Assembly (NCBI GenBank): GCA_002694685.1
Contig: NZMW01000010.1
Span: forward strand, 124,001 to 188,000
Origin: Balneola sp.
Lineage (GTDB): Bacteria; Bacteroidota; Rhodothermia; Balneolales; Balneolaceae
Direction of reading: 5' to 3'
Length of the DNA stretch: 64,000 nt
The notes below the pieces were generated by a model. It was not told the origin of the DNA. It saw only the letters and a list, made by a program, of their open reading frames with translations, and did no database searches. Both the position numbers and the translations under genes were made by a program. Within the stretch, counting starts at the first letter, position 1; every line of letters begins with the position of its first letter. Positions 1 through 64,000 of this stretch are shown piece by piece.

Positions 1-75
1 TTAATGGGTGGTGATGTAGAACCTCGCCGGGAATTCATTGAGCGTAATGCTAAGTACGCCACTATCGATATTTGA
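1..75 (+). CDS. gyrB: DNA gyrase subunit B, C-terminal end (partial)
   Basis: The window opens inside a reading frame of 24 codons ending in TGA at 73-75. The peptide contains GDVEPRREFIERNAKYA, the conserved C-terminal tail of GyrB, the ATPase subunit of DNA gyrase. gyrA starts 45 bases downstream on the same strand, which supports gyrB over parE. The rest of the gene lies upstream of the window. Confidence 0.9.
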   Translation, partial: LMGGDVEPRREFIERNAKYATIDI

Positions 76-120
76 TCCAATTAATCTGAATACAGACTAA
101 CCTTTTTTACTACCTGATTT

Positions 121-2601
121 ATGGCCAGAGAAAAAATTATACCTATTACTATAGAAGACGAAATGCAGTCTTCCTACATCGATTATTCGATGTCGGTTAT
201 TGTATCCAGGGCTCTTCCTGATGTTAGAGATGGCTTAAAGCCTGTTCACCGACGTGCACTTTACGGAATGAACGACCTGGGGATGTATCATAATCGTAAC
301 TACAAGAAAAGTGCCCGTATTGTTGGTGAGGTTCTTGGTAAGTACCACCCTCACGGTGATACTGCTGTTTATGATTCCATTGTTCGAATGGTTCAGGATT
401 TTTCGCTTCGCTACCCACTCGTTGACGGTCAGGGAAACTTTGGCTCCATTGACGGTGATAGCGCGGCTGCTATGCGTTATACTGAAGTCCGCATGGATCG
501 CCTTTCAGAAGAACTTCTTTCTGACATCAACAAAGAAACGGTTGACTACCAGCCTAACTTTGATGATACCCTTGAAGAGCCAACCGTTCTTCCAAGTATG
601 TTGCCGAATCTCCTGCTAAATGGAGCTTCCGGTATCGCTGTTGGTATGGCGACTAATATGGCTCCACATAATATGACGGAAGTCATTGACGGAGTTACCG
701 CCTATATCGACAATCCGGATATCGAAATTAAGGCACTAATGGAACACATTACGGCTCCTGATTTCCCTACTGCTGGTATTATTTATGGATATGAAGGTGT
801 TAAAAACGCTTATGAAACGGGTCGTGGTAAAGTAACGCTCCGTGCACGTGCCAATACTGAAGAGCTTCGTGGTAATCGTGAGCAAATCGTTATTACTGAG
901 ATTCCTTATCAGGTTAATAAAAGCACGCTTATTCAGAAAATTGCCTCTCTTGTAAATGATGAGAAGATTACTGAAATCTCAGAGGTTCGTGATGAGTCTG
1001 ACAGAGAAGGAATTCGCGTTGTCATTATTTTGAAGCGATCTGCAAATGCAGGCGTTGTACTTAATCAATTATATAAGTACACCCAGATGCAGACTACTTT
1101 TGGTATTATCAACCTCGCCCTTGTAAAAGGCAGGCCAAAAGTAATGGATCTCAAAGAGCTGATTTATCACTTTGTAGAGCACAGAGTTGATATTATCATC
1201 CGACGTACCATGTATGACCTGGATCAAGCGGAAGCTCGGGCGCATATTCTTGAAGGTCTTAAAATTGCTCTTGATAACCTGGATGAAGTTATTAAAACCA
1301 TTCGGGCATCTAATAATCCTTCAGAAGCTAACATTGAACTTCGTAAGAAGTTTGCCCTTACAGATATTCAGGCTAAGGCAATCCTGGACATGCGCTTACA
1401 AAAGCTTACCGGCTTAGAGCGTGAAAAGATTGATGGTGAATACAGAGAGATTATTGACAAAATTTCTGATTATCGCGAAATCTTATCTAACCGTGACAAG
1501 CAAACATCTATTATTAAGGAAGAGCTTGCAGATCTAAAAAAACGATATGGCGATGGGCGAAGAACTCAGGTAGTTCACTCTGCTGACGACTTCAACATCG
1601 AAGACATGATCGCGAATGAAGATGTCGTTGTGACTATTTCCAACAAAGGGTTTATAAAACGCATGCCCGTAAGTGGATATCGCCGACAGCGCCGTGGTGG
1701 AAAAGGAATGAAAGGCACCACAACCCGCGATGAGGAATATGTAGAACATTTATTCGTAGCCACAACCCACAACTATATTCTATTCTTTACAGAGAAAGGA
1801 ATGTGTTACTGGTTGAAGGTTTATGAAATACCAGAAGGAGGTCGACTCGCAAGAGGTCGTGCTATTGTCAACCTTATCGAATTAGATAAGGATGATGCCA
1901 TTAAAGCCTTTGTTCCGGTCAAAACCCTTGAAGATGAAGAGTACATTAACGAACACTCTATCATCATGGCCACAAAAGATGGGCAGGTTAAGAAAACTAC
2001 CCTCGAGGCTTATAGTCGCCCAAGAAGGGATGGAATCATTGCTATCAACATTAAGGAAGGCGACAGCTTATTAGCTGCTGAGCTAACTGATGGTGAAAGT
2101 AATATCATTCTTGCCAACAAAAATGGTAGAGCTATACGATTCCACGAAAGTGACGTTCGAGATATGGGCCGAAACACTTCCGGTGTAAAAGGTATGACAC
2201 TCGGCAAGAAAGATGAAATTGTGGACATGGTTGTCATTAAGAACACTCATGAAGCAACTGTTCTTGCAATGTCAGAAAACGGTTATGGTAAACGCTCTCT
2301 TGTAGATGATTACAGAGAACAATCAAGGGGCGGTAAAGGCGTTATTACATTGAAGATAACTCCTAAGACCGGTGACCTGATTGCCCTTAAAGAAGTTACC
2401 GATCATGATGATTTAATGATCATCACTGAGAAAGGGAAGGTAATTAGAATGAGTTGTGGAGGTATTCGAACAATGGGTCGAAATACTCAAGGTGTTCGAA
2501 TCATGCGCCTCGACTCTGATGGTGCTATTGCAGCCGTAACAAGAGTTGTCAATGAAGAAGAAGGTGATGACGACGAAGGAGGAGAAGGCGATGAAGATTA
2601 A
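121..2601 (+). CDS. gyrA: DNA gyrase subunit A
   Basis: This is the 826-residue breakage-reunion subunit of the type II topoisomerase that introduces negative supercoils. The winged-helix/tower region fills about residues 30-480. The DNA-cleaving tyrosine is Tyr120 in [11 protein letters not shown]. The quinolone-determining region reads [10 protein letters not shown], so the position equivalent to E. coli Ser83 is Thr81 and Asp85 is kept. The C-terminal beta-pinwheel starts with a GyrA box, QRRGGKG, near residue 525, which separates it from ParC. The protein ends in a very acidic tail. There is no clear Shine-Dalgarno; the ATG follows gyrB by 45 bases, so the two are probably cotranscribed. 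A strong hairpin terminator follows. Confidence 0.98.
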
Positions 2602-2633
2602 TTTCTTCATTGAGTTTTTACTCTAAATAAATA

Positions 2634-2670
2634 TCAAAAAAAGGGCTTCAATTTATTGAAGCCCTTTTTT
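2634..2670. terminator. Bidirectional intrinsic terminator between gyrA and the WYL regulator
   Basis: A perfect inverted repeat with arms AGGGCTTCAAT and ATTGAAGCCCT and a 2-base loop is flanked by A7 on the left and T6 on the right. It can end transcription of gyrA (plus) and of the convergent mnmG-rsmG-WYL group (minus). Confidence 0.9.
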
Positions 2671-2690
2671 ATTACTCAAAATTTTATCCC

Positions 2691-3629
2691 CTAATCTTCT
2701 AACATTTTTTCCAGAAGAGCTTTTCTTTTTTCAACCAGTGCTTCAGGTTTTTCAATTTTCACTTTATTTCCAAACTGAAGAAGCCATTCATTGATATAGT
2801 CCAAATTATCAAATTCAAACTCTATCTTAATAATTTTAGAATTTCCGTCTTTTTTCTTAATTATTTTAGCCGGCAGATTCGCTTCTAACCGCCTCAACGC
2901 GCCCTCATTGACTTGTAGTATTATAGATTGAGAGCTCTCGTCAGAACGAAAAATTAACCCCTCTACGTCTAATTCTTTCTTTAGCTCGTATTTTTCTTCC
3001 AAAATTTGCACATCGTTTACTTCTTCGAGAATAAAATTCCGTATTTCTCCTCTCAAGTGGGATTTTCCAATGACATTCCAGTGATCCTGGTAAAACACTA
3101 AAATATACGGGTCAATTTTTCTTATCCCTTTTTCTCCTGACTTTGTTGTGTATTCAAATTGCATTCTTTTTTGCTGAGCTATAGCGCTGCTAATTAAATA
3201 CCAACTTCCCCCTTTCTTTTTCTTGCCTCCAAATTTTAGAAATGGATCTACAATAGTGCGCCCCTCCAGGGAAGTCATAAAAGTTTTTAGTTCATCCGGA
3301 AGAACGTTCTTTATTTTGACCTCAACTCCTTTTGCGTCTTCTACTAGTCCCTGATCAACTTGAGACTTCACAAAATTCAGCCCTACCATTATGGTTGCAA
3401 GCTCTTTAGATGTAAACATTAACGGGGGAACCTTATAACCCTCAATTAAACCATACCCCGAATAGCGGTCCCAGGTTACCGGCACATTAATTTCTTGTAA
3501 AGCATTGAAATCTCGGAATATAGTTCGCCTGCTTACATCAAAACGCTCAGCCAGCTCGTCTACTGTTAATCGCTTCCCGGGCTGTTGAAGTAAAAGCATT
3601 AACTTGAGTCTTCTTTCTGAGCTATTCAT
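2691..3629 (-). CDS. WYL-domain transcriptional regulator (YafY-like)
   Basis: The 312-residue protein has an N-terminal DeoR/HTH_11-type helix-turn-helix (about residues 7-60, LTVDELAERFDVSRRTIFRD), a central WYL domain (about 140-215) and a WCX-type C-terminal region. Such proteins are one-component regulators, often of DNA-damage or defence genes, with the WYL domain sensing a ligand that is usually unknown. It follows rsmG by 3 bases on the minus strand, so it is probably cotranscribed with mnmG-rsmG, an unusual partner for tRNA/rRNA modification genes. Its target is not evident. Confidence 0.85.
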   Translation of the reverse strand: MNSSERRLKLMLLLQQPGKRLTVDELAERFDVSRRTIFRDFNALQEINVPVTWDRYSGYGLIEGYKVPPLMFTSKELATIMVGLNFVKSQVDQGLVEDAKGVEVKIKNVLPDELKTFMTSLEGRTIVDPFLKFGGKKKKGGSWYLISSAIAQQKRMQFEYTTKSGEKGIRKIDPYILVFYQDHWNVIGKSHLRGEIRNFILEEVNDVQILEEKYELKKELDVEGLIFRSDESSQSIILQVNEGALRRLEANLPAKIIKKKDGNSKIIKIEFEFDNLDYINEWLLQFGNKVKIEKPEALVEKRKALLEKMLED

Positions 3630-3632
3630 CTT

Positions 3633-4283
3633 TTATTGTTTTGTGATTTCTACCATCGCCTTTCCTTCATAGAAAGAATGATTAAACCCCTTCTCCAAAT
3701 CAACGACCTTAATACTTAGAGGCTCATTAATACCCTCGAGTTCTTCTTCAACTTCTTCTCCACCCTTCAAAAGAACAATCGAAGTCCACGGCTTTTCACC
3801 CAAAAGATCTATAAGATCGTTAACCTTAAAAGCGTGCTTTGACACTACCACCCCTCCTTTCGGGATGTCGACCTTTTTAATTGAAACCGTGCTAGAGCTA
3901 ATGTTGCTCAACCCTATCCCTGTAGCCATATGCTTACAAGCCATAACTTTCTTGGAAACAATATCATTTAGCATTATATGCTTTGAAGGATAAGTAATTG
4001 CCAGAGGGATACCCGGTAGCCCCCCACCGGTACCCGAGTCTATAATCAACTTGCTTTCCTTGAACAACTTAGACTGGGTCACCACAAGTGAATGCTCTAC
4101 ATGATGTGTTATTGTTTCACGTGAAACATCCCGGCTTATAAGGTTCACTCTTTTGTTCCACCACATTAACCGGTCAATGTACTCGCTAAGGTTTTGCTTA
4201 TTCGCCTGCCACAAAGCATGAACCCCCGCGACGTGCTCGGGTTTAAATTCCTCGCGAATAATTTCATGTTTCACGTGAAACAC
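3633..4283 (-). CDS. rsmG: 16S rRNA (guanine-527-N7)-methyltransferase RsmG
   Basis: RsmG (GidB) methylates N7 of G527 in 16S rRNA using SAM. The 216-residue protein matches the family length and has the SAM motif SGTGGGLPGIPLAI near residue 88. The start codon is GTG at 4283-4281; the peptide begins MFHVKH, which is the translation of a parS site. A second parS is translated as VSRET near residue 54. mnmG ends 2 bases upstream, the classical gidA-gidB pair, but no parA or parB follows. It is unclear whether ParB binding at the start codon affects expression. Confidence 0.95.
   Translation of the reverse strand: MFHVKHEIIREEFKPEHVAGVHALWQANKQNLSEYIDRLMWWNKRVNLISRDVSRETITHHVEHSLVVTQSKLFKESKLIIDSGTGGGLPGIPLAITYPSKHIMLNDIVSKKVMACKHMATGIGLSNISSSTVSIKKVDIPKGGVVVSKHAFKVNDLIDLLGEKPWTSIVLLKGGEEVEEELEGINEPLSIKVVDLEKGFNHSFYEGKAMVEITKQ
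4113..4128. promoter_or_regulatory. parS centromere-like site (internal to rsmG)
   Basis: The sequence TGTTTCACGTGAAACA is a perfect 16 bp palindrome identical to the broadly conserved chromosomal parS consensus bound by ParB. It lies in rsmG, where it is read as VSRET. Confidence 0.92.
4267..4282. promoter_or_regulatory. parS centromere-like site overlapping the rsmG start codon
   Basis: This is a second perfect copy of TGTTTCACGTGAAACA, 154 bp from the first. It begins at the second base of the rsmG GTG start codon and is read as FHVKH, a different frame from the other copy. Confidence 0.92.
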
Positions 4284-4285
4284 CT

Positions 4286-6172
4286 TTAGTTTTTGAGGTA
4301 AACCATCAGTACAGAGAGGTCGCTGGCCGATACGCCGCTAATCCTGCTGGCCTGTCCAATTGTTTCGGGCTTTATTTTCGATAGCTTCTGCGCACCCTCT
4401 GTTGATAAGCTCTTGATGTTAGAGTATTCGACTTGTTCTGGGATGTTCATATTCTCCTGTTTCTCCATCTCCCTCACCATCTCGAATTCTTTTTCTATAT
4501 AGCCGGCATACTTAATTTGAATCTCAACTTGCTCAAGAACCTTTTCGTCCTGACTGATTTCATCTATTCGATTAGCTAGCTCTCCATCATATTCCATCAT
4601 CTCTTGTAAAGAAATCTCGGGGCGCAATAGAATCTTAACCGCCTTCATCGGCTGACTCATTGTCGAACTATCTTTACTCTCTAAAAGCGGGTCGGTTTTC
4701 TCTGGTCGAACAGTATAATCCTTAATTAAATCATCAAGTTTATCAATGGCCTCTTGCTTAATGCGGACTTTTTCTAGCCGCTCATCTGAAGCAAGCCCTA
4801 TCTTATGACCTATTTCTGTAAGTCTTAAATCGGCATTATCCTGGCGAAGCAGTATGCGATGTTCTGCTCGGGAGGTGAACATTCTATATGGTTCTTCTGT
4901 CCCTTTATTAATAAGATCGTCAATGAGAACCCCTATGTAAGCTTCGGATCTTTGTAAGATAAGAGGCTCTTTGCCCTGTGCGGAAAGGCCTGCGTTTATT
5001 CCAGCCATCAAACCCTGACAGGCTGCTTCTTCATAACCAGTGGTCCCGTTGATTTGACCGGCAAAGAAAAGCCCTGATACGATCTTTGTTTCCAAAGAGC
5101 GCTTAATTTGGTGCGGTGGAAAATAATCATACTCGATAGCATACCCGGGACGAATCATAATTACTTCTTCAAAACCAGGGATACTTCTTAGTGCTTTATA
5201 CTGAACATCTTCTGGAAGAGAGGTTGAAAAACCATTTAAATACATCTCATAAGTATTCCATCCCTCAGGCTCGAGAAACAGCTGGTGCTGATCTTTGTCT
5301 GCGAATCTGTTAATCTTGTCCTCTATACTTGGGCAGTACCTTGGGCCTATAGATTTAATTCTTCCATTAAACATCGGACTTCTGTCGAAACCCGTTTTTA
5401 AGACTTCGTGTACTTCAGTATTTGTGTATCCAATCCAACAAGACATCTGCTCTTCCAAAGAAGGAAGTTTGTCGGTTAAAAAAGAAAATGCAGTTGGCTC
5501 ATCATCTCCATATTGTTCTTCTAATTGAGAATAGTCCACCGTTCTCCCATCTACTCTTGGCGGGGTTCCTGTTTTAAGACGGCCAACTTCGAAACCCAAC
5601 TCTTCAAGAGAAGCAGAGATACCAACAGAAGCTCTCTCTCCGGAGCGACCTCCGCCGTAATTAGATTCACCGATATGTATAAGCCCGTTGAGAAAAGTCC
5701 CGCTAGTCAGAATCACAGCTTTTGCATAAAACTTTTGCCCCGTTTGAGTAACAACTCCTTTCACTTTATTGCCATCTTCAGAGATAAGGTCAACAACGTT
5801 GTCTTGCCTGAAGAATAGGTTCTCTTTCTGCTCAAGCTTTTCCCTCATCTTTTGAGCATACAACATTCGGTCGCTTTGGCATCGTGGGCTCCACATCGCT
5901 GGACCTTTGCTTTTATTAAGCATCCTGAACTGGACTCCGGACTCATCACTTACAATACCGGAAAGCCCCCCTAAAGCATCAATTTCTCTAACTAGTTGTC
6001 CTTTAGCAACACCTCCCATGGCCGGGTTACAAGACATTTTGGCTATAGCTTCAAGATTCATTGTAATTAAAAGTGTTTTTGCTCCAACCTGAGCTGCAGC
6101 CCCCGCGGCTTCACTTCCTGCGTGGCCTCCACCAACTACAATAACATCATATTGAGGATCTAAAACGGACAT
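4286..6172 (-). CDS. mnmG: tRNA uridine-5-carboxymethylaminomethyl modification enzyme MnmG
   Basis: MnmG (GidA) works with MnmE to place the (carboxymethyl)aminomethyl group on U34 of certain tRNAs, using FAD, NADH and methylene-THF. The 628 residues match the family. The FAD-binding motif [12 protein letters not shown] is at about residues 12-23, followed by the family blocks [31 protein letters not shown] and [10 protein letters not shown]. It leads the minus-strand group mnmG-rsmG-WYL. mnmE is not in the window. Confidence 0.97.
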
Positions 6173-6343
6173 TACTCTCTGTTTTTTAATGATTTAACTT
6201 ACTTAAAAAATCAGTTACTTCTCTCTAAGATAAGAAATTGTTTTTTCTCTGCACTATTTGACAAAACTGAACACCTATAATTATAATGCAGCTAACCAAT
6301 GTTTTCGTTAAAGACAACTATAGGTGAAGTTGCCCCAAACAAA

Positions 6344-6371
6344 AAAAGCTTCCATAAAATGGAAGCTTTAA
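6344..6371 (-). terminator. Intrinsic terminator downstream of tRNA-Asp
   Basis: An inverted repeat, AAAGCTTCCAT / ATGGAAGCTTT with a 3-base loop, is followed on the minus strand by T7. It lies just past the 3' end of the tRNA gene. Confidence 0.8.
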
Positions 6372-6375
6372 TTTG

Positions 6376-6449
6376 CGATCCGGAAGGGACTCGAACCCTC
6401 GACCTCCTGCGTGACAGGCAGGCGTTCTAACCAACTGAACTACCGGACC
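6376..6449 (-). tRNA. tRNA-Asp (GTC anticodon)
   Basis: On the minus strand a complete cloverleaf of 74 bases can be folded. The acceptor GGTCCGG pairs with CCGGATC (one G-U), and the anticodon stem CCTGC/GCAGG encloses CTGTCAC, giving anticodon GTC. The D-arm (TAGTTCAGTTGGTTAGAA) and the T-loop (GGTTCGAGTCC) are typical. The discriminator base is G and CCA is not encoded. Confidence 0.96.
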
Positions 6450-6464
6450 TTTTTGAGAGCATCA

Positions 6465-6494
6465 AATATACCAACCATATCGATTGGAAGTCAA
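6465..6494 (-). promoter_or_regulatory. Sigma70-like promoter for tRNA-Asp
   Basis: On the minus strand TTGACT (6494-6489), 18 bases, then TATATT (6470-6465) lie 15 bases before the tRNA 5' end. This fits a vegetative sigma factor recognising the classical -35/-10 form at this tRNA. Confidence 0.6.
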
Positions 6495-6527
6495 GCTCTT
6501 TCTTAAAAAACTTCATTTCAAAAAAAT

Positions 6528-6555
6528 GAGGATCACGAACTCAATCGTGACCCTC
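6528..6555 (-). terminator. Intrinsic terminator of the glutathione peroxidase gene
   Basis: On the minus strand GAGGGTCACGA and TCGTGATCCTC form a stem with one bulge, and the run ATTTTTTT follows. It lies 33 bases past the stop codon at 6588. Confidence 0.8.
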
Positions 6556-6587
6556 TTATCGGGATGGTAATGGAAAAAAACTTTTTC

Positions 6588-7136
6588 TTATTTCGCTAAT
6601 TCTTTTTCCAGAGCGCTCAGCAGTTCTTCACTCTCTGGCTTAACTCCACTTCTAAACCTTCTTTGTAGAGAACCATTTTTATCAATTAAAAATTTCTCGA
6701 AATTCCATTTTATCTCTCCTTCAAAATCAGGATTTGATTGAGAAGTCAGGTACTTAAACAGCTCAGCCTGATCTTCCCCTTTAACTGATACTTTAGAGAA
6801 CATTGGGAAGTCAACTCCATACTCAAGGGTACAGAACTGCTTAATCTCTTCATCGCTTCCTGGCTCCTGACCATTAAAGTTATTCGCTGGGAACCCAAGG
6901 ATTATCAAGCCATCATCCTTATGAGCTTCATAAATATTTTGTAGGCCTTCATATTGAGGAGTATATCCACATTTAGAAGCCACGTTTACTACCAGGACAA
7001 CTTTGCCTTTATACTCGCTCAGCGAAACTTCTTCGCCATCTATGTTTTGAACGTTGAAGTTATAAAAAGCTGTTTCAACGGTACCATTGCCTGAAGCCAT
7101 TGCAAACATCATTAGAAGTGTTATAAAAATTTTCAT
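6588..7136 (-). CDS. Glutathione peroxidase-family thiol peroxidase, secreted
   Basis: The 182-residue protein begins with a short hydrophobic signal-like segment (residues 1-15). It then has the GPx thioredoxin-fold blocks: NVASKCGYTPQY with the peroxidatic Cys56, FPANNFNGQEPG, and WNFEKFLID. The active residue is cysteine, not selenocysteine. Bacterial enzymes of this type usually reduce peroxides with thioredoxin rather than glutathione. The signal peptide suggests a periplasmic location. It is monocistronic, with its own terminator, and diverges from the gene at 7199. Confidence 0.9.
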   Translation of the reverse strand: MKIFITLLMMFAMASGNGTVETAFYNFNVQNIDGEEVSLSEYKGKVVLVVNVASKCGYTPQYEGLQNIYEAHKDDGLIILGFPANNFNGQEPGSDEEIKQFCTLEYGVDFPMFSKVSVKGEDQAELFKYLTSQSNPDFEGEIKWNFEKFLIDKNGSLQRRFRSGVKPESEELLSALEKELAK

Positions 7137-7198
7137 TGAAATATTTTTTTCTTCGATCGTTAGTCTTTAAACTATTTCAATCAATAAAATCATTCCCA

Positions 7199-7927
7199 AT
7201 GAATAAAGCTCTAATTAAATTTTCGCTGCTTACTGCTCTTTGTCTGATTCCTATCTGGGCAACTGCACAAATGTTTTCTGTTGGGAATGAAGCCGAGAGA
7301 AGAGCGAACCCTTTTGCCCCCTTCCTTCGTGTTGGTGTTCTTCCGATCGACTTTAGCTTCACCGGCGATCCTTCAGCGCTATCGAACGGATCATCCCTAG
7401 CCTTTAGCGGAACCACCGCACACCTTGCTTTCGAACAAGGGGGGTTTAATTTGGGAGTGAGTATGGGGGGCGACTTTAGCGGGCTCGATGACAGAAAGTA
7501 TTTTGACCTAAGTCTTGAGTTTACAAATCCATTTTATTTCATAAGAAGACCGAACTTTGGAGCAGGCGTACCCATCCAACTAGGCACCAAGCTTACCAGT
7601 GTGAGGAGTGATGCTATTAGCGATGAATTTTCACAAACCAATCTCAGCGCAGGCGCGGGTGCAATTGTCCGTTTTATCACCCCTGAGAAGTTTGGGATAA
7701 CAACGAAGTTTATTCCAAGTGTTGGGTTCAGTACAGCAAGTGGAGGTTTAATTGGAGGTAATGTATTTTCAATGAAAGGAAAAGCCCGTATAGATTTTTA
7801 TAACCTCATTTTTAGTAAAAACATAAGTATTGGATACGATTACATTTTTGATTCTTATAATATTGACGGGCAAGAATACGATTATGATCTATCCGGTCAT
7901 GCAATAACCTTAGGCATCTCTTTGTGA
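7199..7927 (+). CDS. Outer-membrane beta-barrel-like protein of unknown function
   Basis: An ATG at 7199 gives 242 residues starting with a clear signal peptide (MNKALIKFSLLTALCLIP, cleavage likely after ATAQ). A longer frame from 7136 would put 21 extra residues before the signal and is unlikely. The mature part alternates hydrophobic and polar residues with many Gly, Tyr, Phe and Asn, ending in GHAITLGISL, which resembles a terminal barrel strand. No named family is recognised. Its stop overlaps the next gene's start (GTGA), so the two are translationally coupled. Confidence 0.7.
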   Translation: MNKALIKFSLLTALCLIPIWATAQMFSVGNEAERRANPFAPFLRVGVLPIDFSFTGDPSALSNGSSLAFSGTTAHLAFEQGGFNLGVSMGGDFSGLDDRKYFDLSLEFTNPFYFIRRPNFGAGVPIQLGTKLTSVRSDAISDEFSQTNLSAGAGAIVRFITPEKFGITTKFIPSVGFSTASGGLIGGNVFSMKGKARIDFYNLIFSKNISIGYDYIFDSYNIDGQEYDYDLSGHAITLGISL

Positions 7928-8223
7928 AACCTGAAAAATTCCTTCTCGAGCTTGAACAAATACTAGAACAAGCAGGCTATACCCTTCGCAAAGAGCGGGG
8001 TTCTTTTAGAGGTAACGAGTGTATTATAGAGGGACAAAAGCTCGTGATGGTGAATAAGAATAAACCTGTAGAGTCTCAGCTTGGAACAATGGGGCGAGTA
8101 CTTGGCCAAATCGATCTAACAGGAGTTTACATTAAGCCGGCTGTGAGAAAAAAACTGGATGACCTTTGGGACCAACTTGCTGTAACTCCCGAAGAAACAT
8201 CTGAGGACTTTGAGTTAGAATGA
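7924..8223 (+). CDS. Small conserved-looking cytoplasmic protein, unknown function
   Basis: This 99-residue frame starts at GTG, overlapping the preceding stop by 4 bases, and ends overlapping the next start by 4 bases. It has no signal peptide or membrane segment. The N-terminal half is mixed helix and strand (LLELEQILEQAGYTLRKERG, FRGNECIIEGQKLVMVNKN); the C-terminal half is helical and acidic. Coupling on both sides suggests a real gene, but no domain was recognised. Confidence 0.75.
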   Translation: MKPEKFLLELEQILEQAGYTLRKERGSFRGNECIIEGQKLVMVNKNKPVESQLGTMGRVLGQIDLTGVYIKPAVRKKLDDLWDQLAVTPEETSEDFELE

Positions 8224-8984
8224 AAATAACTTTTTTAGGAACAGGCACATCAATGGGCGTTCCGGTAGCGGGGGGATTCAGGCGCGAGAAACTAGCCCAC
8301 GACCCTAGAAACGAGCGGACTCGGTGCTCAGTTTGGATTCAGGTAAACGGGAAGTCTATTTTAATTGATGCCGGACCTGAGTTTAGAATTCAAAGCATTC
8401 GGGCAAGAATTAAAAAAGTTGATCACTTTCTTATCACTCACGAACACATGGACCATATATCAGGGATCGATGATCTTCGTGTTTATTCCTACATAAACGA
8501 TGCCCCCATTCCTTCTTATTCCTCAGCACAGTGCATACGATCTATAGAAAAGCGTTTTGATTATATGTTTGGTGATGATAAGTATCCCGGATCAACTTCA
8601 CTTGATTTAAAAGAAGTTTCTGCCCCCTTTGTATTAGATGGTGTGGACATTACACCCCTACCCGTAAAGCATGGCTCTCTTGATATTCTTGGATTCAGGG
8701 TAAACGACTTTTCTTACCTGACAGACGTAAAGCATATCCCTGAAGAAACCCTTCAGAAAATAAAAGGATCTAAAGTAATCGCCCTAAGCGCGTTGCGGTG
8801 GGAGCCCCAACACCCAACTCATCTTACCATTCCTGAAGCTGTAGAAGTCCTTGAGGAGTTAGACATACCTGAAGCTTACCTTATTCACATGAACAGTTAT
8901 GTTGATCATGAACCAACCAATAAGCGGTTACCTGAACACATCAATCTGGCATATGACCAACTCTCTATAGAGATTCCAGATTAA
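8220..8984 (+). CDS. MBL-fold metallo-hydrolase, PhnP-like phosphodiesterase family
   Basis: The 254-residue protein has the metallo-beta-lactamase signature THEHMDH (His74, His76, Asp78, His79), an upstream LIDAGPEF strand, the later YLTDVK acidic ligand, and a C-terminal LIHMNSYVDHE. The N-terminus FLGTGTSMGVP is typical of PhnP / phosphoribosyl cyclic phosphodiesterases and related nucleases. No phn genes are nearby, so the substrate is open. Its stop shares TTAA with the convergent guanylyltransferase gene. Confidence 0.85.
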   Translation: MKITFLGTGTSMGVPVAGGFRREKLAHDPRNERTRCSVWIQVNGKSILIDAGPEFRIQSIRARIKKVDHFLITHEHMDHISGIDDLRVYSYINDAPIPSYSSAQCIRSIEKRFDYMFGDDKYPGSTSLDLKEVSAPFVLDGVDITPLPVKHGSLDILGFRVNDFSYLTDVKHIPEETLQKIKGSKVIALSALRWEPQHPTHLTIPEAVEVLEELDIPEAYLIHMNSYVDHEPTNKRLPEHINLAYDQLSIEIPD

Positions 8985-10066
8985 AGAAACTTTTTAAACT
9001 CTTCTTTTTCTTTAAGCTGATTTACGATGTCTTTTACATTTTGTGCTTTATCAAGTTTACAAACAAGAATTGCGTCGTCAGTCTCAACAACGGCAACACC
9101 ATCAACACCTACTACTGAAACCATCTTTCCAGACTCAGTATAGATGTAATTCTTCTTTGCCTCGCTGAAAGTAGCCGTCTCTGCGTTAACTACATTTTGA
9201 TTAGCATCTTTATCACCAAGATCATAAGCAGCCGTCCAGCTCCCAACATCATTCCAGCCAAATTCTCCCGGCACTACATATACATTTGTTGCGTGCTCCA
9301 TAATCCCATAATCAATTGATACGGATTCACAGGCATGGTAAAACTCATTAATTGCCTCATCATGACCTTGGTTAAATAAGCTGTCTTTTGTGGCGCTAAC
9401 ATGTCCAAACATATCAGGTAAATGTTTTTCAAACTCTGCTAATACCGTTTTTGCAGACCAGATAAACATTCCGCTGTTCCAGAAGTAATCACCGGAGGCT
9501 AAAAATGCTTTTGCAGTTTCAAGATCCGGCTTTTCTTTAAACGCTTTTACAGGGTGAATTTCTTTTTTATTGAGTTCTTCTGATACGGTATTATCCCCAT
9601 GAATATATCCATATCCTGTTTCCGGCCTGTCAGGGTTAATCCCTATGGTAAGCAGATTCTCACCTTGTTTCGCTTTTTCAACAGCCGCTTTTAAATATTT
9701 TTTGAAGGCTTCTGGTTCAGTAATATGATGATCGGCAGGAAGCACAACCATAACCGCTTCGGGATCTTTTTTATATAACATCTGTGCTGCAATTGCTACA
9801 CACGGAGCCGTGTTTTTAGCGACCGGCTCTCCGACAATATTATGTTCCGGCACCTCTGGAAGCTGCTCTTTCACAATATCCACATAGCTATTGTTAGTAA
9901 CTACCAATATCCTTTCCTGTGGTATCATTGATTCAATTCGCCGGGCGGTATTTTGAATCATCGTTTCTTCACCGACGAGTCTTAAAAATTGTTTAGGAAG
10001 CTTCTTTGTGCTTTTCGGCCAAAAACGAGTTCCTGATCCACCCGCCATAATTACTGCGTACACCAT
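8981..10066 (-). CDS. manC: Mannose-1-phosphate guanylyltransferase
   Basis: The enzyme makes GDP-mannose from GTP and mannose-1-phosphate for surface polysaccharide synthesis. The nucleotidyltransferase motif MAGGSGTRFWPKS is at residues 8-20, with KQFLRL just after, FWNSGMF in the middle and FGWNDVGSW near residue 265. The length of 361 matches the single-domain enzyme without the fused isomerase of long ManC proteins. The gene is monocistronic here. Confidence 0.93.
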   Translation of the reverse strand: MVYAVIMAGGSGTRFWPKSTKKLPKQFLRLVGEETMIQNTARRIESMIPQERILVVTNNSYVDIVKEQLPEVPEHNIVGEPVAKNTAPCVAIAAQMLYKKDPEAVMVVLPADHHITEPEAFKKYLKAAVEKAKQGENLLTIGINPDRPETGYGYIHGDNTVSEELNKKEIHPVKAFKEKPDLETAKAFLASGDYFWNSGMFIWSAKTVLAEFEKHLPDMFGHVSATKDSLFNQGHDEAINEFYHACESVSIDYGIMEHATNVYVVPGEFGWNDVGSWTAAYDLGDKDANQNVVNAETATFSEAKKNYIYTESGKMVSVVGVDGVAVVETDDAILVCKLDKAQNVKDIVNQLKEKEEFKKFL

Positions 10067-10121
10067 CTAAAATATCTTTTTTGTTTGTTGTTAGAGGATG
10101 GAAAAGGTACAACTAAAAAGA

Positions 10122-11207
10122 TTAAACTCGAACCGGATCTGACCGGCGTAAGCTAATGGTGAATGTAGAGCCTACATTGGGTTCACTCTCTATGCTAAAC
10201 TTTTCTCCATGAGCTTCCATAATGTGTTTTACTATAGCAAGACCAAGTCCGGTTCCGCCACGCTCTCTTGACCGAGACTTATCTACACGGAAGAACCGCT
10301 CTGTTACACGAGGAATATCCTTTTCATCGATTCCCATGCCTGTATCTTTAACAGAGACAAAAACTCGTTCCGGCTGTTTTGGCTTAGTAAATACGTTCAC
10401 CTCAACTTTGCCATTCGGCATATTATACTTTATTCCATTTTCTATCAGGTTAATTAAAACCTGTTTAACCTGATTCTTGTCTGCTTTAACCCTGATGTTT
10501 TTATCAAAATCATGAATCGTTAGTTCGATATTTTCTTTTTCGGCTTTGTAATTCAGGCTTTCAATAATATCATGAAGCACTTCATATAAATAAACATCTT
10601 CGATTTCAGACTTCAGCTCACCGGTTTCAAGTTTCGAAATCTCCATCAAATCTTTAGTCAAATAGATAAGCCTATTAACATTTCTCATGGCCTTTTTAAG
10701 GAAGTCCCTGTTAACCTCCTCATCTTCCAATGCCCCGTTCAGTAATGTTTCTATGAAACCCTGGATAGCAAAAATTGGAGTTTTCAGTTCATGAGAAATA
10801 TCTCCAATAAACTCTTTCCTATAATTCTCTATTCGATTTAATCGCTGTATTTCTCTCTCTATTGTACGGCTTGATTTTACCCCCTGTTTTATCAAATAGT
10901 CCACCTCATCGTGATAAGGGGTAGTCACATTTTCATATTCCACAAACCTTTTGCGCGCCATATTTTTGAATAGCTGGTTTATAGTATCAATGCGCTTATT
11001 GGTGATGTAATATGTAATCGCATAGGTCACAACAAGAACGATGCCTGCAAATAATACCGAAATTGTTCCAGCCTCTTTAGCAACAAACCCAAAACCGAGA
11101 AGCAACAGGAGAAATAAAATGACCGAGGTGCATATAGAAACATATATAGCTACCCGAAAGCCAAACCTAAAAACACCTCGTTGTTTTTTCTTTTTAGATT
11201 TACTCAT
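10122..11207 (-). CDS. PhoR-like sensor histidine kinase
   Basis: The 361-residue kinase has a Lys-rich start, two membrane helices (about 18-42 and 48-68) separated by only a few residues, a linker, and then HisKA with His139 in FIGDISHELKTPI. The HATPase domain has the N box NLIENGIKYN and G boxes DTGMGID and GGTGLGLAIV. The tiny extracytoplasmic part is typical of PhoR-type kinases that sense through partner proteins. It overlaps its response regulator by 4 bases, so the pair is coupled. The signal (phosphate or another) is not proven. Confidence 0.9.
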   Translation of the reverse strand: MSKSKKKKQRGVFRFGFRVAIYVSICTSVILFLLLLLGFGFVAKEAGTISVLFAGIVLVVTYAITYYITNKRIDTINQLFKNMARKRFVEYENVTTPYHDEVDYLIKQGVKSSRTIEREIQRLNRIENYRKEFIGDISHELKTPIFAIQGFIETLLNGALEDEEVNRDFLKKAMRNVNRLIYLTKDLMEISKLETGELKSEIEDVYLYEVLHDIIESLNYKAEKENIELTIHDFDKNIRVKADKNQVKQVLINLIENGIKYNMPNGKVEVNVFTKPKQPERVFVSVKDTGMGIDEKDIPRVTERFFRVDKSRSRERGGTGLGLAIVKHIMEAHGEKFSIESEPNVGSTFTISLRRSDPVRV

Positions 11208-11881
11208 TCTTTAAATCTGTAGCCCACTCCTTTTACAGTTTCAATGTAATGGTCTCCCAGTTTTTCCCGGATCTTTCTCACATGTACATCTACAGTGCGA
11301 TCTACCACATAAACATTATCACCCCAAACCTTGTTCAATAGCGTTTGGCGATCTCTTACTTTACCTCTTCGGCTGGCTAAATAGAACAACAGCTCAAATT
11401 CCTTTCTCGGCAACTGAAACTCTTCTTCTCCTTTTGTGACGATGTAGCGGTCTTTATCGATAGAGAGGTCATGAACATCAAGCCGGTTCACCTCTTCTTC
11501 CGTTTCATCAAACCTTCGCATAACGGCTTTAATTCTGGAAATAAGCTTTGTCGTACTAATGGGCTTGGTGATATAATCGTCTCCACCTTTATCTAAACCC
11601 TCGACCTCTGTTTTTTCGTCACTTCGTGCGGTAAGAAATATTATGGGGGTAGATTTAAGCTCATCATCGGCCCGCATGGTTTCAACTGCTTCCATGCCAT
11701 CCATCTTTGGCATCATAATGTCCATCAGTACTAAATCCGGTTTATGCTCCTTGGCAATTTCTATCCCCTCCTCGCCATTCTCGGCTTTCAAAACGGCAAA
11801 GCCTTCTTTTTTGAGATTGTATTCAATCAGATCGAGCAGATCTTTTTCATCATCTACTACAAGTATGGTATTTTTAGCCAC
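11204..11881 (-). CDS. PhoB/OmpR-family response regulator
   Basis: The 225-residue protein has a receiver domain with phospho-acceptor Asp54 in LVLMDIMMPKMDG, acidic pocket VVDDE, and the switch Thr and Lys in FLTARSD and ITKPIS. A C-terminal winged helix follows (KEFELLFYLASRRG, VDVHVRKIREKLG, ETVKGVGYRF). It is the first gene of the two-gene operon with the kinase. Possible targets include the porin/PstS-like pair at 17.6 kb, which is inference only. Confidence 0.93.
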   Translation of the reverse strand: MAKNTILVVDDEKDLLDLIEYNLKKEGFAVLKAENGEEGIEIAKEHKPDLVLMDIMMPKMDGMEAVETMRADDELKSTPIIFLTARSDEKTEVEGLDKGGDDYITKPISTTKLISRIKAVMRRFDETEEEVNRLDVHDLSIDKDRYIVTKGEEEFQLPRKEFELLFYLASRRGKVRDRQTLLNKVWGDNVYVVDRTVDVHVRKIREKLGDHYIETVKGVGYRFKE

Positions 11882-12024
11882 GGTTGATGGGTTTTGTGAA
11901 GGATTTCAGATAAACAATGGTACTAATGTCCCATATTAATAGAAAATGAATAGGCATTAAGAAATTGTTATGCAAATCCTTGTTTAAAATAAGCAGAATA
12001 GTCTTTTTACTTTTTTGGAAAAAG

Positions 12025-12651
12025 CTACCCTAACAAATAACCAACACTTGCCGGTTGGCGTAACAGCCACCCCGTTAAACTGTAACGCTGAATATTGGTG
12101 GTTAATACTTCATGCTCTATGGTATCGCTTTTAATTAAAAGCAGTCTTTTTCCAAGGGGTTCTATTATGATCTCTTGCTCATCTTTATAGATCACAAGCT
12201 CTCCTCCATCACCCTTTTGCCAATTTTTATTCAGATAAATCAATACCGTGATTTGGCGATTTGTGCGCTCATTAAACTGATCTAAATGCCGGTGATAATG
12301 GGTTCCAACAGGGTATTTAGCGATGTGAAACTCTGATCCGGAAAGGCTTAGGTAGCAAAATCGTTTGAGGTTATAAATGAGCTCATTTTTAAGTTCGAAA
12401 AAGGGGGATAGTTCTGTATCTCGTTCTTCTTCAAGCCAATAAATGAAATCTCCCCTAACCTCAGCTTTAAGCTGAAAGTCTTGTTGTGCTCCAATTCCTG
12501 CTTTCTTAAGCTTGTCACTATTCTCAACATCGGAAAAGAATTTCATAATGTGGTTGTATAGTTCATCAGAAATAAAGTCGTCTACAACTACATAATCATT
12601 TTCGGCTAACTGGTCCATCCAGTTAATCCAGGTTTCTTCGGTGTAATTCAT
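12025..12651 (-). CDS. 2-oxoglutarate/Fe(II)-dependent oxygenase (prolyl-4-hydroxylase-like)
   Basis: The 208-residue protein carries the double-stranded beta-helix iron triad: H122-x-D124 in HRHLDQF and His180 in SDTIEHEV, with Arg189 as the probable 2-oxoglutarate ligand. The strand RQITVLIYLN and the block GDGGELVIY match prolyl hydroxylase-like (PF13640-type) proteins. The substrate is unknown. It stands alone, diverging from the channel gene. Confidence 0.85.
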   Translation of the reverse strand: MNYTEETWINWMDQLAENDYVVVDDFISDELYNHIMKFFSDVENSDKLKKAGIGAQQDFQLKAEVRGDFIYWLEEERDTELSPFFELKNELIYNLKRFCYLSLSGSEFHIAKYPVGTHYHRHLDQFNERTNRQITVLIYLNKNWQKGDGGELVIYKDEQEIIIEPLGKRLLLIKSDTIEHEVLTTNIQRYSLTGWLLRQPASVGYLLG

Positions 12652-12817
12652 AGCTTTTGGAAATGAGAGTGGCTTTGTTTCCGTTAAAGAATAGAAATCA
12701 ATGATACGGGCTTTTTAAATAGAAAAGAATAATCGGTGTTTGTTGGTTGAAATTATATTTTATGTTCCTCGTAATAACTTCTCTTTCTTTTCACATAGCT
12801 ATGCCTAATATTACCTT

Positions 12818-14515
12818 ATGAAATTTTTCACCTCGCAGATCAGCTATTTTGTTTCTAACCGGAACACCAAAACCAATATAAAGCGACTTATCAGGTTTTT
12901 GCTCATTCTGATACTTATGATTGCTGCTTATGGTGTTATTTTTCATGAAATCATGGAAATGGAGGGCCAGAAACATTCCTGGATGACCGGCTTCTACTGG
13001 ACGCTTACCACCATGACGACTCTGGGTTTTGGTGATATCACTTTTACTTCTGATTTAGGGAGAGCATTTTCCATACTTGTTTTAGTCTCTGGTGTGATTT
13101 CGCTGCTGATTATGCTTCCTTTTACTTTTATTGAATTTTTCTACGCTCCATGGATGGAGGCTCAGCACCGCGCCCGAGCTCCTCGGGAACTCCCAAAAGG
13201 AACAAAAGACCATATTATTATTACCAGCTTTGACGCCATCACCAAGGCACTTATTGAAAAGCTAGATCAGTATGACCATGAATATGTGCTTTTAGTTGGT
13301 GAGCTTCAGGAGGCCCTGGACTTATACGACCAGGGTTATCGTGTTATGCTCGGTGAAGCTGATGACCCCGAAACTTACCGAAAAATGTGTGTGCAAAATG
13401 CATCCCTTGTGGTTGCTGGTGGCACGGATATGTTTAATACCAATGTTGCTCACACCATCAGAGAGCTCAGTGATGATGTCCAGATCATCTCTATAGCAAA
13501 TTCATTTGATTCCATAGACATCCTGAAATTAGCAGGAAGCAACCATGTGCTCCATATGGGTGAAATTCTTGGAAGAGCTTTATCTAGAAGAACCTTAGGC
13601 CAAGATGCCCGGGTACATACCGTGGGACGTTTTGGGGAATTAGTGATCGCTGAAGCCACCACTTTTATGACTCCGCTGGTTGGTAAAACGCTGAAAGAAA
13701 GTCGACTTCGTGAAGATTTAGGAATCAACGTGGTTGGGGTTTGGGAGCGCGGAACTTTTGAAGGCTCTCACCCTGATCTTGAAATCAAAGAACATAGCGT
13801 ATTGGTTTTAGCAGGAACCATTGATCAGCTTCGTCTTTATAATGAGCTTTTTGGAATTTATAGCGTAAGTGACGAACCGGTCGTCATAATTGGCGCAGGA
13901 CGGGTAGGAAGAGCCGCTGCTCGAAACCTCGAACAAAGAAACATCAAATATAAAATCGTTGATAAAAACCCGGATCGAATTCTTGATCCCGAAACCTATA
14001 TTCACGGTGATGCTGCTGATCTAAAAACGCTTAAAAAAGCGGGTATCGAACAAGCTCCCAGTGTAATTATCACCACTCACCTAGATGATGTTAATATTTA
14101 TCTAACCATCTATTGCAGAAGCCTTCGTCCAAATATTCACATCATTTCCAGATCTACACTAGAGAGAAATGTGAATACTCTTCACCGTGCCGGAGCTGAT
14201 TTTGTAATGTCTTATGCTTCTATGGGCGCCAATGCCATCTTCAATATTTATGAAGAAAATGACATCGTAATGATAGCGGAAGGACTTAATGTATTCAGTC
14301 TTAAAACGCCTTCTAAAATTCAGGGCAAATCTTTGATAGAATGTGACATCAGAAACAAAACTGGATGCAACGTCATTGCTTATCAAAAAGATGGGATGCA
14401 GGTTATAAATCCTAATCCAAATGACCCCATCCCAAGCGACAGTGAAATTATACTGATCGGTGAATCAAAGGATGAGGATAAATTCATCAACTTTTATAAA
14501 AAAGCCGGGGACTAA
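12818..14515 (+). CDS. Potassium channel protein with two RCK (TrkA-N/TrkA-C) units
   Basis: The 565-residue protein has a two-helix pore (TM about 24-43 and 83-108) with P-loop filter TTLGFGD at 67-73, a GFGD variant of the usual GYGD. Two cytoplasmic RCK units follow. The first (from about 131) starts IIITSFDA and lacks the Gly-rich nucleotide motif; the second (from about 354) has VVIIGAGRVGRAAARN and should bind nucleotide. TrkA-C-like regions lie near 267-335 and 485-560. It probably conducts K+ under nucleotide or ligand gating. Its stop shares CTAA with the convergent cstA gene. Confidence 0.9.
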   Translation: MKFFTSQISYFVSNRNTKTNIKRLIRFLLILILMIAAYGVIFHEIMEMEGQKHSWMTGFYWTLTTMTTLGFGDITFTSDLGRAFSILVLVSGVISLLIMLPFTFIEFFYAPWMEAQHRARAPRELPKGTKDHIIITSFDAITKALIEKLDQYDHEYVLLVGELQEALDLYDQGYRVMLGEADDPETYRKMCVQNASLVVAGGTDMFNTNVAHTIRELSDDVQIISIANSFDSIDILKLAGSNHVLHMGEILGRALSRRTLGQDARVHTVGRFGELVIAEATTFMTPLVGKTLKESRLREDLGINVVGVWERGTFEGSHPDLEIKEHSVLVLAGTIDQLRLYNELFGIYSVSDEPVVIIGAGRVGRAAARNLEQRNIKYKIVDKNPDRILDPETYIHGDAADLKTLKKAGIEQAPSVIITTHLDDVNIYLTIYCRSLRPNIHIISRSTLERNVNTLHRAGADFVMSYASMGANAIFNIYEENDIVMIAEGLNVFSLKTPSKIQGKSLIECDIRNKTGCNVIAYQKDGMQVINPNPNDPIPSDSEIILIGESKDEDKFINFYKKAGD

Positions 14516-16248
14516 TCCTCGTTATCTTCAGCGGATAACTTTCGGGCCAAAACTATAGCTTCTAAAATAATCCATATTGTGAAGCCCAGAATAATTGCCC
14601 CAAAAATAAAGAGGAGCATATTCCCTTCTGTTTCGCCATAGCCCGACCAATCAAAGAGCACTTGTTTGGTCATAGCCCAAAGAGTCATAATCAAAAGAAA
14701 GATCATGGGGACAACTGTATAAATTATACTTCTTCCTTTCTTCTTCAGCCAGATGGTAACCAGTAGTAAACTTATTCCCGCCAGCAACTGATTTGAAGTA
14801 CCAAACAATGGCCATAGCAAATAACCACCAGAGCCCAATCCGCGAGGTCCTTCAGGAAGTAAAACCAAGGCGGCACTTGCTCCCACCGCAATCACTGTTG
14901 AGGTATGGAGTTTAGTTAAAGGCTTAATTTTATATTCTTCCCCCAGCTCGTTAATAATGTATCGCATAAGCCGTACCGATGTGTCCAGAGTCGTTGCTGC
15001 AAAGCTAATTACGATCACAGCAATAATGGTTTTGGCTACTTCCAGAGGAATCAACAACGCCGTTGTAAGCTGAGCAGCTCCTTCTACAAAAATATTTAGT
15101 CCCACAGCTCCGGCTTCAGAAAAGGAATGATAGACATCCATAAATTCCCCCGTGCTATTGAAATAAGTAACAATTGCCACGATGGTTATTAAAGCGAGCG
15201 AGCCTTCTCCGATAGCTCCCAAATATCCAACAAACCGAGCGTCCGTTTCTTTATCTAACTGCTTAGCAGTTGTTCCTGAAGAAACCAATCCATGAAAACC
15301 TGAAATAGCTCCACAGGCAATGGTTATAAACAGTAAGGGAAACCAGCTTACATCTGATGTTTCAGGATTGGTTGCCGGGGCAGTTATTTCGGGACTGCTT
15401 ATAAAAAGTCCCAGATATAAAATTCCCAAACCTAAAACCAACTGGTAGGCATTTATTAAGTCTCTGGGCTGCAGTAAAAGCCAAACCGGAAGCGTCGATG
15501 CGAAATAGACATAGATCATCAAAACCAAAATCCAGATGAAGAATGCCATTTCAATTCCGCTTAATCCAAACAGAACTATACTTTCAGCCCCTCCAAAATA
15601 TTGAACAAGATCGATCTGAAGAATTGGAACATAACTGGCAATAATGGCTGTGAAATACATCACAAAAAGGACCAGTAGTGTTGGAATAATCATTCCTCCG
15701 GTTTTCTTAAAAGATCTATACCCAATCCAAATGGCTAGTGGAATTTGAATAAAGATAGAAAGAACTGTCGCCGGGAAGGTTATAAAGAGGTTAGAAATCA
15801 CCCACGCAAAAACAGCATTTACCATCAGCACTAAAATCAGGATAATGAAGAGAAAAAGCAGTTTTGCACGAGACCCTATCAGTTTATCAGCCAGTGTGCC
15901 AACCGATTGTCCTTTATTTCTTACGGATAGAACCATGGTTCCAAAATCATGGACCCCGGCTGCAAAAATCGTCCCTAAGACGACCCAAAGCATCGCAGGA
16001 ACCCAACCCCAGTAAACAGCTATGGCGGGCCCGACAATGGGTGCTGCACCTGCAATAGAGGTAAAGTGATGCCCTAACAGTACCCATTTGTTCGTTGGCA
16101 CAAAGTCCACCTCATCATTGTACTTATGAGCCGGAGTCATAAAATCAGGATTTAGCTTGTAAATCTTTTCAGCAAGGAATTTTGAATAGTATCTATACCC
16201 AATAAAGAAGAGTATTAATGATGCGGCGGCCACCCAACTTGCTTGCAT
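14512..16248 (-). CDS. Carbon starvation protein CstA-family transporter
   Basis: The 578-residue polytopic membrane protein has about 15 hydrophobic segments. The CstA family signature is clear: HHFTSIAGAAPIVGPAIA, GTIFAAGVHDFG, GAISGFHGLVSSGTTAKQ and LLWPLFGTSNQLLAG. Characterised members (CstA, BtsT) take up pyruvate or peptides. It is monocistronic, with no LytS/LytT-type regulator beside it. Confidence 0.93.
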   Translation of the reverse strand: MQASWVAAASLILFFIGYRYYSKFLAEKIYKLNPDFMTPAHKYNDEVDFVPTNKWVLLGHHFTSIAGAAPIVGPAIAVYWGWVPAMLWVVLGTIFAAGVHDFGTMVLSVRNKGQSVGTLADKLIGSRAKLLFLFIILILVLMVNAVFAWVISNLFITFPATVLSIFIQIPLAIWIGYRSFKKTGGMIIPTLLVLFVMYFTAIIASYVPILQIDLVQYFGGAESIVLFGLSGIEMAFFIWILVLMIYVYFASTLPVWLLLQPRDLINAYQLVLGLGILYLGLFISSPEITAPATNPETSDVSWFPLLFITIACGAISGFHGLVSSGTTAKQLDKETDARFVGYLGAIGEGSLALITIVAIVTYFNSTGEFMDVYHSFSEAGAVGLNIFVEGAAQLTTALLIPLEVAKTIIAVIVISFAATTLDTSVRLMRYIINELGEEYKIKPLTKLHTSTVIAVGASAALVLLPEGPRGLGSGGYLLWPLFGTSNQLLAGISLLLVTIWLKKKGRSIIYTVVPMIFLLIMTLWAMTKQVLFDWSGYGETEGNMLLFIFGAIILGFTIWIILEAIVLARKLSAEDNED

Positions 16249-16336
16249 AAATTATCCTGATTTGTTTTGAGTTTACTCCAACAGATTGCGCTTTAATTAC
16301 TATTTTTCGATTTGTGATGCAAATAGTCTAAAACTC

Positions 16337-16558
16337 ATGTATGATCGAACTTTTCTTATAAAATTAGTACAAGCCCGGATGCCTTTTGGACAGTATAAGG
16401 ATCGGTATATCACTCAGCTTCCCGTTCATTATCTGGAATGGTTTTCACGCCAGGGATGGCCCAGTGGAAAGCTTGGACAGTATTTGGCAACGATGTTTGA
16501 AATTAAGACCAACGGACTGGATGACGTTCTAAAACCTATTATCCGTCAGCACCGATAA
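16337..16558 (+). CDS. DUF3820-family small protein
   Basis: The 73-residue protein has the family pattern MPFGQYKDRYITQLPVHYLE followed by WFSRQGWPSGKLGQYL. ATG at 16337 is preferred because the extension to 16286 needs a TTG start and adds a non-conserved peptide. DUF3820 proteins resemble a domain attached to some exonucleases; the stand-alone form has no agreed function. Confidence 0.75.
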   Translation: MYDRTFLIKLVQARMPFGQYKDRYITQLPVHYLEWFSRQGWPSGKLGQYLATMFEIKTNGLDDVLKPIIRQHR

Positions 16559-16632
16559 AATTTTTAATTTCTAGTGTAACATATTTTTTACATCGCGTAA
16601 AGAACATTTGACACTCAACTAAATTACTTATT

Positions 16633-17079
16633 ATGTCAAAGCAAGAAATTTTATCCTGGACTTCCATCAGTTTCTCATTTTCCTTAGTCTTTTTTTATGT
16701 GATGTTTGTTTTCGGATGGCCTGAAGTCCTTCCTGATTATTCAGCCCGCTTCACCAAAATATTCTTTAATGTTTTTTGGATCGCCATAATCGTTGAGCTG
16801 ATTATCGATTTCACTGAAAGTAAAAACCGGGTTAATAAAGATGAGCGTGACGAAAAAATTGAAGCTGTTGGTCACCGCTACGCATATCGTTTTTTAACTT
16901 TTATGATCGTTGCCATTCTATTTCAGATACTTCTCTCCAATTTACTCGGTAAAAGCGGAAGTGAATATCTTTTATTTGGACAACCTAAAATGATTTTCCA
17001 TGCCCTTTTCCTTGTCTTATTTAGCGCAAGTATTATTAAACGCTTAACTATGATTTATCATTACCGAAAGAGCTATTGA
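16633..17079 (+). CDS. Four-helix membrane protein paired with an XRE regulator
   Basis: The 148-residue protein has four predicted membrane helices (about 10-30, 40-62, 92-113, 120-140) and a charged cytoplasmic loop (ESKNRVNKDERDEKIEA). Small membrane proteins with a DERD-type loop (DUF2178-like) are commonly encoded just before a 70-residue helix-turn-helix protein, as here. The exact family name is uncertain and the function is unknown. Confidence 0.75.
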   Translation: MSKQEILSWTSISFSFSLVFFYVMFVFGWPEVLPDYSARFTKIFFNVFWIAIIVELIIDFTESKNRVNKDERDEKIEAVGHRYAYRFLTFMIVAILFQILLSNLLGKSGSEYLLFGQPKMIFHALFLVLFSASIIKRLTMIYHYRKSY

Positions 17080-17080
17080 T

Positions 17081-17293
17081 ATGGAAGACGGACAAATCAC
17101 AAATAACATTCGAAAGCTCCGGTTTTTGGCCGGTGAAATGACTCAGGCAGAATTGGCCGATAAAGTAGGCGTAACCCGACAAACCATTAATGCCATTGAA
17201 GCTGCTAAATATGCTCCTTCCTTAGAGCTCGCATTTAAAATTGCAGCCGTTTTTGAAAAGCCACTGGAAGAAGTGTTTAGGTATAAACCTTAG
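17081..17293 (+). CDS. XRE-family helix-turn-helix regulator
   Basis: The 70-residue protein is almost entirely a Cro/CI-type helix-turn-helix (MTQAELADKVGVTRQTINAI followed by PSLELAFKIAAVF), ending FEKPLEEVF. It starts 1 base after the stop of the membrane protein gene. It probably autoregulates the pair. Confidence 0.88.
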   Translation: MEDGQITNNIRKLRFLAGEMTQAELADKVGVTRQTINAIEAAKYAPSLELAFKIAAVFEKPLEEVFRYKP

Positions 17294-17640
17294 AGTTGGA
17301 TACTTCTTCTTTTCATTATCATTTTTTTAAATCATTTACCCCGAAAAGGCTCTCCTTTCCAAAAAAAATCAATTGTGGATTACTTTTAGAAAATTCATTT
17401 CTTCAGAATCCCTTCACTTCTTTTAAAGATATCTAAAGGGTTAATCGTCTATTAACTTTTGCCTTAGCAAAAGGCTGACTTTTGTATTCATTTTTAAGCT
17501 TTAGTAATCCTCTCCTTCCTAAAGAAATTTCATCAAGAGCCGATAATGTAACTCATACGTTGGGCAAAGTGCTCAAAAAACCGATTCTGCTATTGATGTT
17601 GATAACTCAGTAACAGCTTAAAAGAAACAAATTTACCGTC
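17294..17640. promoter_or_regulatory. 347 bp intergenic region upstream of the porin/PstS-like operon
   Basis: No open gene was seen. At 17440-17457 two TTAA-type hexamers, TTAATC (17441-17446) and TTAACT (17452-17457), are spaced by 11 bases, and the same stretch contains the inverted repeat GTTAAT/ATTAAC. A hairpin CTTTTGC-CTTA-GCAAAAG follows at 17456-17473 without a T-run. The 11-base spacing resembles binding sites of PhoB/PhoP-type regulators. That match is suggestive only. Confidence 0.35.
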
Positions 17641-18816
17641 ATGCTTAAAATTAAACTTTTTATTACGACCGTTTTCCTAGTTCTCGTTATGGGATTGGAA
17701 AACACCTATTCTCAGACATTCTGGGAGCCTACGACTAATATCACTGGTTATATTTCTACCGAGTTTAACTATTTCGATGATATTGATGATTTTGGTATTA
17801 ATTATGGTGCCTCTATTGCTGAATCAGGAATATTGGTTACCTACCGACCTACTTCAGATTTTACCATTAAAAGTGTATTCGTTTACCGACCCGGATATGA
17901 TTTTGATCTTATGCTGAATGAAGTATTTGGAGAGCTTAAAATATCAGATGCTCTGAAGTTTAAAACAGGACGTTTCCTTACTCCATTAAGTCCAATGAAT
18001 ACCTATTACTACGCACCTGTTAACACTAGTGCTACTCTACCAATTATTATTACTAACAACGAAAACTTCCCTTTAAATATAGATGGTGTTTCTGTTAACG
18101 GTACTATTGGTAATACTTTTAAAGTAAAATATGATGTTTTTGCTGGTGGTTATACCAACTCAACATGGAAACCCTCCGGAGCAATTGGTTTCTTCGGTCA
18201 GGAAGTGCCTTACTATAAAACCCAAATTAACTCCCAATTTACTATTGGTGACTCATATAACGGTTCTTACAATGTAGGAGTTGGAGGAAAAATAAGCGTT
18301 GCTTTTGAAGACTATGTAGAAGTTGGTGCTGGTTTCTTTAATCCTAAAAAAGAAACAATGCCTATTGCGATAAGCCTTCCTGAAAATGCTTTAGGTGCAG
18401 GATCTCCTGCGATGAACCTAACATCACCAACTGGCATTAAACGACCAACATGGGGTTATAATGCACAACTAAGCTATGGAAATACCAAAATTAACGCTGA
18501 ATACTGGACCGGAGATATTCAGTTAGATAATATTGCATATGATTTTACGGGATCAGGAAATCCAACCGTACTTTCGCCGGAATCCGAAGTTGAATTGGAA
18601 GGAAGGTTCATTCAGGCAAGCCACCGTATCGATAAAATTACACCATACGTCCGATATGAGTTTCAACATACTTCTGATGCTAAATATAAAAGATACTCAG
18701 CAGGGGTAAATTACAAACCCAGCTTTACACAAACGGTTAAACTTGAGTACGTGCGATATGACCATGACAGTGGTAATATCAATGGCTTAGTTGCTGCCCT
18801 TATCTACTCATTCTAA
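17641..18816 (+). CDS. Outer-membrane porin (phosphate-selective porin-like)
   Basis: The 391-residue protein has a signal peptide (about 1-24, ending NTYSQ) and a barrel pattern throughout, ending YVRYDHDSGNINGLVAALIYSF with a C-terminal Phe. The block LKFKTGRFLTPLSPMN resembles the strand-and-loop of porin O/P-type proteins. A PstS-like protein is encoded 11 bases downstream, so the pair may serve phosphate or another anion. Substrate specificity is inference. Confidence 0.75.
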   Translation: MLKIKLFITTVFLVLVMGLENTYSQTFWEPTTNITGYISTEFNYFDDIDDFGINYGASIAESGILVTYRPTSDFTIKSVFVYRPGYDFDLMLNEVFGELKISDALKFKTGRFLTPLSPMNTYYYAPVNTSATLPIIITNNENFPLNIDGVSVNGTIGNTFKVKYDVFAGGYTNSTWKPSGAIGFFGQEVPYYKTQINSQFTIGDSYNGSYNVGVGGKISVAFEDYVEVGAGFFNPKKETMPIAISLPENALGAGSPAMNLTSPTGIKRPTWGYNAQLSYGNTKINAEYWTGDIQLDNIAYDFTGSGNPTVLSPESEVELEGRFIQASHRIDKITPYVRYEFQHTSDAKYKRYSAGVNYKPSFTQTVKLEYVRYDHDSGNINGLVAALIYSF

Positions 18817-18827
18817 TTACTCGAACC

Positions 18828-19247
18828 ATGAAAAATCTATTATTTCTCATAATATTTACAGTTGCTGCGGCAACACAAGTTAATGCTCAGACATACAAGG
18901 TTATCGTAAATAGCGCTAACTCTACTGAGAGCATTTCAAAAAAAGATCTGTCTGATATCTTCCTTAAAAAGCAAACAAGCTGGAAAGATGGTACTTCTGC
19001 TACACCCGTTGATTTAGGAACCCGCTCTACAACCCGTGCGGCATTTACTCTAGATGTACACGGCCAAAGTATTGGAGCTATCCGAAGTTACTGGCAGGAA
19101 GCTTCTTTCTCTGGATCTGCAACTCCTCCGTTGGAAAGAAAAAGTGATGCTGATGTGGTTGCTTTCGTTTCTGCCTATCCGGGAGCGGTTGGGTATGTTT
19201 CAGATGCTACTGATGTAAGCGGAGTTAAAGTTCTGACTGTTAAATAA
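18828..19247 (+). CDS. Small PstS-like periplasmic substrate-binding protein
   Basis: The 139-residue protein has a signal peptide (cleavage near VNAQ). Its blocks ISKKDLSDIFLKKQTSWKDG, LGTRSTTRAAF and VSAYPGAVGYVSD match the short PBP-like domain found in phosphate ABC substrate-binding proteins. It is about half the size of a full PstS, so it cannot form both lobes alone. No permease or ATPase genes follow, only a terminator. Confidence 0.78.
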   Translation: MKNLLFLIIFTVAAATQVNAQTYKVIVNSANSTESISKKDLSDIFLKKQTSWKDGTSATPVDLGTRSTTRAAFTLDVHGQSIGAIRSYWQEASFSGSATPPLERKSDADVVAFVSAYPGAVGYVSDATDVSGVKVLTVK

Positions 19248-19292
19248 GAACGTAATCAATGTTCTAAATCAGTCCAGTAATTACTGATTAAC

Positions 19293-19327
19293 AAAAAAGC
19301 CGGTTATGCATATAATCGGCTTTTTTT
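19293..19327. terminator. Bidirectional intrinsic terminator
   Basis: AAAAAAGCCG and CGGCTTTTTTT flank an inner TAT/ATA pairing, with A-run left and T-run right. It sits between the convergent PstS-like gene and the DUF2914 gene. Confidence 0.88.
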
Positions 19328-19340
19328 ATATCAACTCGTT

Positions 19341-20432
19341 TTAAAAAATCTGCTCTTTCAACCTATAGGGTTTAGCAGTTGAATCTATTTTTACCCTAAA
19401 GTCGATAATACCTAAAACCAAGCCTTCTTTGGTGATCACATCCACCTCCCATTCCCCTTCCATCATTTTATTCTTGTATGTATAACCACGAAAACCTTTA
19501 TCTCTTCCACCGGTAATTTCAAATCCTATTTCATCAATTACTTCCCACTCATTGGTATAAGGACTATGCCATTTCCAGCGGTGTAGAACATCCTTCTCAA
19601 ATTCAGAAGGAGCAAAAATTGAGGTGAAAATGTAAATATTATCTCCCGGTTTATACTCAAACTGATGTCGGTTATCAGTCCAAAATTTATACCATGGTTC
19701 ACGCTCATAAGTAACTAAATACTTGTTATCCTGTTTATCTATGCTGTGGGCAACAAGTCCTTCATCAAGCGCAAGAGGAACAGGCGGAATAAGGTTTAGA
19801 AAATAGAAGCTGTTGATCAACAAGTAGATCCCAAAAATTAACCCGGTAAGTTTCCCAAGGTGTACTTCTTTTTGGGTTGAAGGACTTTCGTTAAAGATAT
19901 AGACAATGAGGCCAAGCGTCGTGGCTAAGCTAATTCCTCCGGAAACCAAAAATATAAAGGAATTCATATGCTTAACGATAAGCGGAACAAAGAACGTGAA
20001 GAAGGTAAAGTTCACAAAGAAGTAGGCTCCAAACTGCAGGTACTTGTTGGATATTCTTTTCTTCAGCAGCTCATTCGCAAATAATAAAATCACCAGGATT
20101 ACAAAGAATGAAGCCGTTTTTGAAAAGGAAACACTTCGGGAGAAATAGATTACATACGCACTGCATAATCCTCCCAGAAAAAACTGAATAGCCAGCGGGA
20201 AATATGCCTCATACTTCTCAAGAAAAGTACCTTTCCATCGATCATCTTCTACGACATTGAAAAGATATAAACAGACGCTTAGGGAGGTAAGATAAGTGCA
20301 TAAAATAATGCGGTCATACAGGCGGTCGATCCGGCCCAGAGTAAGTGAGTCCCACACAAAACCAACCATAAAAAAGACCAACGGAAGATACCGCTGGTTT
20401 GCTCGTACAAAAGCCTTAAACCGGTTGAACAT
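19341..20432 (-). CDS. DUF2914-domain multispanning membrane protein
   Basis: The 363-residue protein has about seven hydrophobic helices in residues 12-225. A soluble C-terminal domain of about 120 residues follows, with conserved aromatics (EREPWYKFW, LHRWKWHSPYTNEW, GEWEVDVITKEGLVLG). That pattern is typical of DUF2914. The function is unknown. It is monocistronic. Confidence 0.78.
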   Translation of the reverse strand: MFNRFKAFVRANQRYLPLVFFMVGFVWDSLTLGRIDRLYDRIILCTYLTSLSVCLYLFNVVEDDRWKGTFLEKYEAYFPLAIQFFLGGLCSAYVIYFSRSVSFSKTASFFVILVILLFANELLKKRISNKYLQFGAYFFVNFTFFTFFVPLIVKHMNSFIFLVSGGISLATTLGLIVYIFNESPSTQKEVHLGKLTGLIFGIYLLINSFYFLNLIPPVPLALDEGLVAHSIDKQDNKYLVTYEREPWYKFWTDNRHQFEYKPGDNIYIFTSIFAPSEFEKDVLHRWKWHSPYTNEWEVIDEIGFEITGGRDKGFRGYTYKNKMMEGEWEVDVITKEGLVLGIIDFRVKIDSTAKPYRLKEQIF

Positions 20433-20508
20433 GAATTTAAATTAAGACTTCATTTAAAATTGAAGATCAAGATAGGACAGTGGGATCTTTTAATCAGGAA
20501 ATTGTTTT

Positions 20509-20736
20509 GGAACGCGGATGATGGGATTGAACGGGTGGTCTCTGATTGTTTTCTCTAATTATTAGAACCTGATTCTTAGGATGAAAAGATTACCGTGATT
20601 TTCTGAGAGCATTTAATCTTGGTAATCCCAAAAATCCGGTAAATCATGGTTCAAAAAAGATGAACTGGTTTATGCTTGGGTGACTTTAATGAAAGTCAGA
20701 AACTTCCTGAGCTAAAACTCTGAAGTCTTCATAGAT
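20509..20736. repeat. Direct repeat copy 1 flanking the toxin-antitoxin pair
   Basis: Starting at GGAACGCGGATGA, about 225 bases are closely similar to 21308-21547 in the same orientation. Shared blocks include CTCTAATTATTAGAAC, GATTCTTAGGATGAAA, AATCTTGGTAATCCCA and GTTCAAAAAAGATGAACTGG. It fills most of the 328 bp gap 20433-20760, which has no other feature. Confidence 0.85.
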
Positions 20737-20760
20737 CTAGAATATATTTTGTTCTCATTC

Positions 20761-21048
20761 TCATATTTTCTTTGGAATAATTCTCGCTTCGTGAATTACC
20801 GTTAAAACGAAAATTTCATCTTCTCTTAATTCATAAATTATTCGATAGGGATGTACAAAAACCTCTCTTATGAATTCCTTTTTGTATTCCGGTACTATTC
20901 GTCCTTGTAACGGTTGATCAGTAACATTTTCCGCTCTTTCAATAATTTCTAAAACAGTTGAATTGGCATAGAAAGGAGAATCCTGAGCTATATAATCAAA
21001 GATTTTATCTAACTGCTTTTCAGATTTTTGAGACCATATAATTTTCAT
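20761..21048 (-). CDS. RelE/ParE-family toxin
   Basis: The 95-residue protein has the RelE/ParE fold pattern: WSQKSEKQLDKIFDYIAQDS helix, GRIVPEYKKEFIREVFVHPY strands and RIIYELREDEIFVLTVIHEAR. ParE members poison gyrase and RelE members cut mRNA on the ribosome; the sequence alone does not decide which. It follows the antitoxin gene with no gap. Confidence 0.88.
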   Translation of the reverse strand: MKIIWSQKSEKQLDKIFDYIAQDSPFYANSTVLEIIERAENVTDQPLQGRIVPEYKKEFIREVFVHPYRIIYELREDEIFVLTVIHEARIIPKKI

Positions 21049-21243
21049 TTACCCCGAAAGCTTATCAGTGAACTTGTTTTTCAAATTCTCATGAGAAATG
21101 ACCCGGCCTTCTTCCACATCTTTTAATCCCTGTTCAATAGACTGGCGGACGTAAATTTTGTACATCACATCATTCCAGTTGGCATTTGCTGGGAGTTCAT
21201 CCAGCAGCTGGTTCATTTCCTTTTTCAATTCGGCTTTTTCCAT
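21049..21243 (-). CDS. Antitoxin of the RelE/ParE module (addiction-module component family)
   Basis: The 64-residue acidic, helical protein (KKEMNQLLDELPANANWNDV, then QSIEQGLKDVEEGRVISHE) matches short antitoxins that precede ParE-type toxins. It is the first gene of the pair. The pair sits between two copies of a direct repeat. Confidence 0.82.
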   Translation of the reverse strand: MEKAELKKEMNQLLDELPANANWNDVMYKIYVRQSIEQGLKDVEEGRVISHENLKNKFTDKLSG

Positions 21244-21307
21244 GGTTCTTCTCTTTTTAAAATCTCATTCATTATCGTAAGGAAGGGGCTAAAATGCAAT
21301 TTATGAT

Positions 21308-21547
21308 GGAACGCGGATGAGGCGGGTAGTCTATGGTTATTATCTCTAATTATTAGAACGATGATTCTTAGGATGAAAGGATTAGCATGATTTTATGAGA
21401 TCATTTAATCTTGGTAATCCCACAAATCCGGTAAATCATGGTTCAAAAAAGATGAACTGGTTTATGCTTGGGTTGCTTTAATGAAAGTCAGAGAATTCAT
21501 AGGCTAAAAATTTGATGTCACCGCTTCGCTGAAGTCTTCAGAGATCT
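21308..21547. repeat. Direct repeat copy 2 flanking the toxin-antitoxin pair
   Basis: This is the second copy of the repeat at 20509-20736, same orientation, with small indels. An extra block near its 3' end (ACCGCTTCGCTGAAG) is absent from copy 1. It fills most of the 349 bp gap 21244-21592, which otherwise holds only the promoter side of the antitoxin gene. Confidence 0.85.
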
Positions 21548-21592
21548 TGGTCATATGTTAGTGATCCTTAAAAACAAAGACGAAGAAAATTA

Positions 21593-22378
21593 TTACAGAT
21601 GTGTACTTTCCGGAGAAATAATTTGTTCTATTTCCTTTCTCTTTTTTTCTAAATGATGAAAATATTTATTGAAATCTATATCTGAATACTTTTCAAAAAT
21701 TTCTCCTAAAGCACCTATTAAAAAATTATTCACCATATTGATATGAGGATCATACATTTCAATTCCTCCTTTTGGAATAGTGTGAAACAAGATTTCTTCA
21801 CCTTTTTGCGCGATATGTCTTTCCCAAACAATATTTAAATCATTGTGTATTTCAGGTGATGTTAGCCAATAAACACTCTCGTATAAATCCTCAAGTCCAG
21901 CTTTGATAAATCTTGCTTTCAAATCTGTAATATCATACTCAGAGAATTTTTCTAAAATTTTTTCTATGCTCTTTAGTTCATTTTTAAGCTTTTTTTGAGC
22001 TGTAGAAAAATTATCCGGTAAATTTTCTATATCTGGGTGAAATGGATTACCTCTATTTTTGTACCAAGATTCTGCTCTTCTTTTGCTATTTCGTAATGAA
22101 ATTTTTCTTAAAACATAATAATAGTCACTATCCTTAGTAAGATTTAGAATATCTATTATTGTTTCTAGAGCAGATCTGCAAATTAATGGTATTGAAATAA
22201 ATCTCTTATTTCTTACGAGAATAGCTATCGTTTTAGAGTATTCAATTAATGAAAGATAATAGGCAATTATAGTAGCTTCCTCACTTCTATCCCTTGTTTT
22301 TATATGCTCCTTAAGAAGATTTTCACAATCTGTTGATAAATCATAAATAAGCGTGCCTATCTTTTTTTCTCTCTCCAT
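21593..22378 (-). CDS. Helical protein of unknown function, DUF5677-like
   Basis: The 261-residue protein is almost all helical, with no signal or membrane segment. The central block PLICRSALETIIDILNLTKD and the later SPEIHNDLNIVWERHI recall DUF5677 and HEPN-like proteins that turn up singly in accessory DNA. The gene looks more A+T-rich than its neighbours and lies just beyond the repeat-flanked toxin-antitoxin island, so it may have arrived with it. Assignment is tentative. Confidence 0.6.
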   Translation of the reverse strand: MEREKKIGTLIYDLSTDCENLLKEHIKTRDRSEEATIIAYYLSLIEYSKTIAILVRNKRFISIPLICRSALETIIDILNLTKDSDYYYVLRKISLRNSKRRAESWYKNRGNPFHPDIENLPDNFSTAQKKLKNELKSIEKILEKFSEYDITDLKARFIKAGLEDLYESVYWLTSPEIHNDLNIVWERHIAQKGEEILFHTIPKGGIEMYDPHINMVNNFLIGALGEIFEKYSDIDFNKYFHHLEKKRKEIEQIISPESTHL

Positions 22379-22396
22379 TCTATAAATAGAATATAG

Positions 22397-23404
22397 TTAA
22401 GCTACTTTTCCAACTACAAAAACCTCTTCCCTTAATTCTTCTGCTTTTTTCGTTACGGCATCCACTTCACTTTCAGAAACAACGGCTATCAACCCAATGC
22501 CTAAGTTGAAGGTTGCTTGCATATCATCTTCAGGTACATTACCAATTTCCTGGATGAGATTATAAACGGGTGGGCGTTTCCAACCATCCCAGATGATATC
22601 GAGTTTAAGTCCTTCGGGAAGAATTCGCTTCGTGTTCCCCACAATTCCACCGCCGGTTATGTGGGAAAATCCGTTTACTCCATCCAGATCTTTTAATTCT
22701 GTAATCAAGGATAAGTATGAACGATGAACTTTAAGGAGTTCATCCCCAACCGTACTTCCAAGCTCTTCCACATAGTTTTCTACATTGTGTTTACTGAAAA
22801 GCACTTTCCTTGCCAGTGAATATCCGTTGGTATGCAAACCCGAACTTTTGAATCCTAAAAGCATATCACCCTTTTGGATATCAGATCCGTTGATCACTTT
22901 ATCTTCATCAACAATTCCTACAATGGTTCCTGCCAGGTCAAATTCACCGGCATCATAAATATCCGGCATTTCGGCAGTTTCACCACCAATAAGAGCCACT
23001 CCATTTTCTTTACAGGCCTTGGCAAATCCTTTTACTACATCTACCCCTACATGCTGCTCCAGCTTTCCGGTTGAAAAATAATCGAGGAAGAACAGCGGCT
23101 TGGCTCCACATACAGCAATATCATTTACACAATGGTTTACCAGATCCTGTCCCACCGTGTTATATCGGCCTACCTTAAAAGCTACAATTAACTTTGTACC
23201 AACGCCGTCAACAGAGCTGACAAAAACAGGCTTTTTAAAACCACTTAAATCCGGACTGAAAAATCCTCCAAAGCCACCAATATTGGATAAAACTTCGGGT
23301 CCATGAGTGTCTTTAACCACACCTTTGATGGACTCTACCATTTCTTCTCCGGCTTTGATATCTACACCGGAATCTTTGTACGTAAATTGTTTCTTATCTG
23401 ACAT
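22397..23404 (-). CDS. purM: Phosphoribosylformylglycinamidine cyclo-ligase (AIR synthetase)
   Basis: PurM closes the imidazole ring of aminoimidazole ribotide from FGAM and ATP. The 335 residues match the family. Diagnostic blocks are FTYKDSGVDIKAGEEMVESI, SSVDGVGTKLIVAF, GGETAEMPDIY, GLHTNGYSLAR and HITGGGIVGNTKRILP. Other purine genes (purS, purQ) are at 61-63 kb. Confidence 0.97.
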   Translation of the reverse strand: MSDKKQFTYKDSGVDIKAGEEMVESIKGVVKDTHGPEVLSNIGGFGGFFSPDLSGFKKPVFVSSVDGVGTKLIVAFKVGRYNTVGQDLVNHCVNDIAVCGAKPLFFLDYFSTGKLEQHVGVDVVKGFAKACKENGVALIGGETAEMPDIYDAGEFDLAGTIVGIVDEDKVINGSDIQKGDMLLGFKSSGLHTNGYSLARKVLFSKHNVENYVEELGSTVGDELLKVHRSYLSLITELKDLDGVNGFSHITGGGIVGNTKRILPEGLKLDIIWDGWKRPPVYNLIQEIGNVPEDDMQATFNLGIGLIAVVSESEVDAVTKKAEELREEVFVVGKVA

Positions 23405-23410
23405 TGGTTA

Positions 23411-23935
23411 CTAAGATTTTTCTTCTTGGGTTACGAGACGAATATGTGCTAAATGATGATTGGAGTGCCATGCATACAAAGCAGCTGAATGAGCCAGTGT
23501 AAATGTTATACCTGATTCAGGATTAATATAAGTTCGCTTCCACTGGTCATCATCTAAACTTTGATATATACGAACGAGCATCTCATGGGTGTTTTCAAGC
23601 ATATCAAGAGTGAGTTCTAAAGGAAGTTCAAACTCGAAATCTACCTCTACCCAGCCATTTTGGTTATAAGGACGAATAGTTGGAGTATCTTCCGTTAAAG
23701 CGGTTTTGATTCTTACAATAGCATTCAGATGACAATCCAATAAATGAGTGATTACCTCACGAACCGTCCATCCATTTTCTCTGTATGGGATCAGTAAAAC
23801 ATCATCAGAAGATCCATCGATTTCATTTCTGATACGCTCTGGGAGTAGAGCGATATCATCCAGCCATTGTTCAAGATCTTCCTGAGTATAATCTTCAGAG
23901 AAAGAAAGTTTACCTATGGGAAATTGTTTATTCAT
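23411..23935 (-). CDS. DinB/YfiT-family metal-dependent protein
   Basis: The 174-residue protein has the four-helix DinB_2 pattern with metal ligands in VREVITHLLDCHLNA and LYAWHSNHHLAHIRL, as in YfiT/BstA-type proteins. Relatives are thiol-S-transferases or metal-dependent hydrolases; no bacillithiol genes are visible here. It lies 6 bases upstream of purM and marks the left border of the proposed origin. Confidence 0.85.
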   Translation of the reverse strand: MNKQFPIGKLSFSEDYTQEDLEQWLDDIALLPERIRNEIDGSSDDVLLIPYRENGWTVREVITHLLDCHLNAIVRIKTALTEDTPTIRPYNQNGWVEVDFEFELPLELTLDMLENTHEMLVRIYQSLDDDQWKRTYINPESGITFTLAHSAALYAWHSNHHLAHIRLVTQEEKS

Positions 23936-24376
23936 GGATGGCTCTTATTTGAGTAAAATCACATCTGAAATATAGAATCTTTACAAGAGTGTTTTGGAAT
24001 CTTTTTCCCATTCTTTTCCACACCAGAATACAATAAGTATGGGATTTATATAATTTGTAGTAGTAGTAGAGACTGTGGATAAGTTGATAACTTTTTTATC
24101 CTTTATTTTACCAGCGCCCTTAAAAACATGTGGATAGTTTTGTGGGTAACTCGCTCATAAAAATCAGTACTTTAAAAGAGTTGATAAAATGTTATTCACA
24201 ATCCCATATGTTTTATACATAAATATTGCATTATATCCATCAACACTAAAAGTTATTCTTTTTGAATGTTGATTATCCGGTTTGAATGTGGAAACTTGTT
24301 TACAACTTTGGTGCTTTTGAGTTATCCAATGTTTAGAAGTGAGTAATCCACATAGTAATCCACACTGATACCCCCC
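23936..24376. other. oriC: Proposed chromosomal replication origin (oriC)
   Basis: This 441 bp AT-rich gap between divergent genes has no open gene. DnaA boxes with at most one mismatch to TTATNCACA are at 24014-24022 (plus), 24074-24082 (minus, perfect), 24129-24137 and 24141-24149 (minus), 24192-24200 (plus, TTATTCACA, perfect), 24344-24352 and 24356-24364 (plus). Weaker ones lie near 24322. An unwinding core is at 24030-24082. Gene orientation leans away from it and parS sites lie 20 kb off. dnaA is not adjacent, which is common in this group. Confidence 0.82.
24030..24082 (-). promoter_or_regulatory. Origin unwinding core: DnaA box, DnaA-trio, AT-rich element
   Basis: Reading the minus strand: TTATCCACA (24082-24074), spacer GTCT, CTACTACTACTA (24069-24058), then AAATTATATAAAT and further AT-rich DNA to about 24030. 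This is the box / spacer / trio / AT-rich order described for bacterial basal unwinding systems, where DnaA extends from the box along the trios onto single strand. Confidence 0.78.
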
Positions 24377-24817
24377 ATGAAAGCAGTTATACAGCGCGTA
24401 AAATCTTCATCCGTAATGGTAGATAATGAAATAACCGGAGCTATTGAGCACGGATTATTAGTATTACTGGGAATTCATGAAGACGATACAGACCAGCAAC
24501 TGGAATGGATCTGCAATAAGATTTCCAAGCTACGCATTTTTGAGGATGAAGAAGGTAAAATGAATAACTCGGTGCAGGATGTAGGCGGCGGTATTTTAAT
24601 AGTATCTCAATTCACACTTTATGCTAATTCTGATAAAGGAACACGCCCAAGTTTTATAGAAGCAGCCCGGCCTGAAAAAGCTGAACCTATGTATAATGAT
24701 ATGATTGAATGGTTTAAAACCAATACAGATCTGAATATACAAACGGGAGAATTTGGGGCTATGATGAGCGTAAAGCTGGAAAATGACGGCCCGGTAACAA
24801 TTATACTGGAGAAGTAA
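24377..24817 (+). CDS. dtd: D-aminoacyl-tRNA deacylase
   Basis: Dtd hydrolyses D-amino acids from mischarged tRNA. The 146-residue protein has family blocks MKAVIQRVKSSSVMVD, GLLVLLGIHEDDT, the active-site SQFTLYANSDKGTRPSF, and the GxxGAMMSV-type C-terminal motif (FGAMMSVKLENDGPVT). It borders the proposed origin and leads a three-gene operon; the next gene starts directly after its stop. Confidence 0.97.
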   Translation: MKAVIQRVKSSSVMVDNEITGAIEHGLLVLLGIHEDDTDQQLEWICNKISKLRIFEDEEGKMNNSVQDVGGGILIVSQFTLYANSDKGTRPSFIEAARPEKAEPMYNDMIEWFKTNTDLNIQTGEFGAMMSVKLENDGPVTIILEK

Positions 24818-25705
24818 ATGGCGGTAATATTTATTTTTATTGATGGTGTGGGACTTGGTGAAGATGCAGATCTTAATCCTTTCTCAGTCAACCGGTATAA
24901 GTCGTTTGAAACACTAACTGGCGGACTCTTTAATAATAGAGCCGAAATAATTTCAGAAGAAGGGCACCTTTATAAACCAATTGATGCCAATTTAGAAGTA
25001 GAAGGATTACCACAAAGCGGTACGGGTCAGACAGCTCTATTTACAGGAAGAAATGCCGCTAAAGAAATAGGAAAGCATTTTGGACCTTTCCCCCATTCGG
25101 GCATTAAACCTTTTTTAAAGAAAGAGAGTGTATTTCATGGAGTGAAGGAAAGAGGAAAGAAGCCCTACTTTATGAATGCTTATCCGCCCATCTTTTTTGA
25201 ACATGCCAAAAGGCGAAATCGATGGAGCTGTACAACCTTGATGACAAAAAGTGCCGGGGTAAAATTAAATTCAACGGATGATGTACTAAACGAATCAGCT
25301 TTAACAGCTGAAATAGTGCAAAATGCTTGGCGGGAAAAGCTGAACATCAATATCCCAAAAATAACACCAACCGATGCGGCAAACCGACTATTAAATGTAG
25401 TTCCGGATTATGACCTGGTACTCTATGAATATTATCTCACCGATAAAGCCGGGCACAATCAGAATCAGGAAGATGCCGAGCGAGTGTTAAAGCCCTTGGA
25501 TGAATTTCTGTTACAGATCATCAAAAAAAAGAGAAGTTCTGATACCTTAGTGATTACGAGTGATCATGGAAATCTGGAAGATCTTTCAACAAAAACGCAT
25601 ACCCGAAATAAAGTGCCTCTGTTTGTATTAGGTGATAATAGTAAGGAGTTCGTTGGGGTAAAAAGCTTGACGGATATAAAAGAAAATATGTTGAAGGTAT
25701 TATGA
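24818..25705 (+). CDS. Alkaline-phosphatase-superfamily metalloenzyme, phosphomutase-like
   Basis: The 295-residue protein resembles cofactor-independent phosphoglycerate mutase and related metalloenzymes. FIFIDGVGLGED supplies the first metal Asp, QSGTGQTALFTG the nucleophile region, and TSDHGNLED the C-terminal Asp-His ligands, with a further His in KTHTRNKVPLFV. It is much shorter than iPGM (about 510) and lacks the inserted phosphatase domain, so it is not that enzyme. The substrate is unknown. It overlaps the next start by 4 bases. Confidence 0.8.
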   Translation: MAVIFIFIDGVGLGEDADLNPFSVNRYKSFETLTGGLFNNRAEIISEEGHLYKPIDANLEVEGLPQSGTGQTALFTGRNAAKEIGKHFGPFPHSGIKPFLKKESVFHGVKERGKKPYFMNAYPPIFFEHAKRRNRWSCTTLMTKSAGVKLNSTDDVLNESALTAEIVQNAWREKLNINIPKITPTDAANRLLNVVPDYDLVLYEYYLTDKAGHNQNQEDAERVLKPLDEFLLQIIKKKRSSDTLVITSDHGNLEDLSTKTHTRNKVPLFVLGDNSKEFVGVKSLTDIKENMLKVL

Positions 25706-26580
25706 AACCAAAAGTACACTTAGTATTAGGCAGTGGCGGAGCAAGAGGAATTGCTCACATTGCGGTAATCGAAGAGCTGGAAAAACAGGGCTACGAAATC
25801 GTTGAAGTTATTGGTTGTTCGATGGGCGCCGTTGTAGGAGGAATTTATGCTGCGGGTCATTTAGAAGAATATAAAACCTGGCTAACCAGCCTATCGCGCA
25901 GAGATGTTTTTGACCTGCTGGATTTCACCTTTACTAAACAAGGATTTGTGAAAGGTGAAAAGCTTTTTGCAAAACATCTTGAAGTTGTAGGGAAACAAAA
26001 TATTGAGGACTTCCCCATCCCATTCACCGCTGTTGCAACCGATATGAAGCATAATGAAGAAGTTCATTTCAAGTCGGGAGACTTATATAAAGCACTTCGT
26101 GCTTCGGTTTCTATTCCCGGGTTTTTTGTGCCTGTGGTAGATCATGGCCGGGTGCTGGTTGATGGAGGTGTTTTAAATCCTCTTCCCATAAACTTAGTAG
26201 ATAAAGAAGAGGATGAGATTATTGTAGCGGTCAACCTCAACGGGAGGTATGATCCTAAGTATGATAAAAAACCGGAACCGGATCGCATCGATGAAATGAA
26301 AAAGTGGTTTCATGATCTGCTTCCGGAATCAATGAAAGATAATCGAAAGGTTGAAGTAGATCCGGAAGAAGACTCATTCTCTTTAATCGAATTGATGGAT
26401 AGCACATTCAGTTTTACCCAAGATCGCTTGACCAGGCTGATGATTGAAGTTTACAAACCCGATTACCTTATTGAAATCCCAAGAAACAGCTCGGGCATTT
26501 TTGACTTTGACCAGGCTAAAAAAATATTGGAAGTGGGAAGAAAATCCTATCACGAGGTGATTGACTCCCCTGCCGACTAA
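25702..26580 (+). CDS. Patatin-like phospholipase (RssA-type)
   Basis: The 292-residue protein has the oxyanion loop GSGGARG (10-16), nucleophile elbow GCSMG with Ser40, and DGG with Asp154, the Ser-Asp dyad of patatin-like lipases. No signal peptide is present, so it acts in the cytoplasm or at the inner membrane. It is the last gene of the dtd operon and converges closely on the esterase gene. Confidence 0.9.
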   Translation: MKPKVHLVLGSGGARGIAHIAVIEELEKQGYEIVEVIGCSMGAVVGGIYAAGHLEEYKTWLTSLSRRDVFDLLDFTFTKQGFVKGEKLFAKHLEVVGKQNIEDFPIPFTAVATDMKHNEEVHFKSGDLYKALRASVSIPGFFVPVVDHGRVLVDGGVLNPLPINLVDKEEDEIIVAVNLNGRYDPKYDKKPEPDRIDEMKKWFHDLLPESMKDNRKVEVDPEEDSFSLIELMDSTFSFTQDRLTRLMIEVYKPDYLIEIPRNSSGIFDFDQAKKILEVGRKSYHEVIDSPAD

Positions 26581-26585
26581 AGTGC

Positions 26586-28490
26586 TTACCAATCATCCGT
26601 CCGGAAAGGCACACCCGGGAAACCTTCTTCATTATAAACAGAAACATCCGGGTTATCAGCCCATGCATATCGAACTGCTACCGGATGATCAACCTCTCGG
26701 GACCATACCACAATTTGATTTCCTTCTATTTTCACTTCAGAAGCCCAGTGAAATTCACGGTCTCGTCCGGCAACGGCAAAACCGAGTCTTTCGCCATTGG
26801 GATTAAGCGTGAGTCCGGAGCCAGTGTGGTCAAAAGCCAGGCGTATTTTATTCCCTTCTATGGCGTGTCCGGCATACATAGGCCCGGAGTAAACGATGTC
26901 ACTTCCAAAAGCGATGTGGTCGGCCGCAGCCCAAAGTCGTTTTCCAACATCCTGTTTATTTCTGGGGTGAATATCGTCTGCTTCTCCGATGTCAATCGCC
27001 ACAGCCATGCCAGTATTTGCAAGGGAAAGAGTTTGAGTCTGGGCTTCCTGTAATCTGGCCCACCCACTTTCTGTAGGCTCATCATATTTTTGCTGAAAAT
27101 TAGCCAGCTGAACAAATAAAAACGGAAAGTCACCTTGATTCCAGCTACTGCGCCACTCTTCGATCATTGCTTCAAAAAGCTCATTATAATATTGATTAGC
27201 CCCCACATTACTTTCACCCTGATACCAAATAGCTCCTTTAATGGTATAGCCTGCAATAGGATGAATCATGGCATTATATAACGTAGAGGGCTCATTTTCG
27301 TAGCGTACAACTTCCGGCATTGGCGGCTCTATGGTATTAGAGAACTTCCATGTGCCTTCAAGAGAAATTTTCTGATTACCGGCTTCTATCCAGAATTCAT
27401 TTTCCTGACCGATAAAGGTGCTATTGCTCCAGTCTTCCACCGTACGAATAGCGATGATATTTTCGCCCTTTCTTAATACGCTCTTGTCGATATCGATAAC
27501 CTTGGGATCATCTGACCAGATCTTGGTATATACTTTTTCACCATTTATAAAGGCAACGGTGAATTTTCCTGGGTTTCCAAAGGAAAGCTTTGCTTCGGAG
27601 ATGTTATCAAGACTAAATGACTTTCTAAGCCAAACGAAATCTCTTAAAACCTCTTGGTTGGGAAGCTCTATTTCCTCCCAATCCGATTGGTCATAGTCTT
27701 TTTTATGAGCCCCGTATTTCAGAAAATCCGTTTGGTCTCCAACACGCGCATATTTCTCGGTGTTTTTTTGTGAATTTTGTTCAATCCTGCTTTCCCAGTC
27801 TATGCCCTCCTGTAGCATTTCAGCAGCTTCATCCTTGTAACCCTCAACGTGAAGAAGCCGGGCTGCAGGAGTCCAGGATTCAGCCGGGGTGCCCCCCCAG
27901 TTATCATCAATAATACCAACAGGAACTCCTTTTTCTAAGTGATTTCGTTTGGCAAAGAACCACGCAACCGCTGAAAAGTTACGGGCATTTTCTTTGTTTG
28001 CGGTCTTCCATTCGGTTTCCGTTTTTAAATCATTAAGAGGAGTCATAGAAATATCATGCGCTATTTTGATAAACCTGATTTCAGGATAATCAGCATCATT
28101 TAGCTCAGCTTCCATGTTGTCAATTTGGTCGCCAATCTGCCATTCCATATTTGACTGTCCGCCGGCCAGCCAAACATCACCGATGTAAACATCCTCAAAA
28201 GTAAGTTCATGTTGATCAGAAGAAGCGGTTAAGGTAAACGGTCCGCCGGCTTCCCTGGCAGGAAGAAATGTTTCCCATCTTCCCTGAAAATCGGCAGTAG
28301 TTGTACGGTTATCATTACCAAGCTCCACGGTGATTTTTGATCTGGCATCAGCCCATCCCCATATATAAATGTCAGCATTACGCTGCAATACCATGTGATC
28401 ATTAAAAATAGAGGGCATTTTAATTTCCTGAGCACTGGCCGTGAAGGAAGAAAAAAGCAGAACCAAAGAAAGGTAAAGGGATCTAAGCAT
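26586..28490 (-). CDS. Sialate O-acetylesterase-family protein, secreted
   Basis: From ATG at 28490 the protein has 634 residues and begins with a signal peptide (LRSLYLSLVLLFSSFTASAQ). The longer frame to 28535 puts 15 residues before the signal and is rejected. The SGNH-type catalytic motif is LAGGQSNMEWQ, and ADDIHPRNKQDVG supplies the Asp-His. A jelly-roll insert lies between. These enzymes remove acetyl groups from sialic acids or from xylan and other glycans; no sialic acid genes are nearby, so a plant or algal glycan substrate is possible. Confidence 0.88.
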   Translation of the reverse strand: MLRSLYLSLVLLFSSFTASAQEIKMPSIFNDHMVLQRNADIYIWGWADARSKITVELGNDNRTTTADFQGRWETFLPAREAGGPFTLTASSDQHELTFEDVYIGDVWLAGGQSNMEWQIGDQIDNMEAELNDADYPEIRFIKIAHDISMTPLNDLKTETEWKTANKENARNFSAVAWFFAKRNHLEKGVPVGIIDDNWGGTPAESWTPAARLLHVEGYKDEAAEMLQEGIDWESRIEQNSQKNTEKYARVGDQTDFLKYGAHKKDYDQSDWEEIELPNQEVLRDFVWLRKSFSLDNISEAKLSFGNPGKFTVAFINGEKVYTKIWSDDPKVIDIDKSVLRKGENIIAIRTVEDWSNSTFIGQENEFWIEAGNQKISLEGTWKFSNTIEPPMPEVVRYENEPSTLYNAMIHPIAGYTIKGAIWYQGESNVGANQYYNELFEAMIEEWRSSWNQGDFPFLFVQLANFQQKYDEPTESGWARLQEAQTQTLSLANTGMAVAIDIGEADDIHPRNKQDVGKRLWAAADHIAFGSDIVYSGPMYAGHAIEGNKIRLAFDHTGSGLTLNPNGERLGFAVAGRDREFHWASEVKIEGNQIVVWSREVDHPVAVRYAWADNPDVSVYNEEGFPGVPFRTDDW

Positions 28491-28652
28491 GATGAGAATA
28501 TATGTTGATGTGAAGGCTGAGTATAAATGTATCAAATATGAACCTAAAATTCGGAAGAAGTTGGAATAAAGAAATGATCACCGGTCAGGATAATTTTTTC
28601 TTTTTGCCCAATTTAGATCATATTATGAAAAGCCTAAAGGAATCAAAGTATC

Positions 28653-30146
28653 ATGGAAAAACAGTTTATACTCGCTATAGATCAAGGAACTACAAGCTCG
28701 AGAGCTATTGTATTTAATAAGGAGGGTGAGATACAATCGGTTGCCCAAAAAGAATTTAAGCAGCACTTCCCGAATGACGGTTGGGTGGAACACGATGCCA
28801 ACGATATCTGGAAAACACAGGCAGGAGTAGTTGCGGAAGCCATAATGGACTGTGGCGCCAACGGGAAGAATATTGCCGGAATTGGGATCACCAATCAAAG
28901 AGAAACAACAGTTGTATGGGATAAAGAAACCGGAGAGCCTGTTTATAATGCAATTGTTTGGCAAGATCGCCGAACATCCGACTATTGCGATAAACTGCGG
29001 GAGGAAGGCTGGATGGATAAGATCAAAGAAAAGACAGGCCTGATAATTGACAGCTATTTCTCAGGCACAAAAATCAGATGGATTTTAGAAAATGTAGAAG
29101 GCGCGCGTAAAAAAGCTGAAGCAGGAAAACTAGCCTTCGGCACCATTGACTCCTGGTTGATTTGGAACTTCACCGATGGAGAAACGCACGTAACAGATGT
29201 GACTAATGCCTCCCGGACGATGCTCTACAATATCAGGGAGCAAAAGTGGGACGAGGAATTACTCAAGCTAATGGATATTCCAGTAGAAATGCTGCCGGAA
29301 GTAAAGTCATCCAGTGAAGTTTATGCCCATACTAAAACAACGATTTTTGCTCATGAAGTACCAATTGCAGGAATTGCCGGAGATCAACAGGCCGCCTTAT
29401 TTGGACAAATGTGCCTGCAGCCGGGAATGTTGAAGAACACCTATGGTACCGGATCTTTTATCATGTTCAATACTGGAGACAAGCCAATTAAATCTGAAAA
29501 TAACTTACTCACCACCATTGGCTGGGGAAAGGATGATAAAATCACTTATGCGCTGGAAGGAAGTATTTTTATAGCCGGCGCCGTGGTGCAATGGCTGCGG
29601 GATGGCCTGGGTATTATAAAGTCATCATCAGATATAGAGAAACTGGCTTTAACGGAAAAAGATAATGGAGGGGTTTACCTGGTCCCTGCTTTTGCGGGTT
29701 TGGGAGCACCTCACTGGGATCAGCGGGCACGAGGAGCGATGTTTGGACTGACCAGAGGGTCTACGGCAGGACATATAGCCAGAGCAGCTTTAGAGGGAAT
29801 TGCGTATCAAGTTAAAGATGTGCTATCCGCGATGGAAGCAGATTCTGGAATCGAAATTAAAGAGCTTCGCGTTGATGGAGGGGCAACAGTCAACGACACT
29901 CTTATGCAGTTCCAATCTGATATCTTAAGAATACCACTGGTGCGACCCAAAATTTTGGAGACGACCGCACTCGGAGCAGCTTACTTAGCAGGACTTGCCG
30001 TCGGCTTCTGGAAAGATACTGATGAGATTAAAAAGCAGTGGCAGGTCGACAAACGTTTCGAGCCAAAAATGAGTGATGATGAAGCAAAAACGCTTCTTTA
30101 CAAATGGAACAAAGCTGTTGAAAAGAGCAAAGGCTGGATTGAGTGA
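28653..30146 (+). CDS. glpK: Glycerol kinase
   Basis: GlpK phosphorylates glycerol to sn-glycerol-3-phosphate. The 497 residues match the family. Key blocks are [55 protein letters not shown] and [20 protein letters not shown]. An AAGGA element lies upstream of the ATG. It leads the glpK-glpD-glpF group, although a 141-base gap with a palindromic repeat separates it from glpD. Confidence 0.98.
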
Positions 30147-30180
30147 AAGCTGATTGAGGCTAAAAACTCAACATTAAATT

Positions 30181-30212
30181 CTTCTCGTTGCTGACGCTCC
30201 GCGTCGGAACGA
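30181..30212. repeat. Dispersed palindromic repeat (GACGC/GCGTC type), copy 1
   Basis: The stem GACGC-TCC-GCGTC lies at 30193-30205 and is followed by GGAACG. Related elements occur at 53594-53619 and 63882-63909. It lies between glpK and glpD and could affect message stability. Confidence 0.6.
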
Positions 30213-30287
30213 TGAACAAGGCAATCCTTGGGAAACTAAACCCCTGAGAGATTGGAAAAAAGAACATTGAATGGTTAATTAGAGCAA

Positions 30288-31859
30288 ATGGATAGAGCAG
30301 AATTTCTGAAAGAAGTAAAAGACTTCAACGATTATTGGGATGTAGTGGTAATTGGCGGTGGCGCAACCGGGCTCGGAGTAGGCGTGGATGCGGCAGCTCG
30401 TGGATACAAAACCCTGTTGCTGGAAATGCACGACTTCTCAAAAGGAACATCCAGCCGAAGCACAAAGCTGGTTCATGGTGGAGTACGCTATCTGCAACAA
30501 GGAGATGTCTCTTTGGTGATTGAAGCCCTGCACGAACGAGGGCTTCTTATTCAAAATGCTCCTCATTTAGTAAGCGATCAGTCCTTTATAGTGCCCAGCT
30601 ATGAATGGTGGAACGGTCCTTTTTATGGCGTGGGGATGAAAGTTTATGATGCTTTAGCCGGGAAGCTTGGAATTAACAAATCGAAGAACCTTTCAAAAGA
30701 AGAAACGCTTGAGCGAATTCCAACGCTGGAGCCTGAAGGATTGCGAGGCGGAGTAATCTATTATGATGGTCAGTTTGATGACTCTCGCCTTTCCATAAAC
30801 CTCGTTCAAACCATCAATGAGCAAGGAGGCACTCCGCTTAATTACATGAAAGTAACCGGACTCAAAAAAAATGGGAAAGGATTTATTGAAGGTGTAAAAG
30901 CCCGGGATATGCTTGACGGAAAAGATTATGATATAAATGCTCGGGTTGTAGTGAATGCAACAGGAATTTTTTCAGATGATGTTCTGGAAATGGACGAAGA
31001 GGGACATAAAAAAATTATACAGTTTGCACAGGGTATTCACCTGGTGCTGGATAAAGAATTCTTACCGGGAGATTCAGCGATTATGGTCCCTCATACAGAC
31101 GACGGGCGCGTACTTTTTGCTGTGCCTTGGCACGACAAAGTTATCGTAGGAACTACAGACACCCCCGTTGAAAAAGCAACGCTAGAGCCGATTGCTCTGG
31201 AAGAAGAAGTTGAGTTTGTACTGAGGCATGCGGCCAAATATCTCACTAAAAATCCAACTAGAAAAGACGTAAAAAGTGTGTTTGCCGGAATCCGTCCTCT
31301 TGTTAAGCCGCCAGATGCTAAAGACACATCAGAGATTTCCAGAAGCCACCATATTCAGGTTTCAGAATCAGGCTTGGTGACAATTGCGGGAGGAAAATGG
31401 ACGACCTATAGGAAGATGGCCGAGGATACAATTGATCAGGCAGCAATGGTGGCAGGATTAGATGTAAAAGAAACGCCTACCAAAGAGTTAAGAATTCACG
31501 GATGGCTCAAAAATGTAGATAGAGATGATCACTTGTTTGTATATGGCTCAGATAAAGTCGCTCTGCAAAATCTGATAGAAAAAGATAAATCACAGGCCGA
31601 ACAACTTCACCCCGACCTACCCTACATTAAGGCAGAAGTAGTTTGGGCTGTGCGACATGAGATGGCTCAAACCATCGAAGACTTTCTTTCCCGGAGAACC
31701 CGGGCCCTGTTATTAGATGCCAAGGCCAGTGTGGAGATGGCTCCGGAAGTTGGTAGGATTTTAGCAGAGGAATTTGGCAAAGATGATGCCTGGGTTGAAC
31801 AGGAAGTGAAAGAATATAAAGCCTTGGCGAGTAACTATATCCTAAACGAAAAAGAATAG
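30288..31859 (+). CDS. glpD: Glycerol-3-phosphate dehydrogenase (FAD, aerobic type)
   Basis: GlpD oxidises glycerol-3-phosphate to DHAP and passes electrons to the quinone pool at the inner membrane. The 523-residue protein has the FAD motif VVIGGGATGLGVGVDAAARG (about 20-39), GTSSRSTKLVHGGVRYLQQG, VGTTDTPVE and GGKWTTYRKMAEDT, all diagnostic. glpF follows after 2 bases. Confidence 0.97.
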   Translation: MDRAEFLKEVKDFNDYWDVVVIGGGATGLGVGVDAAARGYKTLLLEMHDFSKGTSSRSTKLVHGGVRYLQQGDVSLVIEALHERGLLIQNAPHLVSDQSFIVPSYEWWNGPFYGVGMKVYDALAGKLGINKSKNLSKEETLERIPTLEPEGLRGGVIYYDGQFDDSRLSINLVQTINEQGGTPLNYMKVTGLKKNGKGFIEGVKARDMLDGKDYDINARVVVNATGIFSDDVLEMDEEGHKKIIQFAQGIHLVLDKEFLPGDSAIMVPHTDDGRVLFAVPWHDKVIVGTTDTPVEKATLEPIALEEEVEFVLRHAAKYLTKNPTRKDVKSVFAGIRPLVKPPDAKDTSEISRSHHIQVSESGLVTIAGGKWTTYRKMAEDTIDQAAMVAGLDVKETPTKELRIHGWLKNVDRDDHLFVYGSDKVALQNLIEKDKSQAEQLHPDLPYIKAEVVWAVRHEMAQTIEDFLSRRTRALLLDAKASVEMAPEVGRILAEEFGKDDAWVEQEVKEYKALASNYILNEKE

Positions 31860-31861
31860 CT

Positions 31862-32575
31862 ATGTGGGTTGAATTCTGCGGTGAATTACTGGGGACTTTC
31901 ATGCTTATCGTGTTGGGGAATGGAGTGGTTGCCAATGTTGTGCTTGAGAAGACAAAAGGTAGCGGCAGTGGCTGGATAGTAATTACCTGGGGATGGGGAA
32001 TTGGAGTTTTTGTAGGTGTTTTTACATCAGCGGCAATAAGCGGGGCTCATATTAATCCTGCAGTAACTCTGGCTCTGGCTTTTGTAGATATGTTTAGCTG
32101 GGATCGGGTTTGGTATTATATTTTAGGTCAATTTAGTGGGGCGATGCTGGCCTCGGTTGTCGTTTACTTGCAGTATAAAGACCATTTTGATGAGACTGAA
32201 GATGGGCCAACGAAACGGGCGGCATTTTGTACAGCTCCTGAAATACGAAATACAAAAAGCAATCTGCTCTCTGAGATTATTGGGACGTTTATCTTGGTGA
32301 TAGGCGTACTCTACTTAGCAGAACCTGAAGTTGGTTTAGGCGCTATCAGTGCTCTCCCTGTTGCATTGCTGGTATTGGGGATTGGTTTATCTTTGGGAGG
32401 AACGACGGGCTATGCCATAAACCCGGCGCGAGATTTGGGACCCCGAATTATGCATGCACTCCTTCCCATCAAGCAAAAAGCAAACAATGACTGGGGCTAC
32501 TCTTGGATCCCTGTGTTGGGCCCGGTTTTAGGGGCAGGTTTAGCAGCCATTATTTATAATATTCTACCTTTTTAG
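31862..32575 (+). CDS. glpF: Glycerol uptake facilitator (aquaglyceroporin)
   Basis: The 237-residue MIP-family channel has six membrane helices. The two pore motifs are NPAVTLALAF and NPARDLGPRIMHAL; the Asp after the second NPA-type motif is typical of glycerol rather than strict water channels. It is the third gene of the glp group and brings in the substrate for GlpK. Confidence 0.96.
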   Translation: MWVEFCGELLGTFMLIVLGNGVVANVVLEKTKGSGSGWIVITWGWGIGVFVGVFTSAAISGAHINPAVTLALAFVDMFSWDRVWYYILGQFSGAMLASVVVYLQYKDHFDETEDGPTKRAAFCTAPEIRNTKSNLLSEIIGTFILVIGVLYLAEPEVGLGAISALPVALLVLGIGLSLGGTTGYAINPARDLGPRIMHALLPIKQKANNDWGYSWIPVLGPVLGAGLAAIIYNILPF

Positions 32576-32580
32576 CATTC

Positions 32581-33234
32581 ATGAGCACACAAGAATCGAT
32601 TAGAAAACGACAAACACTTAAGCTTAGAGTTGATCCTCACAATCCGCTACCGGTAACAAAGGGGAAAGAATTCAAGTCAACCATGGAAGAGCTGGCTGAG
32701 CTGGCAGGTTTGGCCCCTTTTCATTATCAAAGTGCGGTACATCACCGCAATGAGAAATTAAAGGGAGCAGAACCGTGGAGGTTTCATGCGTTGGAATCTA
32801 AGACATGTCGTGATTTGCTTGAGGCGTTCAATCAGGATAAGCCCATGAAGGCAAGTGATGGAATCAAGCAAATGCTGGCTGCAGCAGATGGATTGATTCT
32901 GGCAACATGGCTGCCCGAAAAGTCGAGGTCTCTTAGCCGCAAATTTCATCCCAATGTTAAAAACATGGAGCATATTGCGGCAACAGGAGCTGCTATTCAA
33001 AACCTTTTATTGGCTGCGACAGAGGAAGGAATTATAAATTACTGGTCTTCAGGCGGTTGCCTTAGAAAGCCTAAAGTGCTGGAGTTCTTGGGCATACCTA
33101 AACGAGAGATTTTACTAGGAGCCATATTCTTCTTTCCCGATGAGTTTCCTGAAACAGCAGAAACTAAAACCGGAAAGAACCGTGACGCAAAAGGAGAGCT
33201 GAAAGACTACTTTGACTGGATAGAAGAATTTTAG
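32581..33234 (+). CDS. Nitroreductase-family flavoprotein
   Basis: The 217-residue protein shows the FMN nitroreductase fold: an Arg/Lys-rich start, ELAELAGLAPFHYQSAVHHR in place of the usual RRSxRxF region, AATGAAIQNLLLAATEEGI for the dimer helix, and FLGIPKREILLGAIFFFPDE near the end. It follows glpF by 5 bases and is probably cotranscribed, though no link to glycerol metabolism is known. The substrate is unknown. Its stop shares TTAG with the convergent nuclease gene. Confidence 0.83.
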   Translation: MSTQESIRKRQTLKLRVDPHNPLPVTKGKEFKSTMEELAELAGLAPFHYQSAVHHRNEKLKGAEPWRFHALESKTCRDLLEAFNQDKPMKASDGIKQMLAAADGLILATWLPEKSRSLSRKFHPNVKNMEHIAATGAAIQNLLLAATEEGIINYWSSGGCLRKPKVLEFLGIPKREILLGAIFFFPDEFPETAETKTGKNRDAKGELKDYFDWIEEF

Positions 33235-34064
33235 CCTTTCATGAGCGCTAAAAGATCATCTATATCATCTTGGTTGATGAGTTCTGAGTGAAGGCCGAGT
33301 TCATTTTTCATTCGGAAATTTCGTTGTGGCCCAAGCGTAAAAAACATCCGGAGTATCTCCAGCTCATTGTCGAAATAATTTTCCGTAAACCGGTCTCGAA
33401 AGTCCAAACCCATAACACGCTCTTCTAATTGATCGGCAAGTAAGCTAGAAGACCCTTTTAGAAACTGATCGACCAGCAAACCCGTCTGATCATCTATTCG
33501 AATCTGAAATTTTTGTGGGGTGATTCTATTCAGCAGCTGGCTGGGAAGGTAATGAGCACTGGTGATATCTGTCTCTTGAACAAAAAGAAGTTTGAGTAAA
33601 GCCCCCAGCCCTTTTCTTGTTTTAAGATGACCCTTGAAGCATCCGTAAACCTCCGGAAAGTCATCAAGAACGCGCATAGATAAACGAAACTCTTTTTTAT
33701 TTCCACGACGTGCAGTAGAAATATAGTAATAGGTTTCCGGCTTTTTGTTGGCGTGATTAAATGGAGGCCTCAGTGAGCGGATGAGCAAGTTCTCTAACAG
33801 AATTGCATCGGTTTCGGAATTACAAACTTCATAACTGATGCGCTCAAGGTGAGCAATCATCCGCTGTACTTTCTTAGACTTGGAATATCTGTAAGAAGTA
33901 ATTCGCTGCTGAAGATCTTTACCCTTTCCCACATAAAGAACTTGATCACGCTTGTCATACATGGTATAAACCCCAGGCTCATGAGGAGGTAACTCCCCTC
34001 CCATAGCATGGTTTACCCTGTCTTTTTGGGTGATGGCTGTTGGTTCAAAAAGATCTAATGTCAC
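33231..34064 (-). CDS. GIY-YIG nuclease, UvrC/Cho N-terminal-like
   Basis: The 277-residue protein starts at GTG and carries an N-terminal GIY-YIG domain (about 30-110): EPGVYTMYDKRDQVLYVGKG, QRITSYRYS, and ETDAILLENLLIRSLRPPFN with the catalytic Glu. The rest lacks the UvrC endonuclease V-like and HhH domains, so it resembles the short UvrC homologue Cho, which makes 3' incisions at bulky lesions. A role in repair is inferred. Confidence 0.82.
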   Translation of the reverse strand: MTLDLFEPTAITQKDRVNHAMGGELPPHEPGVYTMYDKRDQVLYVGKGKDLQQRITSYRYSKSKKVQRMIAHLERISYEVCNSETDAILLENLLIRSLRPPFNHANKKPETYYYISTARRGNKKEFRLSMRVLDDFPEVYGCFKGHLKTRKGLGALLKLLFVQETDITSAHYLPSQLLNRITPQKFQIRIDDQTGLLVDQFLKGSSSLLADQLEERVMGLDFRDRFTENYFDNELEILRMFFTLGPQRNFRMKNELGLHSELINQDDIDDLLALMKG

Positions 34065-34273
34065 AGAATTATACTTCGAAGATTGCTAACTGATTATTGA
34101 GCTAAAATAGAATAAAGAAAACAAACATTAGAAGCATTTTGAAACAAATTCAACTTCCATCACTCTTAATATTACAATAAACATACTAAAAGTTGGTTTT
34201 GTTATTGAGTTTTAAATCCAGAACGGATAAAAACTCGTATTAGTTAAGAAGAAGAAAGAAAAGTAATCAAATT

Positions 34274-34504
34274 GTGAGCAACTCAGAAAGTAATACTAGC
34301 CGTAAATGCTATTTTTGCCAAGCTGAAGAAGGAAAGCCCCGTATTTTAGGTGGCTTTATTGTAGAACTTAGAGAGGTTCAATTAAAGAATGGTGAAGAAG
34401 TATATGCGTGTCAAAGCTGTAGCGTCCACGAAAGGAAAAACCTTAAAAATGGAGAACAAAAGAAGAAGGGCCTGATAAAAAAGGTCAAGGCTTATTTCTC
34501 CTAG
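34274..34504 (+). CDS. Small zinc-ribbon-like protein, unknown function
   Basis: The 76-residue protein starts at GTG after a purine-rich tract. It has two cysteine pairs, CYFC near residue 12 and CQSC near residue 47, which suggests a treble-clef or ribbon zinc site, and then a very basic tail (KKKGLIKKVKAYFS). The basic tail suggests nucleic-acid or ribosome contact. No family recognised. Confidence 0.6.
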   Translation: MSNSESNTSRKCYFCQAEEGKPRILGGFIVELREVQLKNGEEVYACQSCSVHERKNLKNGEQKKKGLIKKVKAYFS

Positions 34505-34507
34505 CCA

Positions 34508-34909
34508 TTATTTAAGGATGGTTACTCCACCTGAAATATGCTCGATAATATAATTACTGATTCCGCCCGGCCCATCTTCGTTTACATCCCACTTAAAATC
34601 AGCGCCGCCAATGAACAAGTGGTCTGCTTCCAGCGCATTCATCTGATCAATGATAACTTTGCCGGGCTCGCCGATTTCAACGTAAGGCGTTAATGCCCCT
34701 TCTTTTCCGGCAATATCCTCGAACGTATATTTTGCCAGCTCTACGATTGCCTGAGCTTCGGTCAAGGCATCGTCATTTATAGCTACAACTAGTATGTAAA
34801 CTTCCGGCTCGTTGCGGAGGTCACGATACAGTCCGGCTGCATATTTTAAAGCCTCGCTGGCATATTTTGTACCGTTGGTAGCAATCACCCATTTTTTTGC
34901 ATTTGCCAT
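34508..34909 (-). CDS. Universal stress protein-like (UspA fold)
   Basis: The 133-residue protein has the Usp alpha/beta pattern (KKWVIATNGTKYASEALKYA, then VEIGEPGKVIIDQM and ADHLFIGGADFKWD). The usual ATP-binding G-x2-G-x9-G-S/T motif is altered: the last part reads GPGGISNYIIEHISGGV. ATP binding is therefore uncertain. Confidence 0.72.
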   Translation of the reverse strand: MANAKKWVIATNGTKYASEALKYAAGLYRDLRNEPEVYILVVAINDDALTEAQAIVELAKYTFEDIAGKEGALTPYVEIGEPGKVIIDQMNALEADHLFIGGADFKWDVNEDGPGGISNYIIEHISGGVTILK

Positions 34910-35024
34910 AAACTATTAATTTGTTGAGCAGGTCCTAATTCTTGAATTGACCCCATTTAAAATATCTTAGTTCTTATCTGAAAGCAATCGTGAACATTCC
35001 TATCTTTGCAATGCTTTGAAACAC

Positions 35025-36434
35025 ATGCAGAACATACCGAAAAAACACCAAACCGTATTCAATATCATCAGTGAAGCGGCGCAGGAATTAGAAAGCCCCG
35101 TATATGTTGTTGGGGGCTATGTACGTGACTACTATCTCGGCCGCTCAAAATCAGGAGATATCGACATCGACTTTGTTACAGTTGGCTCGGGAATTAATCT
35201 CGCGCGCAAAGTTTCCGATAAAATCAAAGGCTCATCCCTGGCTGTATATAATCAGTTTGGAACAGCTCAGGTTAAAACGGGTGATTTAGAACTCGAATTT
35301 GTAGGCGCCCGAAAAGAGAGCTACCGCAAAAATTCACGCAAACCACTGGTAGAAGATGGCACACTTGAAGATGATCAGCTTCGCCGAGACCTGACAATCA
35401 ACGCGCTGTCCTGGTCACTCAATAAAGAAGATTACGGTGCGCTTAACGACCCATTTAATGGGATGAATGATTTGGAGCAGTCGCTCATTCGAACACCTAT
35501 CGATCCAGAGCAGACGTTTGATGACGACCCCTTGCGGATGATGCGGGCTATTCGATTTGCATCTCAGCTGGACTTCAGAATTGAGGAAGAAACCTTCGAT
35601 GCCATCACAAAAATGTCGGAGCGGATTAACATCATTTCTAAAGAGCGTATTATTGAAGAACTGAATAAAATTATTCTCAGTGATAATCCTTCCTTAGGAT
35701 TCACGATGCTCTTTAAGACAGAACTCCTCAAAGAGTTCTTTCCCGAAATGTATAATTTACATGGCGTGAAAGAAGTAAATGGTGTTCGCCATAAAGACAA
35801 TTTTTGGCATACCCTGCAGGTTCTGGACAATGTAATTGAAATGGATGCCGACCTGTGGTTGCGCTGGTCCGCTATTATGCACGACATTGCGAAGCCTCCG
35901 ACACAGCGGTTTCATAAAGAAGCCGGGTGGACTTTTCACGGCCATGATGCATTGGGTGCAAAGTGGACCAAGAAAATCTTCAGGCGCTTGGGTCTTCCTT
36001 TAGATGAACGTATGAGGTATGTGAGAAAGCTGGTGCGATTACACCTCCGCCCTATTGCTTTGGTTTCGGATGAAGTTTCGGATAGTGCCATCCGCAGGTT
36101 AATTTATGAGGCGGGTGAGGATATCGATGATTTGATGAAGTTATGCCGGGCAGACATCACCACGAAGAACGATTATAAGCAGGAGCGCTATCAAAAGAAC
36201 TTTGACTATGTAGAGCGGCGTATTCAGGAAGTGGAGGAAAAAGACCGCATTCGAAAATGGAAGAATCCGCTTTCAGGAGAAGAGATTATGAAGGCATTGG
36301 AAATTAAACCTTCCCGAACGGTAGGCGATGTAAAAGATGCTGTTAAGGAAGCGATCCTGAATGGAGACATTCCCAATGAACATGATGCAGCATTTGAATT
36401 TATGATGGAACACAAAGACGAATTTTTGAAGTAA
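35025..36434 (+). CDS. cca: CCA-adding tRNA nucleotidyltransferase with HD domain
   Basis: The enzyme adds or repairs the 3' CCA of tRNA, needed because at least the tRNA-Asp here does not encode CCA. ATG at 35025 gives 469 residues; a TTG three codons upstream is less likely. The nucleotidyltransferase head has VVGGYVRDYYLG and the DIDIDFV metal site, followed by the RRDLTINALSW block. The C-terminal half has an HD phosphohydrolase motif, IMHDIAKP. Its stop overlaps the ispE start (TAATG). Confidence 0.95.
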   Translation: MQNIPKKHQTVFNIISEAAQELESPVYVVGGYVRDYYLGRSKSGDIDIDFVTVGSGINLARKVSDKIKGSSLAVYNQFGTAQVKTGDLELEFVGARKESYRKNSRKPLVEDGTLEDDQLRRDLTINALSWSLNKEDYGALNDPFNGMNDLEQSLIRTPIDPEQTFDDDPLRMMRAIRFASQLDFRIEEETFDAITKMSERINIISKERIIEELNKIILSDNPSLGFTMLFKTELLKEFFPEMYNLHGVKEVNGVRHKDNFWHTLQVLDNVIEMDADLWLRWSAIMHDIAKPPTQRFHKEAGWTFHGHDALGAKWTKKIFRRLGLPLDERMRYVRKLVRLHLRPIALVSDEVSDSAIRRLIYEAGEDIDDLMKLCRADITTKNDYKQERYQKNFDYVERRIQEVEEKDRIRKWKNPLSGEEIMKALEIKPSRTVGDVKDAVKEAILNGDIPNEHDAAFEFMMEHKDEFLK

Positions 36435-37312
36435 TGGCAGATCTCTGGATTTCAAATTCATACGCTAAAATTAATTTGGGCCTTAATGTGCTGGAAAGGC
36501 TCGATAATGGTTATCATACCATAGAAACCGGCTTTTGCTTTTTGGAGTGGAATGACCGGTTTGAAGTGAAGCACGCCCCCCGCATGGAATTAGTAATGAG
36601 CGATGAGAAAATTCCTGTGGATGACTCCAATCTAATTGTGAAGGCGCTTAAGTTACTTCAGGATGAAGCCGGACTAAAAGACGAGTTCTACATAGAAGTG
36701 GAGAAGAATATACCGGCAGGTGCGGGCCTGGGTGGCGGAAGCAGTAATGCTGCAACCACGCTCCGGATGATGAATAAAATTGCTAATCTGGGATTGAATC
36801 AGGAAGACTTGATGAGGCTCGGAGGAAAGCTTGGGGCAGATGTGCCATTTTTCATTAAGGGAAAAACAGGCTTCGCAACTGGTTTAGGGGATGAAATTGA
36901 AGAATTAGATATACAGCCTGATGCCTGGGTTGTTACCGTTTTCCCTGATATTGAAAGCAGCACAGCCGAAGCATATCAATATTGTGAACCAAACCCGGAA
37001 CCTGACTTTTCATTGAAGAATGTACTTTTGGATGAAGAGCCCGAAGAATGGAGATATTTGTTAATGAATGACTTGGAAAAAGTCGTATTTCCGCGCCACC
37101 ATTTAGTGGGTAATTTGAAAGATCAGCTGTACGAATTTGGAGCAGAGTATGCCAGTATGAGCGGAAGCGGTTCCAGTGTTTTTGGTGTTTTTAATCAGGA
37201 TTTTGTTGCAATTAATGCCTATGAGTCGTTTCATAAGCTCGGATTTCCGGCAAACCTAACCCGACCCAAATTTGAGCCTGATTTAGGCATTTATGTTAAA
37301 GAAGATGGATAA
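36434..37312 (+). CDS. ispE: 4-diphosphocytidyl-2-C-methyl-D-erythritol kinase
   Basis: IspE is the GHMP kinase of the MEP isoprenoid pathway. The 292-residue protein has SYAKINLGLNVLERLDNGYH at the N-terminus, the ATP loop PAGAGLGGGSSNAA (about 95-108), LGADVPFF and the C-terminal MSGSGSSVFGVF. It overlaps cca by one base. Confidence 0.96.
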   Translation: MADLWISNSYAKINLGLNVLERLDNGYHTIETGFCFLEWNDRFEVKHAPRMELVMSDEKIPVDDSNLIVKALKLLQDEAGLKDEFYIEVEKNIPAGAGLGGGSSNAATTLRMMNKIANLGLNQEDLMRLGGKLGADVPFFIKGKTGFATGLGDEIEELDIQPDAWVVTVFPDIESSTAEAYQYCEPNPEPDFSLKNVLLDEEPEEWRYLLMNDLEKVVFPRHHLVGNLKDQLYEFGAEYASMSGSGSSVFGVFNQDFVAINAYESFHKLGFPANLTRPKFEPDLGIYVKEDG

Positions 37313-37313
37313 T

Positions 37314-37377
37314 GAAAGTTGGAAGTTGATCGGCTGAGGAAGTAAAAATATCGACAGTCTATCAACACTCAACTTTC
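37314..37377. repeat. Inverted repeat between ispE and glgP
   Basis: GAAAGTTG...GTTGAT (37314-37330) and ATCAAC...CAACTTTC (37361-37377) are complementary apart from three central bases, and they enclose 30 bases. It could form a long hairpin; no T-run follows on the plus strand. Confidence 0.6.
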
Positions 37378-37414
37378 AGTTTTCAGAGGATAGAAAAAAT
37401 TAATCAACGATTTT

Positions 37415-39889
37415 ATGAGTAAAAAGAAAACAAATGGAGTGAATATCAGATCCGGAATGGATAAAGATTCACTTCGCGAAGATATTAAATTACACCTGCG
37501 CCATACACTGGCAAAGGATGAATTTTCCACCACAAGCTGGGATAAGTACCGAAGTGTGGCGATGACCATTATGGATCGCCTCAACGACCGCATGCTGGAC
37601 ACACAGCAGCATTTCTATAAAACCAACGCCAAGCGGGTGTACTACCTATCAATGGAGTACTTAATTGGCCGACTGTTGGATAACATGCTGGTAAATCTGG
37701 ATGTGCGTGATACGGTAGCCGACGCGTTAGACGATCTGGGTCTTTCATACGAAGACATTCGTGATGAAGAATGGGATGCCGGACTTGGAAACGGTGGGCT
37801 TGGTCGCCTTGCGGCTTGCTTCCTCGATTCAATGGCAACCTTGGGAATTCCTGCGATTGGGCATGGTATCCGTTATGATTATGGAATTTTTTATCAGAAA
37901 ATTCAGGATGGCTTTCAGGTTGAGCGGCCTGACCTTTGGTTGAAATATGGAAACCCGTGGGATACGGTTCGCCCAAAAGTTCAATATCCCGTAGAATTTT
38001 ATGGAAACCAGGGAACGGTTAAATCCAGCAATGGAAATACCCACTATAATTGGGAAAATACGCACCGTGTAAAAGCGGTAGCCTATGACACTCCTATTCC
38101 GGGATATGATAATGGCATTGTAAACTATCTGAGGTTGTGGAAGGCGGAATCCTCTGCTGGAATTGACCTAAAGAGCTTTAACCAGGGTCAGTACATTGAT
38201 GCGGTTCGTGATAACCAGCTGGAGCAAAATATCTCCCGCGTGCTTTACCCGAACGACAAGGTGTTTGTAGGGCAAGAGCTTAGATTGAAACAGGAATACT
38301 TCCTCGTTTCAGCCTCGATGCAGGATATCATCCGACGCTTCAAGAAGCAGTCCTCAGACTTCACCAAATTTCCTGAAAAAGTATCCATTCAGTGTAACGA
38401 TACCCATCCAAATCTGGCCATTCCAGAGTTGATGCGATATCTGCTTGATGAAGAACACATGGATTGGGAAAAGGCGTGGGATATAACCGTTGAAACGATG
38501 GCATATACCAACCACACCTTACTTCCTGAGGCCTTGGAAAAATGGCCAGTTTCACTGGTTAGAAATCTACTGCCGCGTCATTTACATATCATTTACGAAA
38601 TTAACCGACGCTTCCTGAACGATGTAAAAATTAAGCTGGGTGATGATAAAAATCTCCAAAGCCGAATGAGTATCGTAAGCGAAGGCGAAAACCCGGTTGT
38701 GCATATGGCACATCTTGGAATTGTAGGAGCACGAAAAGTAAACGGAGTAGCAGCTATGCACTCTCGGTTGCTGAAGGACTCGATGTTCAAGGACTTTGAT
38801 GAGATGTATCCGGATAAATTCACCAATAAAACTAATGGAATTACCCCTCGCCGCTGGCTGAAGCAGTGTAATCCAGCGCTTTCCAATTTGATTTCAGATA
38901 AAATAGGAGACGACTGGATTACCGATCTCGATGAACTTAAGAAGATCAACGAGTTTGCAGAAGACAAGACATTCCAGAAGAAGTTTGCTGATATCAAAGT
39001 TGAGAATAAGAAGCGGCTTGCAAAGTATATCAAAGAACATAACAATCTGGATGTAGATCCAAACTCCATGTTTGATATCCAGATTAAACGTATTCATGAG
39101 TACAAGCGGCAGCTGATGGCAGCACTACATGTAATTACACTGTATAACCGCTTGAAAGAAAACCCGGATCTGGATATTTCTCCACGAACCGTGATTTTTG
39201 CCGGTAAAGCTGCTCCGGGATACACGATGGCCAAACTTCATATTAAGCTAATTAACAGCATAGCTGAAGTGGTTAATAACGACCCCGAAGTAAATAAAAA
39301 GCTGAAGTGTGTATTCCTTCAGAACTACAGCGTAACACTGGCTGAGAAACTGATTCCGGCTGCAAATCTATCCGAGCAAATATCAACTGCGGGAATGGAA
39401 GCCTCCGGAACTGGAAACATGAAGTTTGCCCTCAACGGTGCGCTCACCATCGGGACACTTGATGGAGCCAATGTTGAAATCAAGGAAGAGGTGGGCGACG
39501 ACAATATCTTCATCTTTGGGCTGGAAGAAGAAGACGTAGAAGCACTTAGGCGCCAAGGCTACAATCCCTGGGATTACTACAATGCCAATGAGGAATTGAA
39601 GCAGGCGCTAGACCAAATCCGCGAAGGATTCTTTAGTGATGGTGATAAGGAGCTTTTTGAGCCAATAATAAATGCTCTACTTCATCAGGGAGACTACTTT
39701 ATGGTTCTCGCTGACTACGAAGCCTATGTAAACAAGCAGGAAGAAGTTTCTGAATTGTTTAAAGATCAACAAGAGTGGAACCGAAAAGCCATCTTGAATA
39801 CAGCTAATATTGGCAAGTTCTCCAGTGACCGAACCATTAATGATTATAATGATGAGATCTGGAAAGCTCCGAAGGCAGAACTAAAATAA
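37415..39889 (+). CDS. glgP: Glycogen/alpha-glucan phosphorylase
   Basis: The 824-residue PLP enzyme releases glucose-1-phosphate from glycogen or maltodextrins. Family blocks are GLGNGGLGRLAACFLDS, VQCNDTHP-like VSIQCNDTHPNLAIPEL, KRIHEYKRQLMAALH and EASGTGNMKFALNGALTIGT, where the PLP lysine lies. It stands alone after the isoprenoid/tRNA genes; no other glycogen genes are in the window. Confidence 0.97.
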   Translation: MSKKKTNGVNIRSGMDKDSLREDIKLHLRHTLAKDEFSTTSWDKYRSVAMTIMDRLNDRMLDTQQHFYKTNAKRVYYLSMEYLIGRLLDNMLVNLDVRDTVADALDDLGLSYEDIRDEEWDAGLGNGGLGRLAACFLDSMATLGIPAIGHGIRYDYGIFYQKIQDGFQVERPDLWLKYGNPWDTVRPKVQYPVEFYGNQGTVKSSNGNTHYNWENTHRVKAVAYDTPIPGYDNGIVNYLRLWKAESSAGIDLKSFNQGQYIDAVRDNQLEQNISRVLYPNDKVFVGQELRLKQEYFLVSASMQDIIRRFKKQSSDFTKFPEKVSIQCNDTHPNLAIPELMRYLLDEEHMDWEKAWDITVETMAYTNHTLLPEALEKWPVSLVRNLLPRHLHIIYEINRRFLNDVKIKLGDDKNLQSRMSIVSEGENPVVHMAHLGIVGARKVNGVAAMHSRLLKDSMFKDFDEMYPDKFTNKTNGITPRRWLKQCNPALSNLISDKIGDDWITDLDELKKINEFAEDKTFQKKFADIKVENKKRLAKYIKEHNNLDVDPNSMFDIQIKRIHEYKRQLMAALHVITLYNRLKENPDLDISPRTVIFAGKAAPGYTMAKLHIKLINSIAEVVNNDPEVNKKLKCVFLQNYSVTLAEKLIPAANLSEQISTAGMEASGTGNMKFALNGALTIGTLDGANVEIKEEVGDDNIFIFGLEEEDVEALRRQGYNPWDYYNANEELKQALDQIREGFFSDGDKELFEPIINALLHQGDYFMVLADYEAYVNKQEEVSELFKDQQEWNRKAILNTANIGKFSSDRTINDYNDEIWKAPKAELK

Positions 39890-39920
39890 AGTCTGCAGGC
39901 AAATTCAGCAGTAATTTTCA

Positions 39921-39952
39921 AAGAGGTCAGCCATAGGTTGGCCTCTTTTTTT
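39921..39952 (+). terminator. Intrinsic terminator of glgP
   Basis: The stem AGAGGTCA / TGGCCTCT (one G-U) with a 9-base loop is followed by T8. It lies 32 bases after the stop codon. Confidence 0.82.
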
Positions 39953-40027
39953 GAAGTATAAAAAGCGTACTAATTACTGTTTAAGAAAGCTCATGGTTTT
40001 TTATAATTATACATTACATTTCCAGCT

Positions 40028-41053
40028 ATGAAACAAATACCACGAACAACACCAACACAAGTAGATTCTCTGGTCCCCGATAGTGGATTGATAGGAACGG
40101 ATAGTTTGAATATTCCTGACCCGAGGGAGTACTCTATATCTGAAGTATTTATTTATATCTGGGACTTGCTGCAGGTTCAGCTATTTACGCTTCAGAACAC
40201 TCCTGTTACATTTATGAAGCTCTTGGTTTTTGTTCTGTTGCTGGTGGGATTTTCATACTTGGCATCTATTATAAAAGGGGTATTAAATAAGAAAATTCTC
40301 CCGCGTTTCGCCATGGATTCTGGCCTTCGATATACCTTATCCAGAATATCGCAGTATGTTATTGTGGTGATTGGAGTTTTTATCTCTTTTCAGTTTTTAG
40401 GAATAGATATGACGGGGCTAGCCGTTGTATTTGGGTTTTTGTCGGTTGGAATTGGTTTTGGTCTTCAGAACGTGACCTCAAACTTTATATCTGGTTTGAT
40501 AGTGCTTTTCGAACGGCCCATATCAGTTGGCGATCGGGTTATGGTAAATAATATTGAAGGGGACGTGATTGAGATTAATATCCGGGCGACCAAAATCCGA
40601 ACGCTGGATAACATTTCAATCATTGTGCCAAATTCAGAGTTTGTTTCCACCAGCGTGATAAACTATTCGCATGGAGATCCAACCTATCGCCTCGGTATAG
40701 AAGTGGGCGTTTCGTATAGCTCGGATTTAGATATGGTGTTAAAAGCCCTGAAAGAAGTCGCCGAAGAGAATAAGAACGTCTTGAAATCTCCCAAATATGA
40801 CATTCAGTTTAAGGCGTTTGGGGAGTCTTCCTGGGACATGAAGCTTTTAGTCTGGATTGCGGATGTTAAGAATTACCCCAGGATACGAACAGAGATCAAT
40901 AAGGCAATTGTCAGGAAATTCCGTGAATATGAAATTGAAATTCCTTTCCCGCAAAGAGATTTGCATGTACGTTCGGGACTAAACCCCAAAAAAGAAACGA
41001 GACACGGCTCCGAAGACTCGAAGACATCAGAAAAGGAAGACGGTGAGGATTAA
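40028..41053 (+). CDS. Small-conductance mechanosensitive channel (MscS family)
   Basis: The 341-residue protein has three membrane helices (about 58-80, 97-117, 122-150). The pore-lining helix runs into GFGLQNVTSNFISGLIVLFE, followed by ISVGDRV and the beta domain signature ATKIRTLDNISIIVPNSEF. Such channels release osmolytes on hypo-osmotic shock. Its stop shares TTAA with the convergent tonB gene. Confidence 0.93.
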   Translation: MKQIPRTTPTQVDSLVPDSGLIGTDSLNIPDPREYSISEVFIYIWDLLQVQLFTLQNTPVTFMKLLVFVLLLVGFSYLASIIKGVLNKKILPRFAMDSGLRYTLSRISQYVIVVIGVFISFQFLGIDMTGLAVVFGFLSVGIGFGLQNVTSNFISGLIVLFERPISVGDRVMVNNIEGDVIEINIRATKIRTLDNISIIVPNSEFVSTSVINYSHGDPTYRLGIEVGVSYSSDLDMVLKALKEVAEENKNVLKSPKYDIQFKAFGESSWDMKLLVWIADVKNYPRIRTEINKAIVRKFREYEIEIPFPQRDLHVRSGLNPKKETRHGSEDSKTSEKEDGED

Positions 41054-41871
41054 TTAAATACGAACCTAAAGGTAATGGTACCCCACTGTGTTTGCTGAGG
41101 AACACCACCAGGTAATCGGGAAAAACGCCAGGTTCGGAGGGTACTCATTACTTCTCGCTCCAGCTCTGGATTCATTTTTTTAATGGGGATAATGCGTCCT
41201 ACGGTTCCATCCGGACGGACTTCAAAACGAACGGTAATTACACCCTCTGTATTAGAGTTATTTTCCGGGAGAGGCTGGACCATGGGAGCACGATCAATTT
41301 CACCCTCCCATTTTAATTCATAGGGTGAAGTTTTCTCTTCATCATTCCCAATACCCTGATCGGAGTTCATATCACCACGAGCACCATCAACATCTCCGCT
41401 TTCCTTGGCTCCTTCTTGAGCTGTTTGATTTTCTTGGGCAACTGGAGGAATTTCAATTTCTTCTTCCTGAACTTCCGTCTGCTCTTGGTTGGGGTCTATT
41501 TCTTCAGTTTCAGGAGTTTGAACGGCCTCTTCAACAACCTCCTCGACTTGGTCAGGGAGATCAACAGGCTTAGTATTTTCTTCAGTTGGAGTCTGAGGGG
41601 TTTCATCTGGCTCAGGAGCCTCTTCAACGGGCTCATCAGGTTCTACTTCTGAAGGGTTAGGACGTTGGGCAACCTGTTCATTTTTTACTTCAGAATACTC
41701 AGCAAGCTGACCGGTTTTAAATTCTCCAAACTCAACTTCAATGTATGATGGACGAGCATTGCTATTCATATCAAGCGTGAACCAAAGCGAGAAAAGCAGA
41801 AGAACCGTATTAATACCAAGAGTTATATAAAGGGCAAACCGGTCGCTTTCTGTGAATCTTGATCGTGCCAT
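41050..41871 (-). CDS. TonB-family energy transducer
   Basis: The 273-residue protein has one N-terminal membrane helix (about 12-32), a long Pro/Glu-rich spacer (residues 60-160) that can span the periplasm, and a C-terminal TonB domain (GVITVRFEVRPDGTVGRIIP, MSTLRTWRFSRLP). It is last in the operon barrel-HU-HU/SPOR-ExbB-ExbD-TonB and starts 4 bases after exbD. Confidence 0.9.
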   Translation of the reverse strand: MARSRFTESDRFALYITLGINTVLLLFSLWFTLDMNSNARPSYIEVEFGEFKTGQLAEYSEVKNEQVAQRPNPSEVEPDEPVEEAPEPDETPQTPTEENTKPVDLPDQVEEVVEEAVQTPETEEIDPNQEQTEVQEEEIEIPPVAQENQTAQEGAKESGDVDGARGDMNSDQGIGNDEEKTSPYELKWEGEIDRAPMVQPLPENNSNTEGVITVRFEVRPDGTVGRIIPIKKMNPELEREVMSTLRTWRFSRLPGGVPQQTQWGTITFRFVFN

Positions 41872-41875
41872 TATG

Positions 41876-42289
41876 CTAAGAGCCTTGCTCGGTTGCCATT
41901 ACAATTTTGAGGTTTAACGCTTTACTGACATTCATTACGCGAACGGCATCATCTACTTTAGCGTCTTTGTCAGCACGTAATACAACGGTACCCTGTGGCT
42001 TATTATTTCGCGCATTTCTTATAGCTGTGGCTAAAGATCCTCGTGCGGTTAAGTCTCCATCTACATAAAATTGGCCATCTTTAGTTACGGCAACAGAAAT
42101 AAACTGAGGTTCAGTAGCCGCGCTACTTTCCGCTTTTGGTACTTCAACACGAATCCCAAAATTGGTTACAAAAGAGGAAGTAAGTAAGAAGAAAATAAGC
42201 AGTAAGAGCACAATATCCGTCAATGAAGACTGAGAGAAAAGGGATAGAGGCACAAGTTTTTTGTCACCACTTCTAAAATCTCGTCCCAT
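41876..42289 (-). CDS. ExbD/TolR-family proton-channel subunit
   Basis: The 137-residue protein has one membrane helix near the N-terminus with the conserved acidic residue in SLTDIVLLLLIFFLLTSSF, and then the periplasmic ExbD/TolR domain (VAVTKDGQFYVDG, VVLRADKDAKVDDAVRVMN). With ExbB it makes the proton channel that drives TonB. Confidence 0.93.
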   Translation of the reverse strand: MGRDFRSGDKKLVPLSLFSQSSLTDIVLLLLIFFLLTSSFVTNFGIRVEVPKAESSAATEPQFISVAVTKDGQFYVDGDLTARGSLATAIRNARNNKPQGTVVLRADKDAKVDDAVRVMNVSKALNLKIVMATEQGS

Positions 42290-42294
42290 GGTAA

Positions 42295-43002
42295 TTACCC
42301 TTCTTTTTTAGATGCGGGAGATTGTAACAAGTCAAGGAAATCAGCTGAGGCATTCTCAAGTTCGAAAATAGAACGGTTTATTTTACCTAACAGAAAATTG
42401 TAGAAACCATATGCAATCAATCCAACAATTAACCCGGCAGCTGTAGTAATTAGTGCCTCCCAGATACCACCTGCAAGAACGCTGGGGTTTACATTTCCTT
42501 GTAGAGATTGAATATCCATAAAAGCTTCAATCATACCGGTAACAGTTCCTGTAAATCCAAGAAGCGGGGCTACACCAGCAACGGTGGCAAGCCAGTTCAT
42601 TCTTTTTTCAAGAAAGAAGATCTCTTTTTTACCAGCATTGTCGATAGCATCTTCGATATCGCGAATTGGGCGGCCTAAGCGCTTAATACCGGCTTTAATA
42701 ATTCGGGCAATAGGTTTGTCAAACTCATCGCAATAATCCATTGCATTGGAAGCCCCGCCCTTACCGGATTTAAGCATACTTTCGATGGTGGCCAAGAATT
42801 TTTCAGGCTCTACGTGAGATTTATTTAAAGCAATCCAGCGTTCTGCAATCACATAACAAGCTATTGCAAAGAGGAGAAAAATAGGAATCATTAAGATTCC
42901 GCCTTCTAACATGAGGTCAAAAAATGAGACAGTCTCTTCCTGCATATTAATGAGAGAGTCTGCCGGCATGGTGTCCTGCAAAAAAATCAGCAATTGGTGC
43001 AT
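42295..43002 (-). CDS. ExbB/TolQ/MotA-family proton-channel subunit
   Basis: The 235-residue protein has three membrane helices (about 25-50, 135-160, 180-205). The family core is RMNWLATVAGVAPLLGFTGT followed by VTGMIEAF and ALITTAAGLIVGLIAYGFYN. It lies between the SPOR gene and exbD. Confidence 0.94.
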   Translation of the reverse strand: MHQLLIFLQDTMPADSLINMQEETVSFFDLMLEGGILMIPIFLLFAIACYVIAERWIALNKSHVEPEKFLATIESMLKSGKGGASNAMDYCDEFDKPIARIIKAGIKRLGRPIRDIEDAIDNAGKKEIFFLEKRMNWLATVAGVAPLLGFTGTVTGMIEAFMDIQSLQGNVNPSVLAGGIWEALITTAAGLIVGLIAYGFYNFLLGKINRSIFELENASADFLDLLQSPASKKEG

Positions 43003-43016
43003 GTAGATGATGATGT

Positions 43017-44603
43017 TTATTTAATTTTAGTAATAAAATAGTTTTCTGAAAATGGAGACTCGAGCGTTTCTGCCGCTAAAGCCGCTGTCCTCAACGATTC
43101 AAACTGCCCTAAACTTACGCGCCAGAGCTGTCCATATTGTTGAGATGGAATAGAAGCTAAAAGAGCTCGGTAGCCATCGTTATTAAGTTCATTTAATTTT
43201 GCCCGGGCACTTTCTTCTTTACTTAAAGAGAAAACGACAATGGTGTAACCGTCATTTGCCGCAGAGGTCGAAACTCCGCGCAGTCCATATTTGGGCTGAC
43301 CGTCTGGGGCAGTCGCACTACTCTCTGATACTTGAGTCTCAGTCGGTTGTTCCGCAGCGGGCTGTTCCTCACCTGGCTGAGGCTCTGCAGGTTGTGAGGG
43401 CTCCTGATTTTCAGGCTCGGTTTCTTGAACAGGCGGCGTTGATTCTTGCTGAACAGGTTGCTGAGTTTGTGGAGCCGGTTGTTGAGGTTGAGTGGCAGCA
43501 ATCTGAGGCTCCGGAGTAACACCAGGAATATTCACGACCCCAAAGTATCCAAGTGCATATGTGCCGCCAGCAAAAATCACAATAATAAGAATAACCCATA
43601 ATAAAACGGGGCTAGCGGTATCCCGAGAAGGTTTAGTGCGCTTCGAACTGGCACTGTCGTCTTCCTCTTCTGTTGAATCTTCTTGTGCCTCTTCCTCGCG
43701 CTTCTTTTTAGCCGCATCGGAAGCAAGGTTGGTAATCACGGGGACAACCTCTTCTTTATCGTTCGAATCATCAGGCTCATCTTCTAAGGATTCGAAAGGG
43801 TCATCATCAAAATCTTCTTCCTCTTCAGCAAAAACGTCCTTTAGGTCGTCTTTTGAATCTTCAATTTTCTCATCACTTAGCTGCTTATTTATCTGAGCTT
43901 CTAAATCATCCTCATCGTCAGATTCTGCAAAGATGTTGTCTAAATCATCGTCATCCTCTTCCTCAGCTTGTGGAGCAGGGTCTTCTTTTTTATCACCTAA
44001 AAGTCCCGAAAACATGCCGGCGTCCGAGTCATCTTTGTAGGTATCAATTCCCCACTTATCAGGGCCGGGACTTTCTGTTTCTAAATCTTCTTCATTTTCA
44101 TCGGTTTCTTCGTCAGCTAAGTCAAATGGAGCATCCTCCTCTTCCCCAGCTTCCAAATCTTCATGCTCTTCTTCACCTTCGTCCTGTGTTGGCACATCAA
44201 GAGAAAAAGAAGCATCAGGATCTTCAACTTCATCATCACCATCTTCGTCATCTAATAATCCGCCGAAAGGGTCATCCTCATCACCAGAATCACTGTCCGT
44301 TGCTATTTCCGGATCGTCTTCTGTAGAGTCCTCGTCAGACACAGAACCTGATTCCAGCTCAATGGGCTCCATCCCTACATACTTATAATTAATTTCGGTA
44401 GCCAGCTCATCAGCGGGGATAAATATGACGTTATTCCCAATTCCGCTAAAAACACCAAGCCCGTCCACTTCATAGGCATCGCCTTCAGCAATCGCCTCTT
44501 GAATTTCTGCTACAAGCTCTGAAAGTTGCTCTTCAACTTTATCCTTCTCAATCCCCGAAGCATCGGTCAATAATTCAACTAATTTTGAATGATCTATATG
44601 CAT
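43017..44603 (-). CDS. HU-like / transmembrane / SPOR-domain protein
   Basis: The 528-residue protein has an N-terminal HU/IHF-like (CCDC81-type) domain (1-85, with EVDGLGVFSGIGNNVIFIPA), a very acidic low-complexity stretch (86-325), one membrane helix (333-355), a Pro/Gln-rich periplasmic linker (360-435) and a C-terminal SPOR domain (about 450-528). SPOR domains bind denuded peptidoglycan at division sites. The order implies an HU-like head in the cytoplasm and a cell-wall anchor outside, a possible bridge between nucleoid and septum. That role is inference from domain order and related proteins in Bacteroidota. Confidence 0.85.
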   Translation of the reverse strand: MHIDHSKLVELLTDASGIEKDKVEEQLSELVAEIQEAIAEGDAYEVDGLGVFSGIGNNVIFIPADELATEINYKYVGMEPIELESGSVSDEDSTEDDPEIATDSDSGDEDDPFGGLLDDEDGDDEVEDPDASFSLDVPTQDEGEEEHEDLEAGEEEDAPFDLADEETDENEEDLETESPGPDKWGIDTYKDDSDAGMFSGLLGDKKEDPAPQAEEEDDDDLDNIFAESDDEDDLEAQINKQLSDEKIEDSKDDLKDVFAEEEEDFDDDPFESLEDEPDDSNDKEEVVPVITNLASDAAKKKREEEAQEDSTEEEDDSASSKRTKPSRDTASPVLLWVILIIVIFAGGTYALGYFGVVNIPGVTPEPQIAATQPQQPAPQTQQPVQQESTPPVQETEPENQEPSQPAEPQPGEEQPAAEQPTETQVSESSATAPDGQPKYGLRGVSTSAANDGYTIVVFSLSKEESARAKLNELNNDGYRALLASIPSQQYGQLWRVSLGQFESLRTAALAAETLESPFSENYFITKIK

Positions 44604-44606
44604 AAC

Positions 44607-44804
44607 CTACCCCTTATTTTCAGCTGTAAATTCAACAGTATCTTTTGGCGGGACCATCACATTGGTGCCATCCGGCTTTTTTTCTTGTTTCTGATTGTGA
44701 TGAACCGCCTTAAATGTACCCAGTCCGTCTATTTCTACGGAGTTTTTCATGATAATTTGATCACGAATGATAATCCCCAAAGTTTCTAAAAATTCGTTTG
44801 TCAT
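44607..44804 (-). CDS. Stand-alone HU/IHF-like small protein
   Basis: The 65-residue protein resembles the end of an HU-type domain (SVEIDGLGTFKAVHHNQKQE and then VPPKDTVEFTAENKG). It shares the E-I/V-D-G-L-G-x-F core with the N-terminus of the next gene, 3 bases away. It may be a partner for that protein. It is shorter than classical HU (about 90), so the helical half is reduced. Confidence 0.75.
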   Translation of the reverse strand: MTNEFLETLGIIIRDQIIMKNSVEIDGLGTFKAVHHNQKQEKKPDGTNVMVPPKDTVEFTAENKG

Positions 44805-44810
44805 AATATT

Positions 44811-46532
44811 TTAGAATTTAATTGTTAACCCGCCAAAAATTTGAAATGGTCGTTCCTGATATCCATTCCACACTTCATACTGTTGTCCCAGAATATTCAG
44901 CAACTTTGCATACACGCCAAATGTCTCATTAAATTGATATTCAGCGCCCGCATTAAGCAATACGAAAGCACTTAAATCTGAGTTTGCAGAAGGCGCTCTT
45001 CGAGCACCAATATATTCTGCCCAACTGTTAATTGTAAGTGCTTTTACTACTTTATAAGAAATAGCTCCTTCGATGCCGAGTTTCTCTTCATAAGGAATGT
45101 TTCCACCCCCATCTAATTTTGGGCTACGGAAGTAAACTTTTCCATCAAACCAGAATTTTTCAGGCACCAGTTGTTGGCTCGCTCCGGCATAAAACTCAAA
45201 GATATTGGCGTTGTCATATATCACATCATAAAAGCCGGAAGTATTAGATGGGGCAATATTCTGACGCTGGTAATATGCATAGTCTCTAACAAACCGATAA
45301 TTAGCACCTCCAAATACACGGTTTCCATCAAAAAGCTGGAAGTTCACCTCTCCAGTAGCGCCCACATTATAAGCGTGTTGCAACTGGGTTTGAACATTTA
45401 GGAAACGATTAAACTGATGGTTTTGCTGGATGGTCTGTATCTCAGGACGGGCAAAAGCTGTTCCTTTAATGGAAAGGGCATTATTTAGGTTATGCTTGAT
45501 CTCCAGTTCCGGAGTAAAGAAAAACTTGCTCGAAAAAGGATCTGAAATATATTCGATGCCGCCTTTACCACTAATTCTTGTACTGAAGTTAAAAAGGCGC
45601 TCGTACTCTATAGAAGCCTTGGCGTCAATCCAGTTTTGAGAACCAATAGCATCGTTTTCATAATTGCCACCTTCTACACTGGCAGTAACATCAAAAGTTT
45701 CATAAATGTGATTACCAGGCCAGTAGTAGGAAAAAGTAGCATGCCCAACTCGTTCGGTAAGGTCTCCGGAAAGGCCTGAATTCCCCGCATCAAGAGTAGT
45801 GCTAAACAAATTACCTCCAGCGCTAAGTTGCCAGCCGTCTAGCGTATTTTTTGTTTTTTGAAGAGAAACTTGTCCACTACCGCCGGTATAAGTCTTATCG
45901 GAAGTTTCTCCTATAAAATTTTGCTGAAAATTGTTTTCATTCAGGTTGAAAAGGTAATTGAAGTCGTTGAGCGCTCCAGCATCTACAACAAGCTTAAGAT
46001 CATTCTTCAGCTTGGTGATGTACTTTACATTGGCGTCCATATATCGGAAGCCGCTTTCCTGTGAGTCTAAATGACCATCTGAGGCACGGAGATTTATATC
46101 AGCTGTAACAAGACTTTTGTCGTTGAGCTTATAAAACCCATATCCGTTTAGTTCGGGTGAAATAAAACTTCCGAAGCCACCGCGGAGGTATGCATTAATT
46201 CGGCTTGGGTTTGTTAGGACAGACCTTGTGGGCGGGTCGGGCCGTCCCAATTGGGTGATTGAAATATCTGCAACGGACTCATCCCGCGTTTCCATGAAAG
46301 GCATTCTGTTTGGGTCAATTTGGAATACACGCGGGGTTGGGTTAAAGCCCAGAATAGGTTGTCTTCTTAATCCGGGAAAGCGAGCCTGAAACTCACTTCT
46401 AATCTCAATATCCTGGGGGTTAATTTCCGGCAAGAGGGAGTTATCTGCAGCTTGCTGTCCACCTTGGGCAAAGGCGAAAAGAGGGCATAAAACGATAAAT
46501 AGGGAAAATAATAGCGGTCTGTTTCTCATCAT
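44811..46532 (-). CDS. Outer-membrane beta-barrel protein (TonB-dependent-receptor barrel-like)
   Basis: The 573-residue protein has a signal peptide (RPLLFSLFIVLCPLFAFAQ). Its mature part alternates barrel strands and ends FQIFGGLTIKF, with a C-terminal Phe as for barrels inserted by BamA. No plug domain or TonB box was recognised; residues 25-110 are a Pro-rich lead. The C-terminal part (FGVYAKLLNILGQQYEVWNG) is like the last strands of TonB-dependent receptors. It heads the HU/SPOR/ExbBD/TonB group. Confidence 0.78.
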   Translation of the reverse strand: MMRNRPLLFSLFIVLCPLFAFAQGGQQAADNSLLPEINPQDIEIRSEFQARFPGLRRQPILGFNPTPRVFQIDPNRMPFMETRDESVADISITQLGRPDPPTRSVLTNPSRINAYLRGGFGSFISPELNGYGFYKLNDKSLVTADINLRASDGHLDSQESGFRYMDANVKYITKLKNDLKLVVDAGALNDFNYLFNLNENNFQQNFIGETSDKTYTGGSGQVSLQKTKNTLDGWQLSAGGNLFSTTLDAGNSGLSGDLTERVGHATFSYYWPGNHIYETFDVTASVEGGNYENDAIGSQNWIDAKASIEYERLFNFSTRISGKGGIEYISDPFSSKFFFTPELEIKHNLNNALSIKGTAFARPEIQTIQQNHQFNRFLNVQTQLQHAYNVGATGEVNFQLFDGNRVFGGANYRFVRDYAYYQRQNIAPSNTSGFYDVIYDNANIFEFYAGASQQLVPEKFWFDGKVYFRSPKLDGGGNIPYEEKLGIEGAISYKVVKALTINSWAEYIGARRAPSANSDLSAFVLLNAGAEYQFNETFGVYAKLLNILGQQYEVWNGYQERPFQIFGGLTIKF

Positions 46533-46699
46533 TGAACTGCGTTTCCTGAATGTACTAATTTTTGAAGGAAGGTTTAAGGGTTAGCTAACGAAAAGATGTA
46601 CTGAGAATTATGGGATTGTGTTCCGGCTTAAAGATGGAGCAGTTGTTTTTGGAAAAGTCATATCGCGGCGAAAACCGGGATCTGGACGTTTAATCAATC

Positions 46700-46726
46700 C
46701 CAGATTCCTGACTTCGCAGGAATGAC
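46700..46726. repeat. Dispersed repeat (GTCATTCCTG / AGGAATCTGG type), copy 1
   Basis: CCAGATTCCTG-ACTTCG-CAGGAATGAC has internal hairpin symmetry (ATTCCTG/CAGGAAT). An inverted-orientation copy is at 63955-63981. It lies in the 210 bp gap between nadA and the barrel gene, which also holds GGATCTGGACG-type degenerate repeat DNA. Confidence 0.65.
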
Positions 46727-46742
46727 GCAAAGGAAACTCAGC

Positions 46743-47852
46743 TTAAGACCGCTCAAGCATCCTATTCAGTGCAAGCACCGCATTTTCAGCTACGTTCTTA
46801 GGAACCGTGATTTGATTAACCACTTCCCCTTTTTCGAGCTTCTCCAGTGACCATAATAAATGAGGAAGATCAATGCGATTCATGGTTAAACAAGGACACA
46901 TGAAAGGGTTCAAAGAAACAATCTTCTTATCCGGGTTTTCTTCAGCCAATCGATTTACGAGGTTCATTTCGGTACCGATGGCCCATTTAGAACCGGGCTC
47001 AGCATTCTCGATAGTATCAATAATGAAACTGGTTGAGCCGTCGAGATCGGAAGCTTGGACGACATCATAAGTACATTCCGGATGAACCAGGATTTTCATG
47101 TCCGGCTCTTGCTTTCTGAGATTTTCGATATGCTTGATATTAAACTTCTCGTGAACAGAGCAGTGACCTTTCCAGAGGATCACTTTCACATTATCGAAAT
47201 CACCTTCGTACTCAAATTTTCCTTCCAAGGGAGCATAAATTGCCATTTCATCCAGAGAAATTCCTAAATCAAAAGCAGTATTTCGCCCTAAATGTTGATC
47301 AGGTAAAAATAGAATACGCTCTTTTTGGGTGAAGGCCCATTCCAGCATTTTCTTAGCGTTAGAGGAGGTGACGGTAGCTCCACCGTGCTTTCCAACAAAT
47401 CCTTTTATAGCGGCTGTAGAATTGACGTAGGTCAGCGGCAGAATCGTATCACCCCAAATGTCCTGCATTTTTTTCCAACCCGCTTCGGTTTGATCAATAT
47501 CAGCCATGTCGGCCATGGAACAACCGGCGCGTAAATCAGGGAGTATAACTTTTTGGTTCGGCTTGGTAAGCATATCTGCTGTTTCTGCCATAAAGTGAAC
47601 TCCGCAGAAAGCGATAAATTCAGCATCGGGCATTTCAGCACATATTTGAGCAAGCTTCAGAGAGTCGCCACGAGCATCAGAAAACTTAATGACTTCATCC
47701 TTTTGATAATGGTGTCCGGGGATGAAAAGGCGATCACCAAATTTAGCTTTGATCTCAAGAATACGGGCTTCCATTTCTTCCACAGAAAGCTCGCTGTATC
47801 TCTTTGGAAGGGATACTTTTGACTCAATTTCTAAAACATCTAAAACTTCCAT
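46743..47852 (-). CDS. nadA: Quinolinate synthase A
   Basis: NadA condenses iminoaspartate with DHAP to quinolinate using a [4Fe-4S] cluster. The frame has [12 protein letters not shown], the three cluster cysteines in [18 protein letters not shown] and [13 protein letters not shown], and [11 protein letters not shown] at 47852 gives 369 residues, close to the long NadA type of Bacillus; GTG starts at 47861 and 47870 are possible. No nadB is present. nadC is 117 bases upstream on the same strand. Confidence 0.96.
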
Positions 47853-47969
47853 AACACTCACATTTGCCACAAAACCGATAACCGGATTTGAAGCTATTTT
47901 AATACAAGTTATTGAATAAGATCAAAGTTAATAAAAAAACCAATGAATTCGTGCCTATCAACCAGCGGC

Positions 47970-48800
47970 TTATTCCAGATTAAAGCTGATGTCTAAGGCC
48001 TTAACAGAATGGGTCAACCAGCCAAGAGAAATAACATCAGCGCCACAACCTTTGTAAGCTGAAATATTCTCCGGGGTGATTCCTCCTGAAACTTCAACAA
48101 GGATCTCATCAGGTATCAAAGCCATCAACTCTTTTACTTCTTCAGGTGATCTGTTATCCATCATAATGACATCAACACCAGCTTTCACAGCCTCTAACAC
48201 CTGCTGCTTATTTTCCGTTTCTACTTCAATCTTTACCATATACCCAACACGGGACCTGACTAACTCTACAGCGCTCTTAATATTTCCTGCGGCTTTAATG
48301 TGATTGTCTTTAATCATGACTCCATCATCAAGCCGGAAGCGGTGATTTCGGCCACCGCCACATCGCACAGCATACTTCTGAAGTGCTCGCAAGCCGGGTA
48401 GTGTTTTCCGTGTATCGGTGATTGTAATAGTAGAGTCGCCCAAGTTTTCAATAACCTGTCGGGTTGAAGTTGCAATGCCGCTTAAATGCTGAATTAGATT
48501 CAAAATGACTCTTTCAGCTGAAAGCAACACTCTGACGGGTGCTTCAACCTCGGCAATTATCTCACCTTTTTTAACCGGCATTCCATCGTTCTTGTGAAAA
48601 GAAACGTTAGCTGCTTCTCCCAAAAGTTCATACCCAAGCTCAATGATTTCAAGTCCCGCTAAAACCCCATCAGCTTTAGCGGTATAAACTCCTTTACCAA
48701 ATTGATTTTGAGGAAAAATGGAATCCGAAGTGAGGTCTCCCATTCCTATGTCTTCACTGAAAGCGTGCCGCAGAATTTCTTTAAGCTCAAGTTGGTTCAT
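47970..48800 (-). CDS. nadC: Nicotinate-nucleotide pyrophosphorylase (carboxylating)
   Basis: NadC converts quinolinate and PRPP to nicotinate mononucleotide. The 276-residue protein shows the family blocks DIGMGDLTSDSIF, SAERVILNLIQHLSGIAT, TRKTLPGLRALQKYAVRCGG, HRFRLDDGVMIKDNHI and VSGGITPENI. It diverges from the cysteine desulfurase gene across 80 bases. Confidence 0.97.
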   Translation of the reverse strand: MNQLELKEILRHAFSEDIGMGDLTSDSIFPQNQFGKGVYTAKADGVLAGLEIIELGYELLGEAANVSFHKNDGMPVKKGEIIAEVEAPVRVLLSAERVILNLIQHLSGIATSTRQVIENLGDSTITITDTRKTLPGLRALQKYAVRCGGGRNHRFRLDDGVMIKDNHIKAAGNIKSAVELVRSRVGYMVKIEVETENKQQVLEAVKAGVDVIMMDNRSPEEVKELMALIPDEILVEVSGGITPENISAYKGCGADVISLGWLTHSVKALDISFNLE

Positions 48801-48880
48801 AAAAGTGAATCAGCCGTTTTATTTGTCTATTTTAAAAGGGCAACAAAGATACCTTTTTTTAATCATAAGAGCGATCATCG

Positions 48881-50053
48881 ATGATATATCTCGACCATGC
48901 TGCTACAACGCCCATCAGCGACAAAGCTTTGGAGGTGTATGTAAACGTTTCGAAGCACTACTTTGGAAATTCCAGCAGTATGCACGATGAGGGTTCTTTG
49001 GCCAAGCAGATTTTAGAGGCCTCTGCAAAGACTTTGGCAAGTACAATTAATGCTCGTCCAAAAGATGTGTACTTCACTTCAGGAGCATCGGAGTCCAGCT
49101 TTTTGGCTATTTATTCTTTGTTGAACTCGCTGGAAGAAAAAACGGGGCATATCATTACTACGCCAATTGAACACTCTTCGGTCCGCAATCTTTTCTTAAA
49201 GCTGAAGGATGAAGGGTATGAAGTATCGGTTGTTCCGGTAACTGAGTTTGGAGAAATCGATTTTGAGGCATTACAAGAACTGGTTCGGGACGATACGGTT
49301 CTGGCCTCTATTCAACATGTGAATTCAGAAATTGGAACCATTCAGGACTTAGAAAAGATCGGGCAGTATTTGCAGGATCGGGGAGTAATGCTTCACAGTG
49401 ACTGCGTACAAAGCTTCGGGCGCATTCCTGTTGATGTTCAAAAATTAAATGTAGACGCGGTCTCCATTTCAAGCCACAAAATATATGGTCCCAAAGGATG
49501 TGGGGCTGTTTGGATGAACCCAAAGATAGGCTGGAAACCTGTTTTTCCGGATTCTGATAACCAAAAGAAATTTAAGCCCGGAACAAACGATGTGCCAAGT
49601 GTAGCTGCTTTTGCTACAGCCTCCAAACTGATCACGCAAAATAGAACAGATGAACAGCTTCGAATTCTGGAATTCAGAGAAAAGCTGCTGGATGAGTTGA
49701 GAAAATTGGAGTTTGATATAGTAGTTGAACAGCACCCTTCCAATTATGTCCCAAATATTTTAGGATTGCGAATACCGGGGATGGAAGGACAGTTTTTTAT
49801 GCTGGAGTGTAGTCAGGCGGGGCTTGCTATCTCAACAGGGAGTGCGTGTCAGGTCGGCTCAGAAAAGCCAAACAAAACAATGACGGCTATTGGAAAAAGT
49901 GAACAAGAAGCTCGGGAGTTTGTACGTTTATCATTCGGAAAAGAGAATCAAGTGAGTGAGATTCCACAGATAATTGAAAAAATGAGTAGTATCTTAAGGC
50001 GACATTTTGATAAAGTAAATCATCATAAGAAGAAGGAAGGATTGACGACATGA
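48881..50053 (+). CDS. Cysteine desulfurase (NifS/IscS family)
   Basis: The 390-residue PLP enzyme takes sulfur from cysteine for Fe-S clusters. The N-terminus MIYLDHAATTPI, the PLP lysine in ISSHKIYGPKGCGAVW and the catalytic cysteine in ISTGSACQVG are clear; the short form of the active loop resembles group I NifS/IscS. It diverges from nadCA, as nifS does in Bacillus, which suggests it matures the NadA cluster. Its stop overlaps the next start (ATGA). Confidence 0.93.
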   Translation: MIYLDHAATTPISDKALEVYVNVSKHYFGNSSSMHDEGSLAKQILEASAKTLASTINARPKDVYFTSGASESSFLAIYSLLNSLEEKTGHIITTPIEHSSVRNLFLKLKDEGYEVSVVPVTEFGEIDFEALQELVRDDTVLASIQHVNSEIGTIQDLEKIGQYLQDRGVMLHSDCVQSFGRIPVDVQKLNVDAVSISSHKIYGPKGCGAVWMNPKIGWKPVFPDSDNQKKFKPGTNDVPSVAAFATASKLITQNRTDEQLRILEFREKLLDELRKLEFDIVVEQHPSNYVPNILGLRIPGMEGQFFMLECSQAGLAISTGSACQVGSEKPNKTMTAIGKSEQEAREFVRLSFGKENQVSEIPQIIEKMSSILRRHFDKVNHHKKKEGLTT

Positions 50054-50607
50054 AAAGAGGATTATTCTTACTCAGTCTGTTTGCAGTATTATTTACTGGA
50101 ACGGTATTTGCTCAAGATTCAAATGCAGAAATCAACATCGTAAAATATAGTGATTACCAATGCCCGGCTTGCAAGTATTTTGTGAGTATCGAAGAGCAAC
50201 TTAAAGAAGAGTACGGGGATAAAATCTCCATCACCACCAAGCATTTCCCATTGAGCATGCACCAGTATGCAGGATTAGCTTCAAGAGTAGCTGAAGCGGC
50301 TCGTGAGCAGGGAAAATATGAGGAAATGCACGACATGATTTTTGCCGGACAAGAACAGTGGGCCCGTGGAAATGCCGAAGCAATATTTATCGGCTACGCC
50401 AAAAGCCTGGATCTTGACATGGAAAAATTCCGAAATGATATGAACTCAGCCGACATGCAGCGTATTGTAATGGCGGATAAAAGAGAGGGCATTAATTTGA
50501 ATGTGAACTCCACCCCAACGTTTTACATAAATGGCACAAAACTGGAAAATAATCCCAGAACCTACGCTCAGTTCAAACAACTGGTTGATGCTATGATGCA
50601 GCAATAA
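50050..50607 (+). CDS. DsbA-like periplasmic thiol oxidoreductase
   Basis: The 185-residue protein has a signal peptide (about 1-21, ending VFAQ), the active site CPAC (Cys38, Cys41) in YSDYQCPACKYF, and the cis-Pro loop NSTPTFYINGTKL. This is the DsbA/DsbG-like family (Thioredoxin_4). It is translationally coupled to the cysteine desulfurase gene and followed by a terminator. Confidence 0.9.
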   Translation: MKRGLFLLSLFAVLFTGTVFAQDSNAEINIVKYSDYQCPACKYFVSIEEQLKEEYGDKISITTKHFPLSMHQYAGLASRVAEAAREQGKYEEMHDMIFAGQEQWARGNAEAIFIGYAKSLDLDMEKFRNDMNSADMQRIVMADKREGINLNVNSTPTFYINGTKLENNPRTYAQFKQLVDAMMQQ

Positions 50608-50629
50608 TTCATACTTTGTTTTGATTATT

Positions 50630-50662
50630 AAAGGAGCTCGTGAACAACGGGCTCTTTTTTTT
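50630..50662 (+). terminator. Intrinsic terminator after the DsbA-like gene
   Basis: The stem GAGCTCG / CGGGCTC with a 7-base loop is followed by T8. It shows that the next gene does not start at the longest frame (50621), which would run through this hairpin. Confidence 0.85.
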
Positions 50663-50698
50663 AAGGAGGAAAAAAGCAAATCTTTGCTATTTTCGGGA

Positions 50699-51457
50699 AT
50701 GAAAGCCGCCTCAGAACCAACAAAAAAAAGCTGTCCGAATTGCGGAACGCAAAAAGCCGGAAACTTCTGTGCTAATTGTGGTCAGAAGTTTTTTGAAGGA
50801 AAGCTATCGTTGACGGCGGTTACCCAGGATTCTATCGATACATTGTTTAATATCGATAATCGCGTGCTGAAAACGCTAAAAGATCTTTTTCTGAAGCCCG
50901 GATATATCACAAAGCAATATTTAGCCGGAAAAAGGCAGCGCTACATATCTCCTTTTAGGGTTTACTTCACCTTTAGTGCGCTCTACTTTTTTGTGCTTTC
51001 CATTACAGAAGTGAACAGCATTTTATTCATGAATTCTTTTGACCTTGATGGGAATGAGGAACAGTTTACGAATTTCATGAAGTCATTTATCATTTTGTTT
51101 GCACCGGCTTTTGCAGGTGTTATTCATCTGCTTCATCGAAAACAGGGCAAGAATTATATCGAGTCTTTGGTTCTCGCTTTACATCTTCACTCCGTTTTAT
51201 TCTTTCTATTTATAGTGCGAGCAATAACAGACCACTTTATGCTGATATATACCGAAACGGGTGGACTAAGAATATTGATTATAGGAATCAGTGCGACATC
51301 TACCATCCTATTATTCTACTATATGTACAGCTATCTGAGAGAGTTTTTTGGGCAAAGCATCATGAAAACCGTGCTCAAAGTATTTTTGATGCTGCAAGGT
51401 TACGTGGTTATTCTAATCATCGCGCTTCTCATTTTTATCTTTACCATTTCAGGCTAA
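50699..51457 (+). CDS. DUF3667 zinc-ribbon membrane protein
   Basis: From ATG at 50699 the protein has 252 residues. It starts with a zinc ribbon (CPNCG and CANCGQ, Cys12, 15, 24, 27), then the DUF3667 block FLKPGYITKQYLAGKRQRYI followed by SPFRVYFTFSALYFF, and five hydrophobic helices. The family is common in Bacteroidota and has no known function. Confidence 0.88.
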   Translation: MKAASEPTKKSCPNCGTQKAGNFCANCGQKFFEGKLSLTAVTQDSIDTLFNIDNRVLKTLKDLFLKPGYITKQYLAGKRQRYISPFRVYFTFSALYFFVLSITEVNSILFMNSFDLDGNEEQFTNFMKSFIILFAPAFAGVIHLLHRKQGKNYIESLVLALHLHSVLFFLFIVRAITDHFMLIYTETGGLRILIIGISATSTILLFYYMYSYLREFFGQSIMKTVLKVFLMLQGYVVILIIALLIFIFTISG

Positions 51458-51520
51458 AAGAACTGAATCCTAAGGCACATTTCCCTTATCTTTAAAGTGA
51501 ATTTTGAAATCCATTCATTC

Positions 51521-53149
51521 ATGAAAGAATACTTAGTCGAGATCATCAGCAAATCGCTGGATCAATTTGAGCTGGAAGAAAAACCGGAAATCCGAATTGA
51601 GGAGCCCAACCAACCCGATCATGGAGACGCTGCCACCAACATCGCTATGATGCTGGCCAAACCACTTCGCAACAATCCAAGAGCAATTGCACAACGGCTT
51701 GTTGATAAGTTGGAATACGATGAGAAAAAAATATCAGCCGTAGAAATTGCCGGACCAGGATTTATAAATTTCCGTTTTGCTGAAGAGTACTTGTTTGATG
51801 AGCTTTCTGAAATTTTGAAAGCGGGAAGTGATTACGGAAAATCAGATTCGAATAAAGAAAAGCGTGTACTTGTTGAGTTTGTAAGTGCGAATCCAACGGG
51901 ACCTTTGACGGTTGGTCACGGCCGAAATGCCGTTTTGGGAGATACGGTTTCCCGCCTGCTGGAATGGACCGGCGCCGAAGTAGAAAGAGAGTACTACTTC
52001 AATGATGCTGGCCGACAAATGCGTGTTTTGGGTGAAAGTGTACGTGCCCGGTATTTAGAGCTGCTGGGTAAAGACAATGAATTTCCTGAAGGCGGATATG
52101 AAGGGGAATACATCAAAAATATTGCACAGGCTTTAATGGATGAAAAAGGAGGAGAACTAACTTCAGCTGAAGATGAAAAGCCCTTCAAAGAAAAAGCGGA
52201 AGAAGAAATTTTTGCAGACATCAGTGCTACGCTTGAGCGGATGAGCATCAAGATGGATTCTTTTTTCAATGAAAGAAGTCTGTATGAAAACGGAAAGATT
52301 GATGAAACAATAGAAAAGCTCCGCGAGCTGGATCTCGCCTACGATAAAGAGGGAGCCGTTTGGTTTAAAACAACCGAGTTTGGCAAAGAAAAAGACACGG
52401 TATTAGTAAAAAGCACCGGTGAGCCAACATACCGACTTCCGGATATCGCGTACCACGCCAACAAGCTGGATCGTGGTTTTGATCTGTGTGTGGATGTTTT
52501 TGGAGCCGATCATATTGCAACCTATCCGGATGTGATGAATGGGATCAAGTCGCTGGGCTATGACCCGGATAAAGTTGATGTGATTGTCTATCAATTTGTG
52601 ACATTGGTGAAAGATGGAAAGCCCTTCAAGATGAGTACGCGTAAAGCTAATTTCGTAACGCTTGATGACCTGATGGATGAAGTAGGTGCCGATGTAACCC
52701 GCTTCTTCTTCCTGATGCGCTCTCCAAATACGCACCTTGAATTCGATATCGCCCAGGCTAAAGAAGCCGGCGAGAAAAATCCCGTGTTCTATCTTCAGTA
52801 TGCACACGCTCGCATTGCCAGTATTCTTCGCAAAGTTGAAGATGAGTATGATTTTTCCGGTGATGTTGATTTAAGCCTGCTTGATCATCCAACCGAAATT
52901 GCCTTGATTAAAACCATGCTGAAATTTCCTGACACTATTGCTACTTCAGCAAGGAGTCGAGAACCTCATCATGTCATTACATTCCTAAATGAACTCGCCT
53001 CTGACTTCACCAGCTTCTACCACGACTGCCGTATTTTAGGGGAAGATGAAAATCTTGCTCAGGCACGGATGGAGCTTGCTAAAGCAGTAGCCCAAGTGCT
53101 CAGAAATGGACTGGGGATTTTAGGTATTACTGCTCCAGATCAAATGTAA
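51521..53149 (+). CDS. argS: Arginyl-tRNA synthetase
   Basis: ATG at 51521 gives 542 residues; a GTG eight codons upstream is less likely. The class I signature is ANPTGPLTVGHGRNAVLG, the KMSK-like loop is KPFKMSTRKANFVTLDDL, and the C-terminal DALR domain ends LRNGLGILGI. It charges tRNA-Arg. Confidence 0.97.
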   Translation: MKEYLVEIISKSLDQFELEEKPEIRIEEPNQPDHGDAATNIAMMLAKPLRNNPRAIAQRLVDKLEYDEKKISAVEIAGPGFINFRFAEEYLFDELSEILKAGSDYGKSDSNKEKRVLVEFVSANPTGPLTVGHGRNAVLGDTVSRLLEWTGAEVEREYYFNDAGRQMRVLGESVRARYLELLGKDNEFPEGGYEGEYIKNIAQALMDEKGGELTSAEDEKPFKEKAEEEIFADISATLERMSIKMDSFFNERSLYENGKIDETIEKLRELDLAYDKEGAVWFKTTEFGKEKDTVLVKSTGEPTYRLPDIAYHANKLDRGFDLCVDVFGADHIATYPDVMNGIKSLGYDPDKVDVIVYQFVTLVKDGKPFKMSTRKANFVTLDDLMDEVGADVTRFFFLMRSPNTHLEFDIAQAKEAGEKNPVFYLQYAHARIASILRKVEDEYDFSGDVDLSLLDHPTEIALIKTMLKFPDTIATSARSREPHHVITFLNELASDFTSFYHDCRILGEDENLAQARMELAKAVAQVLRNGLGILGITAPDQM

Positions 53150-53162
53150 GCTGGAAAACGCT

Positions 53163-53576
53163 ATGCGATCATATACATCAAAGCCTCTCTACTTATTGGG
53201 GACAACAGTATTATTTGTTACGCTCACAAGCTGCTCTATCTTTGAAAATGAGCAAGATCTTGCCGTGTGTAATAAAGTTTTTGTTGTCGCCGAGCAGATG
53301 CCAGACTTAAAAGGCAGCATGGCTAATCTTCAGGGAAAAATAGAATATCCAAAGGAGGCAAAAGAGTCCGGGGTAGAGGGCAGGGTTACGGTACAGTTTG
53401 TTGTAGATAAATTCGGAGACGTACGTGATGCGAAAGTCATTAGAGGAATTGGTGCAGGAGCAGATGAGGAAGCATTACGAGTAGTAAAAACGGCTACCTT
53501 TGATCCCGGAGAGCAGGATGGGGAGCCGGTTTGTGTTCAATATGCGCTATCGGTTAATTTCAGATTAGAAAACTAA
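53163..53576 (+). CDS. Lipoprotein with a TonB C-terminal domain
   Basis: The 137-residue protein has a lipoprotein signal (LLGTTVLFVTLTSC, lipobox Cys24). A TonB/TolA C-terminal domain follows: YPKEAKESGVEGRVTVQFVV, DKFGDVRDAKVIRGIG, EALRVVKTATFDPG. It lacks an inner-membrane TonB helix and Pro-rich spacer, so it cannot transduce energy alone in the usual way. It follows argS by 13 bases. Confidence 0.85.
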   Translation: MRSYTSKPLYLLGTTVLFVTLTSCSIFENEQDLAVCNKVFVVAEQMPDLKGSMANLQGKIEYPKEAKESGVEGRVTVQFVVDKFGDVRDAKVIRGIGAGADEEALRVVKTATFDPGEQDGEPVCVQYALSVNFRLEN

Positions 53577-53580
53577 ACTA

Positions 53581-53800
53581 CTATAAATTCCCTCGCTCCG
53601 GACGCTCTGCGTCGGAGCGAATTATTGGTCAGGTAATTACGTGCAGACGCAGAGCGTAAGCACGAGCGTAAATGGGCGTTGTATGTGCTTATGTCAGTCA
53701 GTCCAAATAGCGCAAGCATCCGCTTGTGCGGTGTATGTTGTACAGCAAAAGCCCTATAAAGGCACTATCCAAGCGGACGCTTGAACTAGTCTGTGTATTT
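53581..53800. repeat. Cluster of palindromic repeats in a 261 bp intergenic gap
   Basis: No gene is seen between 53577 and 53837. It holds CGCTCC-g-GACGC-TCT-GCGTC-GGAGCG (53594-53619), a degenerate relative at 53644-53656 (GACGCAGAGCG), GCGCAAGC-ATCC-GCTTGTGC (53710-53729) and CAAGCG-GA-CGCTTG (53770-53783). The hairpins could also end the two converging transcripts. Confidence 0.7.
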
Positions 53801-53837
53801 GTAAAGATGCTTTGCCGATAACTTTAGGCTAAAGCTT

Positions 53838-54644
53838 TTAAGCAGGGGTGAGTTTAGTAAAGCAAACAATGCCCTTAACCAGCTGTTCTTCTACATTAAA
53901 GCCCGCCTGATTAAACATCTTGTTGCTTTCATCTACGGTCCAGAAGTTAATTCCACCAATAGCGGCTGACTCCTGAAGCAACCGACCGTACCAAGCATCG
54001 GATTTAATGAGGTGCATCATAAAGAAAACACCGTCATCTTTGATAATTCGCTTAGCTTCATAAAGGACTTTCAGCTCTTCAGTGAGTTCGTTGAGGGTTC
54101 CTCCCATCACAATGCCATCAAAGGTTTTTGAGAAGAAGGGCATCTCTCTCCCATCAGCCCGGACGAAATACATATCGGTTTCATCAGCTTCGGCTTTGAG
54201 TCGGGCCTCTTCCAGCATCTGATAAGAAAAATCGAGAGCTACAATGTTGGCTTTCTTTTGTGCGGCTTTCAGCGCTCGTCCATACAAAGCGGTTGAGCAA
54301 CCCAGATCTAAATAATATCCATCTTCTTTTGGAGCTGTCCAGTCGATAAGAAGCTCGTGTTCTTTCTCTATAGGAAATTCTTCACCGGATAAAAGCGACA
54401 GGGAGCGTTTGCGCCAAATGTCTTCGTAAATAGCAGCCGTCAGTTTCCAGTGGTTTGTGCTTTGAGCGATGGAAGTGAACTCAGGCTCTTTCCCCAAAAG
54501 ATCTATGATATTGTTTTTAACCTGATACTCGTCTCCCTCTTTGGAGCCAACGGTTCCGCTAAAAGGCATAGACAAGTTGGCAACTTCTTTGGGAATGGAA
54601 ATCCCGGCTCGTTCATCAATCGGTGAGCGTAATTCTAGGTTCAT
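53838..54644 (-). CDS. Class I SAM-dependent methyltransferase
   Basis: The 268-residue protein has a Rossmann methyltransferase core: YLDLGCSTALYGRAL (motif I), IVALDFSYQMLEEA (motif II), ADGREMPFFSKTFDGIVMGG, and VFFMMHLIKSDAWYG. The N-terminal 90 residues carry a Trm112-like LRSPI...GTVGSKEGDEYQV stretch. It resembles UbiE/methyltransferase-11 proteins; the substrate is unknown. Confidence 0.85.
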   Translation of the reverse strand: MNLELRSPIDERAGISIPKEVANLSMPFSGTVGSKEGDEYQVKNNIIDLLGKEPEFTSIAQSTNHWKLTAAIYEDIWRKRSLSLLSGEEFPIEKEHELLIDWTAPKEDGYYLDLGCSTALYGRALKAAQKKANIVALDFSYQMLEEARLKAEADETDMYFVRADGREMPFFSKTFDGIVMGGTLNELTEELKVLYEAKRIIKDDGVFFMMHLIKSDAWYGRLLQESAAIGGINFWTVDESNKMFNQAGFNVEEQLVKGIVCFTKLTPA

Positions 54645-54700
54645 AAAAACTAATCATTTTATTTAGTGATGAATACGCCAAATAGCTCGAGGTGTTACAG

Positions 54701-55495
54701 CTATTTTTGAAGAACGATCGAGATTTGCGCACCTTTATCAACACTTAACATCCGTCCGGCATTTCCTTTATTAATCCCAATTTCCAGCATCCCTGAACTA
54801 CCGATAAAAGCAGCGGGTTCACCTTCTTCCACATCACCGAAGGTAGTTACCACTTCCTTGAGCATCGTGTTTCCCACATAAATCTTAACATCTTTCCTTT
54901 TGATGTGCTCGTCAATCAGAGATTCCGAAATATTGGTAATGAGATTTCCGAAACGGTCGATATGAACTACCCAGCCCTGAAGTCCGTCTTTATCGGCAAT
55001 AGGAACAGCCCAATGGTAAGTAACCAGTTCTTCTATCGGCTCTCCGATTTCTTCAAAAGAAACACCATTACTAAGGTGAGCAGTAACGGGAGCAAATATA
55101 TCCCGGCCGTGAAATGTTTTGGATAACCCTTCTTGTCGCCAAAAGTCTTTGTTGTTCAGCTTAATGGCTTCGTAATCAAATTCATCAAAGAAAAGAGAAA
55201 AGATGCCGTTATCAGGACCTACAAAATATTGGTCTTTAATTTTTAGGGCGATGGGGTGACGTGGAGTTCCCACACCGGGGTCCACAACAACAACGTGTAC
55301 GGTGCCCGGAGGGAAAAGAAAAGCGGCATTACGAACCACCCATGCCCCGGCCATAATGTCTTGGGGGGGGATGTCATGGGAGATATCGACGAGGCGGGCA
55401 TCGGGAGCAATCCCAAGGATGACCGCCTTCATAGCGCTCACATAATGGTCTTGCAGACCAAAATCAGATGTGAGAGTAATTATTTGACTCATCAA
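54701..55495 (-). CDS. SAM hydroxide adenosyltransferase (DUF62 family)
   Basis: The 264-residue protein matches enzymes that split S-adenosylmethionine to adenosine and methionine. Blocks are ITLTSDFGLQDHYVSAMK, DISHDIPPQDIMAGAWVV, VVVDPGVGTPRHPIAL, VGPDNGIFSLF and FHGRDIFAPVTAHL. Its start overlaps the dnaN stop by 4 bases, so it is coupled to dnaN. Confidence 0.93.
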   Translation of the reverse strand: MMSQIITLTSDFGLQDHYVSAMKAVILGIAPDARLVDISHDIPPQDIMAGAWVVRNAAFLFPPGTVHVVVVDPGVGTPRHPIALKIKDQYFVGPDNGIFSLFFDEFDYEAIKLNNKDFWRQEGLSKTFHGRDIFAPVTAHLSNGVSFEEIGEPIEELVTYHWAVPIADKDGLQGWVVHIDRFGNLITNISESLIDEHIKRKDVKIYVGNTMLKEVVTTFGDVEEGEPAAFIGSSGMLEIGINKGNAGRMLSVDKGAQISIVLQK

Positions 55496-56607
55496 GCATA
55501 GCTGTTGAGCATCACTGGCATTACCAGCATTAGAATATCTTCGTTGTCATTCTTTTCAGACGGCTTGACAATACCGGCGCGATTTGGAGATGAAAACTCA
55601 AACGTTACTTCATCATCATCAATGTTGCTAAGAACATCACCCAGGTATTTTGCATTGAAGCCAATTTCCATCTCCTCATTAGTATACTCACAACTGATGG
55701 TCTCCTTTGCCTCACTGCTCATGTCGAGATCCTCGGCGCGTATCGTCAATTTATCGGAGCCGAGCTGAAGGCGAATCTGCCGCGTAGTTGTGCTTGAGAA
55801 AATAGCTACACGTTTAACAGTTGAAAGCATCTGCTCTTTGCTGATGGTGAGGAACTTGTCGTTATCGCGAGGAATTACGGAGTCGTAATTTGGATACTGC
55901 TCGTTGATAAGCCGCGTAATCACGATGGTTCCGCCACTCTTGAAGCGAGCGTGATCTTCTGTTACCGTAAGGTCACATTCATCACCATCAATTGTTTTTT
56001 GGATGAGGCTTAACGCTTTATCCGGGACAATGAAGTTGACATCTTTTTCAGCAGTAATATCTTTGTTGGTATACTTCACTAAACGGTGGCCGTCGGTAGC
56101 GACAAACTTGCTTTCTTCAGTTCCAATCTGAAAGTAAACGCCCATCATAGCCGGACGTAAATCATCACTTGAAACAGCAAACAGTGTTTTGTGAATGGCG
56201 TTATTCATCAACTCTGTAGTCGTGTTGATTAAAGTGCCGTCATCCAGATTTGGAACCTCTGGAAATTCATCAGCATCATCACCAACAAGCTTGTAATTAC
56301 CTTTATCGGTACGGAAATTGATGTTTCTGCGTTCATCCACTTCAAAAAATACAGGGATCTTAGGAAGCTGACGCAACGTTTCTAACAGGCGGCGAGCGGG
56401 AATTGCTACAGCTCCGTCTTCCTCAATATCAGCATCAATATATTCTATGATTGAAATCTCAAGGTCGGTTGCCGTGAGTTTTAGTTTGCCATCTTCACTT
56501 TCAAAAAGAATTGTTTCCAAAATAGGAAGCGTGGCCTTAGAGGGTACGGCTCCAATAACGGCCGAAAGTCCCTTATTGAGTTCGTTGCTCGATACAGAAA
56601 ATTTCAT
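55492..56607 (-). CDS. dnaN: DNA polymerase III sliding clamp (beta subunit)
   Basis: ATG at 56607 gives 371 residues starting MKFSVSSNELNKGLSAVIGA; the longer frame to 56649 is rejected. Three clamp folds are visible, with blocks TLPILETILFESEDGKL, RLLETLRQLP, ATDGHRLVKY and the C-terminal ILMLVMPVML. dnaA and recF are not adjacent. The leader (56628-56663) holds an AAAGGGC / GCCCTTT inverted repeat. Confidence 0.97.
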   Translation of the reverse strand: MKFSVSSNELNKGLSAVIGAVPSKATLPILETILFESEDGKLKLTATDLEISIIEYIDADIEEDGAVAIPARRLLETLRQLPKIPVFFEVDERRNINFRTDKGNYKLVGDDADEFPEVPNLDDGTLINTTTELMNNAIHKTLFAVSSDDLRPAMMGVYFQIGTEESKFVATDGHRLVKYTNKDITAEKDVNFIVPDKALSLIQKTIDGDECDLTVTEDHARFKSGGTIVITRLINEQYPNYDSVIPRDNDKFLTISKEQMLSTVKRVAIFSSTTTRQIRLQLGSDKLTIRAEDLDMSSEAKETISCEYTNEEMEIGFNAKYLGDVLSNIDDDEVTFEFSSPNRAGIVKPSEKNDNEDILMLVMPVMLNSYA

Positions 56608-56794
56608 AAATGCATTATTTAAGTGGATTAAAGGGCGTTTTTTAACCAACAGTTGCCCTTTCAGTGCAGTGTGCTTATACTAAGAAATACTGGCTCTCTC
56701 TGCAACCGCAGAAACGGCAATTTTCACCTCAAATAAGTCACAGATTATATCGTTTAAAGCGCTACAGTAACTATAAATTTTATCGCTGTTTTTG

Positions 56795-57868
56795 ATGACC
56801 CGATTCCTTCCCGCGCTTTTAATGTTTGTGATAACCCCCGTTCTCACTTTTGCCCAATCTAATCAGGCTAAGTATGGCAATGATTTCCTCTCTACCGGCA
56901 GTGGTGCCCGTGCTTTGGGAATGGGAAGTGCCCATGTTGCTTTAACTAATGATGTGACATCCGCTTATTGGAATGTGGCCGGCTTGGCAGAGATTGACAC
57001 GCCGCAAATTATGTACATGCATTCCGAGCGCTTTAGCGGAATTGTTGGGTATGATTATGGCGCAGCGGCGATGCCATTGAAATCAAATAAGGGTGTAGTA
57101 TCAGTCAGCTTTTTCCGTCAGGGTGTGGATAATATCGCGAATACGCTAAACGCCTGGGATCGTGAACGAGATCAACCCAAACAAGATGTAGAAACATATA
57201 TCACCCGATTTAGCGCAGCAGATATGGCGCTGTTCTTCTCGTACGCTACTCAGAAAACGGAAAAGCTTTCATATGGAGCATCTGCTAAAATCATTCGGCA
57301 GAAATTAGGTCCGTTTGCTGAAGCGTGGGGATACAGCCTCGATATAGGGGCAAAGTATAAAACAGACTTCGCCAACTTTGGAGTGACTGTTCACGACGTC
57401 ACCACCATGCAGAAAATGTGGGATGTGAGCGAATCTGAATTTGGTGATTATGAAGCTCAATTCGATAGTTTAGGAGCTTCCCTCCCAACCGGGCAAAATG
57501 AATTTGTTTTACCGTCCGTTAAAATGGGGGTCTCAAAGCTATTCCCGATCAATACTGACTTTCTTGTGTCAGCCGCCGCTGATGTTGACCTGCTTTTTGA
57601 AAATAGACAGGCCTATTATATCAACGTTGGCAGCATGAGTATTGAGCCCCATCTTGGAAGTGAGATATCCTATAAGGAAATGATTGCCTTCCGTGCTGGT
57701 GTTACCAATTTTATCACCGATCCGGTTTCCGGATTCTCGGTTTCTCCTACTTTGGGACTTGGGCTAAAACTCTCTTCTTTTGTACTTGATTACGGCTTCA
57801 CTAGCTTTGCGGGCGCTTCAAGTGATTTAGGATTTACCCACCGTATTTCGCTGAGGTTTGATATATAG
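56795..57868 (+). CDS. PorV/PorQ-family outer-membrane protein
   Basis: ATG at 56795 gives 357 residues with a signal peptide (TRFLPALLMFVITPVLTFAQ). The family block GSGARALGMGSAHVALTNDV followed by SAYWNVAGLAEI is diagnostic. The rest is a FadL-like barrel ending HRISLRFDI. PorV is a type IX secretion component in Bacteroidota, but the wider family is found without T9SS; no other T9SS gene is here. Confidence 0.88.
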   Translation: MTRFLPALLMFVITPVLTFAQSNQAKYGNDFLSTGSGARALGMGSAHVALTNDVTSAYWNVAGLAEIDTPQIMYMHSERFSGIVGYDYGAAAMPLKSNKGVVSVSFFRQGVDNIANTLNAWDRERDQPKQDVETYITRFSAADMALFFSYATQKTEKLSYGASAKIIRQKLGPFAEAWGYSLDIGAKYKTDFANFGVTVHDVTTMQKMWDVSESEFGDYEAQFDSLGASLPTGQNEFVLPSVKMGVSKLFPINTDFLVSAAADVDLLFENRQAYYINVGSMSIEPHLGSEISYKEMIAFRAGVTNFITDPVSGFSVSPTLGLGLKLSSFVLDYGFTSFAGASSDLGFTHRISLRFDI

Positions 57869-57876
57869 AAAACAGG

Positions 57877-60258
57877 TTAAACCCATTTTTTTATCAGTTG
57901 AAAAGTAGAATCAATAGTTATTGGTTTACTCAAGAAGTCATTCATACCAGCCTCAAAGCACTTATCCCTGTCTTCTGTTGTAGCGTTTGCGGTCAGTGCG
58001 ATAATAGTTGATTTACTAGAAGAACTCTCTTCATTTTCTCGTATTTGGCGAGTGGCTTCAAGACCGTCCATAACAGGCATTTGCATGTCCATGAAGATGA
58101 TATCATAAGGTGTAGTATTTGATTTTACTGTCGCTTCTTGTCCATTTTCAGCAAGGTCAGCTTCTATGCCCAACAGCTCTAGGATTCTAAGTGTTACCCG
58201 CTGGTTGAAAACATTATCTTCAACTAGTAAAACATTAAGGTGTTGAAACTTCTCCTTCAAAAGAGGATCAATTTTTTGGTTTAAATCAGCCCTTTCTTCT
58301 ACCGTGGTGAAGTCTTTATTGCCAGGGATTAAGTCTGCCTGAATGGTAAAAGTAAAAGTTGTTCCAGTTCCTTTCTTACTTTTGACTTTAATATCGCCGC
58401 CAAGTGCTTCAACGATTTCTTTACTGATAACGAGTCCTAGGCCTGTCCCCCCATAACGCCTGGTAATTCCTGAATCTACTTGAGAAAAGCGTTTGAATAG
58501 CTTCTCTATATCCTGCTCATTAATTCCTATACCAGTGTCCTGAACTGTAAACCAGATGTTTCCGGAAAGAGAATTATCAGTATTAATCCCGGCCGAAACG
58601 GTTACGGATCCCTGATCGGTGAATTTTACTGCATTGTTAATTAGGTTTATAAGGACCTGTTGCAACCGTATTTTATCTGTTTTAATGGTGGAGGGAAGGT
58701 TGTCGTCTAAATCTGATATCAAATCAATTTCACGGTTACTAACTAGGGGAGAGAGAACCTCAAAGACCATCTTAATCAGCTTTTTAGGACTCACTTCGGA
58801 ATATTCAATATCTAATTTTCCTGACTCAATCTTGGAGTAGTCTAGAATATTGTTGACTATTCCCAGCAAGTTTTCACCATTGAGCCTGATGGTTCGAACG
58901 TACTCCTCTTTTTTGGCATCTAAAGTTCCATCGTCCAGTAGATCTGAAAATCCAATTACAGCGTTGAGGGGAGTTCTTATCTCATGAGACATGGTTGATA
59001 AAAAGTCACTTTTTGCCAGCGAAGCAGCCTCCGCATTTATTCGAGCTTCTTTTAAAGAATTTGTAAACCGGTAGCTGAGAATTTGTGACTGAAGAAAAAT
59101 GAATAAAAGATGTCCGGAATAGTTGAAAACCTGAAACCTGTCTATATATCCGAAGTAGTTAAGTATTTGATATAAAAAGATGCTGAAAACCACACCTGTA
59201 CTGGCCAACGCAAAAGCAGATCCGGGCCTTTTATTGAGCATACCAAGCACATAAATATAAAATGCGTAAGCAATATATATGCACAGGATGATAAAGAATG
59301 GAAGTATCGTTAAGCTGAAAATGTGAGGAGGAAAGAATATACATGTAATGGCAAATAGTAGACAAATACCGCTCAGGATATTAACCAACAGTTTAGAGGC
59401 CTCTTTTGGATAAAGGTGATAAGTGTATAACCCAAAAAAGAAAACGGAAATAAATAGCGTTAGATATTCCAGCCGTATGGTAACGATCCAGGGGATATTT
59501 GGGATGAGGTCGTGAAGCGGATAAACCCCAAACCCTACTACGCGATACGTATAGAACAAACAGAATAACGCAAAATACAAAATGCTTTTATCGTTACTAC
59601 TGAACAGAAAAAGAGATAGAAAAAATAGACCAGCTAATATAAGGGCTCCTGTAAGCGTCCATGAATAAGCTTGGTCTTTTAGCTTTCTGTTATTCAGAGC
59701 TTCTGTAGTTCCAAGTAAAATATTCTGTGAGCTTCCTCCTTTACTGTGATCGAAGTTTGCTATGTGTAATACTAATTCAAGGTCGTTACCCTGTAAAGAA
59801 TCTGGCAATTGATTTAAGGACTTTAGAGTATGGCTCCATGAAGGAGAGTATGATTCTTTTTTTAAAGCAGGGACTCCATCCTCAGCAAACAACACTCCAT
59901 TTATAAATAGCCGATAGGAACTGTAGGCATCCGGAATGATTAGAGAAAGATCTGGGGTGACTTTTGGAAGGATCAACTTAACTCTATAGGTAGCCGCACC
60001 AAAAGATGGATAACCATTGTTTGACCATAAGTATGGGAAATTGACTATGGCTTTATCATCTTCAAACGTAGAGAAGTTACCGGGCATGATTAGCTGGTCC
60101 CAATAAAACTCCCAGTTATCATCAATATAAATAACCGGGTTTTCTTCGAAATTGTGTTGAGTTAAATTCGAAGTCGCATCTTCTCCCTGAACCTGACTCA
60201 TTACATGCCATGGAAAAAAAAGAACGAGCAACCAAAAAACAGATATTCGAATTAACAT
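57877..60258 (-). CDS. Hybrid sensor histidine kinase/response regulator with 7TM (DISM) sensor
   Basis: The 793-residue protein has a signal peptide (1-21), a jelly-roll-like extracellular domain (about 30-190), a seven-helix 7TMR-DISM region (about 195-395), HisKA with FLSTMSHEIRTPLNAVIGF, HATPase (NLINNAVKF, DTGIGINEQD, GGTGLGLVISKEI) and a C-terminal receiver (LLVEDNVFNQRV, MDMQMPVMDGLEA). There is no Hpt domain, so a separate phosphotransferase would be needed for a full relay. The jelly roll suggests sensing a glycan or sugar. Confidence 0.92.
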   Translation of the reverse strand: MLIRISVFWLLVLFFPWHVMSQVQGEDATSNLTQHNFEENPVIYIDDNWEFYWDQLIMPGNFSTFEDDKAIVNFPYLWSNNGYPSFGAATYRVKLILPKVTPDLSLIIPDAYSSYRLFINGVLFAEDGVPALKKESYSPSWSHTLKSLNQLPDSLQGNDLELVLHIANFDHSKGGSSQNILLGTTEALNNRKLKDQAYSWTLTGALILAGLFFLSLFLFSSNDKSILYFALFCLFYTYRVVGFGVYPLHDLIPNIPWIVTIRLEYLTLFISVFFFGLYTYHLYPKEASKLLVNILSGICLLFAITCIFFPPHIFSLTILPFFIILCIYIAYAFYIYVLGMLNKRPGSAFALASTGVVFSIFLYQILNYFGYIDRFQVFNYSGHLLFIFLQSQILSYRFTNSLKEARINAEAASLAKSDFLSTMSHEIRTPLNAVIGFSDLLDDGTLDAKKEEYVRTIRLNGENLLGIVNNILDYSKIESGKLDIEYSEVSPKKLIKMVFEVLSPLVSNREIDLISDLDDNLPSTIKTDKIRLQQVLINLINNAVKFTDQGSVTVSAGINTDNSLSGNIWFTVQDTGIGINEQDIEKLFKRFSQVDSGITRRYGGTGLGLVISKEIVEALGGDIKVKSKKGTGTTFTFTIQADLIPGNKDFTTVEERADLNQKIDPLLKEKFQHLNVLLVEDNVFNQRVTLRILELLGIEADLAENGQEATVKSNTTPYDIIFMDMQMPVMDGLEATRQIRENEESSSSKSTIIALTANATTEDRDKCFEAGMNDFLSKPITIDSTFQLIKKWV

Positions 60259-60393
60259 TTCGCTACGATTGTACCCACTTGACCTTATTTAATGTACATA
60301 AAAATACCTGTATGGGCTATTAATTTAATATCACTCTGTATATAGTATCTGAGATTAGATTTCCGCCCTTTATACCCATTATTTGTTTTATTA

Positions 60394-61344
60394 TTGAATG
60401 AAATCACAATTCCAAAACTTCACATTTTGCGAATCATACTTTTAGGCCCAACAGCAGCGGGTAAAACCGAACTTTCTTTACAGCTTGCTGAAGAACTCAA
60501 TACTTCTATCATTTCTGCGGATTCCCGGCAATGCTACAAACATATCAACATTGGAACCGCCACACCTTCAAAAGAAGAACAGGAAAGAGTGAAGCACTAC
60601 AACATTTCTTTGCTGGATTTGGAGGAAGAAGACTCGGCAATGGATTTCCAAAAGCGCGCGGCAGAATGGGAAAAAGGGATTCTCAAAAAATCAGACCACG
60701 TAATTTATGCCGGGGGAAGTACACTTCACCTTCAAAGCCTGATTCAACCCTTCAACGAAATGCCTGAATCAGATGAAGAGAATATCAAACAGCTTGAGTC
60801 TCGAATTGATAAAGAGGGAATTGAGTCATTATACGGGATGCTTTCAGAAATAGACCCGGATTATGTTGAGAAAATGGATGGCATGAACACGCAGCGAATC
60901 ATCCGCGCGCTGGATGTTTGGATGCAAACAGGAAAGCCATTCAGCAGCTTTCACAATCAACAAGAAATTAAACCGGATGAAAATACCATCGTTTTTGGGT
61001 TGAAGTGGCCGCGGGAAAAGCTATATGACCGAATAAACCAGCGGGTTGATCATATGATTGAGGCCGGATTGGTAGAAGAGGTTAGATCTATTCTGGAAGC
61101 GGGTCACTCAAAAGATCTCAAATCCTTAAATACGGTGGGTTACAAAGAGATTATCAACTATTTGGATGGCGAGTGGTCGCTGGAAAAAGCCGTGGAGAAA
61201 ATCAAAATTAGTACAAGACGTTATGCGAAGCGACAAATCACCTGGTTTAAGAGATGGGAGTTTATCAATTGGCTTGAGCCGGATGAACTGTCGGTTGAGG
61301 AGATGAAAAGCGCGATTGTAAATACGTTGTCATCCCGGACTTGA
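60394..61344 (+). CDS. miaA: tRNA dimethylallyltransferase
   Basis: MiaA adds a dimethylallyl group to A37 of tRNAs reading U-starting codons. The frame has the P-loop LLGPTAAGKTELSLQ, SADSRQCYKHINIGTATP, YAGGSTLHLQSL and the C-terminal STRRYAKRQITWFKRW. The start is uncertain: TTG at 60394 (316 residues) or TTG at 60427, with no in-frame ATG nearby. Its substrate comes from the MEP pathway (ispE at 36.4 kb). Confidence 0.94.
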   Translation: MNEITIPKLHILRIILLGPTAAGKTELSLQLAEELNTSIISADSRQCYKHINIGTATPSKEEQERVKHYNISLLDLEEEDSAMDFQKRAAEWEKGILKKSDHVIYAGGSTLHLQSLIQPFNEMPESDEENIKQLESRIDKEGIESLYGMLSEIDPDYVEKMDGMNTQRIIRALDVWMQTGKPFSSFHNQQEIKPDENTIVFGLKWPREKLYDRINQRVDHMIEAGLVEEVRSILEAGHSKDLKSLNTVGYKEIINYLDGEWSLEKAVEKIKISTRRYAKRQITWFKRWEFINWLEPDELSVEEMKSAIVNTLSSRT

Positions 61345-61390
61345 TCCGGGATCTTTTTCGAAAGAGATGCTGAATCAAGTTCGGCATGAC
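61329..61390. repeat. Dispersed GTCATCCCGG-type repeat
   Basis: GTCATCCCGGACTTGATC begins at 61329 and GATGCTGAATCAAGTTCGGC is followed by ATGAC ending at 61390. The ends are inverted (GTCAT/ATGAC; ACTTGAT/ATCAAGT). It overlaps the last codons of miaA, whose TGA is within CTTGATCC. Such elements are common in intergenic DNA of many bacteria. Confidence 0.7.
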
Positions 61391-61487
61391 AGCTGTTCTT
61401 TTAAATCCAGCACCAATCCCCCAAACAGAGTTAGCAGCTAAGTCTCAGAAAGGTTAACTTTGGCACTCACTTAAACGAAGCCCAACT

Positions 61488-61733
61488 ATGTACAAAGCGA
61501 AAGTAAATGTAACGCTCCGTCCATCTATTTTGGACCCTAAAGGTAAAGCCGCTCATCACGCCCTTCAGAATCTTGGTTTAAATGAAGTTCAGCAAGTTCG
61601 AATTGGTAAATTTATTGAACTTGATGTGGACGCCAAAGATGAAGCTGCGGCCAAAGAAATTGTAGAGTCAGCCTGTGCGCAACTGCTGGCAAATGAAGTA
61701 ATGGAAGATTTCGAAATAACGATCGAATCTTAA
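61488..61733 (+). CDS. purS: Phosphoribosylformylglycinamidine synthase subunit PurS
   Basis: The 81-residue protein is the small third subunit of the FGAM synthase complex with PurQ and PurL. Blocks YKAKVNVTLRPSILDPKGKA and QVRIGKFIELDV are typical. It begins the group purS-clpS-purQ-lptB. purL is not in the window. Confidence 0.95.
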   Translation: MYKAKVNVTLRPSILDPKGKAAHHALQNLGLNEVQQVRIGKFIELDVDAKDEAAAKEIVESACAQLLANEVMEDFEITIES

Positions 61734-61736
61734 TTG

Positions 61737-62072
61737 ATGATTCTGAAGGCCCAACATATCGACGAATTTGTGTTGTCTGGAACTAAGCCTGATGAATCCT
61801 CAGAAACTCTGGTTAAGGAAAAAGAGGAGGTCGAGGAATCGGTAAACACACCATGGCGGCTTATCCTCTTTGATGACGACATTCACACCTTTGAGGAAGT
61901 CATTTCCCAGCTTATGAAGGCAACCGGATGCAGTTTATCCGAAGCTGAAGACAAGACATGGAAAGTCCATAACGAAGGTAAAGCGCTGGTGCACGAAGGC
62001 GAGTTCGAAGACTGCCTGCGCATTGACAGCGTGCTTAAAGAAATTCAACTGGTTACTGAAATAAAAGGATAA
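61737..62072 (+). CDS. clpS: ClpS-like ATP-dependent protease adaptor
   Basis: ATG at 61737, 3 bases after the purS stop, gives 111 residues. An acidic N-terminal extension (about 1-36) precedes the ClpS core WRLILFDDDIHTFEEVISQL, followed by SEAEDKTWKVHNEGKALVHE. ClpS delivers N-degron substrates to ClpAP/ClpCP. The usual NDD near the pocket appears as FDDD, so the first Asn ligand is changed. Its place between purS and purQ is unusual. Confidence 0.85.
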   Translation: MILKAQHIDEFVLSGTKPDESSETLVKEKEEVEESVNTPWRLILFDDDIHTFEEVISQLMKATGCSLSEAEDKTWKVHNEGKALVHEGEFEDCLRIDSVLKEIQLVTEIKG

Positions 62073-62076
62073 AGAA

Positions 62077-62775
62077 ATGCCCACATTTGGCGTAATAGTA
62101 TTCCCCGGCTCCAACTGCGATCATGACGCATATCATGCCATGAAACACGTAATGAACTGCGATGTGAAATTCCTCTGGCACAAAGAAACCGACCTTTCTA
62201 ATATTGATTTTCTGATTGTCCCAGGCGGATTTTCCTATGGTGACTATCTTCGTTCCGGCGCCATTGCCCGCTTCTCTCCTATTATGCAGGAAGTGGTGAA
62301 GTTCGCTGAAAAAGGCGGACCTGTAATGGGCATCTGTAACGGATTCCAGATTTTGCTGGAAGCGGGGTTGATTCCGGGTGCAATGATGCACAATCAGAAG
62401 CTCAAGTTTGTATGTAAAGATGTTTTTATCCGATGTGAGACAACAAATTCGTTATTCACGAATTCACTAGAAAAAGGACAGGTTTTTGATATTCCTGTTT
62501 CTCACGGAGAAGGAAATTATTTTATTGACCAAAATGGATTGAAATCTCTTCAGGATAATGACCAGGTTCTTTTCAGATACTCTAACGCCAACGGTGAACT
62601 GACAGAAGAAGCCAACTTTAATGGATCGATCGACAGCATAGCTGGTATTTGTAACACCGGGCGCAATGTTTTGGGTATGATGCCTCACCCCGAAAGAGCA
62701 ATGGAGAAAATTCTTGGCTCAGAAGACGGAAAGCCAATTTTCGAGTCTATTTTGAACGCCCTTTCAGTAGCTTAA
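62077..62775 (+). CDS. purQ: Phosphoribosylformylglycinamidine synthase subunit PurQ (glutaminase)
   Basis: The 232-residue class I glutamine amidotransferase supplies ammonia for FGAM synthesis. FGVIVFPGSNCDHDAYHAMK starts the protein; the nucleophile cysteine is in MGICNGFQILLEAGLIPG, and the His-Glu pair is in MMPHPERAMEKI. It follows clpS by 4 bases. Confidence 0.97.
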   Translation: MPTFGVIVFPGSNCDHDAYHAMKHVMNCDVKFLWHKETDLSNIDFLIVPGGFSYGDYLRSGAIARFSPIMQEVVKFAEKGGPVMGICNGFQILLEAGLIPGAMMHNQKLKFVCKDVFIRCETTNSLFTNSLEKGQVFDIPVSHGEGNYFIDQNGLKSLQDNDQVLFRYSNANGELTEEANFNGSIDSIAGICNTGRNVLGMMPHPERAMEKILGSEDGKPIFESILNALSVA

Positions 62776-62784
62776 CTGATATCT

Positions 62785-63546
62785 ATGAGCACAGAGACCC
62801 AACCGGAATTAATCTTGCATAGCGAAGGGCTGGTAAAGCGCTATCGCAAGCGAACGGTTGTGGAAGATGTCTCCATCAATGTAAAACAAGGCGAAGTTGT
62901 GGGTCTTTTAGGGCCGAATGGTGCTGGTAAAACCACGACCTTTTATATGATGGTTGGTTTAGTGACCCCCAATGCCGGGAAAATCTTCCTAAACGATAAA
63001 AACCTGACCGGAGAGCCCATGTACAAACGCGCTCGAATGGGAATTGGATATCTTGCTCAGGAAGCCAGCGTTTTTCGAAACCTGACGGTTCGTGAAAACC
63101 TTGAATCGGTTCTTCAATTTCTTTCCGTTCCTAAAAAAGAAATGGACCTAAAAGTCGATAAGCTAATCGATGAGTTTGGACTTCACAAAGTTGTGGATAG
63201 CAAGGGCTACAGCCTTTCGGGCGGTGAGCGAAGGCGATGCGAGATTGCCAGAGCCCTAGTCACAGATCCTAAGTTCATTTTACTGGACGAACCCTTTGCC
63301 GGGGTCGATCCTATCGCTGTAGAGGACATTCAACAAATAGTTTCGGGTCTGCGGCATCAAAATATTGGCATTCTGATCACAGACCATAATGTGCATGAAA
63401 CGCTTGCTATAACAGACCGGGCCTACCTCATGTTTGAAGGAAATATATTAATGGAGGGCTCTGCAGATGTGCTTGCTGAAGATGAAAAAGCGAAGAGACT
63501 CTATCTTGGTAAACAATTTAAATTAGATCGATACACCCCAGATTAA
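62785..63546 (+). CDS. lptB: LPS export ABC transporter ATP-binding protein
   Basis: The 253-residue ATPase has Walker [17 protein letters not shown], the LptB-typical [19 protein letters not shown] and LTVRENL, signature [15 protein letters not shown], Walker [14 protein letters not shown] and switch His in ITDHNVHE. It energises LPS extraction from the inner membrane with LptFG, which are encoded elsewhere. Confidence 0.96.
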
Positions 63547-63557
63547 ATAGTAGCATA

Positions 63558-63878
63558 ATGAAAGAAGTAACAGTACAAGAGCTCAAAGAAAAACGAGAAG
63601 CTAACGAAGAGTTTTTCCTGCTGGATGTTCGTGAGGATGTTGAATACCTGGTTTCTAATCTTGATGGAGAGCACATCCCCTTAGGGCAGTTGCAAAACAG
63701 AATGAAAGAGCTTGAAGAAAAAAAGAACGAAGAAGTTATTGTGATGTGCCGAAGTGGAAACCGCAGCTCAAGAGCCGTTTCTTATTTGGAAAGTCAGGGC
63801 TTTGAGAATGCCAGCAACCTGAAAGGTGGAATGAAAGCCTGGGCGTCAGAGATCGACCCATCAGTTCCGGTTGCGTAG
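63558..63878 (+). CDS. Rhodanese-like sulfurtransferase, single domain
   Basis: The 106-residue protein is one rhodanese domain with FLLDVREDVEYLVSNLDGEH, the active cysteine in VIVMCRSGNRSSRAV, and NLKGGMKAWASEID. Single-domain forms (GlpE/PspE-like) carry sulfur as persulfide. It follows lptB by 11 bases. Confidence 0.93.
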   Translation: MKEVTVQELKEKREANEEFFLLDVREDVEYLVSNLDGEHIPLGQLQNRMKELEEKKNEEVIVMCRSGNRSSRAVSYLESQGFENASNLKGGMKAWASEIDPSVPVA

Positions 63879-63881
63879 TTT

Positions 63882-63909
63882 TTGTTCCGACGCAGAGCGG
63901 TCGGAACAA
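63882..63909. repeat. Dispersed palindromic repeat (GACGC/GCGTC-related), copy 3
   Basis: TTGTTCCGAC and GTCGGAACAA form a perfect 10 bp stem around GCAGAGCG. It shares CCGACGCAGAGCG with the elements at 30.2 and 53.6 kb and lies just past the rhodanese stop. Confidence 0.72.
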
Positions 63910-63954
63910 GAGTAGAGTATGGTGACTCAGTTCCACCGGTTGTAATACAAAAAA

Positions 63955-63981
63955 GTCATTCCTGTGCAGACAGGAATCTGG
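63955..63981. repeat. Dispersed repeat (GTCATTCCTG / AGGAATCTGG type), copy 2
   Basis: GTCATTCCTGTGCAGACAGG followed by AATCTGG matches the reverse complement of 46700-46726 with few changes, keeping the ATTCCTG/CAGGAAT hairpin arms. Confidence 0.7.
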
Positions 63982-64000
63982 ATATCGTATAAGATAAAGT

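Follow-up and report, generated by a model that had tools for sequence, protein, structure and literature searches.

Where does the chromosome of this Balneolaceae species start to replicate? The question is raised by an intergenic gap of 441 bp (positions 23936-24376) in the stretch of 64,000 nucleotides that we analysed (hereafter, the window), which is part of a 618-kb contig (C10) of a 3.95-Mb genome in 17 contigs. The initial annotation had interpreted this gap as an oriC. Our analysis supports this interpretation: the position of the GC-skew minimum and the conservation of the DnaA boxes both came out in its favour and, judging from the sequence, the gap is very probably the chromosomal oriC. 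This reading rests on the boxes, the trio, their spacing, their conservation, the sign change of the skew and the separation from dnaA, all of which were computed here.

As had been annotated, the genes that border the gap are divergent, with a DinB_2 family gene on the minus strand to the left and dtd on the plus strand to the right (Table 1). The neighbouring genes were also confirmed to point away from the gap, since 11 of the 15 open reading frames on the left lie on the minus strand and 11 of the 16 on the right lie on the plus strand. This count covers dtd and the frames of at least 150 amino acids of which all or most lies no more than 20 kb from the gap; two frames nested in longer ones and one truncated at the left limit were omitted. 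The claim that gyrB and gyrA run toward the gap held for gyrA (121-2601, plus strand), which would therefore be read against the leftward fork; gyrB lies outside the window.

Table 1. Coordinates of the features of the candidate origin and of its flanking genes (window positions).
Feature	Position	Strand	Remark
DinB_2 family gene, left flank	23411-23935	-	domain match
Candidate oriC, intergenic gap, 68% AT	23936-24376		between DinB_2 gene and dtd
DnaA box TTTTCCACA, far side of AT-rich stretch	24014-24022	+	one mismatch
AT-rich side of the unwinding element	24030-24057		79% AT over 24030-24062, compared to 68% for the gap
Four in-phase TAG repeats, DnaA-trios (CTACTACTACTA on minus strand)	24058-24069	+	sequence
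Spacer AGAC between trios and box, 4 nt	24070-24073		4 nt in 22/22 aligned loci, ungapped here
Exact DnaA box TTATCCACA, adjoining the trios	24074-24082	-	24074-24084 identical in 9/9 genus loci
Tandem weaker box TTATCAACT, two mismatches	24082-24090	-	8 bp on from the exact box; TTATCCACT (one mismatch) in several relatives
DnaA box CTATCCACA	24129-24137	-	one mismatch
DnaA box TTACCCACA	24141-24149	-	one mismatch
DnaA box TTATTCACA	24192-24200	+	one mismatch with respect to TTATCCACA
Highly conserved block AAAAGTTATTCTTTTTGAATGTTGAT	24248-24273	+	22/26 bases identical in 9/9 genus loci
DnaA box TAATCCACA, -33 from dtd start	24344-24352	+	one mismatch; 24343-24364 identical in 9/9 genus loci
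DnaA box TAATCCACA, -21 from dtd start	24356-24364	+	one mismatch; inside 24343-24364, identical in 9/9 genus loci
dtd (PF02580 Tyr_Deacylase), right flank	24377-24817	+	domain match

When the gap was compared to TTATCCACA, seven boxes within one mismatch were found, one exact and six with a single mismatch. The whole window contains 29 such sites, with respect to 17.8 expected in shuffles; this corresponds to about 0.12 sites per 441 bp, so that seven boxes in one gap are far beyond chance. The looser consensus of the DnaA box is TTATNCACA, under which TTATTCACA is also exact; for this reason, the count of two perfect and about five further boxes given previously holds under this consensus. 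In the 723 kb of the source genome that were counted (681 kb distinct), at least four boxes per 500 bp were found just in the gap and in the dnaA promoter. On the dtd side, three blocks (24248-24273, 24320-24329 and 24343-24364) showed a conservation within the genus that is about equal to that of the unwinding core; they may be low-affinity boxes, a site for a bending protein or the dtd promoter.

The order of box, GTCT, CTACTACTACTA and AT-rich DNA that had been described on the minus strand is present as claimed. The sections of PMC8287927 that deal with the BUS define it as a DnaA-box, a spacer of no more than 16 bp and at least three DnaA-trios, indicate a tandem second DnaA-box as its commonest arrangement, and report BUS-type sequences in 1755 of the 2070 predicted origins surveyed. 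According to the same sections, in the B. subtilis BUS DnaA bound to two boxes extends onto 3'-GAT-5' trios and stretches one strand (PMC8287927). The sequence layout of the gap corresponds to that definition, with an exact box, a 4-nt spacer, four TAG trios and a tandem second box (PMC8287927). It is also like the Bacillus subtilis BUS (DnaA-boxes 6/7 and DnaA-trios) as these sections describe it, in that tandem boxes, a short spacer, TAG repeats and AT-rich DNA beyond them are all present here (PMC8287927). In our alignment (A2) the first trio is TAG in all of the 22 loci and the second in 16 of them; these loci were chosen by hand and therefore the counts lean toward clear cases. From what is established on initiation in bacteria, DnaA would bind the box cluster of the gap and, from the tandem pair at 24074-24090, would extend onto the TAG trios at 24058-24069. 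The adjacent AT-rich DNA would then melt, and loading of the helicase would lead to two forks departing from the gap.

The relative orientation of boxes and trios is shared by the gap and the Bacillus subtilis BUS. However, the origin of Bacillus subtilis adjoins dnaA, whereas in the source genome dnaA and the gap are on different contigs, and in eight relatives they are 268-452 kb apart. In Escherichia coli, oriC is located between mioC and mnmG/gidA and is unlinked to dnaA. The gap is like such dnaA-unlinked origins in having a cluster of DnaA boxes and an AT-rich element at a skew break and away from dnaA; mnmG/gidA, which is a classic origin neighbour elsewhere, is found 18 kb off (window 4286-6172). 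Unlike Escherichia coli oriC, the gap is flanked by DinB_2 and dtd, and its unwinding side carries TAG trios in the BUS layout. The features of an oriC found in the gap are the box cluster, the sign change of the skew, the AT-rich element and the conserved position.

A minimum of the cumulative GC skew near the gap had been proposed as a check. In a table of 2-kb steps the sign of the skew switches at the gap, and the cumulative minimum of the window is at 23368. Along contig C10, the five sampled 20-kb blocks on the left of the gap all had a negative skew, from -0.068 to -0.088; of the 15 on the right, 13 were positive and two were close to zero (-0.002 and -0.004). A similar picture was obtained with a 2.2-Mb contig of a congeneric genome (G001), in which 15/15 sampled blocks left of dtd were negative and 5/5 on its right positive, and the local skew minimum falls at 1536061, 495 bp ahead of the dtd start. 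When a two-breakpoint fit was applied to 20 sampled blocks of each of three complete chromosomes of the order (G068, G096 and G042), the boundary at dtd ranked first of 20 in each; these blocks are samples of the chromosomes, and one boundary was made to coincide with dtd, the remaining ones being gaps 160-200 kb wide. Permutations that equalled the dtd boundary were 0, 0 and 22 of 2000, respectively. The signal is weak in G042, where a distant runner-up boundary scored 0.520 as compared to 0.544 for the best one, and in G096 the neighbouring boundary reached 0.918 with respect to 0.945. A terminus search with a dif-like pattern known from other bacteria gave from 0 to 3 matches per genome in five genomes, overall no more than the reversed control.

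The boxes and the trio, whose conservation in relatives had been anticipated, are kept at nearly fixed offsets across the order Balneolales. At least three boxes within 500 bp upstream of dtd were found in 48 of 49 loci of the order (0.1% of shuffles), the sole box-free locus being that of G054 (L022). The motif TAG-N4-box, with up to two mismatches in the box, was present in 40 loci (1.8% of shuffles), and the remaining 9/49 are without this strict form. These 49 loci include the window's own and derive from 51 supplied from 52 dtd-bearing genomes (G052, with a partial dtd match, was omitted, and L027 and L218 were too short); the control consisted of shuffles by pairs of bases. Within the genus, the tandem boxes, the box-proximal trio and several other blocks are identical in 9/9 loci.

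A sequence-only model of the unwinding half (R1; 159 positions, built from 22 loci, with E-values from a shortened calibration) was then used on whole genomes. In the source genome, which is among the 22 behind the model, it matches G000:C10:147999-148150, that is window 23999-24150. Matches were obtained in 163 of 195 genomes of the class and in 91 of 99 of the order (90 once, G144 twice); the 99 searched include 20 of the 22 genomes from which the model was built. No match was found in eight order genomes (G123, G030, G162, G023, G011, G034, G195 and G197); the contig ends 200 bp before dtd in G034 and 18 bp before it in G011. The match and dtd both have a listed place in 89 order genomes, and in 88 of them the match starts 366-493 bp upstream of dtd and on its strand. 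Twenty of the 88 had contributed sequences to the model, and independently of it the count is 68 of 69 (the place of dtd in G197 is missing from this comparison). The order genome G198 has its match at C20:3924-4066, next to a thiL-like (AIRS) gene, and its dtd is on a different contig, possibly as a result of a local rearrangement of the dtd side of the origin or of a fragmented assembly. In 20 class genomes picked by hand outside the order, the roughly 1 kb preceding dtd was free of boxes in every case (0 of 20). In the best 80 of at least 585 dtd loci, mostly from Firmicutes and other phyla, just two, both from Balneolaceae, reach three boxes within 600 bp upstream, L130 having 235 bp upstream only.

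The gap was said to be unlinked to dnaA and indeed dnaA lies on contig C2. Among the 22 order genomes looked up, eight have both genes on one contig, with the DnaA domain and dtd separated by 268 kb (G042), 346 kb (G068), 361 kb (G027), 369 kb (G031), 408 kb (G006), 434 kb (G001), 448 kb (G096, round the circle) and 452 kb (G007). The dnaA reading frame of the source genome contains FGGRDHSTVIHA, which we take to be the DnaA signature for canonical boxes. A second conserved array of DnaA boxes is located upstream of dnaA (G000:C2:212065-212335, corresponding to L083 12065-12335); in the order it commonly consists of four boxes that face the same way, two of them 11 bp apart and the others following at about 152 and 99 bp.

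This array is part of the counter-evidence to the oriC reading of the gap, and it might be argued that the true origin is the dnaA promoter, with the dtd gap acting as a secondary DnaA-binding site for titration of DnaA or regulation of dtd. In fact, 20 of the 21 order loci have at least three boxes upstream of dnaA, which almost all share one orientation and are similarly spaced (the remaining locus, that of G042, is truncated by the contig start), and in the source genome there are two exact and three near ones. However, in the two genomes tested the skew keeps its sign at dnaA, being positive on both sides in G000:C2 and negative on both sides in G001. Moreover, when the sampled block nearest to dnaA was taken as the origin boundary it ranked 8, 4 and 3 of 20 in G042, G068 and G096, whereas dtd ranked first. 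The trios are also nearly always absent, as a scan of both strands upstream of dnaA found TAG-N4-box at only 2 of 21 loci. We therefore consider it very unlikely that the dnaA promoter is the origin; its array probably serves dnaA autoregulation.

Through the two conserved boxes at -33 and -21 from the dtd start, DnaA may also influence the transcription of dtd, and these boxes would fit the idea that the boxes are merely a DnaA-controlled promoter of dtd or of the DinB gene and that no origin exists here. This idea leaves the replichore-scale change of skew unexplained, and the unwinding module also occurs without an adjoining dtd in G198 and elsewhere in the class, so that a promoter function only is extremely improbable. 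Even less credible, to a point close to negligible, is that the gap belongs to an integrated plasmid or phage as its replication origin: a generic cluster of boxes agrees with it, and nothing beyond, whereas the module occupies one conserved place across the order and the skew break is chromosome-wide. A blastn search retrieved no similar DNA from 72,556 plasmid and 50,697 phage records, and a plasmid or phage origin was rejected.

With the dtd gap retained as the predicted oriC, the same module was looked at in the rest of the class, where R1 matches 72 of the 96 genomes outside the order, eight of them twice, at loci that are not dtd loci where compared. Twenty matches were examined, 19 from outside the order and that of G198. 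Fifteen of the 19 and also G198 contain the strict TAG-N4-box, which is absent from L301, L303, L305 and L307; it should be considered that R1 itself selects for this motif. These loci share the TAG-N4-box core with the gap but differ in gene neighbourhood. A glucose-6-phosphate isomerase gene is near nine of the 19 (L297, L298, L299, L300, L303, L304, L308, L310 and L311), a comEC gene near seven (L300, L301, L302, L303, L304, L306 and L311) and a Usp gene near six (L298, L300, L305, L307, L309 and L312). At least one of the three is near 16 of the 19, and none near L295, L296 and L313; these counts cover the scanned flanking proteins only, usually the nearest one on each side. The local skew, taken over about 5 kb on each side of the match, passes from negative to positive in 13 of the 20 and is higher on the right than on the left in 17, being reversed at L308, L312 and L313. 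This local signal is no more than suggestive of an origin at those loci.

Very dense clusters were observed in L304 (G141, 4462-5489) and L302 (G101, 4566-5568), with 19 and 17 boxes, respectively, within 450 bp of the R1 match. Three class genomes outside the order (G103, G107 and G113) have two DnaA-domain genes each, and in G113 the second one (206270) is about 30 kb from the R1 match (236228). Beyond the class R1 finds very little: at the level of the phylum, 30 of 118 genomes match it, seven of them outside the class at 2.6e-5 to 9.6e-4.

On balance, we lean slightly toward a scenario in which the unwinding module predates its gene surroundings: one BUS-type origin, placed away from dnaA, would have been inherited both by this order and by its sister lineages in the class, while its neighbours were exchanged (DinB/thiL-like and dtd here, glucose-6-phosphate isomerase, Usp and comEC among the sisters). 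In addition, the distant and conserved trio-free array of the dnaA promoter would represent a second DnaA site, separated from the origin in space and in replication time.

Origins unlinked to dnaA and origins of the BUS type are both already known. Full-text literature searches returned no paper on a Balneolales replication origin among the matches listed, and a prior prediction of the DoriC type is possible. For the whole order, the dtd gap provides a firm position of the origin and a core element that can be tested. The record of G042 appears to start at dnaA, and therefore not at the origin; origin-to-terminus analyses of records that start at dnaA need the position of the dtd gap. The order also represents a natural comparison of two conserved arrays of DnaA boxes, one with trios and a skew break and one with neither.
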